Origin: Clitopilus passeckerianus | Lineage: Eukaryota > Basidiomycota > Agaricomycetes > Agaricales > Entolomataceae | NCBI GenBank assembly: GCA_944990035.1 | Contig: CALYLX010000124.1 | Coordinates: 248,001 to 312,000, forward strand | Direction: 5' to 3' | DNA length: 64,000 nucleotides | Shown: positions 1 through 64,000 of the stretch, piece after piece | How positions within the stretch are numbered: the first letter of the stretch is position 1 | Layout: each line of letters begins with the position of its first letter | Translations under genes and position numbers: made by a program | The notes under the pieces: model-generated | Told to the model about the DNA's origin: nothing | Databases searched by the model: none | Seen by the model: the letters and a program-made list of their open reading frames with translations, nothing else

Positions 1-2459
1 AAGATGTTGGTAGGCTTGGCGGGTCTGCTGTCTGGGTACGACGGGACGTTCGATTTCAAGAGCGGCGAGGTGTACCCGGAAACTGTTCCTTACATTGCAA
101 TGCGGGTTATGATGGCCTGCTTTGGCGTTGGGATGGTGCCGCTGGGCTGGTACACAGCTGTCGAGCTGGGTATGAGCACTTGGGCGTGTCATTTGGTTGC
201 TATGATGGTTCTCTTCGGTATGGTTCTCCCTATTTGACTATATGCTTGAGGCTCATCCGTAATACAGATGTCGGCTGGCTCTGCATATCGCGATTCATTC
301 TACTGGATTCAATGTTGCTATTCTTCACATTCCTTACCGTTTTCTGTCTCACAAAATTCCACAACCAACAACACCAGTACGTGTTGTGGACCGCTCATTA
401 GGGAATGTTACTAAATTTCTATTCCAATAGGTCATTCTCCTTCGATTGGTATATGTGGCTTCTATTCACCGGTATTTCAATTGGCTTGGTCACTAGGTAG
501 GTATATGCGCCATACTCCGCTGAATTATACTGATTCGCCGATTTACAGCGTCAAGATGGTTGGGCTTTTCGTCACCGCCCTCGTTGGAGTCTACACCATC
601 GAGGATCTCTGGCAGAAGTTTGGAGACCTGAAGATGTCGGTTGTATGTCTTGCCCAACCTTTTTCTCCAACTCTCTAGCTCACCTTTTTTCAGCGTGACC
701 AAGCTCGCCACTGGGCGGCTCGAATCATCTGCCTCATCGTCGTTCCTGTCCTCGTCTTCATGTTGTCCTTCAAGATCCACTTCCTCATCCTGAACCACTC
801 CGGACCTGGTGACTCCCAGATGAGCTCTCTCTTCCAAGCCAACCTGATTGGTAACGACTTTGCGCGCAACCCTCTCGGTAAGTGTATACATCTCACCCAG
901 AAGAGCTGCAGTTAACACCTTTCTTCCAGATATCGCCTTTGGCTCCAGACTCACCCTCAAGAATATCGGCTACGGAGGCGGTCTCCTGCACTCCCACGTG
1001 CAAACCTTCCCCGTCGGCTCCAACCAGCAGCAAGTCACCTGCTACCACTATAAAGACGACAACAACCACTGGAACATCCTCCCCCGCTGGGACGAGCCCG
1101 AATACAACCCCAACAACGAGCTCCGCTACCTCCAAGACGGGGACGTCATCCGCCTCTCGCATGCCCCCACCGGCCGGAACCTCCACTCGCACACTGTCCC
1201 TGCACCTATCACCAAGCTGCAGAATGAGGTGTCGTGCTATGGGAATACGACGGTTGGGGATGAGAAGGATTATTGGGTTGTGGAGGTCGTGGATGATATT
1301 AAGCGCGGACATAAGGTGGATAGGATCCATTCGCTCACGACGAGGTTGAGGTTCAAGCATTATCAACTTGGGTGCTACCTCCGTGCTGCGAATGTGAATT
1401 TGCCGCAGTGGGGGTTCAAGCAGATTGAGGTTACGTGCGATAAGGATAATAACCCGAAGGACGTGCATACCTATTGGAATGTGGAGAGTCATTGGAATGA
1501 TAGGCGTAGGTTTCACTTTTTTTCTCATAAATCCACTAAAGACTGATTGATGTATTTGTCGCAGTTCCTGCTGGTGATATGAAGCTCTATAGCTCCCCCT
1601 TCCTGCACGACTTCTGGCACCTCAACGTCGCTATGATGACCTCCAACAACGCTCTCGTCCCCGATCCCGACAAGGAAGATATCCTCGCTTCCAAACCCTT
1701 CGACTGGCCATTCCTCCACCTCGGACTGAGGATGTGCGGGTGGGGCGATACGCAGCTCAAGTATTACCTGCTTGGAACACCGGTCATTGCGTGGGGAGGA
1801 TCGGTCAGCTTGATCGTTGGTCTTGCGGCTTGTGGGATATATATTCTGAGGAAGCAGCGCAAGTATATTGATATGGATGCTCGTATGTGGATTTCTCAGC
1901 TCGAGGAATTACTCTTGGTGCTGATTGTGTCGCTTTGCAGGTGAATGGGACCACTTCATGTATGTTGGCAAGATTGCTTTCTTCGGATGGGCTTTCCACT
2001 ATGGTGCGCATCCTCTTGCATCTCTTGTGCCGCCTTGGTTGTTCTAACCTGCCCCACAGTGCCGTTCTTGATTATGGGTCGTGTCACCTATGTGCACCAC
2101 TACGTAAGCCTCTTTTCTTTCCTTCCTGAAATCGAACTTCTTGCTGACACCGAGTTCCAGCTCCCAACCCTCTACTTCTCAGTCCTGATGCTCGGCCACG
2201 TCCTCGACCACTTCATCTTCTCCGCCCGCCGGCTGACGCGGAAGACGAAACTGATATCCTTCGTTGTGTGTGCCACGTTGATCTTTGGCACCTTCTGGTG
2301 GTTCAAGGGCATGGCTTTCGGGATCAACGGTCCTGTCAAAGAACATTGGGGATTGCTCTGGCGTAAGGTAAGACTTACTTTTCCTTCGCTTGTGAGATGT
2401 GCAGAACTAGAACTGATTTGGTTGTTTCTTTGTAGAGCTGGAATATTTACGATGAGTGA
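1..2459 (+). CDS. Protein O-mannosyltransferase, Pmt2-like (5' truncated by window edge)
   Basis: Dolichyl-phosphate-mannose:protein mannosyltransferase, an ER membrane enzyme that starts O-mannosylation. The left edge cuts the gene; the frame is open from base 1 (KMLVGLAGLLSGYDG). Exons: 1-217, 268-376, 431-496, 549-642, 694-877, 930-1505, 1565-1882, 1941-2003, 2060-2103, 2161-2367, 2436-2459; together 634 codons including the stop. The sixth exon carries the MIR beta-trefoil repeats (GGLLHSHVQTFP, LHSH, GCYLRAAN). Hydrophobic segments lie on both sides (VGWLCISRFILLDSMLLFF; LISFVVCATLIFGTFWWF). The GGGLLHSHVQTFP form and the LPQWGFKQIEVTC end of MIR resemble the Pmt2 rather than the Pmt4 branch; this is from memory. 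It ends in SWNIYDE. Confidence 0.93.
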
Positions 2460-2957
2460 TATGGACATTATTTCGTAAAAAAAAAACACTAGTACTCGTG
2501 TACACACGTTGCTATAATATTATTATTATGCCGCCCAACTTTCATCTCATTAAGGACGTAGTGCTGTTCATTTATGTGCAAACCTGAAATCCGAAAACGG
2601 ATATTATTGAGAGCAACTATTAGACGTGCGTGTATTATTGTATGACTAGTGGTAGGTAAGTAATATAGGGTAAGTATGGCAGGGATCAACAACCCGCTCT
2701 AGGAAGTACAATCATCTCTAGAAATACAAAGCATGATACAAGGGTTTGGGAGGAAGTGAGTGGTGACAATTTGCTTTGTGTTGGTGGTTTGCATGCGAAA
2801 GGAAATGGAATAAAGGGATGTCAGAACTCGAATCGTCGAGGTCCGGGAATGCGGCGGGGTGAACTCGGGCCAGTTACAGTGCTAGCTCGTTTCCGTTGCC
2901 TGTTGCCAAAAAACCAAGAGGGGTCAGTTGGGATGTTCGGTGCTACCGGAGGAGGTT

Positions 2958-3441
2958 TTACGGTACATACGGGAGATCTTCAGGTCCATCGTCGGGGATC
3001 ATAACAATTCGAGACCTTGGCCTACGCAACCGAAAAGGAGGAGGCGACAGTGGTGTCGGGTAGTCCGGCCAAGTGTCTGTGTCGTAGGAAACGATTGGAT
3101 CTTCCGAATATGTGTGGTCGTCTACACAACTCCATACTGGGTTTGGAGGGGTCCGTACGTGTGCAGGCTTGGAGGCGGCAGTGTAGGAAGTATCGCAGTT
3201 GAGAAGATCAAAGTCTGCAATTTTCGGTAAAATTTTGTCGGTAAGCAGTATTGAAGGCTGCCGCTGTACAAGAAACTCGTTTTAGGAAATCGTAAGGAAA
3301 ACGGGAGAGATTTTCAAACATACCGAACAAACACTCTCCGAGCCTACGATTGTAGAGTGATCCGTCGTCGCGGACAACGAACACTCGGAAGACGAGCTCA
3401 AATTGGTTAGACTCGATTGCTTCGTTGCATAACCATGCCAT
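2958..3441 (-). CDS. Small hypothetical protein, two exons
   Basis: Not recognised. Reading from ATG at 3441: exon 1 3441-3270, intron with a GTACAG donor and TTGCAG acceptor, exon 2 3214-2958; 142 residues. The C-terminus is Pro/Asp-rich (IPDDGPEDLPYVP), with a basic RLRRPRSR patch before it. The frame is clean through both exons and the splice joins codons exactly, which is why I call it a gene. The 5' end is uncertain: another open frame on the same strand (3656-3442, beginning MMAFSFSLLSDRLDN) could be an upstream exon. No signal peptide or known domain is visible in the part called. Confidence 0.4.
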
Positions 3442-4421
3442 TGATGCTGCGCCACGGGCTCGAGGACGTCAACCAGGCTGGAAGGCTCTGGAGGCACGCT
3501 GGTGCGAGCTCGAGAACGCAATCTCCATGGTGTGGATGGACGATCGCAGGACATGGAATCCACATGTTTGTCAGTCGAGACATGAGAGAAAGATTGAAGA
3601 GCCGCCATCATGTTGTCTAAGCGATCAGAGAGCAAAGAAAAAGAGAACGCCATCATTGCGACTAATGCCTAGAATGTCAAGGCAGTCTGAGGCGCGCTGA
3701 GCTGGAAGGAAAAAGAAATGAGAGAAGGGGAGGGGGAAAACGGAGGGACAAGGAAAGAATGAGAACCCAGGTGGAGGTGGGAGCAATATAACATGAGGAC
3801 TCCAAGCGGAAATTTCATTTACGGACAATAAGCGACTTTGGACCGAGGCCATGCACAAATGTTCTTGACGACACGTTCCTTTCGAACAATGACTCAAACC
3901 GTTTCGATGAGGCACAATGGTCACAGTGGGAATTACAATTAGTGCCAGTGGGCGGCCCCGCCCTTGATACACTAAAATGGAACCCGGCCCTGCTCCCGAG
4001 TCAAATAAGGTAACCGATCGGTCAAAAAGGCGGTGAACCTTGAACGGGAGAACCGACCAAAAAAGCGGCTGTCAAAGTTCATGCATTCCGACGGACCATT
4101 AAGAAGTTTGTTGGTACAGGTTGTTACGCAACAGCTATGGTAACCTCAGAGAAGGGAAGGTCTTGCTTCCCACCAACGAATTGCCCACGGACAGTGTGGG
4201 GATTTTAGGAGTCAAGAGAACAATGGCCTGTGGGCACTATTGATGCAATGTTCTCGTTTGGGTTAGGAAGGAGTTAACAGGACCGAATGCCGAACCCGCA
4301 CCTCCACTCAAATGTACTCACTGCAGGGTTGTACGATCGGTCCGTAAGTACTCGGAAAAACAGAAAGTACGGTCGGAACTAGACTCACTCTACGTCAAGA
4401 GGAAGGTCGTCGATCGCTATG
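3442..4421. other. No confident gene
   Basis: Short open frames only. On the minus strand 3656-3442 reads openly for 72 codons and may be an extra 5' exon of the small gene just to its left. The remainder looks non-coding and holds the 3' flank of the helicase-like gene. Confidence 0.4.
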
Positions 4422-6008
4422 TCAAAGTCCCCTGGTGTCCAATTCGATCGTCATTCCCCGCGTCACGGTCAAGCTGTGCAGCCACGCACTTTCAATTTTC
4501 TTGAAAATCGGTACATCCTCAGAGGTCAGAAAACTAACGGCAGTTCCTTTGCGCCCAAACCCTCCTCGGGGTCCGATACGGTCGAAATACTCGTTTGGGT
4601 CAACAACGAAATCGTAGTTGACGATGGGCGTATTTTCCGGAATCGTATCGTCAACAGTCAACCTGGATCGATTGAATCCCAAAGTGGTGGTGATTAATAT
4701 GCGGACGGCCCCTGCTCGGAAGTCTTTCATGACGGCTCCAAGTCTGGACACCTCAAACGAATTTAGGTCCTAGTGGCGCCAGAACATATCTTCAGTGCAT
4801 GATAAAGATGTCATAGCAGAAATGATTTACCACAGCACGAGCTGAAAATTTCTTCTCGAGAAGATTCTGTTCTACCCATTGGACTTTCTCCACTGTATTG
4901 CAAAATAATATCAATGACGCATGTTTAGCAATCTCGAGTAGATCGAGTAGGGTCTCGAATTTCCACTCTTCCCTCTCAACAGACACATAGAAGTGGTTGA
5001 CACGTTCTTTCTCGGGAAACGGCAGCCGCCTCGCGGTGACCCTCACCGGGTCCTGAGTGAGCTGCTCAGCAAGGGCAGACAGCTCTGATACTTGCGTTTC
5101 CGGAACGTAACTCGACACGAAAAGTGTCTGGACGTTGCTCGGTAAAAGCTGGTAAACTGAAAATTAATTAATCCAGGGCCATCTCACATGAACCGTCTTG
5201 GATGTGCTCACCGTCCAAAAGCTGGTCTTTCATCATGAATCTGCCGACGATGTCTGTGGCACCATCGAAGAATATGACCTTCACGTTTTTCGCCGCGCTG
5301 GGCAATTTCCTAAGGAGCATTAGGACTCGACTAGGGGTGCCGACAAGAACGTGGACCCCATCTTCACGCAGGGTTAATACGTCCTCTTCCACGTTGATGA
5401 CTCGGAGGCATCGCGTGTTCATGAAACCACCTAGCTCTGCTAATGTCCTGCGTATGCAGTCAGCTAGTTCTCGGGTCCCAGACAAGATGATAGCCTGAAG
5501 CCGGTTGTTTGGTGTGATCTCCAGCTATGAACACGTATAAGATTAAATAATGATCAATGAAGGGAAGAATACCACCCTCTGTAGAATGGGCACTAGAAAA
5601 GCACATGGATCAGGGGCGTAGGGTCCCAGTTCGACGACCATATCCTTGCCTTGTATAATTGGCAAGGCCGTACGCTTTAGAATTTCACCGGGTGGGTCAA
5701 GTCTGAGGTTCTTTGAGCGTCAGACCATGTTCAGGTATTCAGGCAAGATTTTTGGGTACCGATCGCGGCGGAAATAATTTCGGATTCCATCAAGGACGCC
5801 TAGTTTAAGCCTCATTTCTTCGTAGCTTCAGATCGTACGAGGGGTCATTTGCATTAGTATTGGGAACGGCAATTCTTTACCCATACCTTTCCGCGATTTC
5901 CCCAGTTGTGAGGACTTCATATCCAGGAGATTTAGGGTATTTGTGACTGGACGAGTCAGATTGTCACAATATACCACATGTACATCGGCGAGCTCTCACG
6001 TACCTCAT
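4422..6008 (-). CDS. eIF4A/DEAD-box helicase-like protein with degenerate motifs
   Basis: Clear eIF4A-type fold order, but the catalytic motifs are changed. Exons: 6008-6004, 5946-5887, 5825-5760, 5702-5576, 5524-5212, 5156-4831, 4769-4422. They total 1245 nt, giving 414 residues, the normal eIF4A length (about 400). The motif I region reads KDMVVELGPYAPDPCAF where AxxGxGKT is expected. Ia is GTRELA, close to normal (PTRELA); Ib is TPSRV. Motif II is FFDGATD instead of DEAD. Motif III is SSY instead of SAT. Motif VI is DRIGPRGGFGRKG instead of HRIGRGGRFGRKG. An intact frame with loss of ATP-binding and hydrolysis residues suggests a non-catalytic paralogue, or a gene drifting without stops yet. 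The first exon is only 5 nt (ATGAG). Confidence 0.85.
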
Positions 6009-6843
6009 CAGAAGAGTTCTAAGAGTTCTGAGCCTGCGAAAGTGTACGCGTGCATGAGAATACTCCTCGAAGGTAGGTCAGAACGACTCATCGCCCCGAT
6101 GGAGGCACCCTGCTCGCTTCCATCAAAGGCGGTGCAGTGTGATGCGTATCAGTGGATATTTGGCACGAACGCCGAAAGAAAACAAGCCCTCTGCTTGAAC
6201 GTTTAACGAACCGTTATCACTCTGGCTAAGCGCTCAAGTATTTAATCGATGCGTTCCCTTACTTGAGCTTTATGTTTCCTCTGTCATGAATGGGCCCTCA
6301 CCTCATCCATATCAAGAAGAACTCAGGACCCCTGATCTTCCAAAACTCAGCTCTTAGTCGATTATATGAATTGAATGCTTGAAGTCATAACGGCTTCACC
6401 TTCTTCAGCGTAGGCACGAAATAAAGCCTCAAGGAACATCATGTGCTGGCCTTCTGATAGTGTCCTCTTTTAATGCCCCGTTCGAAGCTTTTGGTTCGAT
6501 TGAGACCAACGGATAGGAACAACTATAGGTGATGAATTGTCGATCTCTAGACGCACGCTTACACCACGAGGTAGCCTTCTTATGGGCCGCAGCACGCATT
6601 ATCCACGCAACGATTGATCTATACGAAGAGATATCACTTTGATAAGGACTGGGGTTGGTATAAATGCCTCAAGGTCGAACTTTCACCCGTTTCCAGCGCT
6701 GCATCTCTCCAGCAGCTTACGACTCAGGCCAGGTGCAGTGTGACCCTCACATTGCGAAGATGTCACCACTTGTCTTTTTTCTACCCCTCTAGCCTGAAAG
6801 GACTCTGATATCAAACCCTCTCATCGGTCTAGTTCCATTTTTA
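6009..6843. other. Divergent intergenic region
   Basis: Lies between the helicase-like gene (leftward) and the HeLo-like gene (rightward), so both promoters should be here. Short open frames (5943-6206, 6614-6808) show no recognisable protein. No strong repeat seen. Confidence 0.5.
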
Positions 6844-8010
6844 GTGTCTAGGATGCCCAGATTCTTTCGCATCTTCTCCAGGTTGTCTAAGTCTCGCGCA
6901 AGCTCAAAATCAATCGCCAATGCTCCTAGCAGCAAAAAACCTTCAGAGCCAAGCGTCGCTGCCAAAGAACAGGCATTTACTATTGGTACCGCCAAACAAC
7001 CTACGATCAGAAACTCTTTGATCTTCCTCGCAACTATCGCAGCCAATGCTCCCGTCCCGTTCATTAAGCTAGCGGCGGTCGCTCTGATCGAGATTAATCA
7101 GCGATTCGACGTATGTTTTTACGGCGCTGGCATTTTACACCTCTTAAATGAGGCTTAAATCGTATCATAGGACATGAACCTCAATCAACAGCAGGCGCAA
7201 GAGCTGCTCGATGACACGAAAGCCTTCGTATACGTAGCCGCTAGGAGCACTGATAAAATCAACGATCCCGGGATTAGCGAGGAATTCATGAAGTGAGATA
7301 GGATTCCAAGCATGCCGAACCGTTCTGAGTCGAACTCTAGCCGTGTGCGGTCTATCCTGAAGGATATGCCCGAGAAGTCAAACGCCATTTCCAGAGGGGT
7401 GAATGCTTACAGTACTCGAGACCTACTCTCTCGCCTCAAGCAGCGACTAGATAGCGCCATTCAGCTCCTTCAGGTAGGTAATTTGCCCGGATTCACGACG
7501 ACGTCGAACTCAACGCACACAGGCTGGTCTTCAACTATCATTGGTACAGGATATGCAACAGTTCAAGGAATGGAGCACGTCGATGGATAGAAATAAGGGC
7601 GATGGCGATCTTGTTAGAGAGCAGTTAGACCTGACAATTAGTGCGTAATCCGAATTGTCCATAAGATGGGTTATGCCTGCTAATCCCTAGAGCAGAGGCT
7701 GGAGGAAACATCAAGATGGATTCGGAAGCAGCGAACAGAGTCAAACTGACTCTGAGTGACTCTAACTTCAGTGCGTTTCCCTACCAGTTCTGAAGCGGAC
7801 AGCTCTAACATAAACTCGACCCAGCGACGGGACAGGCATTTAGTCAGCGCATCCAAGGTGCTGCCGTTCAAGATACAACGACTGGGACATTCATCGGTAC
7901 GTGCGGGTTTTTCGGTAGGGATAAAATCCCTTCTAAACATGTCCCCTCAAGATGCAGTGGGAGATATCGACATGTCTGCCTTTGCAACTGGTACTCCCCA
8001 CATGTCATAG
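6844..8010 (+). CDS. Small all-helical protein resembling the N-terminal adaptor (HeLo-like) domain of fungal STAND/NLR proteins
   Basis: Seven exons: 6844-7110, 7171-7292, 7341-7473, 7523-7640, 7693-7755, 7825-7896, 7952-8010; 834 nt, 277 residues. After a basic N-terminus (MSRMPRFFRIFSRLSKSR) comes a run typical of the four-helix domains at the front of basidiomycete NACHT/WD40 or kinase proteins (ANAPVPFIKLAAVALIEINQ, then QQQAQELLDDTKAFVYVAAR, then LLSRLKQRLDSAIQLLQ). No NTPase or repeat domain follows, so it is a stand-alone module. The TGA at 7294 is removed by a GTGAGA...CTAG intron. Family assignment is from the helical pattern only; a membrane or signalling role would be inference. 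Confidence 0.65.
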
Positions 8011-8360
8011 TTCAAATAGTACGGGAAGTCAGCATTACATATTTTCCCAGTTTTGTCTTGAGTTTGGTGGCATAACTGTATCTTCTGGCTACCTATCGTG
8101 CCCTTGCAATGTTAAATAGAGTAACGAAATGCCTCGGTACCAATGCTTCCGCGAGTGGAGACAGAGCCTGTGCGAATAGAGGTCCATTCGCTCCAATCCG
8201 CGTTTAGCTGCTGAGCGCTGAGCTTGAAGCTCAAGTTGAGGTTGGCTGTCGCGCCTTCTTGGCCATGTGTTTGGTTCCGACGCCAAAGACAAACACGTCC
8301 CCTGCTTTCCTACCACGACCATCGCCAAGCACGGTTGACTGGTACCCACTGAAGAACGCA

Positions 8361-9282
8361 ATGAGCTCCCATATATCAATGGACGAAGAGGTTCGCCTCT
8401 ATACAAACAACGCAGAACGTGAGAAGTACAACAATCTTGCAACTCTATTCGGGATCATCGTATCTCTGGATTACCTCGAACGGGCATTCGTACGGGATTC
8501 CATAACCGCTGCAGAGTGAGTCATTCTACATGGTAACTGAATGCTGGCTCTAAGCTACCTCTGTCTCGAAGAGGTACTCGCCAGCCTGCACGAGGTTGAT
8601 CGCCCAGTACAAGACGATGTTGAAGTTACTTGGAGGTGAGGTTCCATCCGTGGAGGAGTTCATGCAACGGTATCGCGTATGTTGTTTGTATTTTCTGGCG
8701 CCTGAGGTGTATTCAAGTCTGGTCAGATGGATCACCCTGCTGCCCTGCAGCGGCTCAAGGTTGGCGTCCCGGCCACTGTAGAACACTCCAGCGAAGCCGG
8801 CCCGGAGACGAGCAAATGGGTTGCTGAGACGACTCAGGTGTGTGATCCACCGCGTGCCAACCCCCATGCCGTTTGCTAACTCTTTTGTGCAGAGCTTTAT
8901 CACCTTTATGGATGCCCTCAAGCTCCGGTTACGTGCTAAGGATCAACTGCATCCAATCTTGCAAGACCTTGTCACCAGCTATGCACGCTTCAAAGGTAGC
9001 AAAGACCTTGAAGGCAAAAGCAAGATGGTTAGCTGGTACGTATCCGAGTTTCTTCGTGACTTTTATACCTTTGCCCACTGTTGTTACCACTCACTAGGCT
9101 CATCACGTTGAATGGTATGAGGGCCTCGGACGAGATATCAGAAGAGCAATCACGACAGGTATGTCCAGGCTTTTCGCGTCATACCATGTCTTTAATCCTC
9201 TCGTCAGCTGTTATTTGATGTAGATCATGCTTATGCCGAATTCCTGCGGAGCCTGAGTGGTGGCAGAGACGATTCCAGTTGA
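8361..9282 (+). CDS. VPS28: Vacuolar protein sorting-associated protein 28 (ESCRT-I subunit)
   Basis: ESCRT-I subunit that links the complex to ESCRT-II in endosomal sorting of ubiquitinated cargo. Exons: 8361-8515, 8574-8676, 8727-8837, 8893-9035, 9098-9158, 9208-9282; 648 nt, 215 residues, close to the usual about 220. The N-terminal core reads EEVRLYTNNAEREKYNNLA, then LERAFVRDSITAAEY and CTRLIAQYKTML. The C-terminal four-helix domain includes FITFMDALKLRLRAKDQLHP, MVSWLITLNGMRASDEISEE and LLFDVDHAYAEFL. The start at 8361 (MSSHISMDEEV) is chosen because the conserved EEV-LY segment follows at once; an ATG at 8259 in the same frame is possible. Its 3' part is duplicated near 12.1 kb. Confidence 0.93.
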
Positions 9283-12035
9283 ACGGCTTTTCCCTGCTTC
9301 GTTATCATCATCATTTGTTCGTTACTGCTTCACAATACAGCAGAATACACATCCCACTCTTCTTTTGATCAGATCCTTTGACCGACCATTAGGCTTAAGC
9401 CTGTCAGGATTTGGACCGAATTTGTGACAACTCAACATGATGTACGCGGACGCGTCATATGTGCGCGTCGCCTTGGCATACCACCCGCTAGCCATGCTTT
9501 AGGTTTATCTTAAGTCTACATCAAGACAAATATCGCCGGTTTCCCAAAGAAGAACTAGGTCTTACTTTTACTTAAAGAGCAATGGCGTCCTGACGCTTGT
9601 GTCGTTTACCTCTTCCAACGATGGATATCAATATCTGTGCCTCGTCCTCGCTACGAGCTCTCCTTCTGGGTGCCGGCCTGGTCTACATTGGCACGCGCCT
9701 CTACGAAGCCCTCGTTACTCGACATAAAGTACGTCCTTACCTCTCGTAGGTGGTTGCAGGAGTGACCTAATCCTCATATTCTAGTTGAGACATATACCTA
9801 CTGTTGGCCCGTCTGGTTTCTTCACGTCATATCTCGGTGTTGTACAGTTCCTCAAGAATGCACCAGGGGTGCTTCAGGAAGGTTACGCAAAGGTGGATAT
9901 TAGGCCCATAATTACCCTCCCATGGGTCCTAACCATCGGCATTAGTATCGAGGAAATGCTTTCAAAATCCCAATGATGACCAAATGGGTTGTTGTCATTA
10001 GTGGACGGGATCGAGTGGACGAGCTACGAAAGGCTCCGGATGAAGAGGTCTCAATCCTGGAAGCTGTCAACGAAGTGAGAAATTTAACTTCTGGGACAAT
10101 ATGACAACAATGTTTAATTGAGCTAGGTTTTACAAGTCCAACACACACTAGGCTACGAAATCGCCTATGATCCATATCATATCACGACTATTCGCACCCC
10201 ACTCACTCGAAACATCGCTATTCGATTCCAAGACATCATAGACGAAATTGCAGTCGGATTCTCTGAGAGTATTCCTGCGGCTGAGGGTAGGAGTCGCCCG
10301 TCAATTCCTTGCCAAGGTCTTTGATATTTTACCGTTTAGAATGGTCTAGGATCACCGTCGTTTCGTTAGTTAGAGACATAACATGCCGAACTAGTAATCG
10401 ATTCTTCGTCGGCTTGCCGCTATGTTAGTAGACCCGACCATATCTCAGCAAGCTTAACCAAACTCATTTGTTACCCAGGTCGAGACAAGGACTACAGGAA
10501 GCTGAACATCGATTTCACGATGGACGTTGTTAAAAACGGCTGCATTATACGCCTCTTTCCAGAGTTCCTTCGTCCGTAAGTTGTCCTGGCTCTACGTCCC
10601 TAATACTTACTCAACACAGACATTACTACGTTAGACTCGTTGCCCGATGCATAGGAAACGTTTCATCGAGCATTGAGCAAGGGGTGAAGTACCTTGGCCC
10701 CATGATTCAAGAACGTCTCGACAAAGACGCGAAGTACGGGCCAAAATGGGAAGGAAGGCCGGTATGTCGTCTATATCCTTCGCTGTTGAAACAACCCATA
10801 AGCCTCCTTCTCTTCAGAATGATCTGATCAGCTGGCTGTTGGACACGGCGGAGGAGCATAACAAGGAACTTAGGGACCTGGCCCTTCGGGTGCTCACCGT
10901 CAATTTCGCTGCGATTCATACGACCTCCATGGTGGGCGTTTAAATCTGCGAGTTGCTCGTGAAACTAATGTCAAATTGATTGCAGACATTCACGCAAATA
11001 CTCTTCGATCTAGCCAAGCACCCTGAATACATCCCAGAGCTACGCGAAGAGATCGAAGCCGTTGTACAAGCCGAAGGTCTAACAAAACTTTCACTCCTCA
11101 AACTGGTGAAAGTCGATAGCTTCATCAAGGAATCTCAACGTATTGGAGGGATATTAGCTCGTACGCAGGAGCCCTGCCTGACAGAGACTGCCCTGCTAAC
11201 GCCTGTTTCACAGTCTCATTTCAACGAGTCATGCTCAAGGACTTCAAATTTTCTGATGGTCTTACTATTCCGAAAAGAACTTTCATTTCCGTACCGAACA
11301 TTGAAATGCAGTTGGATGAGGCAAGCCCTTACTCTGTTCGTTCTCGCCACGTTTTCTGAAGTCAATCGTGATAGGAGCATTACAGCAATCCCCAGACGTT
11401 CGATGGCTACAGATTCCTAAGAACGGGGGAGAAGACCGATCAGTTTAATAAACATTCTATGGTGGCCCTCACAACAGATTACATGATCTTTGGGTCTGGA
11501 CGTCACGCTTGGTAAGGCTCTCCTTCCCACCAGCTCTTGTCCATCGCTAACTCTACGCGACCACAGTCCAGGGCGATTCTTCGCTGTGGACGAGATCAAA
11601 GCATCCCTTGTCCACATATTGTTGAATTACGACATAATGCTCGATCCCGACGCACCTCCGTTCAAGAACTTGTGGTTCGGCACCAGTGCGCTTCCAGATC
11701 CTGCAGCGACTCTCATGATCCGTAAAAGGAGGAATAGGTCCAGTTAGCTAGTTGGACCCTGTATTATATATCAACTACACCCAACATTGTACCGCACAAA
11801 GCATTCCATTTTCTCAAGCCATACCGCGTTGTCGCAAGGTCCATTTTGGGACACACGTTATTTGCCCCTATTTGTTGGAATCCTCATGTTGCAAGTTGCC
11901 GCCCTTCGGCCAACCTCAGTCCTGGATCTTTCTCGCTTCCAACAATTCAAATTGGCTTTCAATCGGCAATGGGCAAGAAGGTTCCAAAGGACCCTATGTG
12001 TCTGCAAGGCTTGACTTGACTTGATGACTACCTTC
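8680..12035 (+). repeat. Tandem segmental duplication, unit 1 (VPS28 3' part + P450)
   Basis: From inside VPS28 intron 2, through the P450 and about 280 bp of its 3' flank, this unit is recognisably homologous to 12107-15370 in the same order and orientation. Matching landmarks are VPS28 exon 4-6 words, the stretch before each P450 start (GAGCAATGGCGTCCTGACGC in both) and the 3' flank phrase CCATTTTGGGACAC. Boundaries are approximate. Confidence 0.8.
9621..11747 (+). CDS. Cytochrome P450, tandem copy 1
   Basis: Membrane-anchored fungal monooxygenase. Twelve exons: 9621-9728, 9785-9892, 9946-10074, 10127-10286, 10340-10423, 10479-10575, 10620-10761, 10818-10931, 10986-11160, 11214-11320, 11375-11511, 11567-11747; 1542 nt, 513 residues. 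An N-terminal hydrophobic anchor (LRALLLGAGLVYIG) is followed by the proline hinge RHIPTVGPSG. The I-helix reads NFAAIHTTSM (A-x-x-x-T-T), the K-helix ESQR is in SFIKESQRIGG, and the haem loop is FGSGRHACPGRFF, split by the last intron between the two bases TG and T of the Cys codon. It resembles the ent-kaurene-oxidase-like P450s common in Agaricomycetes; substrate unknown. The intron after 11320 starts GC instead of GT. Confidence 0.93.
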
Positions 12036-12106
12036 TCGGATTTCAAGATGAGGTAGCCAAAGAATTATTTGACAATCGTAATGTGGTCCGGGACAGCCGT
12101 ATCGGG

Positions 12107-12620
12107 TATGTTTGCATTTTCTGGCGATGGGTGGATCACCCTGCTACCTTGCAGCGGCTCATGGTTGGCGCCCCGGCCACCGAGACGAGCAAAATAGATT
12201 GCTGAGGCGAGTCAGGTGTGTGATCCATCGCGTGCCTCCTCGTTTGCCATTTGCTCACCCGTCGTTGCAGAGCTTTATCACCTTCATGGGTGCCCTCAAA
12301 CTCCGGTTACGTGTAAGGACCAACTGCACCCAATCTTGCAAGATTTTGACACCAGCTATACACGCTTTAAAGGAAGCAAGAAGGCAAGAGCAAGATGGTC
12401 AGCTGGTACGTATCCGAGTTTTTACGCAACTATTAGGTCTTTGCTAACTGTTGTTTCCTTTCATTAGGCTCGTCACATTGAATGGAATGAGGGTCTCGGA
12501 CGAGATATCAGAAGAGCAATCACGCCAGCTACGCTCGGGCTTTTCGTGTTATTTGTCGTAAATCATGCTTATGCCGAACTCTTGCAGAGCCTGAGTGGTG
12601 GCAGAGACGATTCCAGTTGA
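12107..12620 (+). pseudogene. VPS28 3'-part pseudogene (duplication remnant)
   Basis: Corresponds to VPS28 intron 2 through the stop codon. Recognisable words survive (FITFMGALKLRLRV, then LVTLNGMRVSDEISEEQSRQ, and the SLSGGRDDSS end with TGA at 12618). Several indels break the frame: the third exon is shortened, about a dozen bases are missing within RFKGSK...ARARW, and the final intron/exon has lost the segment encoding LLFDVDHAYAEFL in part. There is no 5' half and no start. The complete gene lies at 8361-9282, so this copy came along with the P450 duplication. Confidence 0.85.
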
Positions 12621-12953
12621 ACAGTTTTCCATGATTCGTTATCTTCATCATTTGTTGGTCACTGCTTCACAATACAGCAGAATACACATACTTCTCTGTT
12701 TTGATCAGATCTTTTGACCGACGATTAGGCTTCAGCCCCTCAGGCTTCGGTCCGAATTTGCAACAACTCAACATTGAGGTACGCGAGCGGGTCATATGTT
12801 CGTGTCGCCTTCGCATACCACCCACTAGCAATGCTATATGTTTATCATGAGTATACATCAAGACAAGCTTCTAATATTGCCCAAAGAAGAAATAGGCGGT
12901 GCTTTTAAAGAGCAATGGCGTCCTGACGCTTGTGGCGTTTTCCTCTTCCAATG

Positions 12954-15087
12954 ATGGATATCAATGTCGGTACCTCGTCCTCGTCCTCACTACGAGCTCT
13001 CCTTCTAGGTGCCAGCGTGGTCTACGTCGGTACGCGCCTCTACGACGCCCTCGCTACTCGATATAAAGTATATCCTTTCCTCTCGTGAGATGTTACAGGA
13101 GTGACCTAAGCCTCATAATCTAGCTGAGACATATACCTAGCGTTGGCCCGTCTGGCTTCTTCACGTCATATCTCGGCGCCGTACTGTTCTTCAAGAATGC
13201 CCCGGGAGTGCTTCAGGAAGGTTACGCGGAGGTGAATATAGGCCCATATTTATGTTCCCGTGAGTCCTAACCATCGACATTAGTATCGAGGAAATGCTTT
13301 CAAAATACCGATGATGACCAAGTGGGTTGTTGTCATCAGTGGGCGAGACCGATTGGACGAGCTACGAAAGGCTCCGGACGAAGAGGTCTCAATCCTGGAA
13401 GCTGTCAACGAAGTGAGAAATCTAATTTCTGGGGTATTTAGACACCAATATTCAATCGAGCTAGGTTTTGCAAGTCCAACACACACTGGGTTACGAAATC
13501 GCCCATGATCCATATCATATTATAACAGTCCGCACCCCGCTCACTCGAAACGTTGCTGTTCGATTCCAGGATGTCATAGACGAAATTGCAGCCGGGTTTT
13601 CTGAGAGCATCCCTGCGACTGAGGGTAGGAGTCGTCCGTCAATTCCTTGTCAAAGTCTCTGACATTCCACCGTTTAGAATGGTCTAGGGTCACCGTCCTT
13701 TCGTCAGTTACGGATATCACATGCCGAACCAGCAATCGATTCTTTGTCGGCTTGCCACTGTGTTCGTAAACTTGGCTATATGTCGACAGGCTTTACCGAA
13801 CCCATATATATCACATAGGCCGAGATGAGGACTACAGGAAGCTGAACATCGATTTCACGATGGATGTTGTCAAAAACGGCAGCATCATAAGTCTATTTCC
13901 AGAATTCCTTCGCCCGTAAGTCTTCCCGCCTTCATCTCCCTAATACCTACCCAACTTAGAGATTATTACGTTAGACTCGTTGCCCGATACATGGCAAATG
14001 TTTCCTCGAGCATCGAGCAAGGTATGAAGCACCTTGGCCCCATGATACAAGAACGTCTCGACAACGACGCGAAGTATGGGCCAAAATGGGAAGGACGGCC
14101 CGTATGTCATCCAAATCCGGCTGTTGTTGAAACAGCTCATAATCTTCTTCCCCTACAGAATGATCTGATTAGCTGGCTATTGGACACCGCCGAGGAGCAT
14201 AACAAGGAAATTAGGGACTTGGCCCTTCGGGTCCTCACTGTCAATTTCGCCGCTATTCATACGACCTCTATGGTGAGCATTTCATCCTTTAAGCGTTGAC
14301 GAACCTAAGGTTAATTGCTGTTGCAGACGTTCACGCAAATACTCTTCGACCTGGCTAAGCACCCTGAATACATCCAAGAGCTGCGCAAAGAGATCGAAGC
14401 TGTTATTCAAGCTGAAGGGCTAACAAAGCTTTCACTTCTCAAACTAGTGAAAGTCGATAGTTTCATCAAGGAATCTCAACGTATTGGAGGGACAATGGCT
14501 CGTACGCAGGAGCCCTGTTTAACAGAGAATCCCGTGCTAACACCTGTTTCGCAGTCTCATTTCAACGAGTCATGCTCAAGGATTTCACCTTTTCGGATGG
14601 TCTTACTATTCCGAAAGGAACTTTCATTTCCGTACCGAACATTGAAATGCAGCTAGATGAGGTGAGTCTTCACGGTGTTGCTTCTCACAGTGATTTCTAA
14701 ACCCGGTTATGATAGGATCATTACAGCGATCCTCACACGTTTGATGGCTATAGATTTCTAAGAATGGGGGAGAAGACTGACCAGTTCAACAAGCATTCCA
14801 TGGTGGCCCTCACAACAGATTACATGGTCTTTGGTTCCGGACGTCACGCTTGGTATGATTCACCTTGCCGCCAGTACTTGTCCCTGCTAACTCTATGCGG
14901 ACTCAGTCCCGGGCGATTCTTCGCCGTGAACGAGATCAAAGCATTTCTTGTCCACATCCTGTTGAATTACGACATAATGCTTGATCCCGATGCAACGCCG
15001 TTCAAAAACCTTTGGTTCAATTCCAGTGCGCTTCCAGATCCTGCAGCGACTCTCATGATTCGTAAAAGGGGTATTCAGCCCAGTTAG
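12954..15087 (+). CDS. Cytochrome P450, tandem copy 2
   Basis: Close paralogue of the P450 immediately upstream, with the same twelve-exon layout and intron phases (first exon 12954-13067; final exon from about 14907 to the stop at 15087). Features: hydrophobic N-terminal anchor (SLRALLLGASVVYVG), RHIPSVGPSG hinge, I-helix NFAAIHTTSM, K-helix SFIKESQRIGG, and haem loop FGSGRHACPGRFF assembled across the last intron. The start is placed at the second of two adjacent ATGs (12951, 12954) to match copy 1. Here the intron after the QLDE exon begins with normal GTGAGT where copy 1 has GC. No frameshift seen. Confidence 0.92.
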
Positions 15088-15654
15088 CTAGTTAGGGCCT
15101 GTATTTGACCCACAATGTACCGTACAATGCACTTCATTTGCTCACACAAAACCGCGTCTGTCAAAGTTCCATTTTGGGACACGCGTTATTTGCTCCTGTT
15201 TGTCGGAAGCCTCACGTTGCAAATTGCCGCCTTTCGGCTAGGGTCAGTCCTGGTTCTTTCTCGCTTCCAGCAAATTGAATACGAATTTGCTTTCAATTGG
15301 CAACGATCCAAAGAAACCTCTACTTCTGCAAGACTTGACTTGACCCTGAACTTGACCAATAACCTTCCGAAATTGAAGCCAAATACCCAAAGAATTACCT
15401 GCCAGTCGTAAGGTGGCCCAAGCGCCTCGAAAACCGACTTATACGCATCGTAAACCCTATCCGGACCAGCATGACGATTCAAAAATATCAAGCCATCGGT
15501 GCCCGAAACCCTAGCTCACTAATATGTGATAGTGTCAAATGCGACTTCGGCCACAGTTATAGTCTGTCATGGGACCATCAAGAACTTCTTCCACCTGCTC
15601 CAACGGGCCTCCTCATAAAGGCCACCAGAGCTCTGCTGTCTTCCCCAGCAAACC
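15088..15654. other. Intergenic, including duplicated 3' flank
   Basis: The first 280 bp match the flank downstream of P450 copy 1. The rest should contain the promoter of P450 copy 3. No gene seen. Confidence 0.5.
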
Positions 15655-17798
15655 ATGGATTTTGAACGCCCTAATTCTGTGTTACCAGCGCTTGCAATTG
15701 GTGCGGGTACGCTTTATGCAGGCGTATACCTGTACCGGGCCTGGGATGCTCGATACAAGGTGGGTTCCCTTTAGAACATCAATAGACCTCTGGTAACGTA
15801 TTGCTACAGCTGCGACATATCCCAGCTGTAGGGCCGTCTGGCATCTTTTCATCGTACTTGGGAGCCCTGAGATATGTCAAGGAAGCCCGCGCGATGATCC
15901 AGGAAGGTTATGAGCAAGTTAGGATCAACTTTGAACGACGCTTTGAAACCTCCAGTTGACTCGACTCCTTTCAGTATGGTGGAAATGCTTTCAAAGTACC
16001 TCTGATGACCAGATGGGTCGTTGTTATAAGTGGTCGCGATAGGGTTGACGAGCTCAGAAAGGCCACTGACGAAGTGGTTTCCATTCGCGAAGCGTTCAAC
16101 GAGGTGTGTATTTCCATCCCCGCGTCTACCTCAAACAATTGTTGAGACATTGCTCCCGTTTCAAGTCGATCCAGATCAAGTACACGCTTGGCAAAGAAGT
16201 CGCTGTTGATCCATATCATGTGGCCACTGTCCGGACACCTCTCACTCGGAACATAGCCATTCGTTTTCAGGATATCCAGGATGAAATATCGGTGGCCTTT
16301 GCCGAGCACATTCCGGCTACAGAAGGTAAGCCATTACCGACCTCCACGAACAAGCTTGGAGTTCATTTCCCCCCAGAATGGTCCAAAATACGCGCTCTCC
16401 CAGCAATTATGGAAATCACATGTAGAACCAGCAATCGGCTATTTGTTGGCCTGCCCCTCTGTAAGTCGTCTGCAGTCGTCTATCTAGAATCTTCTGGCCT
16501 CATACATTTCCCAACCCATCAAGGTCGCAACGAAGATTATCGGAGGCTCAACATTGACTTCACCTCCCAGTTGATCAGAACCGGCAACAAGATTGCTCTC
16601 TTCCCTTGGTTCCTCCGTCCGTAAGTTGCGATCTTCAACGTTCTCCCGCCGTTTGACTGACACCCACCCTCAGTATTGCTGGTCGATGCTTGACAAATGT
16701 TTCGAAAAGTATCGATAAAGGGCTGAAGCATCTCGGGCCTATTATACAAGAACGACTCGACAGCGACGCTAAATACGGCTTAGAATGGGACGGCAGGCCA
16801 GTATGTGTGCATAACCTGGACTTAAGGAACAGTGGCTTACCCTATTCTTTCGCAGAACGACCTGATTAGCTGGCTCTTGGAGATAGCAGAAGGACCCCAC
16901 AGAGAGCCCCGGAGTCTGGCTCTACGTGTCCTCGCAGTCAACTTTGCGGCTATACATACGACATCCATGGTACGTGTGCATATTATTCATCCTGGTATCG
17001 TCTCTGATCAACGATCTCCCATCCAGACTTTCACTCAAGTGCTCTTCGACCTAGCCAAGCGCCCCGAGTACATTGCCGACTTGCGCGAAGAAATCGAGGC
17101 TGTCGCAGTCACCGAAGGATTGACCAAGACTTCCATGCTCAAACTCGTCAAGGTCGATAGCTTCATCAAGGAGTCCCAGCGACTGGGAGGCATAGCAGCA
17201 TGTAAGTCGTTGTTTGCATTTTTCTTCCCGAGGTCTCGTAACTGATGAAGACGCAGTGTCAATGCAGCGCAAGATCCTCAAAGACTTCCAATTCTCTGAC
17301 GGTCTGATCATTCCGAAAGGCGCTTATGTCTCGGTGGCAAGCAGTGCGATGCATGCAGATGAGGTTGGTTTACTTTTGTTTCTCCGAGCTAACTCGAAGT
17401 CGATCTAATTGTTCCAACTCAGAACCTCTACAGCGACCCCAACGCTTTTGATGGATACCGATTCCTGAAGAGAGGCGAGAAAACAGACGAGTTCAATAAA
17501 CATTCTATGGTAACTCTCGGCACGGATTACATCGTCTTTGGTCACGGCCGCCATGCATGGTAAGTTTCCTACTCCTTGTATCTGCTCCTCAAACTTATGA
17601 GTGTTGCCGTTTAGCCCTGGAAGGTTCTTCGCGGTGAACGAAATCAAGGCGTTCCTTGCTCACTTGTTGATGAACTACGATATCATGCTGGACCCAGATG
17701 CACCCCCTTTCAAGAATTTGTGGTTTAATGCGAGTGCTGTCCCGGATCCCGCTGCTACCATTCTAGTCCGTAAACGTGCAACGCCTGACCGTAAATGA
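15655..17798 (+). CDS. Cytochrome P450, tandem copy 3 (more diverged)
   Basis: Third P450 in the array, same exon plan but clearly more diverged than copies 1 and 2. It starts MDFERPNSVLPALAIGAGTL with a hydrophobic anchor, then RHIPAVGPSGIFSSYLGALR. I-helix NFAAIHTTSM, K-helix SFIKESQRLGG, haem loop FGHGRHACPGRFF (the Gly-His variant shared with the pseudogene at 46.8-48.9 kb). C-terminus DPAATILVRKRATPDRK. The 3' end faces the convergent two-exon gene at 18.2-18.9 kb. No upstream VPS28 remnant is present, so it arose by an older duplication. Confidence 0.92.
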
Positions 17799-18197
17799 TG
17801 GAGCCCCCACCCCAATAACAATTTGGTTTCTACCCATTCGAATATTCCACTGCATGCATTCGTCAGGGAACAAGCCGGTGTCAGAATTTGAGAATTTATT
17901 GTAGCCATTGCACGGCCAGCCAGGGCGAAATTGTAGCAGGGCCAGTAGAGTATGGTTGCCTGCCGGGTTACTGAGGTTTGCGTCATCTAACTCGTTGAAC
18001 CGTCGCCTACAACAACAGGACATCGCGACTCGTTAGCCAGGCATTTTCGATGTCATCTCCACAGTCCTCATGGCACTCAAGAACTCGAAAGCTCACATTG
18101 TAACGAGATTGTTTCGCGAAATACAAATACAAAATTTTAGAACAAAAAATGTGTACCTACCTAATGGCTGGTTGGACTATGCAGGCCTGATGTTAAT
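17799..18197. other. Convergent 3' flanks
   Basis: Shared 3' region of P450 copy 3 and the first two-exon family member. No gene seen. Confidence 0.5.
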
Positions 18198-18871
18198 CTA
18201 ATTCAGAATGCCCCAGAGACCCTGCGCATACTGAAGCGTAATCTCATTAGAGTCAGTCAGGTCGAATTCGAATGGGGGGTAGCCGAAACGATCGATCATC
18301 TTGCCAGTCGTCGAACCGCGGTCCCAGAAGGCCGAGAACTTCTTGATAGGGAGGAAATCGCTGGTTGAGTTCAGCTGGAGCTCGGGAGAGATGAAGATGG
18401 AGGCGTAAGAGCCAGTGCTGGCATCGTAGTTGTTGACACCGATGTAGGCCGAGTCCTGCCATTCGTTCCTAACGGTGAAGGAGGCTCCGGGTTTTCCAGC
18501 GCCAGAGACATTAACGTGTCCGCTAGAATCGAAGTCGGCTTGTTGTCCTCCTTCAATATCGGCGATTTGGGTGTCGACCGTGACTCTCGCGCCTCCCTAC
18601 ATGAGTTGTTAGCGAAGGAGTATGAGCGACTGAATGTATGTGTTCTCACCTCGAACCTGCTAGCTCCGTAGACTTGGTACTTCTCCTGCCACTTGAGCGA
18701 GACATCGGAGTCGAGATTCCGGGTTGGCACAATGGAAAAGACGACATTTCCTTTCATTTCTACGCCGCCATATGTGACGTCCCTGACGAAGCAAAGATTA
18801 TAACCGCCGTCTTGAAGCGCCTTTAAGTCTGAATAATCGATGATGACATTGAGGGTAAGAGTATCGGCCAT
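18198..18871 (-). CDS. Two-exon family, member A (unknown function)
   Basis: Exon 1 18871-18650 (222 nt), exon 2 18596-18198 (399 nt); 206 residues. Not recognised as a named domain. Exon 1 has the family signature NLCFVRDVTYGG, then GNVVFSIVP and SLKWQEKYQVY. Exon 2 reads GGARVTVDTQIADIEGGQ, GVNNYDASTGSYASIFISP, LPIKKFSAFWD and ends LWGILN. Alternating polar/hydrophobic stretches and many Gly/Asn suggest a beta-rich soluble protein; there is no signal peptide or membrane segment. A 5'UTR intron ends just before the start (AG then ATCGTCAATATG). A TATA-like element sits about 155 bp upstream (19023-19028). Confidence 0.8.
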
Positions 18872-20386
18872 ATTGACGATCTAGGGAGAGCATGAATTAG
18901 CGAGGAGACCGCAAGAGGCGAGCAGATTGCGTACAATGCTAAGCTTGTGCAAGCTCGAGATGAGTGTGAGGTTGTTGGGAGTGTTCTGTCGAGTAGCCTT
19001 GGAAGTTGGAACATGGTGGCTCTTATAGCTTTTCTGTAATTAGGCCTTCTCATTTTCGTAACATTACCCAGGCCTTTTGCCAATTCGGGCTCCAGTGCAG
19101 TCTACGAGCACCTGACAAAAAGCTGTACCCCATTTCGACATTGGGGTAACCGAGATGAACCTCATGTTCTGTGACACGAACTCAATCGGAGTCGATTCTT
19201 TAGTGTGTTTAGAAGCATGTGTGCAATGGACCGCACTGGCAACATAGCCTTTCGTCGAAATGCACATATTTCCAGCTATCTTCGTATATCCAGACCTATC
19301 TTGGAGGTGAGAGGTAATCAATTCGCCATTACAACAGGCAATCTCGCTCCTCCTTATCTTGACCCTTATGGACGAACCCTAACCTGATCGGTAGCAGCAT
19401 TGACAATAATTCAATCTACCTAAGCAGCAGAAATTGCTCCTGGATATGCTAAACTCGATGCGAACCCGCGAGTCATGTCGAGCGCAAGAGTTCTACCACC
19501 TGACCGTGATTTGGAACATTTAAGGAGTAAGTTTAGAAGAAGCCACCGGCCCACCGAATCCGCTGAAATTTCGAAGACTTCTAGAGACATGAGATAGCCG
19601 TCAATCGGACAGCTCGAATGGGGTCCATATTGGATCCCCATCTTGGCCTCCATTGATCCAGCTTGGATCAAAGATGTTTTCGCTGGAAAATCACCCGGTT
19701 GGAGCAAGGCGTTGGGGATGGCACTAAGTCAGGAAATGACTCGGTAAACTCGTAGAATGGATTTCTGTGGTACGCCAACCGTACAGAGGTCTGAAAACCC
19801 TCCGGGGCATGCGTAGCTGCTGCGAGAGAGCTCACTGTGACTCCGAAGCCGGAATAAGGCATGTTCTTGTTGTTTTACTCCGAGATTATGAGCATTGATT
19901 ACCTTTAATGGAAGGTGTTGCGGCTGAAATCAGAATGACACTGGCAGGCTGAATCTCGTCTTAAGATGGGGTGCTGACCCTCTCTATCGTCCCCTGAACC
20001 TCATAAGGAGTGGGACCCGGGGATCTAAAGGAGCGGTAAGGGTGCCTTAATTAAATGATGCCACAAACGTTTTTGAGAACCCTTTACAGATGGAAGCAAG
20101 GATGATCGATGAATCGATGAATTGATGACACCTTAAGTTGAAGTCGAGTCCCCAAGATCCAAGTTGCCGGATACCCAAAGCAGATTTTACTAGCCATCTG
20201 TGGGCTAACGAAAGGAACCGGGGGTTAGCCAACATGTGCCAGCCATTGCGAGCATGGAGGTGGATAACATGGCCGTCTGAGGAGGTCACGGTTCAGCGCT
20301 CAGCATCAAGATATATTCAACATGTGGTAGAAGGAAATCTCGTCCGATAGCATAGACCACGTTTGCGATCGCAAGAACGGGAGGAA
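18872..20386. other. No confident gene
   Basis: Short overlapping open frames on both strands (for example 19420-19707 and 20047-20289, minus) have no recognisable content. Contains the promoter of member A: minus-strand TATAAG-like box at 19023-19028. Confidence 0.4.
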
Positions 20387-21075
20387 TCACCCAGCGGGTG
20401 TAAGGGCCCACTTTCCATCCTCGTACGTGAGTATGACCTCCACCGAGCCTGGCATGAGCGCAAACGCAAAGCGATTGACGGAAGCCGGATTGAACATGGT
20501 GTCGGTCGTCAGCTTCATGTCCCAGAACACCGCATATAGGTGCATCGGAAGGATGCTGGTTATGGAAGGTTTCTTCACCTCGGGTGAGACAAAGAAAGAA
20601 GAATAATTGTCGCTACCGACGTTGTGGTTGCTGACCCCGATGTAGACTCCATCCTTCCATTCGTTGTCGAAAGGCGGCTCCAGGCTGATATCCGCCGGAA
20701 ATTTTGACCGCACCATTTTCGTCGAAAGTAGCTTCCTGGTCTCCAATGATGTCTCGCACCTCAGTGGCAATAGTGACAGCTTGGCCAGCCTATACGGTGT
20801 CTCTCTAGGTAACATGGAGACAGTAAGAGAACAACGGCGTGCCGCGTGCTTACAATAAAATGTTGCGTTTCGTAGACCTGGTATTCATCCTTCCACTGGA
20901 CCGACACGTGTGGGGCGAGGCGCTTAGAGGGGACAGAAGCGAAGACAACGTTGCCTGGTACAAGCATTCCTTCGAACTGAGCATTCCTACTGAGGCAGAG
21001 ATTGAAGCCGCCCTCTCGGAGAATCACCAAGTCATCGTCAACGATATTGACTTTGACGCGAAGAGGGTTGGACAT
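20387..21075 (-). pseudogene. Two-exon family, member B (frameshift in exon 2)
   Basis: Exon 1 is intact (21075-20854, 222 nt; NLCLSRNAQFEG, GNVVFASVPSKRLAPH, WKDEYQVYETQHF). Exon 2 starts correctly (AGQAVTIATEVRDIIGDQEA, then ISGGYQPGAAF) but near 20675 five bases are missing relative to member F. The rest (FDNEWKDGVYIGVSNHN ... ILPMHLYAVFWDMKL ... WALTPAG) is therefore in another frame. Read straight through, the first frame hits a stop within about 15 codons. This is most simply a recent pseudogene, since the two halves are otherwise well preserved. A TATA box lies at 21221-21226, about 150 bp upstream of the start. Confidence 0.7.
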
Positions 21076-22324
21076 GTTGACGATCTGTGAAGCGTGAAAA
21101 GGGTCAGAGCAAAATGTCAATTGGATATGAGATAGTATCACCATACCGTATTCGCGGATGAGTGTTATATAGACTAGACAAATTGAGAAAGGTTAAGCTT
21201 TGAATTTTCAAATGGTCGATTTTATAGCGTAGGTACCTGCGATCGAATTTATCTATTCCATTGCTCGTACAATTACCCCTATAAATGAACTCGCCAGTGT
21301 GCTTCCTATGAATGGTTGTCATTTGTTAGGCCCCGTTTGGGTTGGTCGAGGTGCGTTCCCTTCTATTAACGTGCGGAGCTTATGACATGTGCCCCTGTTT
21401 CTTGAATGGTGCCATACCTGGAAGCAGCCGAGATGGACGTTGCTCTGTTAACTGAAATTGCCTAGATTGCGATTAACTAGGGGCCACCTACTGCGCACAA
21501 ATACAGGCTCAAAAGCATCGAATATGGAGCTTGAAGGGGCGTACAACAGCGTTCAAAGGAGTTAGCCCCACCTCAATGCGCATCCTCGTTGTCCTCGCGT
21601 ATGATTTGAAAAGCTAAGAAGTACAACGTGAGGTCGTGATCTGTTCGGACAAGCAAGTATGGTACGCATCTTCATCTCAGCTCAGGTGGGGAAGCTTAGC
21701 TTCTAGAAAGCCGAGGAATAGGTCAAGATCGAACGCGGGGACCAAGAACGGATCGCATTGTTGGCCACAGCCTCCGCAAGCTGACCAAATTCGTCAGTCA
21801 GGTAATATACTGTGTTTACAGGTTGATAGAGCTCATGAGCAGTACTTCAAGGGATTATTTAGGCCGTACACAAGTGTACTGCAGTGTGTGTGTCCTGGAC
21901 GAGGAACGAGGCGGGAATGAACTTGAACTCGAAGGTGAGTGGAAGGGATGACAGATCGAGCTTTAGAAATAAGATGAAATCATGGTCCCTCGATATACTC
22001 ATGAGCTCTTAAACCAGGAATTGCAGATAACGTCCATTATAGAATTCCAGAGCAAGCAGGCAGTGGCGGTCGAAACCGAGGCCGTAAGGTTACACAATCA
22101 GAACGAAATCCGTTATCGGCCGGAGTCTCCCGTCCAACAAATGATTGACATCAATCCGGCCGAATTCGAGCTACTTGCAGTATTTTCCGGAACGGCGGCC
22201 GAAACCTGACCATTGAGCCTAAGCTCAAGCTCCGGAACGACCGATGTGACAGAATTTCGATTTCCCTCGCTGAGTCTACGTATAATGGCTACCGTGACGA
22301 ACGCTTTAATCTAGAGAATCGGAT
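21076..22324. other. No confident gene
   Basis: Upstream region of member B (TATA-like CGCTATAAAA on the minus strand, 21221-21226) and 3' flank of member C. The open frames here, such as 21636-21920, look random. Confidence 0.4.
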
Positions 22325-23101
22325 CTATACTGCTGCCTCCTGTTTCCAAACCCCATCAGTGTACGAGAGTGTGATCTCCCCCAGGCTCGCAACTGTAAAC
22401 GAAAAAGGATCGCCAACCGTACTTTCAAACATGGTACCAGCAACCAAGTTCGGGTCGAAGAAGATCGAATATTTCGTGCTTGGGAGCAGGAGTACCTTCG
22501 TGTGCAACGGAAACTCAACAGAGATAAATGTAGGAGATTGAACTTCGTCGATAGCATCAAAGAATCTGACCGCAACGCGGGCTGGATTCTTCCATTCGTT
22601 GTCGACTTGGAATGCCGTGCCAGGGGACATAGAACCGCTGATAGTGATATCGCCCTTCGCGTTCATCGTGGCTTCCTGACCTGTTTCGATGTTGGCAACG
22701 TCCGTCTCAACGATCGCGCCATCCTTTTGAGGCCAATCAGTTGGAGACGAAAGTGAATGGGTTGTGGCCTTACTTCATTTCCACCTGTACTAGTGCCTGG
22801 TAATGAATTCGTCTTAGCGGCTTTGCCATGCTATACGGTCTTCAATCTCATGGTGGCGAGTGAAAAAGTGTTGCATGCTTACCTTGAACCCTATCGTTCC
22901 GTACACTTGGTAGATGTCCTTCCACCGGAACGTAATATGGGGCCCAAGGTCCTTAGAAAGAACAGCAGAGAAGACGACATTCCCCGCATTTGGCTCTCCC
23001 TCAAGTAACATATCCCTTGTGAGGCAGAGATTGAGTTTTCCTTCCATGAGAGACTCCACATCGTTTGTGTTGACATTAACCTTGAGGGTAGTGCTATCCA
23101 T
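22325..23101 (-). CDS. Two-exon family, member C
   Basis: Exon 1 23101-22883 (219 nt), exon 2 22723-22325 (399 nt); 205 residues, both frames clean. Exon 1: KLNLCLTRDMLLEG, GNVVFSAVLSKDLGPHI, RWKDIYQVYG. Exon 2: DGAIVETDVANIETGQEATM, FQVDNEWKNPARVAV, LPSTKYSIFFDPNLVAGTMF, LSYTDGVWKQEAAV. It is the most diverged intact copy: the NNYDAS motif is replaced and one codon is missing in exon 1. The central intron is about 160 nt, longer than the 55-60 nt in the other copies, so a small extra exon or insertion there cannot be excluded. Function unknown. Confidence 0.75.
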
Positions 23102-23675
23102 ATTGTCCCTTTACAATCAGATACAAGGCAGATTGGAGTTGATAGTGGGGATGAAAGTGAATCCGTTAAATTAACTAGCCTTCTTTTACATCCTTTATTA
23201 TTTACACGAGTCGCTTACCTTCTTAAAACAGAAGGATCGTTCGCAGACTCATAAAAGGGGACTTCTTTGAGTATCCACGCGCTCACAGACCATCCATCGC
23301 GTTAGAGCAGCGGTTAAATCCAGGTTCGTGCAGCTGACGTAGACTAGATCACATAGGAATATAATTTGTTCATGATATGCAATTGCATTTTGCGGAATCG
23401 CTGAGCTCAAAGTTACCCTGCCTGGCAGAAGAAGTAAGGTCATGATCATTGTCTTCGTTATCCATAACACAAGAGATGACGATTGCCCTCAAATACGGCA
23501 GGCATCCCAACTCAATATCAAATGTCAAAGGCGAAGACTCATAAAATCAAGACTACATAGTAATGACACTGGTCTAAGAAGCACAAAAGTCAAAGTACAA
23601 CGTTCAAAGCTAATCTGTCCGAAACTACTATCCGCTCGTCCATGATGATTTGGTCAGACTCCCTGACACAGTCCT

Positions 23676-24355
23676 CTACTTCGGAATGCTCCAGGCAGCG
23701 TCCTTATACTCGAGGACAATCTCACTCGTGCTCGTGAGGTCGAACTGGAACGGGTCGGTGGTAGTATGATCAATCATCGTGTCAGTTTCCAACCTCAGGT
23801 CCCAGAAGACAGAGAACTTCTTGATAGGGAGGAGATCGCTGGTCGAGTTCTTGGGGAGCTTGGGAGAGATAAAGATGGAGGCGTAGGAGCCGGTCGTGGC
23901 GTCGTAGTTGTTGACGCCGATGCGGGCGGGATTCTGCCATCCATTTCTAACGCTGAATGGAGTGCCGGGTTTACCAGTACCAGAAATGTAGTAATCGCCG
24001 TTCTCGTCGAAGTCTGCAGATTGGCCACCTTCAATGTCGCTGATTTTGGTGCCGACGTCGACCTTTGCACCACCCTACATGTAGCACTCATTGTGAGGTG
24101 GTGTCAACGCGGAGGGCATAGGTTTTTAGTTACCTCGAAACTGATCGTTTCGTAGACTTGGTATTTCTCCTGCCATTTGAGCGTCATGTTGGGGCCAAGT
24201 TTCTCGTTCGGGACCATAGAGAAGACGACGTTTCCTTTCTCCTCCGATCCGCCGTACTTGACGTCCCTAGTGAGGCAAAGGTTGAAGCCGCTCTCTCGAA
24301 CAACCTTTAGGTCTTCACCACTAACGATGATTTTGACAGTAAGGTTGTCGGGCAT
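23676..24355 (-). CDS. Two-exon family, member D
   Basis: Exon 1 24355-24134 (222 nt), exon 2 24074-23676 (399 nt); 206 residues. Nearly the same protein as member G at 52.5 kb (both begin MPDNLTVKIIV and end WSIPK). Motifs: FNLCLTRDVKYGG, GNVVFSMVPNEKLGPNMTL, KWQEKYQVYETISFE; exon 2 DIEGGQSADFDENGDYYIS, IGVNNYDATTGSYASIFISP, LPIKKFSVFWDLRLETDTM. The start is preceded by an intron acceptor and ATCGACAATATG. A TATA box lies at 24502-24507. The close match to a copy about 28 kb away implies recent duplication or gene conversion. Function unknown. Confidence 0.8.
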
Positions 24356-24501
24356 ATTGTCGATCTGGAAAGAGTACGGATGAGCAAAAATTCGACAGCG
24401 AAAGATAAGCAACTAATGTACGATGTTAAATCTCTTTGAAGTAGAGGCTAGGGCGAATCGTTGAGCTTTGTTCTGCCGACAGCATTCAGAGGATGACAGA
24501 T

Positions 24502-24507
24502 TTTATA
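24502..24507 (-). promoter_or_regulatory. TATA box of member D
   Basis: CGCTATAAAATC on the minus strand, about 150 bp upstream of the start codon. The same element at nearly the same distance occurs for B (21221-21226), G (52319-52327) and, more weakly, A (19023-19028). Confidence 0.6.
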
Positions 24508-25889
24508 GCGTTCAGGTGATTGACACTTCCCAAATTCGTCGCTCTAACTGTCTGCTCAACCATGGCGAGATCATGGTTGGACAATACATTATTACATACC
24601 ATCAGGGCCCTAGTGCGATACTGCATGCCTGCTAGAAGATCCTGCTTCGTAAACCGCTGTGCGCATACCATAGTGGAGATTGACATTGTGCCGCGTTCCA
24701 TTCTTCTGCTTGGGGAGAAGAGTTTCATCCAACCTTGCCAAATTACCTTGTCCTTCAGCGAACCTTCGTTTCAAATGAAGTCCCAAACAGAGTTAGTGCG
24801 TTCATGCAGTTCAATCCATCTTATCTACCCGCGGCACGCCGTGGCCTCATTGGCGGATGTATCATCGAGCTCGTAGTCGAAGGCATCTTTACTCCAGATA
24901 TTTTGAAAGAAAAACCATAACAAGAGAATATCAGTAACGTATCCCAAGTGCTTGAGTATCTAATTCCACGACTCTAGAATGTAGCCGATACAGCTTCCAG
25001 CTTCCAGAATTGAGCTTGTGTCGTGTCGAGAATCTTGCTAGTGCAGTTCTTTGGGACGTCGCCGTGAGCTTTACCATGAGTTAGACGTACTGAGAGGTAA
25101 ATCCATGAGCGAAGGCATCAGGTGGTATCAGAAGAACGAATTAGGGGACTAACGTACTGAACCTTCTTTGGCAGTGGGAATGGTCGAATGGGAGCGTAGC
25201 GGGTCACCTAGAGGAGTGGACTAGTGCCGATAGCTTCTCAGATCTCAGTGGCTAACTGCTCAGAATTGAAGGTCTCTTTGACGCAAAATCAACGAAAAAT
25301 GTGAGAATATATTGTTGGATCGGCTGGCCCGCGTTTTGTCTTCCAATCCCTGAACGAGGGTAGTGACCTTGCTGAGTATATGCCGTTGAATAGCGTGACA
25401 GTGATAAATTAATTAGCCTGAGGACTCCTGGAATTTACGAAGGTCTTCTATTTCATACGTCGTAGCGGCTCCAACTTGACCTGGTAATTTGCTGAGAAAG
25501 AAGCTTCAACACCTGTTTTCCTTCGAATACCCGTTTTCATACGCCAAAAGGCGCCCTACGGATTGGAAGAGCGGATGTACCTGCATTCATTTTTACGTGG
25601 CGAATATGCTCAAGAACCTACTGTACGGAAGCCAATTCACATAGAAAATTCCTTTTGAATCCACGCGCGCCCGTCAGGCATGAGAATGTTTTGTTATGGT
25701 AAACAGCTCGCATAGAATGGAAGCCGAGTTATGGCACTAAGAAACCTTCCGAATAACCAAGAGTAGAGCATACGTAGAAGATTAGGTCGAGGAACCTCGA
25801 TGGTCCAATCGCTATCGTGGCGTGTACGGGAAACCAGGCGTGTGGGAAGGGTATGGCCAGGCTAGATGATGGTATACCTTGTTGAGTGA
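24508..25889. other. No confident gene
   Basis: No convincing coding stretch on either strand; short frames only. Could hold decayed sequence related to the flanking family remnant. Confidence 0.4.
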
Positions 25890-26121
25890 ATTTGCAATGG
25901 CACTGAAAAGGAGAAATTCTGACCAAGAATACTTGCGCCGTCTCGTAGACTTGATATCCATCCTTCCACTGCACTCCAATATGGGGGCCGAGGTGCTGAG
26001 ATGGAACTGTAGCTTTCCGTCGAGCTGCACGTCCCTGCTGATGCAAAAGTGAAAGCCCTGCTCGGAGGTTCACCAGATCGTCGTCGGCGATGTCAACTTT
26101 GACCTTGAGAGTAGTAGACAT
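25890..26121 (-). pseudogene. Two-exon family, member E remnant
   Basis: Begins like a family member (MSTTLKVKVDIADDDLVNLR), but the reading frame then shifts. The FCISRDVQLDG motif is present in a different frame from the later PSQHLGPHIGVQWKDGYQVY segment, and part of the GNVVF region is lost. No exon 2 can be found downstream, so only a broken exon 1 remains. Its best match is member F. Confidence 0.7.
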
Positions 26122-27683
26122 ATTGAAAGTTAGCGAGGGTAAGGGTAAGTAACCAGGCGAGAGACATGTTGAACGAACGTACTGTGTACAAGATGGGTGT
26201 ACTAAGGGCAAGCACGAAGAGTGCGATGGTCTTCTGCGTATCAGCCCACAGTCATGAGTAAAATGTATGGCACGTTGCTGATCTGTAATCGATTCTCCCG
26301 TTCCATTCGGTGGTCTGAATGACCGCCAGTGGGATAATCTTTGTCATGAAATTCGTATGTTTCCATTTTCCCGGTGTCGCCGTGACTGGATCCTATATTC
26401 GTCAAATGACCAAGAGGATGGCACCATGTTGTTAATAGGGGGATGTGTAGGAGGACAACCCAGATTCACCCCGGAAGTTAAAGGTAGCGTCTCATTGCCG
26501 GCATGTTCACAACGTTACACCTGTAGCCACCTGGATATGGAGTGAACGCCGTCAGAAGTACATAAGGCCATATTCAGAAGCCGCTAGAATCCCCGTTCGT
26601 GATTCTTCTCGAATATTCTCTGAGTTAATCCAGCTGACCGCTGGCACAAACGAGCGAGCAACAGGGTTGTCAGTGCCATAACTCCAGTTCCATTCGAGCT
26701 GTTTTCAATCGAAGATGACAAGCTCCTGTCTAACGGGTTCAAGTAAGTTCCCAAGCCGTTAAGTATCCGTGCCGAAAACATCCTCTTTACAGTTTGAAAT
26801 AGAGTTGCAGAATTGATAGTAGTGTCACCACGGTGACGCATGATAAGGTTTGTGTTTGTTCCTGCTTGGTGTCGGTATCTTCCTGCCGGCAACCGGCGAT
26901 CGGTTGGCGTGTTTAGGCCTAAGGCAGAGCCCAAATGTAACCCCGCTTTTAAATCACTCTTCAACTTATGTGCGCCTTGAAAGATATGGAAAGGGAGTAA
27001 AGAACGGTGGGCTACATTCAGCGATGGAAACGAACTTCCAACTGTACAACATTGGTCAAGAATTAGAACGGAGAAATAGATCCGATAGAAGAACAGAAAG
27101 TCCTTCTCGAAGGCGTTCGAAGGAACCAAGGAGGTCGGGACATGATGAGCAAACTCGGTGGTAGGCGAAAAGTGGGTTTATTCTGGCGGCTGTTGGACAG
27201 TCCCAGTATGCGGTTGCAAAAGAGATAACCCTCGCCTCATATGATGACTAGTCATCAAGGTTTGCACTATCCCCGAATCAAGTCCAACGGTATGTTGATC
27301 ATCACAGTTGGGGCAACTCATGCATCAATAACTCGGATGCGGTTCTAGTGACTATCGAACTTGCAGCACTTTCACTGTGAAGTGGGGCTTGGGATTCTAT
27401 TTTTCCGAAGCCCGATCACATGTGTGCTACTGGACGAAACTAGTATGGACGCTTTTCAGACCAGTCTAAGATCTCATTGCACTTCAAGAGTCTTCCTTAC
27501 AGACGCACACATGGGCTCGACACGCAAGATATCGACTCATTCAAGGCCGGCATTTCTCCGTCTCCTCCTCATGGTGCATTGGGCATCCGCTCAGCAAACC
27601 TACACGACCGAGATTAAGTGGGTTCCGAGGATGTGGTTAAATATCTGCATGCAAGGCAACCGTCTTCCACCAACAACTCAAAG
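26122..27683. other. No confident gene
   Basis: A 181-codon minus-strand frame (27129-26584) is the longest open stretch. It has no recognisable domain and low-complexity composition, so it is probably chance. The 3' portion should include the GH3 promoter. Confidence 0.4.
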
Positions 27684-30600
27684 ATGCCCTCAAAGCAGCT
27701 AGTAGTTCTTATCAGTCTTGTTTGTGCGGTTGCTGCTCAGCAGCCAGTTTATCAGCGTGACTCAGCTGTCACTTCGGTGACGAGCCTCTCCCCAGAATGG
27801 GCTGCCGCCTACACTAAGGTGACGTCTAACATTTGCTAGGATCTGACCCACGAATAACATCTTAGCAGGCCCAAGCAGCGGTTGCAAAGTTATCGTTGAA
27901 CGATAAGGTCAATCTTGCCACCGGTCTCGGATGGTCGAAGGGTAAGCCTCCCTGAAATGCCTGAACCCACTTTTGACTCAACGGGGGTCTTCAGGACCTT
28001 GCGTTGGAAATACTCCTGCCATTCCTTCCATCAATTTCCCCGGTCTCTGCTTGCAAGGTGAGCTTCGTAGGCTAGAAGTGGCATTAAAAGATTTTGAATA
28101 TCCCTTTCAGATAGTCCCCTAGGTATTAGGCTTGTCGACAATAACTCTGCCTTCACAGCGTTAGTCCTATTTGCTCTTCCGTTCGAAACTGCGCTTAAAT
28201 TTTATTGCAGCCCAATCAATGTCGCCGCTACCTTCAATCGTACGCTCATGCAACAGAACGGTGCTGCAATGGGAGCAGAGCACCGCGGAAAGGGTATCAA
28301 CGTTCAGCTTGGACCCATGATGTAAGGAGGAAAACTTCGTCCTTGAGAACTCAGACTGATATAAATTAGGAATATCATGCGAGCACCCGCTGCTGGCCGT
28401 AACTGGGAAGGGTAAGATGCATCTAAGCGTATAACCGTCGCGGGCTTACAGTATCCGAACTAGTTTCGGCGGCGACCCCTATCTATCAGGCGAAGCAGCG
28501 TTCAGTATTATCACGGGTATTCAATCTCAGGGTGTTCAAGGTCAGTCGTTCTGCCATTGAATTAGTCGACAGAACCGCTCAGGTGTCCGGTGTAGCATGT
28601 GCAAAACACTATATCAACAACGAACAGGAACACGCTCGCAGCACGGGTTCGTCGAATGTGGATGACAGAGCCGTTAGTGGAGACAGACAACGACTTGACC
28701 CTGCCTCATCATTGACCGAGTTTGCAGAACCACGAAATCTATTTAGCACCTGTGCGCCTCTTCCAACCTTGAACCCGAGCTTCTGATCGAATACACCATA
28801 TCTAGTTCCTTCGAAGCGTGCAAGCCAACGTTGCCTCAGTGATGTGCAGCTACAGTGAGTTCAGTGCTTAGATCCACCTTACAGCCTCTTGAAGTCGGCA
28901 CTAGATCAGAGTGAGGCCGCTATCAGTAAAGAGTCAATTCCAACTGACTCTATAACCATCATCAGTCAACGGCAGCTTCGCTTGCGAGAACGACAAGATG
29001 CTTAATGGCGTCTTGAAGGGAGAATTCGGTTTCCCGGGCTGTACGTGGTCATCGCGTTTTGTTGTCTTCCGAAACTAACGTCTTCGCTCCCAGACGTCAT
29101 GTCTGGTGAGTATCCTTCGATTTATGTGTATCTTGGTTCGCTAAACCTGGAGCGAGACTGGGCCGCCACTGTAAGTTTATATAGATTGCGTAATGACGCA
29201 AATCTGATTGCAAGTCATCATAGCATTCCACCCTATCTGTAAACAAGGGCCTTGATGTACGTGGACGTCCGCACCACATTCAATTTGTTCTGATGCTCTC
29301 ATCCCATAGATGACTATGCCTGGTAGGCTCGGTTTACTAGTAATTTATCAGTTGCTAAAGTTCTGTAGGCGACATCTCATTCAGCTCTGGTACAACGTAC
29401 TTCGGTCAGAACCTGACCAACGCTGTCAATCAAGGCCAGGTTTCCCAAGCACGAATTACCGTACGCATTTCCGTCCCTTTATCCTTGCTCTTAGGTAAGT
29501 TTCGCAGGATCTGGCCACCCGCATTCTTGCCGCTTGGTATCTGGTTAAGCAAGACTCCGGATATCCTGCCGTTAACTTCGACTCAAGGGATCTCAATGGC
29601 CCTGGAAACATGCATGTTAACGTTCAAGGCAATCACAAGAAGTGAGACCATTCAAAGCCTAATTTCTTAATTCCCTGCGCGACTTGACTGACTTGATATT
29701 CTAGCTTGATTCGGTCCATCGGAGCATCCTCGACAGTACTATTAAAGAACATTAAGAACGCCCTGCCGCTGAAATCTCCGAAGACGATCGCGGTCGTTGG
29801 CAATTCAGGTGGTCCGAGCTCGAAGGGTCCCAACGGGTATGCGTGTATTCTACAACGGCCTTGTCTCCTCCTAAGGTTTTTCTAGATATTATGATCGCAG
29901 TGGAAATGATGGCGTTCTTGCTATGGGTAAGCCATCTTGCTACTCTACCTTTCTTTCAAGGCTGATTTCGTGGCTTAGGATGGGGCAGTGGGACCGCAGA
30001 GTTCCCATACCTGATTGATGTACGTACACTCGGACCCGCTTCATTATAGTTGTCCTCATTCACACACCGCCTGATAGCCCCTTGCTGCCATCAAGGCTAA
30101 GGCAACCGAGGCCACTGTCACTTCGTCCTTGAGTGACTCAGACCTCAACGCCGCCGCCAGTGCTGCTTCCGGAAAGGACGTCGCCTTTGTTTTCGTGACA
30201 GGTCGCTACTCCTAATCATGGCCACGCTTCTTCTAAATGCTTAAATTGTCTTTTTAGCGGATTCTGGCGAGGAGTACATCACAGTTGACGGCAATCTTGG
30301 CGACAGAAATGACCTATCTTTGTGGCATGGAGGAGTAAGCATCTGATGTTGCCTAGACAGAATCTCGACTCATTCCTTCACAGGATGCTCTAATTGCTAG
30401 GGTTGCCAGTGTCAACGCGAACACCATCGTCGTCGTACAGAGTGTTGGGCCAGTCATCACGGAAGCGTGGGTCAACCACCCCAATGGTCCGTACATGTCG
30501 TTCGATTTTCTTCTCTGGTCACCTGAGTGTAGCCGCAGTTACCGCCATTGTCTGGAGCGGGCTTGGTGGACAAGAAGCCGGGAACTCGCTCGTCGACGTT

Positions 30601-31342
30601 CTTTGGGGCGTGTACAATCCAAGGTAATTTACTGCCTGAACTTATAAGTTGTCATTTCTGATCGATTGATAGTGGCCGCCTTCCTTATACCATTGGCAAA
30701 GGCGCCAATGATTACTCCGCTCAAGTTGACTACGGCACCGGAAATCTACAAGTCAATTATAATGAGGGAATCTTCGTGGATTACCGCCATTTCGACAAGA
30801 GTAACATTGCACCGAGGTTCGAGTTCGGCTTTGGACTGTCATACACCACTTTCAATTACTCCGGATTGACCATCACTGGCTCGACCCCGTCGGGTACCGC
30901 TCCCAGTGGCTCCGCTCTGGACTCTTGGTGAGCTGAATTAATCGGTTTAGACGAAAGACCCGATTGACTGTGACACGAACCAGGCTGCACCAGAAGGTTA
31001 TCACCGTTTCCTTCATTGTCACAAACACGGGATCGATAGCAGGGCATGAGGTGGGGTTTCCTTCGCCTGTTTTCCAGCCCGCACTCACTTTCTTGCCAGA
31101 TTCCTCAACTGTACACTTCACCTCCTGCGTCGACGAACTCCGCGCCAAAGAACCTCAAAGGCTTCGATAGTGTCTACCTCGCACCTGGTCAAAGCAAGAC
31201 TGTGACCATGCAACTATCCCGCTACGATCTTTCTCAGTGGAATGTTGGCAGTCAACGTTTCACAGTCCCCGGGGGTAAAACAGGAGTGTCCGTTGGAGCT
31301 AGCAGCAGGGACATTCGCCTGACGGGATCGATTAGTATCTAG
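27684..31342 (+). CDS. Secreted beta-glucosidase, glycoside hydrolase family 3
   Basis: Hydrolyses terminal beta-glucosides (cellobiose and other oligosaccharides). About 28 exons, total 2247 nt, 748 residues. Signal peptide: [21 protein letters not shown]3 core: [20 protein letters not shown] with [10 protein letters not shown], the KHYINNEQE loop, [14 protein letters not shown], and the catalytic nucleophile Asp in YVMSDWAAT. C-terminal GH3 domain: [13 protein letters not shown] and [12 protein letters not shown]; acid/base region WHGG, then [20 protein letters not shown]; fibronectin-III-like end [10 protein letters not shown] to [11 protein letters not shown]. Very small exons: 28905-28910 (6 nt), 29094-29105 (12 nt), 29157-29170 (14 nt), 29310-29322 (13 nt). 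The 6-nt exon is needed to restore the SYNQ motif. Last exon 31100-31342. Confidence 0.92.
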
Positions 31343-31670
31343 CCTCGGGGCGGGGCCCGAGACGTAAAGTTGGATTCTCTAAAATGTTCAAATCAGGTAT
31401 TCCTATGTATTTGAGCCATTCTACGAATAAATCGCACCTCAAAAGGGGCAAGAAGTGGGAAAAGCGGGATTGAATACACCTGCGTTCAAGTGTTCTCGCC
31501 CGGCAGAAATGCCGACACTTAGTTGCTTGCGTTCCCTCCCGAGGGGGGCGAATGGGAGCCCTTTACTGTATACGAAGGCATAAATGATCTGGACCATCCC
31601 ACGCACCGTCCATGACCTGTTTCTTGAATTTGATACGCAGTGCAGGAGAAAAGCAATGCACCCGGTAAAA

Positions 31671-31742
31671 GGACTGACCCAGGATCGAACTGAGAACCAT
31701 ATAATCAAATTATCTAGGGGACATGCTATTACGCCATCGGCC
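31671..31742 (-). tRNA. tRNA-like element (possibly Gln-like), degenerate
   Basis: On the minus strand there is a good T-arm (CTCAG-TTCGATC-CTGGG) and a possible anticodon loop ATTTGAT (TTG). The acceptor ends pair poorly and the D-loop is too short. Most likely a decayed tRNA. Confidence 0.3.
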
Positions 31743-31909
31743 GTTGAAAGCTTCAGCGTTAGCCGCCTTTATTATTATTTGCTCTTCTCTGCGTTCGCGT
31801 TCCGGGAAGTGAAGATCTTCTCTGGGCCTTCTGCCTGAATCTGTGTCGATGTATGAATACTTCAGCGATTCTTCAAGCCGCAAAGGAAAACTATGCGAAA
31901 ATTACATCA

Positions 31910-31980
31910 TGGACCTGCCCAGGTTCGAACTGGGAACTAATCAGTGTGAAGATAGATGCTTTCTGATAAGCTACAGGCCC
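31910..31980 (-). tRNA. tRNA-like element (Val-CAC-like)
   Basis: Minus-strand 70-nt cloverleaf candidate. The acceptor stem GGGCCTG/CAGGTCC pairs completely with one G-T. D-stem GCTT/AAGC; T-arm CCCAG-TTCGAAC-CTGGG is perfect. The anticodon loop TTCACAC would read CAC (Val), but the anticodon stem is mostly unpaired. It is either a pseudogene or a tRNA that needs another fold; a covariance-model scan would settle it. Confidence 0.4.
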
Positions 31981-32626
31981 TTCGCAATCCACAGCTGTAG
32001 GATCTAATTATGAGAGAGCACCCTGTCAGTGGCAATGTCACTCTGCAGATCAATTGAAGATGCAATCTGCAATCTCTGGTCAATTTACGCCACACCAGTG
32101 TCCAAGGCGGGTTAGCTACCCGACGTTGACACACCCACCCTGGCTAGAGATCTCTCGACTGAGCTTAATCTCATCTTCATCATGCAATGTGCTGCCTGAT
32201 GTTTGTCAGTCTGGTGGATGATTGTTTCGAGAGAAGATGTCGGTAATAGGACTTCGGTGAGAATCTGTGAGAATACAACGCTCCAAGCAACGCTCGGTCG
32301 AAACCTGCAAGCGCCCCTCATGATTTCCTCATACGCGCCTCGATTTATTACCTCGAACCGTTTACAGTAGAATATTATTCTATCAGCCGTTGGATACGGC
32401 GCTGATTGAGGCCATCAAGTGATGATGAGAGCGAGTGTTTTGCGGGTCCCTGACATCAAAAAGTGTTGAAAGGTGCCAGGGGCGGTGGGCCAAACGTTCC
32501 GGTCGCGCTCATCCTGGACTGAGTAGCGCTCGCTCCCAGTTTCATCTTTCTTCTTCCCCACTTCGTCCTCTGTCGCTAGCCAGTCTCGAGCATTCACCGC
32601 CAGTTTGCTTGAAGAGTGCACGAAAA

Positions 32627-35600
32627 ATGTCGCAGGTCAAGCTGTAAGCAGATCATGCCGGTAAACGGCGCTTGTTGCTAGGAATCGACACTGAACTTTT
32701 TTTTGCCTGGATCTTTTCAGAACTTTGAGGCCACCACCGAATGTTGACTTTGTGCATGGTCTGTGACTTTGACGAACTCGAGAGTTGAACATCTGAGCTG
32801 AATATCTTGCAGGATATCCCGGCATTCCACCCGGTGGACCAGAACGGCCTCAAGCGGCTGTGAAAGGTGTACGTTGACTCAACCAACTATCGGGCGCAAT
32901 CCTCAATATTACTTTTAATAGGCTATCGAAGTCAGAGTTGGACCTCAGGGAGTCAAGGCGAAGTGGCTGAGGATCGAGCTGCGGAAGGTGGAGACACTGC
33001 CCAGTGAGGCTGGTCCATTGAGCACGTTCTACGACTATGTCGGACCTAGTCCGGTCAACCTCTGGACGTCCCCAGATGAATACGGGGTCTTGAGGACTGT
33101 AAGTCTGCCATTTCATTCTTGAACCGATCAACATGCCAACTGTCATTGCCTCGATAACAGCAAGATTTCCCATTCTCTATCCGGATTCCCGAGTCAATCC
33201 CCCCAAGCATCGCATTGGAGAATCGAGGTACGTCTCATTTTTAAATTCAACATTCTCATGCTAAAAATATCTCTCCAGCGGGCATCCAATACGAACTCGT
33301 CGCAAGTTTATGCACTAAAGGCAAAAGGTACGCCAAACCTCCATCCTCGCCACCCGCAGGCTTCCTAATTCTCCAACTCAAGAAACTTCCTCCGCAAACG
33401 CAAATCCAACGTCGTCTCCACCCAAGCAGCCATCATCATCGACAAACACGACCTCCATTCCACCTGGCCCGTCTACGCCCAACCCGAAACACGCCAAATC
33501 TCATCAGAGGGCGGCACCCTCACCGTTGACCGCTCCCAGACCTGCTTTGGGCCCTCAGACAGAATCAACGTCGTCGCCAACTTCCGTTCGGATACCATCA
33601 CTGGGCCCGTTCTGCGAGGTTTTGAACTCACGTTGAGGGAAACGACTATATTCACCACTGGACAGCAGGGGAAGAAGAGTGCGCCCCAGGTCCGGGTTGT
33701 CCAGATTGCGGATAACAAGTTGGCGATTAATGGCCCGCTGTACCCTGGTGCCCAACATCGGGCGGAACTGGCGGTCAGTTTGAGCGCGAACCATACCACT
33801 GCGACTCTGAACACCGCGAGGCATATTGATGTCACCTATGCCTTGAGTGTGAGGGCGATTGTGGATGGCGTCCCTCCTATTGCGATGGATCTCCCTGTCA
33901 TCATTTCGAACTGGCAGAGGAGCGTTTCGCAGATTGCTGTGAAGTGGGTTTTGCTCTCCATTTCACATGTCATTGTGGTTTCTGACGGAAGTATCTTGTT
34001 AGGAGGATCGGACCTACACCAGGACTTTCGTTGACACCTGTTAACGTCGTCCCACAAACCGTCATCCGAAGCGAATCGGCTGCACCACCTCCCTTAGCCA
34101 TAGCATCTACCGTTGGCTACGGTGGTTCACAAGCTGGTGGTTCCGGAGCCAACTCTCAATTCAACACTGCACCTGCCCTTGGTGGAGCAGGCTACAGCGA
34201 CATCAAAGCCGATGAATTCGGGGGATACGGCGGTGGTTTCACGAAACCCAAACATAGTCACAACCCCTCCACTGGAAGTTACGGCAACAACGACGACTTT
34301 GGTCCACGTCCCGGAACTGGACAGGGAGCTGGCACCGGCGTTGGAACGGGTGCCAGACGACCCGGATCTTCAGCTGGCGGAACGAACAGATTCACGATTA
34401 CGAATGCTCAGCCTAATGAGCTTCCTTCTCCTGATCCTCCCCGCCAGCCATATGGCAGCCTCAATAATACGAACAACAACCCTGGTCCACCGGCTGGGGC
34501 AGCTGCAGCTACGGCACCCGGCCAGCATTCACAGGCGTACATGACTGCTGAACAGGAGAAGAAGTTGTATGAACTTGCAAGGTCGAGGGTGGAGAGGACT
34601 CAAGGAATCGGCAAGGTAATCACACCGGTACGCGCCATTCTAACGCTATAGACCGTGTTGTACTAACGTTATTCTTCCTTCTAGCCTCCTACACCTCCTC
34701 CTGCACAAACTACTACGCCTCCACCTCAAGCTCAAAGAAATCCGCAATGGACCAGTGCTGAGGTGGAGAAACAGCAGCTCAAGAGGTTCCACGAAGCGCA
34801 GGCAGCAGTCCAGAGGACTCAACAAGGACTCAATCCCAATTCTCCCGATTCTGACGGGGATGCTGAAGGAGGTGAACTCTCGCGCGTCTCGTCCACCAAT
34901 AAAGGTCCTACCGCTGAAGGCAGCTCAGCGGCAGGCGGAAGCAGTGCGGCTCCAGTGTCCGGACAGGCATTGTACCACCAAGCTATCGCCCAACGCGACC
35001 AAGCTCTCTCACGTCAACGATCCATCGGAACTTTGCCCCAGGGTATACCCAACGTCCCACACTACCTCACCGCCGAACAAGAGAAGGCTGCTTTGCAGAG
35101 ATACGAGCAGGCTAAACAGGCGGTGGACCGTGTGCAAGGGAACGAGGGTTCGGAATCGGATGCCGGAGCTTTCCAGAGCTCGGGTAGTGCACCCATCGCA
35201 TACGAACATCTCTACCCAAGCAATGCTCAGCCTGCCCCTGCTGCTCCTGCCCCCGCCGCTGCTGCGGCACCTCCTGCAGCTGAAAGCGATCTCCCACCTT
35301 CGTTTGAGTCCTCCACGAGCCAACAACCGGCCAACAGTGCCCTTTCCGAGAAAGAGCGCCTGAGAAGGGCATACGAGGCACAAGATGCTGCAGCTGCAGC
35401 TGCCGCTCGTCAAGGTACCATGCAAACGAGAGAACCTTCTCCTCCACCAATTGCACCCATCGGAGCTGCTCAGATCAAACAGGCGCTCTCTGAAAAGGAG
35501 ATCCTCCGCCGCAAATATGAAGCTGAAGACGCAGCTCGGAAGGCTGCCGCTCAAGCTACCCAAAGCCCAACTCCTGCACCCACACCTCAAGCTTCAACTC

Positions 35601-36151
35601 ACCAACCCCGTAGCTTGCCTACAGCTGGTGGCAGCCGTTCACCACGACCTACACCCGCCCCGCCTACATCACCTGGCAAGATCCTCACAGCTGCAGAGGA
35701 GAAAGCTTTGTTGAAGGCTCAGTATGCTGCGCAGGACAGGGCAGCAGAGAATAGGGCACCAGAGCAACTTTGGAAGCCCCAGCCTCCGTCGCCTTCCTAC
35801 GTGAACGGTGGTGGAAGCGGAGGAGACCCATCATCTCCCCGCCCAGGATCCAGCATGCAGGTGCATATAACCACCTCTCCTACTCAAATCACTCCGCCTG
35901 CGCCTCCACCACTGGCCCCTCGTCCTCCTGCAGATTACCTTCGCGAGACTCTGGAGGAAGATGCCCGTGTTTCTCGTGCGATGGCGACGGGCTCGTACAG
36001 CGACGACCTGGAGTATGCACCTAGCCTCTCCAGGAAGGGCACTGCTGCTAGCGGTAACTCACTATCGCCCCAGCCGCTGGATGTACGACCTTTCTCGCCG
36101 TTTTCGGCTACCCTTGGGTTCGACGGCACGCCTCGCCAAAATGGCCAGTAA
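32627..36151 (+). CDS. Arrestin-domain protein with long low-complexity tail
   Basis: Fungal alpha-arrestin-type adaptor, a family that usually recruits ubiquitin ligase to membrane transporters. Exons: 32627-32643, 32721-32758, 32813-32868, 32922-33098, 33161-33227, 33279-33327, 33383-33943, 34003-34615, 34685-36151; 2757 nt, 918 residues. The N-terminal arrestin fold covers roughly residues 1-400 (RPPPNVDFVHGYPGIPPGGP; LWTSPDEYGVLRTQDFPFSI; FGPSDRINVVANFRSD; PLYPGAQHRAELAV), ending SNWQR...RIGPTPGLS. The rest is Pro/Ala/Gln/Ser-rich with repeated helical words (LTAEQEKAALQRYEQA, LSEKERLRRAYEAQDA, LSEKEILRRKYEAEDA, LTAAEEKALLKAQYAAQD). These look like a diverged internal repeat of about 25-30 residues. 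No PPxY was checked systematically. Confidence 0.88.
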
Positions 36152-36808
36152 ATGCCGTGAGGTCCGAATTGATTCAATACCTTTTTCTTGTATATATCCT
36201 GACATTCATTCTGCTCTGTTTTGACCAAGTACATTGTTGTACTCGTACATCACCCTCCACGCTCCTTGGTTTTTATCATTATATTCCCTGTTCATTACCA
36301 TTTTCCAATTTCTTTTCTTGCTGTCTACCCACCGTTCTGTTTTTCTCAACATCTATGCGAATACCTCTTGCTTAGTTACCCGTATATCTATCCTGATCCA
36401 CCATCCTACTTGTGTGTATCAGATGAATATATTATTGTCGTTCTACATCTTTTGCTGTAGTTTACATCTCGAGTACAAAACTACGTTTTCTTCAGATACC
36501 AAAAGCTCCGGATCAGCAGTATGTAGGTCGGTTAACATATTATAATCGTACATATTTTGAATATATCATTTATCTGTTTTTGCAGACTTGCAGGCTGTAG
36601 CCACGTGGTGGGCATCAAGCGAGGGGAGGTACAATTACAACGAGGGCACAGAACAGAACGAAGGGAAAACATTGAAAAAATATGAGAGCAGTCTGTGATT
36701 AGAACGAAACGATCCAGAATATCATTAGTCTATAACCCCTTAGCCCCACAAGATTTAAATAAAATTTCAAAAGACGAACTTGATCAAAGTTTCTCTTTGC
36801 TTCCCACC
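36152..36808. other. Convergent 3' flanks
   Basis: T-rich 3' region shared by the arrestin-like gene and the heat-shock factor. Several open frames on the plus strand are AT-rich artefacts. Confidence 0.5.
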
Positions 36809-39214
36809 TCAGTTCGCCTTCCTCCTCCTCTTGGTGCCCTTAGTCGTCGGCGAGTCTTGCACGTTCAACGTCGACATCCCCGAAACCGACTCCCTATCGC
36901 TCAAATCAAGCGACTTCCTCTTATTCCCTTCGTACCCCGCAACAGGTGGGTGCAACCCTCCAGAGGCATTCAAACTATTCCGCGAATGAGCCCCAGCGGC
37001 TGCCGTTGGAGCCTGACGTTGGACTGGATCCAAACCGGAATTCGCAAACGCCTCAGCGTTGGCAGCTGTAGGAGCGTAGCCAGCCAGGCCACCCGAGGCA
37101 GGGTTCGACGGATCCAGCTGGTCCCAGAGCAACGACCCAATGTCGAAGATATTGTTTGGATCCTGGGCGGCACCGGTTGCAGAGGAAGTGGGTATATGCG
37201 CACCACTCCCAGTCGATGACCCAGACGCAGTGGATTTATGTTGTATCTGCGCCTGCTGCGAAGCAGAGGGGTGGGTGGTATCCATCATATTCCCATGCCC
37301 GTCATCGCTCATCCCATCCTCAGCCCCTATCTCCCCCAGTCCACTGTCAGGGTGCTCAATCGTGCTGGGATCCAACCCCAGATCACGAATGAAACTCTCG
37401 ATATCGGTGCTCATCGCGTTCACGTCCCTGTCAATATCCTCAGCAGCTTTCCAGTCTCGAGCAATATGCTGAGCTTGGGCGTCGTTGGTGTAATGCGACA
37501 GGCCTTCGCCAGTAGGGGGGTGATCGTCAAACGAGAGAAGAGAATCCACGCCTCCGGGGACGTTCTGAATGGAAGGTGTGTTGGATATGAATTGGCTCCA
37601 GTCCAAAGGCTGAGCGTAGGGCATAACCTGTTGTTGATTGGTTCCGGACCCAGAACCTGTCTGGGTATGATCGGCGGAGAGGGCGTCTGCGGCATTGAGG
37701 TTCGATAAGAGTTGTTGAATTTGGGAAGGGGTCAGTTGATTCAGGAAGGTTTGAACCCGAGGATCAAAGTCGAGGCTATTGGAAGGGGAACGGGTGGGGG
37801 TGATAGAGCGGTCGGTGACTTCTGATTGAGGTTGTTGCTGGGCAGTGGCAGGTTGTGGTTGAGAGGGTCTGGAAGCCGCCGTACTCATATCTTTGGGCGT
37901 GGGTGTGGTGTTGGATGAGGAAGAACCAGAAGATGGAGTGAAGGATTGCGCCGAGGGGGTTGGTAAGAAAGGGTTTCCAGGCGGGTTCAGAGGTAACGGT
38001 TCACGGTGAGAACCATTTTCCGCAGTGGGCGTCGGTTGAGCGATGGAAGATGGTACACTTGCATCAGAATGGGCGGGTGAGGGTACTGAGTATGGAGTTT
38101 CCACAATTGGGTATTCTGTGGGCACCAAGGTCAAAGACCGTATATATGCGCCAAAAACAGAAGTCTACGTACCAGGAATGCTGAAATGCATTTGGTCATC
38201 GTCCATATCCTCATCGTCGTCTTCAACTCTCACTTTCCCACTGTTTTGCCCACTTCGGCCATCCTCGATCAGAAACCTCGACACCCTTCTTGGCACCATT
38301 GCACCACTGTCGACATTCCCATCTACATCCTTATGATGCCCCATCCCATTGCCAGCCCTGCTGCCAAAGACACCTGCCAAGAACTTGAGGATCCGATTGA
38401 TGGTATCCTGCTGTTTCTGGTGCTTCTGCCTGGCATCCATAGCGTCCTGCCACAGAAGCTGATTCGACCGCTTGAGCTCATTCAACTCTTGTGAGATGGC
38501 AGCTTGGTGTCGTTTGATAGCTGTAATGCCATTGACTATCGTTGAGACGTCCATTACTTGGTTGTTGGCATTGGGCGAGCTGATGGTGCCATTAGCGCCA
38601 GATGTGGCGGCATTCGAAGTGCTTCCATTTGACGACGACTCGGTTCGCTGGAGGTCAAGAACGCCGTCCCCAAGACCGTCTGCACCTGCTGCGCCCTGTG
38701 CCACTTGTTTCTTGCGTTGGATTAGACAAAGTAGATCAGGTTGGCCGCGGACGAAGTTGGGGTGTGCAAAGTTCCAGAATTCTGTGTCTGTGTCGGATCT
38801 GAGAACACCTTGCTGTAGGTGGGGTATTTTGTGAAACCCGTACATGTTGAGTTGGCGAACGAAGGAGGCAAAGTTTTGATGCTTGAACCACCTCCCAAGC
38901 ACTTCCCTTGCAAATCGTTCATGGTCAAGGACTTTGAACAGTATCAGCACCATTTTTATAGCTAAAACAGACATAACTCACCGAAAAACGAGTCTCCAGC
39001 GTCCGACCACCGTATAAGTTCATGATTATTGGGATCATTGACCATCCTGTAACATTAAACCCTGTCAGCTCATTTGCTCATACTGCTATCAGCACAGACG
39101 ACTCAACTCGTGAAGTTTCTGCAAGAAAGCTGGCACTTGAGATCTCGCCTTCTGCATCGTTATGGTGGGCGTTCTATGGCGTGCTAATGCTACTTGACCT
39201 GTGGCCATTGTCAT
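36809..39214 (-). CDS. Heat shock transcription factor (HSF family)
   Basis: Sequence-specific activator binding nGAAn repeats. Exons: 39214-39108, 39046-38982, 38931-38173, 38115-36809; 2238 nt, 745 residues. The DNA-binding domain runs from about residue 25 to 130: VPAFLQKLHEMVNDPNNHEL, IRWSDAGDSFFVLDHERFAR, WFKHQNFASFVRQLNMYGFH. A Gln/Leu coiled-coil trimerisation region follows (IVNGITAIKRHQAAISQELN). The long C-terminus is Ser/Pro/Gln-rich with acidic patches (EDDDEDMDDD; LSFDDHPPTGE), suited to activation, and ends in the basic KGTKRRRKAN, a probable nuclear localisation signal. The start is taken at MTMATGQVALARH, in frame with the domain. Confidence 0.93.
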
Positions 39215-39954
39215 GGATTGAAGCAGAGTTTGGACGTTGCAATATTCAAAAGCGGTGGGATTCCATTTACGGTTATCTCATCAAAGTAAAAACAAACGCA
39301 AATACTTTAACGTCATATCAGGTACGGCATGCCTATGGCCACGTTGACCCTGCGAGGAAGCCTAGCTCTCCTGAACCTGAATTATCATGTTGTGGCTGCA
39401 ATCTTATAAGGAACTGGGGGAACTCCACGGCGTAGCATGTACATGTGCCAGAAGAGCGAGCGGCTATTGCGTTGGGCTACGTGTCCATGACAAGGCCACG
39501 TTGCGCGCGACTGACTTGACTTGGATCAAGACACCCAAGCCATGCACTGCTGGCGTGAACAGCTGTATCATTTAGATACACTAGCGCAGAAAACATGTAT
39601 AGTAGCTTCCCGTCGATGTATCATCCGGATACACCAATGGGGACAAAGCAAGCCATGGGTATATCCTTCAGAAACACCAATGCGAAGGCACCAAACAGCT
39701 AACGAAGGGCGGTGTTTCCGGGTGATACAGCCCGGCACCCCAGTAGTGACGGCGCAGCACCTCAAATCGGCCATCATGCTCTTTAAAATCAACATAAAAT
39801 GGGCATTTCTCTGTCTGTCATTAAATCCATAGCCCTATACAGATATCAAACAAACTTGGGCCTTCTGGTGGCCCGGATCCCTGTCCATGGAGACGGGATG
39901 CATGACCCATGACCCCGACATCCAGTTGATATTTTGGCGGCCCTAGAGCTTGAA
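39215..39954. other. No confident gene
   Basis: Promoter side of the HSF gene and 3' flank of the broken paralogue to the right. Short frames only. Confidence 0.4.
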
Positions 39955-41110
39955 TTAATTCGAGGAGACACTCACACAATCTTTCCAAATCATCCCCCCA
40001 TTGTCGTATCCATTATAATCGTCATAATTCCCATTGTCCCTGGACTGGCAGTTCTTGCACACCAACGATTTCCCCACTTTATCCATGATACTCCTTGGGA
40101 CAAGCCCTTGACCCCGGTATTTATCCCACCCTTCTTCCATAAGAGAGAGCATTGCGTCCTGCGCTCTCAGGTTGACGACGAAAGGTCCAACAGACGACCC
40201 AGGACAATCTGTGTGGTTCGCGATCTCCTTCCTTCCGAACAGGAACTGTGGCGCAGAACTGCTTCGTTCAGAGCCTGATATGCATTGAAATAGACAAGTG
40301 AGAGATGTCGGCCACCTGTTAAGTTCCTTGGTTATCTTGTATCTCCGCGTGGTAGCAGATATAAAACTGTTCTTCTGACACTCCTTCTCTGGGTAATCCA
40401 GGATAGCCTTGTCCCCCCTCGTATGCTTCTCCTTCCACATCAATGCGCCGTTTGATCATACGACGTCGACGAACGAAGGGGAAGATATCAGAAAGAGGCC
40501 CGTTGTATTCCTTCAGTGCTGAAGCGCTTCTGGCAGATGTTTGCGTATATTCTCTCAATCAGCCACTGGCATCGTCGCCACGCTTCCTCAATCTCTGCTT
40601 TCTCTGCAAAGACCAAGGCTAGTCTATGTTGCACAGTTTCCGAGATGAAAGGCCAAGCTATTACATCTCGATCAGTCCGGGAGCAATCTAACCGGATGAG
40701 TTTCCAGCCTGGGGCTCACTTCGTCTCGGCTGCTTGATAGGTGGCCTCGCATCAAGTCCGTACTTTCTCCAAGGCGCAGAGGTTACAAGGCGGAGTTTCT
40801 GGAGGTCTAGTCTATCAATCCCACGTTTTATCAACTGGCCTTCGAAGCTTCCGGAGCGCAAGTCAAGAAGGCGCTTAATAGAACGTTCCCGACAACATAC
40901 TAGCGCCCGACCGTCTTGTAGAGGTACTTGTACTCTTGTTCAAGAGCCTTTCGATAATCTTTTTATGCCGCCATTTTTGCGCCTTCATCGGCTTCAATCG
41001 ATATTAGTACCAGTCATCCAATTGGAATCCGACCATCATGGCGTTCTTAAAGAATGGACACATCAGAAGGAAAATGTGCCAGCTATTGCCCATCTTTGGG
41101 GATGTCAGTG
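39955..41110 (-). pseudogene. Unknown-family paralogue, copy 1 (frameshifted)
   Basis: Aligns by eye along its length with the intact copy at 41.3-42.7 kb. Shared words: RIYANICQKRF/RIYANMCDKRF, SDIFPFVRRR/SDFFPFAHRR, LTCLFQCISGSER, FLFGRKEIANHTDCP, NLRAQDAML, MDKVGKSLVCKNC. The frame changes at least three times. One change is after KRF near 40520; one follows EEQF near 40365, where 8 bases are missing relative to copy 2. A further one lies near 40960 in the upstream part. Probably not translated into a full protein. Confidence 0.7.
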
Positions 41111-41271
41111 AGCCCCAGGATGCGTTTGAGTTGCTGACCCAGGTCTACCAACATGGCACAGCAGCTTCAATCAAACATAATGCGTAACGCTCCTTTCAAA
41201 TCCATAACTCAGTACATTTTATCTAGGAGCGTAGGTAGTACTCATTTAGAAACGCTATCCAACCATCATAT

Positions 41272-42712
41272 TTAAATTGAGCCTTGCGGTGGCTTGGATC
41301 CCTTTCCATCGCAACGTGATGGCCAACCTATAAGTAAGAGTGACAAGAATAGTGATGCCCATTTAGCCTTAGTAGCCTTGAACTTGGAGCGATTGAACAA
41401 GTTACTCACACAATCTCTCCACCTCAAGCCCTTCTTGGATAGGATTTCGTAGTCTCCATTGGCTTTCCCTTGACCAGGGTGACAGTTGGTACATACCAAC
41501 GACTTTCCCATTTTATCCATGGTACTTTCAGTGACCAGACCATGATCCGAGTGGTTTTCTGGTGCTTCTTCCATAACAGCAAGGATCGCATCCTGTGCTC
41601 TTAAGTTAAGGATGAAAGGCCCCAAAGTTGACTCAGGGCAACCTGTATGATTGGCGATCTCTTCTGCTCCGAACAGAAATTGTGGTGCACCAGTCCGTTC
41701 AGAGCATGGTATACATTGGAATACGCAGGTAAGAGAGGCCGGACATTTATTGAACTCCAAGCTGATCTTGTATTTTTGCGCCGTTGCTGATACAAACGCA
41801 AAGAACTGCTCTTCGGACGCCTTGGCTCTGGGTAGTTCAGGATGGTCCTGTTGCTTCTCGTACCCTTCAATTTCTTCCGCAATTCGCTGGTTCACGGCAG
41901 CGCGTCGGTGAGCAAATGGGAAGAAGTCGGACAGATGTCCACTGTAGTCTATCTTGTCTTCGTGGCTGTAGAAACGCTTGTCGCACATGTTTGCATATAT
42001 TCTCTTGATTAGAGATCGTCGAGACGCTTCCGCAGTCTCCGCTTTCTCGGCAGAGATGGTGGCGAGTATAGGCTGCAAAATCGCCAACACAGATGGCCAG
42101 GCTATTAAATTTTGGTCAGCCTAGGAATTGGATAGCGGCATATACTTCCAGCCTGGAGCTCACTTCGTCTTGGATGCTTGATAGGCGGCCTCACATCAAG
42201 CCCGTATTGGATTCTTAGGGTCAGGGAGGAAAAATGAAGTTTATGAAGACCTAGTTCATCAAAGCCGCGATTTTTCAACCGACGTTTGAAACTTCCGAGA
42301 AAGCGATTCAGAAAGGTTCTTTGGGAGCAGAAAGTTTTCTTAGGGACGTACTAGGTTTCAACATTGCAGTGGAGATACATATACTCCTGTTGAAGAGCTG
42401 TTCTATGATCTTCTTGCTGCCAGCATCTTGCATCGTTCATCGGCTTTATTGAGCGGACACACCTTTTACTCGGATGAAATGCGACAGAATTCTGGTCAGG
42501 CTTACCCCAATGACTGACCCGAACAGATCCTTTGGAAAACCTCCGAAGTCCCGTGTACGAGACGGTGGGTTCTCCCAGTGCTCGTTCATGTCGTGTATAA
42601 GCTGCATTTCCAATATTTGCTGTTTCTCGCTAGCTGCCAAGATTACGAGGATCTCAGCCTCTAATAAATGAGCTTTGATTTTATTCGTACCGAATCGTTG
42701 AACAGGTTCCAT
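41272..42712 (-). CDS. Unknown basidiomycete-type protein, copy 2 (intact)
   Basis: The last exon is a single open frame from 42120 to 41272 (283 codons, ADQNLIAWPSVLAIL to SRCDGKGSKPPQGSI). Upstream exons carry MEPVQRFGTNKIKAHLLEAE (from 42712) and RTALQQEYMYLHCNVET; their exact joins are not resolved. Visible features: a helical N-terminal region, an RIYANMCDKRF stretch and NHTGCPESTLGPFILNLRAQ. A C-terminal SLVCTNC with a further Cys at RWRDC suggests a metal- or disulfide-binding patch, and a hydrophobic LFLSLLLIGW lies near the end. I recognise the general style of a large uncharacterised Agaricomycete family but cannot give a function. Confidence 0.6.
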
Positions 42713-43893
42713 GTCCTTAGTAAATTGAGATAGTTTGAAGTTAGAGGGAGCCCATCTCCTGAAAAGTGAAAGTATTAACTGTTTGGAAGCCCAGACCTAA
42801 CCGGAACTGACTTTTGATAACACTGGTAGCACACCCGAAAGGGTACTGTGAAACGTATGGATGATGAGGCTAGCCCTCCGCAGGCAGAAGTATCCTGCGC
42901 TCTCAATCAATACTGACGGGCATTTGACATGGATGCTAACTAACCTGGCAAATTGGAGGGGCAAAAAGAAGGTTCGTCCATCTCAGCGGACACATATCGG
43001 TTGGCCAAGAAGGAACAGAAGGGGCATGGTCGTATATGTAGACCCACAACTGGTGGCATTGCTCAGGTGATAAAATGTACCGAAGATGTTGTGAGGTCTT
43101 GGTCAGATGATATAGGTCTACGGGGTGCAGGTACTTGCATATCTACTCTCGAATTGGTCAGACAATTGTCCCACATTTGCTTTTGGATTTAGTTGCCTCA
43201 TAGAAGAGCTCCAAGGGAAGGACCTCAAAGAATCTACTGAGATCGCAGAGTAGCGGGCGTTGTAAACGCCAGCCCTTCCGTCGTGCTCGTTGAATCAAGA
43301 CATAAGATGGGTTATCTATACCCATGGGAGCGAAAATCAGTGCCATGGAAGCCGGTAGCCGTTGAGTGTACAATGAACGAACAGAAGATTTTCACTTCGC
43401 TTGGTTGAATCTGGCTCCGTAGAAGGGTAATCACACGAACGGGCTTCAGCTCCTTCTTGAGTTCCAAGTCATCAGTAATGGGGTGAAAGGGAAATAAGTC
43501 AGCCACCATGCAGAAGAAGCTATTGACTGAGTTGTGGGGGACGATGTTGAAAGCGTTTCCGAGAACATCGGTGCAGGTGCCAACACTTATTAGGCCCAAG
43601 GGAAGACAGACACTCTCACGATCCATCCATGACAGACGGCTGATCGCCGCGCAAACTTGAACCTGCTCGACACTCCATGGCTTGTCGCAGACGTTCTATG
43701 GCGACATTGGTGACAGCAGCGTGACTATGCACTTTGGAGGTATTTAATGCTCGAGAGGTCCTTCGACAACACGATTATGATAGCTTTACAACGTTACAAA
43801 ACGACGCTACATCCCTACGAGTAAATTACGAGCTTCAGAACTTTGAAAATTGTGAGAAGAGCATCAACAATGGCCAATCAAGCACTGAGGCTA
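42713..43893. other. Possible small F-box-like reading frames, unresolved
   Basis: On the minus strand, frames 43626-43312 (starts MDRESVCLPLGLISVGTCTD) and 43373-43158 (contains SRFFEVLPLELFYEATK, similar to the LPxEL core of an F-box) could be exons of one gene. I could not join them with a confident splice, so I do not call a CDS. Confidence 0.25.
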
Positions 43894-45345
43894 TCATCCC
43901 CCATCCCCCATCAATACATCTCCTACTTCAATAAACATCGCAGCCCTTTGGAACGGGTTCCGAAGGTTAGGCAAAGCCAGCCTCGAGGACATGTCCTCGG
44001 CGAGGCAAGGGGAAAGCTCCGTTTTCGCTAGCCGCAGCAGCCTCTTCTTCGAAATTCGTGTTTGGCGTCCAAGGTACTCCGCGTGAGCCGCACGGCCACT
44101 GCCTGCTGTGCAGAGTAGTTCGACTTGACTGATACGAGCAGTCAAGCGCATGTGGCTTCGCTCACGAGCCCGAAGAAATCTAAGAACAGCTGAATTGAGA
44201 AGGTAAGACATGCGAGGGCTCAGATCGGAGGACCAAATGACTAACCGCTATTTTGCTCGAGCCGATGAAGGATGCGATCGTTTTCGGTAACGAGTCTATC
44301 CTTCTCGTCCTTTAGGCCCTGAATATCCTCCTGGTAGCCAACGCTCTGCATCCTCAATCCCTGGTTTTCAAACTTGAGGGTCCTAATCTCTTCTCGATAT
44401 TCTCCGACGCTTGAAATGTGTGCTCGCCTCGCAGATGTGGTGTGTTTTGCAGAAGCAGCGGAGGCAGGCTCTCCTCCTGCCGTGGTACTAGTAGTAGGAA
44501 TGGTCTTGTTTTCGGCATTAGTCTTCTCTCCTTCGTCCGCCACCAGTAACATTTGGGAAGGGCTGACAAGCTGAACTGAGTCAGTTTAGATAGTTGTTCC
44601 CGCTACATCTTCGCTGCTGGTTGAAGAGGACACCATGGAGAGCGAAGAACGCTTTTTCAAAGGTCTGGACGCTTGAAGACTCGAGAAGGTGACTGGTGGA
44701 GGGGTGGGATGTGGTGGGTGGCGAGCAAGATTTGGATATTGTAATCCTTTGGATCCTAGGTCCCGCTCAATGTGCTCTTGCTTCACCAAGTCAATGGGGT
44801 CGATGTTGTCAGGAATAGGCGTGTTCTCTTCGGATGGCGGGGTGCGCTTGGCGGCTGTGTTACCTACGAATTTTATCAGAAATTGTATCGGCGTAGCGGG
44901 GGTGGTCAATCCTACCTTTCGGTTTCTTCTCATACGTGCCATATTTATCGAACAGCATGAACGCCTTCTCTAGGTTCAATCCCATTTTAGCAGCTGTATA
45001 CTCTGTCTGATATTGCCTTGTCCTGGAACATCGCTGATGTTGATTCATGCACCGTTCACAGCGAATACCATTGCCTTCCGGAACGCAGGATCTACTGCTG
45101 CTTTGAGTTTTGCAAGCATCGCAAGGCTAGCGAAATCTTTTAGCTAAAGCATACAATGGAGTGAGACGTGACTTACAAGAACACGCTGTTCTAATGCCCA
45201 CGTTTTCTGGGTGTTCAAGTCAGATTTCAGATTTCGCGGCGTTGAGGTGGCGCTTAAAGGGCTGGACGAGATCCTTTTCGTCAACGATTAATAGCTCGTC
45301 TTCCTCCTGATCTCCAGCAGAAGAGGGTTTCGTTCTTGCTGACAT
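43894..45345 (-). CDS. Cys-motif, coiled-coil protein (possible zinc-binding); 5' frame uncertain
   Basis: A zinc-finger-like cluster (CDACKTQSSSRSC, then GIRCERCMNQHQRCS) is followed by TEYTAAKMGLNLEKAFMLFD, a Ser/Pro-rich linker, and a predicted coiled coil (EEIRTLKFENQGLRMQSVGY ... LKDEKDRLVTENDRILHRLE). The last exon (SAVLRFLRARERSHMRLTAR to GDVLMGDGG) ends at 43894. An in-frame TAA at 44586-44588 is removed by a 63-nt GT-AG intron (44633-44571). At the 5' end, frame MSARTKPSSAGDQEEDELLI (from 45345) and frame STPRNLKSDLNTQKTWALEQ (to 45183) are offset. No good intron joins them, so a one-base indel or a missed exon is likely. Resembles single-Cys-cluster regulators of basidiomycetes; DNA binding is not shown. 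Confidence 0.6.
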
Positions 45346-45717
45346 GTTAGAACAAGCCAATGTAAGGTAGGGTCACAGCAATGGCAGCTGGAACGCGAGA
45401 AGAAACCGTGGCTTTAATGTTATTTCAAAAAGATCTTGAGATCTTCGAGAAGCTCCAGAGCTTTCAGGGAAGGCGGGCAAGCGTTATTTATCAGTGGTTC
45501 TCTCAAATGAGAGTGTTTAAACCTCATGTCGCTGTCGATTATGCTTCGATCTGGTCTCCGAGTCAGAGTCCGACGGTGAACTGAGCAGGCAACAAAACCG
45601 AGTGACATTGATGATAATATGGTAGAGTACAATCTGCGTTCACAATTAGGAAAAGATGAGCATAACCAACTAGGTATCAGAAGCAAAAGGTCCATACAGC
45701 AATAAATTACACGACGC
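45346..45717. other. Intergenic
   Basis: Promoter side of the Cys-motif gene and 3' flank of the dephospho-CoA kinase gene. Nothing else seen. Confidence 0.5.
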
Positions 45718-46538
45718 TCAGTCCTTTTTCTTCGAGGCGGGCTTCTTGCGAGAAGTCCAAATGTTCCGAATGAGAATAGTCCATAAGGCAGACAAGAAGG
45801 CCAGCGGAGGTAGCATGTAGCCAATCCACCACATGGGCCCAAGACCCTTCTCTACTTTAGCAACGAATGCGTCAACCTGAGCGCTCAGGTCTTGTGGGGA
45901 ACCAGAGTTGTCGATGACGATGTCGGCGTAGGGTATTTTATCAGCAATGGGAAGCTGGGAGTTGAGCCGTGAACGAGCTTCCTCCTCTGTTGAGTTATCC
46001 CGAGCTATTAGCCGTTGGAGTTGGATTTCAGGGGAACTGCGAAAAAAGTCAGCGACGGACGTCGAGAGTTTGAAAGGAAGCGTACCAATAGACCACGGCC
46101 ACCAAACCCATCCATCGCCATAGCTTGCTTTCAACGAGCAGAGGGATGTCAAGGACGACATACTTCTCGCTGTTCACCCATAGTTCCATGACTTTGTTGA
46201 ACATGGCCCACCGAACAGCAGGGTGAACGATGGAGTTCAGCTTCTTCCGCTTAGCTTCATCATTGAAGATGATAATCCCCAACTTCTTCCGGTCCAAGGT
46301 CCCATTCTCCAGTAAAACATCCTCTCCAAACTCCTTGATAATCTTCTGCAGAGCGGGCGTGCCAGGCAGCACAACCTCACGAGCTAGCACATCCGCGTCG
46401 ACGACCTGAATCTTTTTCTCCTTGAGGAGCTTGGAAACTGAGGATTTCCCGGTGGCAATACCGCCTGTGAGCCCAATAACTATTGACACGTCAATAAGAC
46501 AATGAATGCTTCAGAATACGGCTATACATACCTAGCAT
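45718..46538 (-). CDS. CAB5: Dephospho-CoA kinase with C-terminal membrane segment
   Basis: Last step of coenzyme A synthesis: phosphorylates dephospho-CoA. Exons: 46538-46532 (7 nt), 46479-46086, 46036-45718; 720 nt, 239 residues. P-loop GLTGGIATGKSSVS; VVDADVLAREVV; HPAVRWAMFNKV; the lid region VVYCSPEIQLQRLIARD with EEEARSRLNSQLP. A C-terminal hydrophobic helix (MWWIGYMLPPLAFLSALWTI) with a basic tail (RKKPASKKKD) suggests anchoring to a membrane, as in many eukaryotic homologues. The true start is the small upstream exon ATGCTAG, because no ATG precedes the P-loop inside exon 2. CAB5 is the yeast name for this function. Confidence 0.92.
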
Positions 46539-46767
46539 TGGCCTTCGTGGTCGGGGGTCGTGACAGTTGAGGACAACCTGGAGGTGTTTATAACTGAGCC
46601 CGCAGGCAAATATGGGGTGTAGTCCGAGAAATCCCCGAAGCCCCCCCGCACAGGAACTCGTCGAAAAAATACACTGGGTCGTTCCTGGGATCAGCTCAAG
46701 GGCTCAAATCGAGGTGTTTCATTGGTAAAATGCATTTCCAACTATTATACGAATACACTTTCTTGGA

Positions 46768-48890
46768 CTACAACGCTCGTTTACGAATGAGATGGCTAGC
46801 CGTAGGATCTGGCACGGCGTTATGGTTCATCCATAGATTCTTGAACGGGCGAGCTTCTGGGTCCAATATAATATCATAATTCAACAACACATGCGCAATG
46901 AAGGCCTTCATCTTGTTGACAGCGAAGAAACGCCCCTAGGTAGTCAATCTCAGTAATTTGGCTCAAAGCGGAAAGCCTCACCAAGCGTGACGGCCGTGTC
47001 CGAAAACAATGTAATCTGGTCCAAGAGTAACCATGGAATGCTTGTTGAACTCATCCGTTTCCGTGCCCATCTCGAGGAACCGATACCCATCGAAGGGGTT
47101 AGGATCACTATAGTAGCTCTATATTAGGAAACGTGCTTAGTACACCCGAGAACAAGCAGCAACGTTTAGATGGTTCACCTCGTCGGAATGCATAGCACAA
47201 GTTGCCACCGTTACGAATGAGCCTTTGGGCACAACGAGGCTATCAGAAAACTTGAACTCCTTGAGAACTTTGCGTTGCATCGACACTGCAGGCGACCGTT
47301 AGCACTCTGAAACATGTTCAAGAAACGGAGGGGCTTACGTGCTCCAATTCCTCCAAACCGCTAGGATTCCTTGATGAAGCTATCAACCTTGACCAGCTTC
47401 AGCAATGAAATCTTCGTCAGTCCTTCACACTGAATGACTCCCTCGATCTCCTCGCGTAGATCCAGAATGTATTCGGGATGCATGGCAAGGTCGAAGAGGA
47501 CTTGTGTGAATGTCCGAAATAGGATTCTCCGTAAACATTTGACGCAGACACAATCAATACAGGGGCTATACCATCGAGGTCGTATGGATCGCAGCAAAAT
47601 TGACCGTAAGCACCCCAAGTGCGAGATTCCGATGTCTCTTTGAGGACCTTGAGCCGATTCCAAAAGCCAGCTAATCAGGTCATTCTGAGAATATCCAAAC
47701 AAGATCAGTCAAATGCTTTGAGTTCTTCATGAATATCCAAAGGACTTACAGGTCTGCCTTCCCACTTCGTGCCGTATTTTGCATCCTTTTCCAACCGCTC
47801 TTAGATCATAGGACCAAGATGCTGCAGCCCTTTATCAATCGTCTTCGAGACGCCTGTCAAGGATCGGGCAACAAACCTGGAGGGGAGAGTTTTCGCGCCA
47901 GCTAAGATAGGTGATGACGTGCAAACTCACGGTCGCAGCAAATCCGGGAAAAGACCAATGATACTGCCCGTCTTCACCGCGTGAATGGTCAAGTCGATAT
48001 CGAGTTTTCGGTAATCCTCGTTCCTGCCTGAAGCAGTCAGTTGATAGTCATAGTAGAAAGGCATGGATGGTACTAATAGAGGCAGTCCAACGAAGAGTCG
48101 ATTGCTGGTCTTACAGGTAATTTGTATGAGTGCAGGAAGGACACAGATTTTCGACCAGTCTAATCAAGCAAAAGTTAGCTTCTGGAGAATAGTGATTGCA
48201 AAAGAGTCTCACTCTTAGTGGTGGGCATGTGCTCTGCAAATCCTATAGTAATCTCATCTTGAATATCTTGGAAGCGGATGTCAATGTTCCGAGTGAGAGG
48301 CGTTCGGACAACGCCAATATGATACGGGTCGAAGGCGATCTCTGGACCTAGCGTGTATTTGATCTGTATCGACTGTAACAAAGAACAAATCAGCCAGCCA
48401 TCCCTGAGGTAAAGGAAGGAAATCCATACCTCATTTACAACGGCCCGAAAAGAAACCTGGTCGATCGTGGCCCTTCGTAGTTCCTCTACTCTGTCCCGAC
48501 CGCTAACGATGACGAGTCAGCGAGCCATGGTTGGTATCTTGAATGCGTTGCCTTCATACTGGAATCGTTATTGGAATCGTTAATGAGAAGGGAACAGAGG
48601 ACATATATGATAATTCTGTTGCACCTTCTCATAACCTTCCTGAATCATGCCGCGAGCATCTTTGAGGTACCTGGATGCTCCAATGTACGAGACCAAAATG
48701 CCAGATTGACCAACAGCGGGTATGTTCCTAAGCTGCCTAGAATGTGAGCTTATTGTACCGTAGAGCAAACGTTGTGAAGACAGACCTTCCACCTAGCCTC
48801 CCAAGCTTGGTAGACTTGCGTGCCAACACAGAAGGCTCTAAAGCCCAAAGCAAGGGCAACGCATGCCGACAGTGCAGTGCTGGCACCCAT
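46768..48890 (-). pseudogene. Cytochrome P450 pseudogene (relative of tandem copy 3)
   Basis: Whole-length P450 homologue reading leftward. It starts MGASTALSACVALALGFRAF at 48890 and ends DPTASHLIRKRAL at 46768, sharing FGHGRHA with copy 3. Three lesions: (1) a one-base deletion near 47629 shifts frame between NDLISWLLESAQGPQRD and the I-helix; (2) the K-helix ESQR is cut by a TAG at 47361-47363 (CAG to TAG); (3) at the haem loop the exon start is altered (TAG directly before GGGCGTTTC), so the Cys-Pro-Gly sequence cannot be made. Exon order is otherwise kept, so inactivation is fairly recent. Confidence 0.88.
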
Positions 48891-49963
48891 GTTTGAGGTC
48901 TGCAGAAGAGCATGGACGCCAAAGGCCCTCCTTTATGCAAGGTCGACAGTTGGAGCTTCTTAGATCAGGGTCTTATGACGTTTTGAATGTGGCTTAAGAG
49001 AAGGGACAGCTTCGCACTTTACACAATCATATTAACGCTTGTGAGGGTGTTCGCGTACGTGTTGGTAGGCCAGGTGACCCAAACCTTATCAAGACGTTAG
49101 AAGCTGTCGATTGATTTGCAATCCATAGCTCTCTAGGTTATTGATAGCAGAAAGAACATTCGTATTGTCTGCGCTGGCAGCTCGGACGACATGTCGAAAC
49201 GCGACCAAGCTGGGAGTGGCTTCATTGACCTTCGCTGACTCAGTGAACAAGGTTGTTGCAAACAGACCAAAACAGACGCGTCGCGCTGCATATCACGTTT
49301 CGGCAGTGGCAGCATCGAGGAGCTTGACGATCACCCCATGCAACGGCCCACGTTCTCCCATACATCGCCCTCTCAATCGCCTGGACTATGAAATGATAGA
49401 GCGCATTTGTTTGCACCTACGAAATTAGCGGCAGCCACGGCTGCTCCGACCTTTCTAGGGAATATCATCTTGAAGTCTTCATTATCAGTCTATGAAGGCG
49501 CCAATCGCCTTGTGCACATTCCGGGTTCCGGGCTATCACACCCTCCTCTTCCTCGTATTCTCTGCGCCTGGATATATTCATTCAAGAGATTTGGCAACAT
49601 ATCATGGCGCAAATAACTTGGCATAGCCTCACAGTCATAAGCACCCTACCCATAAATACTCATCTTGGCTTTGCCACCGATCGGAAAATGGGGTGCTCTC
49701 ATCCTCTCGTCAACCCCTTCTACCGAGGAAATAGAACCTACCATACGGCCACCCCAGAATGAGAATGCACTGTCAACTAAGCAATTCGCCAGAAATGGAA
49801 AGGCTTGGTCATTGCTTCAACGAAGAGCCATAAAAATCGACAGACTGCCCGCATAGCTGGCCCCCTCACCTTTGACCCTGCCCCATTCGTCTTTGAATAT
49901 TGTCTGTACCTGCGTCTACCCTGTCATTTTCTCACTCATCCTTGCGCTTTTTAGGTCGTTGAT
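48891..49963. other. No confident gene
   Basis: A 95-codon plus-strand frame (49141-49428) lacks recognisable content. The region should contain the promoter of member F; a CATAAAAA element lies near 49829-49836. Confidence 0.4.
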
Positions 49964-50654
49964 ATGTCCGCTTCCCTTTCTGTCAAAGTCAATATCGCCG
50001 ACGAAGACTTGGTGTATCTTAGACAAAATGGCTTCAACTTCTGCCTCAGCAGGGACGTTCTGTTCGAAGGGCAAAGTAAAAAAGGCAATGTTGTCTTCGC
50101 AGCCGTTCCATCTAAGTTTCTCTCGCCCCATATTGGGGTCCAGTGGAAGGATGACTACCAAGTCTATGAGACGTCGCAATTCGAGGTAGAAGTCCAGCCC
50201 CTGCCCTTCAGCTATCATTGCCTGACCAAAATACCCAATTATATAGGCTGGCGCAACAGTCAAAATCTGCACTAACGTCTGTGACATTGTAGGAGACCAG
50301 GAAGCCACCGTTCACGAAGACGGCGTCGTCACAATCTCTGGCGGCTATGGACCCGGTGCGCCATTCCGCGTTGACAACCAATGGAAGGATCAAGCTCGTG
50401 TCGGGGTCAGCAATTACAACGTCCGCAGCGACACATACTCCTCTTTCTTTATTTCTCCCAAAGTAGAGAAATCTTCGACGATCAGCATCCTGCCAATGCA
50501 GTTATACGCCGTCTTTTGGGACAAAAAGCTGGCTGCAGATACTGTATTCCACCCCTCCACCGTCAACCGTTACTTGTTCGCCCTCACGCCGGGTACAGCG
50601 GAGGTCACACTCACGTACAAGGACAAGGAATGGTCGATGGCACCCCCTGAATAA
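49964..50654 (+). CDS. Two-exon family, member F
   Basis: Exon 1 49964-50185 (222 nt), exon 2 50247-50654 (408 nt); 209 residues, intact. Exon 1: VKVNIADEDLVYLRQNGFNF, CLSRDVLFEG, GNVVFAAVPSKFLSPHIGVQ, WKDDYQVYETSQFE. Exon 2: AGATVKICTNVCDIVGDQEA, VDNQWKDQARVGVSNYN, SSFFISPKVEKSSTISILP, AVFWDKKLAADTVFHPSTVN, ending LTYKDKEWSMAPPE. Closest to members B and E of the left cluster, so two sub-families (B/E/F and A/D/G) are present at both sites. Function unknown; soluble, no signal peptide. Confidence 0.8.
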
Positions 50655-52318
50655 TCCATCCTTCCAGAGAGAAGCTCGCCACGCATTCAACCACTCTGTA
50701 GATTCAATTCATTTATGCCATTGTATAGATGTAGAACCTTGTCTCTTAACTATGAAATTCCATTTAGAATATAACCATCTCTATCGCCTTCTTGCTTGTA
50801 CGTTGATGACCCACGCTATTGGGGTCCAAAGACGAAAGTCAACCCACGCTAGTGGAGGAACAAGAGCCTATTCGTCGCTACCATGTACTTGTACCAAATG
50901 AGTCTCTCCCCAATATCTCTTCCGAGCCCCTCCTTCTCCCTGATCAGCAACTTAAAACCCACCGTACGATTCGCTCTCGGTTGGCCGGTTGACCTGTCAG
51001 GCTCGTATTCGACTTCCATTCAACCCGCTTTGAAAGTTTAACTTGTTTCGGCCTGAACGGTTCAAGTAGTTCCACAAGGTCTTCGTGACGGGAATTTGAA
51101 TTTGCTCCGGCCTTCGAGAATCCGGGAGGTTCTCGAGCACGTAAAGATAAATCAAAACGCACCGGGACTTTAATTTGACCGGGTACCATTTTAATTTGAA
51201 GATCGGTAACTCTGATAGAAGCGGCTGTCATCTGGACTTTCCCCAGTAAAATGACGCATACCGTATACCACAAAGGTCGTTTCTCGAATTTTGGTGCCAG
51301 ACTATGATTCGGCTTTGATTAATGATTCTCTAGTATGGGAGCTGGGAGGAGCAAGTATCAAGCAAGTATTGCCAATGATAACTGAGCTCAAAGGATAATT
51401 CAACCCATCCTTCACAGCAAAAGTCCGAACTATCAAGCCAAGTCAACCCCTTCTATAACGCCTTCTTAGATTGCTCGTCAGTTTTACGAATTGAAGTACA
51501 TAGATTAGTCAGCTCCCAGGATGATGATGATGAGTCCACCTAGGCACCCTGCATTCTCCGCCGACCATCTTTTACATTCTTAATGCCAGAGCACATTTGC
51601 TTCTCCCTCTCAGAATCCCCCCTTGCTGGCTGTTCTGATACCACCTGACGCTCACGTCCCATGTATATGCTCAGAAATACCCCAAATGAAGTACCCGGTG
51701 GATTAGAACTTGAAAGAGCTATACGAGATTAGGCTCCAGACGGATGCTCTTGATTCTAGAAGCTGATTATTACTACGGCCACTGTCTAAGGCCGTGGATA
51801 TCTGGGGGACTGAAGGTCATGCAAACCCGGGACATCAACTTGGACACACGCGGATAGTACGTCGCCGTGGCACTTCCTGTGGTTGCAGCTGGTACGTGGG
51901 CGACAAAGATATCTCAAATTCATCGGCCAGTATTTATCTCAGCTCAGCGCTCTATGCATGTCTCGCTTTGGGCGTAGAATTCCTCGTCAAAAACCTTGGG
52001 CTGATACTCTGAATTGGGAAGGATCAAGCAATCGAACGTGGATGTTATTCGGCATTTGTTTGGAGTAAAGGTTCTGTAAAGAAGGTGCTTTGACACCTTG
52101 CATGGAACTGCTTCTCGACGTGTAGAAAGCTTGATTCCGTTTGAGCGGAACCCCAGGTTCTTCTCGGGTACGTGATTCCAAAAGTGGTTTACGCAACTGG
52201 GGACAACTTCCTCCCAGGATGCTCGTCAAGTCCCCTAGGGCTTGAGCTTTCACGATATCTCATCGACGAAATCAACGGACCACACGAACACAACACCAAG
52301 AGGGCAGCAGCGGAAAGC
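50655..52318. other. No confident gene
   Basis: Long spacer with short frames only (for example 51273-50944 minus). No domain, repeat array or tRNA recognised. Confidence 0.4.
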
Positions 52319-52327
52319 TATATAAAA
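52319..52327 (+). promoter_or_regulatory. TATA box of member G
   Basis: GCTATATAAAACC, 153 bp upstream of the ATG. A 65-nt 5'UTR intron (52398-52462, GTACGT...TTTTAG) follows and ends ten bases before the start codon. Confidence 0.65.
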
Positions 52328-52471
52328 CCCGCCATGGCCTGAGGGCTATAGACAGAACAAACCCAATAGTTTGCCTTCGCCTTTACTCCAGAACAGCGTA
52401 CGTTCGCTTCCTGTCCTTGCCTTCGGTTTCTTACTCACTCTCGGGTATCATGCTTTTTTTAGATCAACAAC

Positions 52472-53151
52472 ATGCCCGACAATCTTACCGTCAAAATCAT
52501 CGTTGGTGGTGAAGACTTAGAGGTCGTTCGCGAGAGCGGCTTCAATCTTTGCCTCACCAGGGATGTGGAGTACGGTGGAACGGAGAAGAAAGGAAACGTC
52601 GTCTTTTCTATGGTCCCGAACAAGAAGCTTGGCCCCAACATGACACTCAAGTGGCAGGAGAAGTATCAGGTCTACGAAACGTTCAGCTTCGAGGTGAGGA
52701 AACTTAAATGCATTCAGGATTGATATCCCTGACTAACGTTATAACTATGTAGGGTGGCGCGAAGGTCGACGTCGGCACCAAAGTCACCGACATTGAAGGC
52801 GGCCAGCAAGCCGACTTCAACGAGAATGGCGACTTCTCCATCTCTGGAACCAGCAAGCCCGGCACTTCTTTCCGCGTCAGGAACGAGTGGCAGAACCCTG
52901 CCTGCATCGGTGTCAACAACTACGATGCCTCGACTGGCTCTTTCGCCTCCATCTTCATCTCCCCCAAGCTCCCCATGAACTCCACCAGTGATCTCCTCCC
53001 TATCAAGAAGTTCTCCGTCTTCTGGGACATGAGGTTGGAGACCGACACGATGATCGATCATACCACCACCGACCCGTTCCAGTTCAACCTCACGAACTCC
53101 AGTGAAATTGTCCTGGAGTACAAGGACGCCGTCTGGAGCATCCCCAAGTAG
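52472..53151 (+). CDS. Two-exon family, member G
   Basis: Exon 1 52472-52693 (222 nt), exon 2 52753-53151 (399 nt); 206 residues. Near twin of member D. Exon 1: MPDNLTVKIIVGGEDLEVV, GFNLCLTRDVEYGG, GNVVFSMVPNKKLGPNMTL. Exon 2: DIEGGQQADFNENGDFSIS, VRNEWQNPACIGVNNYDAS, ASIFISPKLPMNSTSDLLP, SVFWDMRLETDTMIDHTTTD, ending VWSIPK. Strong TATA box plus a 5'UTR intron suggest a well expressed gene (inference). Function unknown. Confidence 0.82.
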
Positions 53152-53402
53152 ATGAACGTGATTGGGGAGTCTTATCTAGCCATCGTGCCGTCCGCTTGTA
53201 GTTTCGTACTGATTTTGCCTCGAACTTTGTACTACATACCGTTGTGCCCATTACCATGTGACATTTGACCTTTACAAACCGTCACCCATGAAAGTAGCTG
53301 CATGCGATGATCCAATACGCACAAAGCTGCCTATGCGGCCGGCCGCCTTAATGAAAAAGTAAATGTGTCCGTACGACAGAAGGTATTCGTTAGGGCCGTC
53401 TC

Positions 53403-54271
53403 CTAATTCTTCAATCCGCCTTTTTCCCATTCTACAACATGCAGATTGCGCATCTTTCCTCTAGTCTCCATGAACTTGTCCAAAGTCTGGGTGAGAGTAA
53501 AGCCGTTCTTCTCGAAAACCCTGACACTCCCAGGGTTGCCTTCAAAGGCAGACGCTCGGATTTTGTGAATGCCCATTCGCGGGACACCCCAGTCCCACAG
53601 CAAGGTTTCTATAACGTCGGTCATGATCCCTTGGCCGTGGTGGGAGGGTGCAAGATAGTCTGGGCGGATGCATGAGCCACATTGTCATCGTGATTCTCGC
53701 ACTGGTCAAGGCTCACCTCCAATTGAGAATAGGATATTCGGGTCGCCAAGAGAAAGGTCATTGTTTGCTTTCAGTGCCGCTGCCCTCTCCTCATCCGTTG
53801 CATCATCTCGTTTGGGAAGAACAAGTAATCTCGCCTCAGTTACTCTTCCAATCCCAACGTCGCCGATGTAGAGATCGGTACCGTCGTCTTTGACTTCTCG
53901 AATGGCGCGGATGGGGCATAGGTTCACGAGAATGGGTTCTGGTTGTCCTCGCGCCGCCTCCAATGCTTCAAGAGCTTCATCAGAGGACTTCTTGACTATT
54001 TGGAACCATTGTTCCGCATGTTCTGTTCGATTTGGAGTTAGTAACGCGATAATCAACCAGGAAAAGCGTCTGGTTATTTACCTGGGAGATACGGCAAAGG
54101 TGTGCTCATCAACCCCTCCCAGACTTTCTGGTCGTTTAGATAGGTGATATACCACTGAACGTCCTCATGCCTTGGAGGTGTGATGATGATGTTCTTGTGC
54201 TTTCGGAGGCGGAGGAAGGGTTCTCCGGTGTGGGGGTTCACTTCGAGTGGGGCGAGTTGAAGGTTACTCAT
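53403..54271 (-). CDS. GNAT-family N-acetyltransferase
   Basis: Acetyl-CoA-dependent acetyltransferase, RimJ/RimL-like branch; substrate unknown. Exons: 54271-54082, 54022-53717, 53659-53403; 753 nt, 250 residues. N-terminus LRLRKHKNIIITPPRHEDVQ, then EHAEQWFQIVKKSSDEALEA. The acetyl-CoA loop is SHHGQGIMTDVIETLLWDWG (Q/R-x-x-G-x-G/A type). The final helix-strand pair reads IHKIRASAFEGNPGSVRVFE with KNGFTLTQTLDKFMETRGK. A C-terminal polar tail ends EKGGLKN. Confidence 0.85.
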
Positions 54272-54480
54272 TTCGTGTTCTGATTCATGTTCGTTGAAAG
54301 ACCTGTCCTTTATAATGAGTCGGAAACCTTATGCCGACGAGTCATTGTATCCATGCTGAGCGGGTAAAGTTGCCCCTGATATAGATCAGATCCATACAAA
54401 CGCCCGGTCAATGTAATGCTCCGTCGAAAACGTATCTTCAACATGCATCAGCATAAGCTCCATCCGCGTCGTTATATTTC

Positions 54481-54510
54481 GGGTCGTCCCAGGTTCAAAC
54501 TGGGTAGTAG
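54481..54510 (-). tRNA. tRNA 3'-half fragment
   Basis: Minus strand shows a perfect T-arm (CCCAG-TTTGAAC-CTGGG) followed by ACGACCC as an acceptor 3' strand. No matching 5' acceptor (GGGTCGT) or D-arm is found upstream, so this is only a fragment. Confidence 0.3.
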
Positions 54511-54668
54511 GAACCAATCCGTTGGAAATTTATCCGAGCGAGGGACTTCAGTTCAACTTTCGTGGGAATCTATTCCCTATTTGACTTGTGCCGCTGAAGC
54601 TCATGACAAACAACAAACAACTGGCCATCCTCCCTCTTCATTGACGGTGAGACGCAACACCGGCAGCA

Positions 54669-56798
54669 ATGGTCGCTCAAGTCCTTCAAGGTGTCAACGG
54701 AGTCGCTCAGAATGGGCCGGAGAAGGCTGGTGGCAAGGCTGCGAAGTCCAAAAATCAGCTCCGAAGGCTGAAGGCAAAGCAGAAGAAAGCTGAGGCGGTT
54801 ACGGTGCGCAATGTTCAATATCGATCCAGCTTGCTGAATACTAACGGAGGCATCCAGAACGATGTAGAAGAGGAGAAAGTGGAAACGAAGAAGAAAGAGA
54901 ATGATGACCAGGCTATGAATGTTGACGTCGAGTACGTGTCTGAAGCGCTGGATATCAAAGGTGCTGCCTTTGAAGCATTCTCCGACGTGTTTGCTCGTTT
55001 TCAGGCTCCTCCGGAAGAAACTTCAGTGCGTCTCTACGAATACCCCTGCAGCTCGCTATCTAACCAGGAGAATAGGATCAGAAAGATGGATTGCCCGCTA
55101 AAGGCGAAATAATCTACTCCGACGACGACATGGAATCCGAAGGCGACTCAGACTCGGAGGAGAAAAAACCTCTGTCCAAGAAGAAACAGCGCAAAATCAA
55201 CAGGCTGACAGTTGCTGAACTCAAGCAACTCGTGAAGAAACCAGAGGTAGTCGAATGGACAGACGTCACAGCGGCCGACCCACGGCTTTTGCTGCACCTC
55301 AAAAGCTACCGCAACACCGTACCGATCCCAAGTCATTGGAGTGCAAAACGGGACTATCTTCAAGGAAAACGTGGTATCGAGAAACCACCATTCCAGCTTC
55401 CAGCATATATCGCGGATACTGGGATTGCAACGATGAGGGACGCAGTCAAGGAGAAGGAGGCAAATATGTCACTCAAGGCGAAAACACGGGAACGCGTGCA
55501 ACCGAAGATGGGGAAGATCGACATTGACTACCAGAAGCTACACGATGCGTTCTTCAAGTTCCAGACGAAGCCGCCTGTGACTGGGTTTGGAGAGATGTGA
55601 GTCGTCATATTGGTAACTACTGTTTTCTTCTGGCGCTGACGAATATGTGGCTAATAGGTACTATGAAGGCAAAGAGTTTGAAACCTCTTTGAAAGAGAAG
55701 CGGCCTGGTGATTTGTCGCCTGAACTGGTGGAGGCGTTGTCGATTCCACCGCTCGCACCACCGCCGTGGTTGATCAGCATGCAGAGGTTCGGGCCTCCTC
55801 CGAGCTATCCTACGTTAAGGATACCGGGACTAAATGCGCCTATTCCTGAAGGGTATGTTTCTGCGCATATACGCATGTAGCCACTCACAGTTCTGATATG
55901 TTTCTTCCTTAGTGCACAGTGGGGTTTCCATCCTGGTGGCTGGGGTAAACCTCCCCTTGACGAATACAATCGGCCGTTGTATGGTGACGTCTTTGGTGTC
56001 CTGCCGAAGGTCGGACAGACGGGTGTTGGAGAACCTATCGACAACACACCTTGGGGAGAGTTGGAGCCCGAGGAAGGTTCGTTATTCATGTTCATGCATT
56101 GCTATTTCCTGTCTAATTTTTCACTTATTTGCAGAGGAGGAAGAGGAGGAAGAAAGCGAGAGCGAGGAGGAAGAGGAAGAGGAAGAAGAACAAGCTGCCC
56201 CGACCGACGGCATGCAAACACCCTCAGGCCTCGAGACACCTTCCGGCATGGCCAGTGTCGTCTCAACAGTCGCAGGCGGTCTCGAGACACCCGACTTCCT
56301 CGAACTACGGAAAGGCCGCTCCGTTTCCGACGCCATGGAGGCTAGCTCAGCTGGACCACGTTCACTCTACCAAGTTGTGCCCGAGAAACAGACCTCTGTT
56401 CGTGGACTCATGGGCAGCGAACGTGGATACGACGTTAGCGCTGTTGCGAATGCCTCCGCAGCTATTCCTGTGCTGGGTGATGAAAGGAGTAACAAGGTGA
56501 GCCGTTTTTGCTGGTTCCTTCGGTACCGAGATGGATGACTGACTGTAATTCTTCCTCGCAGCGCAAAGCAAATGGTGTTGATGTCTCAATTGACGCATCT
56601 GAGCTGGAGGGCATGTCGGAGGAGGAGCTCAAGAGGAGATACGAGCAATTCTCGAGGGGTAATGCTGGCGTACCGGGAAGTACGAATGAGGACTTCTCGG
56701 ATTTGATTGCGAAGGAGACAGCTACAAGGAAGAAGCAGAGGATGGAGAGGGACAAGAAGGATAGGGATAAGAAGGGGGAGAAGGGATACAAGTTCTAA
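54669..56798 (+). CDS. CUS1: Splicing factor 3B subunit 2 (SF3B2/SAP145/Cus1)
   Basis: U2 snRNP SF3b component needed for branch-site recognition. Exons: 54669-55025, 55082-55596, 55658-55852, 55913-56076, 56135-56496, 56562-56798; 1830 nt, 609 residues. Lys-rich N-terminus (KNQLRRLKAKQKKAEAV); acidic linker; the DUF382 core (LTVAELKQLVKKPEVVEWTD, then LLLHLKSYRNTVPIPSHWSA, KRDYLQGKRGIEKPPFQLP). A PSP domain follows (EGKEFETSLKEKRPGDLSPE, with WGFHPGGWGKPPLDEYNRPL and WGELEPEE). A Glu-rich stretch spans the fourth intron junction. C-terminus DRDKKGEKGYKF. CUS1 is the yeast name. Confidence 0.94.
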
Positions 56799-57707
56799 CT
56801 TGACCATTTATTGTATATTTTATCATCTGCTATTATATGGCTTGTACGTGCCCCATGCTTCTGATAATTCCGGTGCCTCCCAGCTAAATTCTGGTCGTGT
56901 GCAATGGTTTTTTGAGCTAGACTAAAATTGGAGGTCTCCGTGTCACAGATAGGTGACGAGGGTGACAGGCTCAGCTCAAAGTTTTCTTTACGCCACATCC
57001 ACTTTCGATTCATCATTCAGCTGAACGGCCTGAGCTTGATATGTCAGCGCCGGAACGAAAACAAATACAGGTCTATGCAACAATCAAACCACGAGTTATC
57101 CTGCAAATAGACTCTTGGCGACATTGAACTCAGCTACGAAAGCCGTTGATAAGGCAGTGCATGGCAAAGCTTTGCACCTCCCATGGCTATTCATCATCCT
57201 TGAATCATCCCAGCTATTGCCTGCTATTGTTCTTGTTATGAGCATTTGCGTGTGCCAAAAGGGACCGACTCGCAGCCTCTCGTAGCGTTGGGGTCACACC
57301 GAGTGTCCCGGAATCAGACGGTCGTGTGATCATCTCAGGATCAACGATCTCTGTCAGGTTGGGTTTGTATTGGAGACAGCAGGATTTGGAGTATTTGCGC
57401 GTGGTCTGTTACTCCGCCTCTGCGGATGAAGGGCTGGCTTGGGTTGTGTAAAGTGCTTATGGATGGCACACATCCTTGGCAGATGCTGTGAAAGCGGGGT
57501 CATGACCATGCGTTCGCTCAAGGGGATATGACGGAACTAGATTTCGACATTTCATTACTGGGAACTTATCAAGGCACAGCTACTTGATACGTGGAATCTA
57601 TTCCGGCGGTTCGATCAGAGTTAACAACGTGCGTCGGATTACTGGCTACTTCGAGTCTATAAAGCGTTTTCGCTGGCCATGGACGTGCCATCCATTTCCT
57701 TGTATCC
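56799..57707. other. Intergenic
   Basis: 3' flank of SF3B2 and promoter of the GTPase gene on the right. No gene seen. Confidence 0.5.
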
Positions 57708-60560
57708 ATGTCGTCTGACTCGCCTCTACAGTCTCCTCTGTCGCTGCCTGCAGATACTCTACAAATTAATTGTACGTTGTTAATCGATCCAATTACGCCT
57801 TAATTGACCACTACATTAGCGATCCGAATCGAGCTACCTTCCATCTCTAATAAAAGCATCAAGGCTGCGGAACTATTCGTCGATGGCCAGATTATTCCTG
57901 CAAAATGGGATAAGGAAGGAAGCGGGAATTTGTGCTTCAATGCTCGCCTTAAGCTAGATCCTCCTCGGTAAGTTGAATGTAACCTCTGGCGGAGGTCGGT
58001 AAGCTAACCACATGGCTAGGCCCCTATCTCCTGAATCCCATATTGCACTCGATGTCCACCTGACCCATTCCAAGTTTATGGGGACCAAACGAATAACAGA
58101 ACCGATAAAGGTATCCGTTGATGAACTAATGGCTGCCGTACGCAAACATGAATTAGGTGGGATTTACACTGGCGTGTCTTAAAAGTTCGTCGTTGACTCT
58201 GGCTTGTCAGCTTGGAAGAGGTCATGGAATGACCTCACCATTCATATTAAGGGTTCGCGACCAGCACTCATTGCGCCAGTGGGTATCTCTAGAGATTTTG
58301 CAACTGGGTATAACTCATGGGAAACAATAGCCCCTTGACTCCAGAGCAAGTGTTCGCTCTGTGCCTGACAGTCTGCACCGCCAGGATACATTGCAGGAGT
58401 CCCCACCGTCCATAATGAAACCCACGACGGAGGAAATTCTAGAGCATTGCCCACGGTGAGTTGGTTTGAGCAATAAGCTCTTTGTTCGTTATTCAAGGAT
58501 CTATGCCAGATTCCGGATTCTAGTTATGGGAAAGGTATGGATACTGAAAGTTTTCGACTGGAACCACTGTGTGAACTTAGGCAGACAGGAGCAGGGAAAT
58601 CCTTACTGATTAATAAGACGTTCGGGGTGGATGATGCCGTATGTCGTCAAAGGCGTTCTTGTTTTGCCTCTGCTGACAGGATTCTACAGATTGTCTCCGA
58701 AGATGAACCAGGCTATGCCGACATCGATCATGAGATTTTCTCTGAGGATAACCCTCATTTTGTCCTGCACGATAGCATGGGCTTCGAGCACGGCGACGTA
58801 GAGAATGTTAATACTGTGCGGGAATTTATCCTTGGCCGAAGTAATAAGGAGCATATAGGCGATAACCTTCACGCCATTTGGTAAGTCTGACGTCCATCCA
58901 TGACTCAACGCTTTCAGGGGCCTAAACATGGTTTCCCTCAGGCTTTGTATCGCTATACCTGTGAACGGTGGTCGCCTATTGGAGAAAGGAGTGGAGGATT
59001 TCCTTGACCGCAAGTTGAAAGGGGAGCTTGGAAAAGGTACCGTTCGTCCAAGAGCCCACTCATACGCGCCATTAACGCAGTTCTTAGTGCCCATCATCGT
59101 CGTGTTCACCAAATATGATCAGCTGCTCACTAATATACGACGAAACATGGGCCCAAATGTATTCGAAGGAATGGCCAAGCCAGACATCGACATTCTTGTG
59201 AATGAACATGCACAGGGGCAACTGCACATGCGATGGATCAAATCGTTCGAGGAAAGGACTCAGAACAAGATATCCCACATTTATGTTTCCTGTGAGCAGA
59301 TTTCTTGACTTCCTGAGGTCTTATTCTAATTTTTTTATCGCAGCGAAGGACAACCACGAGAGGAATCTGGCAGATCTTGTCCAAATGACTTACGATTGCG
59401 TTAATGATTATTTCGTTGATGCCTCAATCGTATCCGCCATGGCACAGCGCGTCAGTCCAGTACTGAATATCAAGGCATCGATTGCGTGAGCATTGCTCTC
59501 TTCACCTTTGTGACGGTCATCATTTGACTCCGAGAGCAGCGTTGGGAGACGAAGTAAGCTAACTCCGCTGGTCCTCGTCAGTTTATAATTAATCCTCTTG
59601 CTATTCTAGAATATTGGGCTCGTCTCGCGCGTAGCCTCGCTTTCCACGGAAGACCGCTTCTTCAATGCGTGGATGTGATTCATGCAGATATCATCGGTGT
59701 CTGGCGACTCAACGACCCAAATAACGTGTGTATGACGGCCTCGTTGAACATACATTACCATTGACCTTTCGAAGTTCCTGTCTAGCCATGAATTCAAGGC
59801 TTTGATTTCAAAACTGGTCGATAAGGAGGAAAACCACGTCATCGTCCGAACTGCCCACCGAGTCATGTAAGTTGCAATGTTTTGGCCGACGCAGTTTCTA
59901 CCATACTGATGGCATTACAGACCAGCAGGCGTGTCCATGGTCGCTGGACTAGCAGGCATTCTTTCGGGTATTGCAGCTGCCACCGTAGCGGCGCCGATTG
60001 TAGTACCAATCGCAGCCGCACTCGTATTTGCTAAGTGGGTGAATGACGTCTATCAGCATACGTAAGTTCCCGTTGCTATTTTGTACATTGAAGGCTAACT
60101 GGTAATCTTCAGGTCATTCGTGCTGGAACGTCTAATGACTTATATCATCGACCTCAGTCTCGTCTTGCAGAACCTCTTCTGGCTCCAAACTCTCCGTAGC
60201 CCCGGGAAGCCAGTCACCCGTCGGCTTATCAAGATAGCGGTGCAGGCGTATGCTGAATCAAACGCAAAGCAGGCTCTGCTCTTCAAGATCGAGCAGCACG
60301 TTCGGGATGGAATACGTCTGGATATGGGCCCAGACACAACACTAAACCGAATCGAGGAACTGCTTCACGCGCATATCATCGATTCCGCAGAGGTACTTTC
60401 GTACCGAAGTAGTCTCAATGGCTCAAGTGTCAACGAGTGGGACGCAGACGAAGATTGGGACTCGACTAATTCCACCAACGATTGGCAACGGCTCCGTCGA
60501 GGCGAAGAGTCTGGGGTCAATACACATGCCATATTTGAGGCAGCTTCTATGGCACGGTAG
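57708..60560 (+). CDS. G-domain (AIG1/TRAFAC-like) GTPase with C-terminal hydrophobic segment
   Basis: N-terminal beta-rich region (IRIELPSISNKSIKAAELFV; HIALDVHLTHSKFMG) resembling a C2-type domain, then a G domain. G1 is VMGKTGAGKS, formed by splicing at the GGCAG acceptor near 58583. G3 LHDSMGFEHGD; G4 VPIIVVFTKYDQL. Later exons: MTYDCVNDYFVDASIVSAMA, KYWARLARSLAFHGRPLLQC. A Gly/Ala/Val-rich hydrophobic run (GLAGILSGIAAATVAAPIVV) probably spans or associates with a membrane. A helical C-terminal region ends INTRON-free at GVNTHAIFEAASMAR. Exons between 58200 and 58490 are uncertain: a 106-nt gap, twice the normal intron size, may hide a microexon. Convergent with the similar gene to the right. 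Confidence 0.8.
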
Positions 60561-60733
60561 TTTATAGATTAAGAAATCAACGTGGACGTTCTTAATTCTA
60601 TCGGCGAACTTTATACACACTTAATTCAAGGCCACACTACTTTCTAGAGTGTATCGAGTTATTTACGGTTCTATAATTCAACCATGACACCCTACGGTGA
60701 AGTGATAGCATTGCAAGAGCACCGAGTCAGGTT

Positions 60734-63700
60734 TCACGTTGGTAGCCATCTATGAGGTGGGATTGTAAGTCGTGATTTCGTCAAGGACCCTATGGCGTAC
60801 CCATCTGCCATGTCGATCCGATGGTCAAGAACAATCTGTCCCATTGCAAGTATGAGTCCTCTTGTCACCTTGGCAGCCTCATCCTTCGACTTTTGTCCTA
60901 TCTTGAATAGGCCAGACGAAGGCTGGCGTTGAGATTGAAGCTCGTCAAGAACGGCGTGTATTGCCCGGGAGGAGTCGCGGAATTGAGGTGAATCCAAGAA
61001 ATCTTGAATCGCAATCTCAATGGAGTCCTTGAAATCGAGCGATCGATCTCGTTGCTTGATGAAGAATGAATGGTCTGCGATAATTCCCAGAGCTAGAACA
61101 ATCAGATAGTTGGAGTGTTAAAGGACGATTGTAAAATTGCCCCACCTGTTGCAAATTCTGCGAGTTGGATTCCTGACAAGCGGAAAACACCATGCGCCTT
61201 AAGAAGTGAGTAAGCTTCACCAACATGCGACGTTTGACCGAAACTCACTAGTACAACGAGTCTGGCTTGGATGGATTCCGTTTCGTGTAGGCGCTTGATT
61301 CTTAGATCCTTCAAGTGAACTATCAAACGGTGTCCATTCGGTTCTCAGAGCAAATGACTTACTCGCTATAGGAAGAACTCAGTTGTGAGAAGGGAAGAGT
61401 ATAGCATTAATTACCCACTAGAAATAAGACGTAAGCAATAATAACCAAACATGTTCCAGCGACTTACAGGCTGTTCATATTAGGCTTGTTCACGGTATCG
61501 CAGGTACCTACTTACTTCCTGGATACGGATGTCAGCAAAAAGCGCTAGCGAGGTCAAAGGGGAAGGGGCTCACGAGCTTAATGATTTACGTGAGAGAGAC
61601 GGTCAAAGACAGATAAGGGAGCCGCTTACATCCTGGGTGGGTGAGTTATCAATGTGTTCGAGGGGCTATGTCGTTTTAACTCACCTTCTGTATATTTTAC
61701 TTGGGTGCTTGAGTCAGATCTGAATGGACAATAACCGTACCCACTAGCACGATAATTAAGTAATTAGTTTCGAACAAGGTATTCACTGGATAAAAGACTT
61801 ACTCCCTGAGCAGCTAGAAGTAACTCTCATGTTGTGCAGTTACATCACGCGTACCTCCTAAGAGGGCCGCTGGTCAATCTAGGAGCCAAAGCTTCAGAGC
61901 GTTCGGCTTACGCTCTACAAGCATGTGAGCCAACGCGTAGGTACGTAGTAGGCAGGGATACAACTTACCGTCTGGATACGAAGTCAAAGGTATACCACGG
62001 AGGACAAACTGGTGACGTACATGCTAAGCCACAGAGAGTCGTCAGTTCATCTGCTGCACTAGGCAATGTATGATGACCCTTACATCCTACGATAATAAGA
62101 ACAACGGTTGATCCACGAAGCAAGAAGAACCCGTACCATCTGTTACGCTAGGTGTTAAGCCAAGATAGACGGATAAGATAGAATTAGTCGTACAATCTAT
62201 GGCAATTATGAGTGACTTCGGACGCTCGCCTCGTCCAGTGAAATGGTGTCACGCACCAACTATGATAGATAAGTAAGCTGTATAAATGTGGCAGATAGCA
62301 GATTTACCCTCTAAGAATGTGGCTCAGCTAGTGCATTAACCAACCCAGAGATCACTTACACGCTAGAGATGGTTTAGTTCCGATTGACGTGTACTAGCTA
62401 CAAAAACACGTACCAGCTACAAAATGTTCTCTTCAGGCCATTGAGTGAGTTTCGCAATCTAGACTGACTCTCTTTAGAAACCACAGCTACTTAGTCCAAG
62501 TTCAATCAACTCCACGACACAAAATCTTACTTGCTGAAGCCGACGGATGAGAGGTGGTCACGATGCATGATCAAATGGGACTTACAAGCTACTAAATGTT
62601 AGACATTACTGCCTCCTTGTATTCGAAGTGTAGCTCACTTTCTAATATGTGTGTGCTCAGAGCACGACCGCTGGACAGAGAGGGGACAAGCAACCTACCC
62701 GTTCTTTTGCCTAGGCCTGGCGGTTAGCATGTCGATTAATAATAAAGACTATTAAGCAAACGCACCTCCTATGAGTTGTTGACCATTCAACAATCAGCAA
62801 TTGCGTCCGAACGTCATTATCAGATAATGCACCATCTGGCCAATTTTAGCCCGTGGTTACAAATAAGTAAACAATCTCACCTCGAGCCCTATACTTTCGT
62901 CCTGCCGCGAAGCAATGAGCCCATGTTGAAATAAGAAAGTCCCATTACTCTACCATCTAGAGGTCACATTTTAATAACCTTCTACAAGTTTCCCAAGGCC
63001 CAATGACCTACCTGTGTAACCTCCTAGAATACGCATTCAAACTTGAAGGCCGTCCCTTTGGAGAGGATAAAAGTGCTCACAATCTGATGTAGGTTAGCAT
63101 TTACACTGAGCTACCGAAAAGCATTCTCACCAGCTAGAAAACTCCGTGTCAGGCCGGCCCAACTCTGAGAGGCGAAACCTACTTACATCCTGTCAAGAAA
63201 ATTAAGGATAGTCACAGTCATAGCTCATTCGGCCAAGGAATTACCTCCTGTATGGACCCTCGTTGGTTGAAACGTTCTAAAAGAAGGGGAGAAGTACTCA
63301 CAATAAGCTGCGGGTAATACCAAAAAATCGTGGTCTGTGCCTCTTTCACTGTCAAATGTCTATTCTTGTCAAGGTTACGTGTTTGTGTCAGTAATCTCCT
63401 GCAGGGGGCCATTAGGTCGGGTCGTCATGTCTATAGTGCCCAACTTACTGGAACGCAAAACGGGTGCACTGGCTCAAGATAAATCTCTGCACAGAAACAA
63501 ACATCAGATGTAAGGTTTCGTCATCAAGAGCCATTCCCGTATGCTCCAAGAGAGCAAGGCAGTTCGACTCTGGCAAATGCATATCTCCATGAAAGCTCGG
63601 GTCAGGGAGCCTAAACGTATCCGAAAAATGAGTCCCTACCCCGAAGACCAATATAAGAACGTGGCGGATACGTAGCCTTGAAGATTCGGAGCTTCGGACG

Positions 63701-64000
63701 AAGTTCGTCGAAGAGACGCTGCGAGTATTCGGGTACCATCTCAAGTGCCGTATTCTGGTCAACGTCGCCATTATCATCTAGAATGCGACCAAAGGCCTTG
63801 TCGTCCAAGGAGTCAAGTTTGGTAAAAACAGCGATGACAGGAACTTTGGGGCTCTATGAGCAGATATAAAGTGGGCGCGGGGAATACCTACTATCGCCAG
63901 TTCCACATTTCTCAAAGAACTCGATTTCGGGCTTCTGGATGGGACGAGCGTCGTCGAGAGGGATACAATACCTACAAGCAGATAAATGAGGTCGACTGCA
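60734..64000 (-). CDS. G-domain GTPase carrying an array of single-codon microexons (5' end beyond window)
   Basis: Right edge cuts the N-terminus, so G1 is not visible. G-domain part: YCIPLDDARPIQKPEIEFFE, then VPVIAVFTKLDSLDDKAFGR (G4 TKLD), LEMVPEYSQRLFDELRPKLR, MHLPESNCLALLEHTGMALD, DETLHLMFVSVQRFILSQC. The exon 63398-63302 encodes RLLTQTRNLDKNRHLTVKEA and TTIFWYYPQLI. Then come about 34 tiny exons (63247 down to 61363). Ordinary exons resume at 61308-61249 (DLRIKRLHETESIQARLVVL), 61197-61146 and 61092-60734 (ALGIIADHSFFIKQRDRSLD to PPHRWLPT). All these exons agree in phase. Same family as the convergent GTPase on the left by the HAIW/CIP and IxVFTKxD patterns. Confidence 0.8.
61363..62467 (-). 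other. Microexon array, downstream half
   Basis: Minus-strand 3-nt exons, named by first base: 62465 TCA (weak; ATT at 62456 with a GC donor is the alternative), 62414 CTG, 62360 CGT, 62308 AGG, 62257 TTG, 62194 ATT, 62137 ATG, 62084 GAT, 62021 CAT, 61969 ACG, 61912 AGC, 61855 GAG, 61803 GGA, 61741 TGG, 61685 AAG, 61630 GAT, 61574 CTC, 61516 GAA, 61468 CCT, 61415 TGG, 61363 CGA. Introns are 45-63 nt. Donors are mostly GTAAGT, GTAAGC, GTACGT or GTGAGT. The last intron (61362-61309, 54 nt) must end at the AAG acceptor to keep phase 0; the nearer TAG acceptor at 61320 would give an immediate stop. The next exon continues in phase 0. Confidence 0.8.
62531..63247 (-). other. Microexon array, upstream half
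   Basis: Minus-strand exons, each preceded by AG and followed by GT: 63245-63247 GAG, 63187-63189 GAT, 63131-63133 CTG, 63081-63083 ATT, 63012-63023 (12 nt, codes EVTQ; a 3-nt GAG with a weaker GTTACA donor is the alternative), 62954-62956 ATG, 62881-62901 (21 nt, DESIGLE), 62833-62835 ATG, 62766-62768 GAG, 62699-62710 (12 nt, AKER), 62639-62641 AAA, 62586-62588 CTT, 62531-62533 CAA. Introns between them are 45-64 nt. Donors include GTAAGT, GTGAGT/C/A, GTAGGT and GTGCGT. All exons are multiples of three and read in phase 0 with no stop. Confidence 0.78.

Follow-up and report, generated by a model that had tools for sequence, protein, structure and literature searches.

A GTPase gene of Clitopilus passeckerianus with a linker predicted to be split over an array of codon-sized exons

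Results

The window analyzed here, a 64,000-nt stretch of Clitopilus passeckerianus DNA, contains exons 4 onward of a GTPase gene with 44 exons in all, 34 of which are tiny and follow one another in a single run (Table 1). Exons 1-3 lie beyond the end of the window, at positions of contig C123 equivalent to 64031-64568. The joined frame encodes 517 residues and runs uninterrupted from ATG to stop in each of two haplotypes, and the eight introns located outside of the array measure 48-60 nt. Reading 61248-61198 as fully coding was rejected, as this introduces an in-frame stop in the second haplotype (contig C26), whereas a 51-nt intron keeps both frames.

Table 1. Features of the GTPase gene, in window positions.
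Feature	Position	Strand	Remarks
GTPase exon 4	63892..63971	-
GTPase exon 5	63640..63843	-	TKxD motif region
GTPase exon 6	63449..63584	-
Final ordinary exon 5' of array	63302..63398	-	ends ...FWYYPQLI, phase 0
Whole array	61309..63301	-	35 introns and 34 tiny exons
Micro-exon 1	63245..63247	-	GAG (E)
Micro-exon 2	63187..63189	-	GAT (D)
Micro-exon 3	63131..63133	-	CTG (L)
Micro-exon 4	63081..63083	-	ATT (I)
Micro-exon 5	63012..63023	-	GAGGTTACACAG (EVTQ), 12 nt
Micro-exon 6	62954..62956	-	ATG (M)
Micro-exon 7	62881..62901	-	21 nt (DESIGLE)
Micro-exon 8	62833..62835	-	ATG (M)
Micro-exon 9	62766..62768	-	GAG (E)
Micro-exon 10	62699..62710	-	GCAAAAGAACGG (AKER), 12 nt
Micro-exon 11	62639..62641	-	AAA (K)
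Micro-exon 12	62586..62588	-	CTT (L); other haplotype CTG
Micro-exon 13	62531..62533	-	CAA (Q)
Micro-exon 14	62469..62471	-	AGA (R); other haplotype AGG; donor GTCAGT/GTTAGT; weakest; from haplotype comparison
Micro-exon 15	62414..62416	-	CTG (L)
Micro-exon 16	62360..62362	-	CGT (R)
Micro-exon 17	62308..62310	-	AGG (R)
Micro-exon 18	62257..62259	-	TTG (L)
Micro-exon 19	62194..62196	-	ATT (I)
Micro-exon 20	62137..62139	-	ATG (M)
Micro-exon 21	62084..62086	-	GAT (D)
Micro-exon 22	62021..62023	-	CAT (H)
Micro-exon 23	61969..61971	-	ACG (T); other haplotype ACA with GC donor
Micro-exon 24	61912..61914	-	AGC (S)
Micro-exon 25	61855..61857	-	GAG (E)
Micro-exon 26	61803..61805	-	GGA (G)
Micro-exon 27	61741..61743	-	TGG (W)
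Micro-exon 28	61685..61687	-	AAG (K)
Micro-exon 29	61630..61632	-	GAT (D)
Micro-exon 30	61574..61576	-	CTC (L); other haplotype CTT
Micro-exon 31	61516..61518	-	GAA (E); other haplotype AAA
Micro-exon 32	61468..61470	-	CCT (P)
Micro-exon 33	61415..61417	-	TGG (W)
Micro-exon 34	61363..61365	-	CGA (R); other haplotype CGG
First ordinary exon 3' of array	61249..61308	-	DLRIKRLHETESIQARLVVL, phase 0; family alignment starts at second residue
Following exon	61146..61197	-	AHGVFRLSGIQLAEFAT...; preceded by 51-nt intron with acceptor AAG
Terminal exon	60734..61092	-	C-terminal domain (...LGIIADHSFF...IVLDHRI...) through stop

The array consists of 34 in-frame tiny predicted exons and 35 introns. Thirty-one of the exons are 3 nt in length, two are 12 nt and one is 21 nt, for a total of 138 nt or 46 codons, which correspond to residues 316-361 of the predicted protein and are spread over positions 63247-61363. 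All of the tiny exons lie in phase 0 and have lengths divisible by three, and the introns range from 45 to 64 nt with a median of 53 nt. An initial annotation of the locus had proposed the same coordinates, strand, phase and intron range, all of which are borne out. It had listed 33 tiny exons and one further weak candidate. The 33 also stand, to which AGA, backed by the second haplotype, is now added as the 34th. Located between CAA and CTG, AGA is the 31st 3-nt exon and divides a 114-nt gap into two introns, of 59 and 52 nt; it has a GTC donor and is absent from the strict AG-NNN-GT[AG] set. Another candidate, ATT followed by gcgaaa, was rejected, its AG being missing from the other haplotype. 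Exon 5 (GAGGTTACACAG) is ambiguous, and can alternatively be read as GAG with a weak donor.

Strict AG-NNN-GT[AG] sites number 34 within the 1993-nt stretch, compared to a mean of 4.8 and a maximum of 12 in 1000 dinucleotide shuffles; 30 of them are exons of the chain and four lie outside of it. The longest strict chain of 3-nt exons with introns of 45-66 nt has 20 members, against four at most in the shuffles, and does not extend further because it is interrupted by the GTC donor and by the exons of 12 and 21 nt. Exon sizes of 0-2 and 4-12 nt tried in the same stretch gave chains of no more than two. Across the whole 64 kb, 2-kb windows clear of the array hold at most 10 AG-NNN-GT[AG] sites on the minus strand and nine on the plus strand, and strict 3-nt chains elsewhere in the window do not exceed two. 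Of 14 further loci scanned, 10 gave chains of three or fewer, the remaining four being this array (L001, L020), its allele (L018) and an array on contig C152 (L019) described below. The branch-site-like motif YTRAY occurs in 21 of the 35 array introns (mean 13.1, maximum 19 in 100 shuffles), whereas strict CTRAY sites are not significantly enriched (10 introns; shuffled mean 6.7, maximum 12). No similarity was found among the array introns themselves, with 13 pairs having a common 8-mer compared to a shuffled mean of 13.2 and maximum of 21.

Contig C26 represents the second haplotype, is collinear with C123, and contains all 34 tiny exons. The two haplotypes differ at 8 of 138 bases in the array codons (5.8%) and at 79 of 1416 bases in the other exons of the gene (5.6%), but at 406 of 1841 bases in the array introns (22.1%), which is also higher than the 13.1% seen for the other introns of the gene (Fisher p = 2.4e-5). 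Six of the eight changed array codons are synonymous, leaving two residue changes across 46 positions. Over the whole gene, 62 of 87 base changes fall at third codon positions; 55 of the codon changes are synonymous and 26 are not. Eighteen of the 35 array introns differ in length between haplotypes, 16 of them by a number that is not a multiple of three, and the frames are still open. At the first two bases of the array donors, the sole change is GT to GC at one exon. We infer that the array is probably spliced in C. passeckerianus.

A paralog on contig C152 carries, at the same position, 39 tandem units spaced exactly 69 nt apart with no indels. Each unit is composed of one codon and one near-identical intron, with 12 distinct introns among 38, whereas the codons vary (TTG, GAA, TCG, TTC, TTT, GAC and GAT). 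The three codon columns are within the four most variable of the 69 (p = 7.6e-5, calculated after seeing the data), and the codon differs in 47 of 87 unit pairs that have identical introns. One intron column, 31, equals the codon columns in variability. A higher-order repeat of ~12 units is also apparent, with intron and codon mismatch lowest at lag 12. Owing to a second GT in each repeat, C152 also yields a 39-member chain when exons of 7 nt are assumed. An intact G-domain frame precedes the units and ends in the same phase. However, tblastn did not find the C-terminal domain downstream of the array (L019 and L031), and a search did not find a second haplotype; therefore this gene may be a broken copy. 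The unit itself was found at one locus only, in searches that scored only the best candidates.

The G motifs GRANAGKT, HDSRGFE and FTKxD are present in the predicted protein, and a Pfam scan of the joined protein at E ≤ 0.01 returned MMR_HSR1 (22.6 bits, cut-off 21.9), Arf and Septin only, with no NACHT, ankyrin or IRG profile. The N-terminal part, searched with a query carrying 10 surplus residues from two wrong junctions, has 1942 relatives at E ≤ 0.001, 120 of which were listed, and the protein falls in an expanded Agaricomycete family of "G domain-containing" GTPases; the named homologues are in Basidiomycota. Downstream of the array, the C-terminal domain with its HSFF-type motif scores 62.7 bits against a profile built from the C-termini of 14 family members, compared to at most 8.5 bits in 1000 shuffles, and by BLASTP the post-array protein is 35% identical to P0018 over 101 residues, starting from residue 2 of the post-array exon, and 33% identical to P0001 over 82 residues. 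When residues 275-517 of the joined protein alone were used as a query, no match at E ≤ 0.01 was obtained among 1171 candidates.

The motif W[FY]P[HQRY], located at the end of the pre-array exon, is found in 63 of the 191 proteins listed. A V-S or V-R pair follows within six residues in 33 of these 63, compared to a mean of 2.0 and a maximum of 7 for random stretches (2000 trials). V-S and V-R are what a GTRAGT-type donor reads as when translated. Gene models listed for other Agaricomycetes often read into a splice donor at the array position and then end, with 48 of the 63 stopping within 60 residues of the motif. An array layout may be the reason many models of this family break off. Among the matches listed, five uninterrupted frames (P0057, P0063, P0093, P0103 and P0179), all on short JGI contigs of 1529-1848 bases, cross into the C-terminal domain with a variable segment; four uninterrupted JGI frames have 30-46 residues at the array position. 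Complexity was tested for five segments that had been delimited by eye. In P0057, P0103, P0179 and the Laccaria protein P0178 the segment has complexity below at least 99.5% of windows from the same protein, and in P0063 below 92%. A relative of P0063 was sought in viral_contigs and none was found. Four homologue pairs are identical at 252/301, 237/294, 212/287 and 214/290 residues up to the motif, past which both sequence and length diverge. Thus the second haplotype, the homologous flanks and the family gene models support the GTPase gene with codon-sized exons proposed initially.

A structural model of P0057 gave 13 matches in the PDB at E ≤ 0.001 (best 4.2e-5), of which 11 are immunity-related GTPases (IRGa6, GM4951) and two are dynamin-like. 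These fold matches suggest a G domain followed by helices, as in immunity-related GTPases; with TM scores of 0.31-0.37 by query and 0.35-0.41 by target and 9-12% identity, membership is not claimed.

Discussion

We consider it quite probable that 34 spliced tiny exons encode the linker that connects the G domain to the C-terminal domain, with unit duplication as their likely origin and a diversifying role proposed. Splicing would probably join the tiny-exon codons into a linker that changes fast. The ordinary spliceosome would take out the 35 short introns in succession by intron definition; removal would be sequential because a 3-nt exon is too small for both of its splice sites to be occupied together. 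Arrays would lengthen through tandem duplication of a unit of one codon plus one intron and shorten when units are lost, each step adding or removing residues while keeping frame. Growth by tandem duplication is likely given the C152 paralog, whereas the case for such an origin of the window's own array is weaker, its introns being mutually dissimilar. The massive local intron gain envisaged in the initial annotation therefore acquires a concrete route in the C152 amplification, but one that the dissimilar introns of the window do not display. Since all tiny exons are multiples of three in phase 0, turnover of units across generations, and possibly exon skipping, could vary the linker residue by residue. 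Such variation would most likely make a surface for recognition or oligomerisation more diverse, in line with what has been proposed for the NACHT-ANK receptors of truffle. More tentatively, the GTPases could constitute an Agaricomycete-wide codon-by-codon diversity generator, independent of the truffle mini-exons, that uses tandem recombination of units, altering the linker by single residues with no frameshift, and exon skipping for immune-type or self/non-self recognition; skipping any subset of phase-0 codon exons would then yield further in-frame isoforms within a single cell.

It is very improbable that 63301-61309 is a single long intron, with the tiny exons as decoy or relic sites and the ordinary exons joined directly. 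Both flanks are in phase 0, so that a direct join is also in frame, and in some of the annotated Suillus models just a short stretch separates the motif from the next conserved block. However, this would leave 34 AG-NNN-GTR sites, 30 of them in one chain, inside an intron far longer, at 1993 nt, than the other eight of the gene, with codons that differ by 5.8%, mostly at third positions, against 22% for the introns, and with residues at the array position in four uninterrupted JGI frames. The initial annotation had likewise argued against one intron of ~2 kb. Decay of array and frame in both haplotypes, as in a pseudogene, is more improbable still: no supporting sign was seen in the gene sequence, whereas both 517-residue frames are open, changes concentrate at third positions, and splice sites are kept but for the single GT-to-GC change.

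More weight can be given to readings in which the array is genuine. Introner-like elements, which are described in fungi (PMC3443670), could have inserted one per codon into an older coding stretch; the near-identical C152 introns between varying codons would fit. We regard this as improbable, as introners spread through many genes whereas the C152 unit was detected at a single locus among the best candidates scored, and its exact spacing and ~12-unit higher-order repeat resemble tandem duplication. Alternatively, the array may be spliced and yet be a neutral by-product of runaway unit duplication, with the same 46 codons in all transcripts. The two haplotypes do share the 46 encoded positions and agree in residue at all but two of them, and the array introns diverge faster than the others of the gene, therefore little beyond the splice sites seems to be held. 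Nevertheless, the segment differs strongly among relatives that retain the G domain, C152 variability is concentrated in codons, and the truffle case is reported as alternatively spliced (PMC9815663, PMC4986451), so we think a purely neutral array rather unlikely and favor a spliced array with a diversifying role.

Although the initial annotation was aware of no described locus with so many tiny exons, a precedent is reported: mini-exons of 3 bp occur by the dozen in NACHT-ANK (nank) genes of Tuber melanosporum (Iotti et al. 2012, via PMC9815663, PMC4986451, PMC10197012), and their alternative splicing is said to generate diversity in the C-terminal recognition region (PMC9815663, PMC4986451). 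As far as these accounts describe it, the likeness lies in the dozens of serial 3-bp exons, which here make up 31 of 34 exons and 39 units in C152. Unlike nank, the gene reported here encodes a GTPase (MMR_HSR1) that matches neither NACHT nor ankyrin profiles at E ≤ 0.01 and has its named homologues in Basidiomycota, its tiny-exon segment is a linker ahead of another domain, and the C152 unit repeat displays a possible origin.

Other systems share single features, as they are presented in the parts of the sources cited. Micro-exon genes (MEGs) of Schistosoma and tapeworms have runs of tiny, mostly symmetric exons that are missed by gene finders, skipping of which can alter the protein by single residues; they encode secreted proteins, with exons of 3-81 bp (also given as 6-81, mostly 15) and introns of 0.1-5 kb (PMC10526429, PMC7653826), unlike the 3-nt exons, 45-64-nt introns and G-domain profile match reported here. 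In tapeworm, MEGs are defined by a minimum of seven exons, of which half or more are shorter than 70 nt and divisible by three, with a run of four or more (PMC7653826); here, 34 of 44 exons form one run, all multiples of three. Besides MEGs, the literature on consecutive or 3-nt microexons includes RPS24 (3, 18 and 22 bp). A Cryptococcus paper was set aside, microexon being an aligner setting there. P450 genes of Phanerochaete chrysosporium, also an expanded basidiomycete family with short introns, have microexons of 2-10 residues for which alternative splicing is suggested, but the shortest is 6 bp, they are scattered, and no single-codon array is described in that account (PMC1184071). Plant microexons of 1-15 nt are codon-sized or smaller and mostly unannotated, but occur as one or two per gene at a fixed position, with no long arrays described there (PMC8831610), and Trichoderma Xlr2 offers a functional microexon in a filamentous fungus, albeit a lone, switch-like one in a transcription factor (PMC11121469). 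Tandem genomic duplication is reported to make new introns, by duplicating an exonic AGGT segment (PMC3443670), whereas C152 duplicates a complete intron plus one codon. In the repeat gene for polyubiquitin, UBC, dual-specific AGGT splice sites are arrayed in tandem and give products of variable length, but its units are whole ubiquitin monomers and AG abuts GT without an intervening exon (PMC10809524). Near-identical introns at many sites, as for introner-like elements, were not encountered among the best candidates scored.

Arrays of codon-sized exons as such are therefore already known from truffle; the present locus extends them beyond one reported NLR family to unrelated GTPases in a different phylum of fungi. 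This suggests that splicing has been put to use convergently to vary proteins by single residues. The array is also a natural test of the minimum exon size that the spliceosome manages in series, and C152 shows an array at the clean tandem-unit stage, so that an origin of extreme intron density becomes directly testable.

An excess of single-codon splice patterns in the array

Read directly on the minus strand, the scanned stretch holds 34 AG-NNN-GT[AG] sites, 30 of which are exons of the chain, and at all other spacings between 0 and 30 nt the count stays at 10 or below. In 2-kb windows clear of the array, taken over the whole 64 kb, there are at most 10 such sites on the minus strand and 9 on the plus strand, and 1000 dinucleotide-preserving shuffles of the array stretch give a mean of 4.8 and a maximum of 12. 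The longest strict chain, that is, consecutive 3-nt exons with introns of 45-66 nt, is 20 in the array and no longer than 4 in 1000 shuffles. The series of AG, 3 nt and donor described in the initial annotation therefore stands well clear of shuffled sequence.

Coordinates of the features discussed
Feature	Window	Other coordinates	Strand
Single-codon exon array	63301-61309		minus
Stretch scanned for splice patterns	63420-61181		minus
Micro-exon 23	61969-61971	L018 (other haplotype's locus) near 5860	minus
Second GTPase	58690-58896	C123:306690-306896; C26:145395-145631	
Repeated or duplicated family	20000-24000		
Segments of G+C 0.56-0.59	34001-36000; 37001-38000		
Array of the C152 paralog		L019:5048-7670 = C152:459547-462169	minus

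Gene model and reading frame

Seven ordinary exons lie 5' of the array, three of them past the window end, and three lie 3' of it; the eight non-array introns are 48-60 nt. With the 34 tiny exons included, the gene reads as 517 stop-free codons in both haplotypes; the initial annotation had noted no stop in the joined codons between phase-0 flanks. The array contributes residues 316-361 of the predicted protein, E-D-L-I-EVTQ-M-DESIGLE-M-E-AKER-K-L-Q-R-L-R-R-L-I-M-D-H-T-S-E-G-W-K-D-L-E-P-W-R. Alignment to homologues, proposed with the initial annotation, identifies the predicted post-array protein as the C-terminal domain of the GTPase family: it scores 62.7 bits against a profile of 14 family C-termini (1000 shuffles reach at most 8.5), and the homolog P0018 aligns from residue 2 of the post-array exon with 35% identity over 101 residues. 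The reading frame is thus anchored at either end of the array.

Another, more distantly related GTPase of the family lies on the opposite strand, approximately 1.8 kb past the 3' end of the array gene, in both haplotypes; no codon-exon array was found in it, and in L020, a locus that also holds the window array, plus-strand strict chains do not exceed 2. Elsewhere in the window, a repeated or duplicated family has additional partial copies on contigs C123, C26, C146 and C152 at 67-85% identity, and two segments are raised in G+C relative to the remainder (0.44-0.52 in 1-kb steps).

Divergence between haplotypes

In the assembly searched (64.8 Mb, 160 contigs), contig C26 is collinear with C123, the contig that carries the window at 248001-312000, over 22 kb at 90%, with the remaining pieces at 72%-95% and the longer ones at 84-95%, and we read it as the other haplotype. 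Between the two, 8 of 138 bases of the array codons are changed (5.8%), and of the eight codons affected, six changes are synonymous and two non-synonymous. The ordinary exons are similar, with 52/945 bases changed before the array and 27/471 after. In the array introns, 406 of 1841 aligned bases are changed (22.1%), a larger share than the 56/426 (13.1%) of the gene's eight other introns (Fisher p = 2.4e-5), and 18 of the 35 have changed in length, 16 by a non-multiple of three. At micro-exon 23, the donor is GT in one haplotype and GC in the other, coinciding with a synonymous codon change. The array codons are thus held and the array introns free to change, a combination that a single 2-kb intron would leave unexplained.

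A tandemly repeated array in a paralogous GTPase

The paralog on contig C152 has an intact G domain and an array at the same position and phase. Using a pattern requiring GTGAGTGCTTCAA, we located 39 units in tandem, 69 nt long, in which one codon is followed by one intron; Tandem Repeats Finder reports 38.8 copies with 95% matches and no indels. Units 1-38 carry an almost unchanging 66-nt intron with CTGCAG at its end. Heterozygosity averages 0.024 over the intron columns, with high values at columns 31 (0.61) and 23 (0.36), and 0.43, 0.58 and 0.61 for the codon columns, which are among the hypervariable columns of the unit. A higher-order period of approximately 12 units is also evident. We looked for a C-terminal domain 3' of the array, and in the assembly for a second haplotype of the gene, and found neither.

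The simplest reading of these repeats is that the C152 array arose by tandem amplification of codon-plus-intron units. Its varied codons may be a remnant of earlier diversity, the product of reshuffling through exchange, or the outcome of selection for difference. Such amplification would provide a possible route for the local intron gain that the initial annotation proposed. Among the introns of the window array no similarity of this kind was found, as would be expected if that array is the older.

Homologues and predicted structure

Two overlapping lists, the best 120 of 1942 and the best 120 of 1094 matches, gave 191 homologues; those named among the matches listed include Tephrocybe, Arthromyces, Termitomyces, Tricholoma, Athelia, Laccaria, Suillus, Serendipita and other Agaricomycetes, which points to a probable agaricomycete source of the DNA. 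The motif closing the pre-array exon is present in 63 of the 191, on which the following counts rest. A V-S or V-R resembling a translated donor comes within six residues of it in 33 (2000 random draws: mean 2.0, maximum 7), and 48 gene models end within 60 residues past it. Many of these genes therefore appear to have an intron starting at this position, and gene finders often fail to follow them past it. Many listed models end just past the motif, without the C-terminal part, and are a target for re-annotation.

By motif pattern, 11 of the 63 reach the C-terminal domain, as does P0018 by alignment. In five of these 11 the frame runs without interruption along a JGI contig of 1529-1848 bases; we infer these five to derive from RNA because the window gene has six introns before its array. 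Their variable segments use few residue types (e.g., P0063, RYYYDDVRDLDVLDLLRDLDVLLLLKREK), and segments at the array position differ from relative to relative. The end of another homolog, P0111 (...DDVRYEVSFF), reads like array codons and then a retained intron.

The model of homolog P0057 (mean pLDDT 76.7) comprises a G domain, the array segment, which is of low confidence (below 50 at 306-327 and 329-334), and a helical C-terminal part modelled with more confidence. Among 13 PDB matches at E <= 0.001, 11 are immunity-related GTPases, with low TM-scores, and two are dynamin-like; the model is compatible with an immune-type GTPase without proving one.

Known systems and implications for splicing

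The initial annotation knew of no comparable locus; however, reports on truffle NACHT-ANK genes describe dozens of 3-bp mini-exons that are alternatively spliced (PMC9815663, PMC4986451, PMC10197012). Flatworm micro-exon genes, plant microexons and the Phanerochaete P450 microexons of 2-10 residues are more distant in kind than these. Among the papers listed by literature searches covering few subscription journals, no title or abstract describes a codon-exon array in Basidiomycota or in GTPases.

For fungal introns of such length, intron definition is the accepted mode of removal. The factors that bind at either splice site of a 3-nt exon have a footprint longer than the exon itself, so neighboring array introns would have to be removed in turn. 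Whichever subset of tiny exons is skipped, the frame is kept, so that isoforms through tiny-exon skipping are possible.
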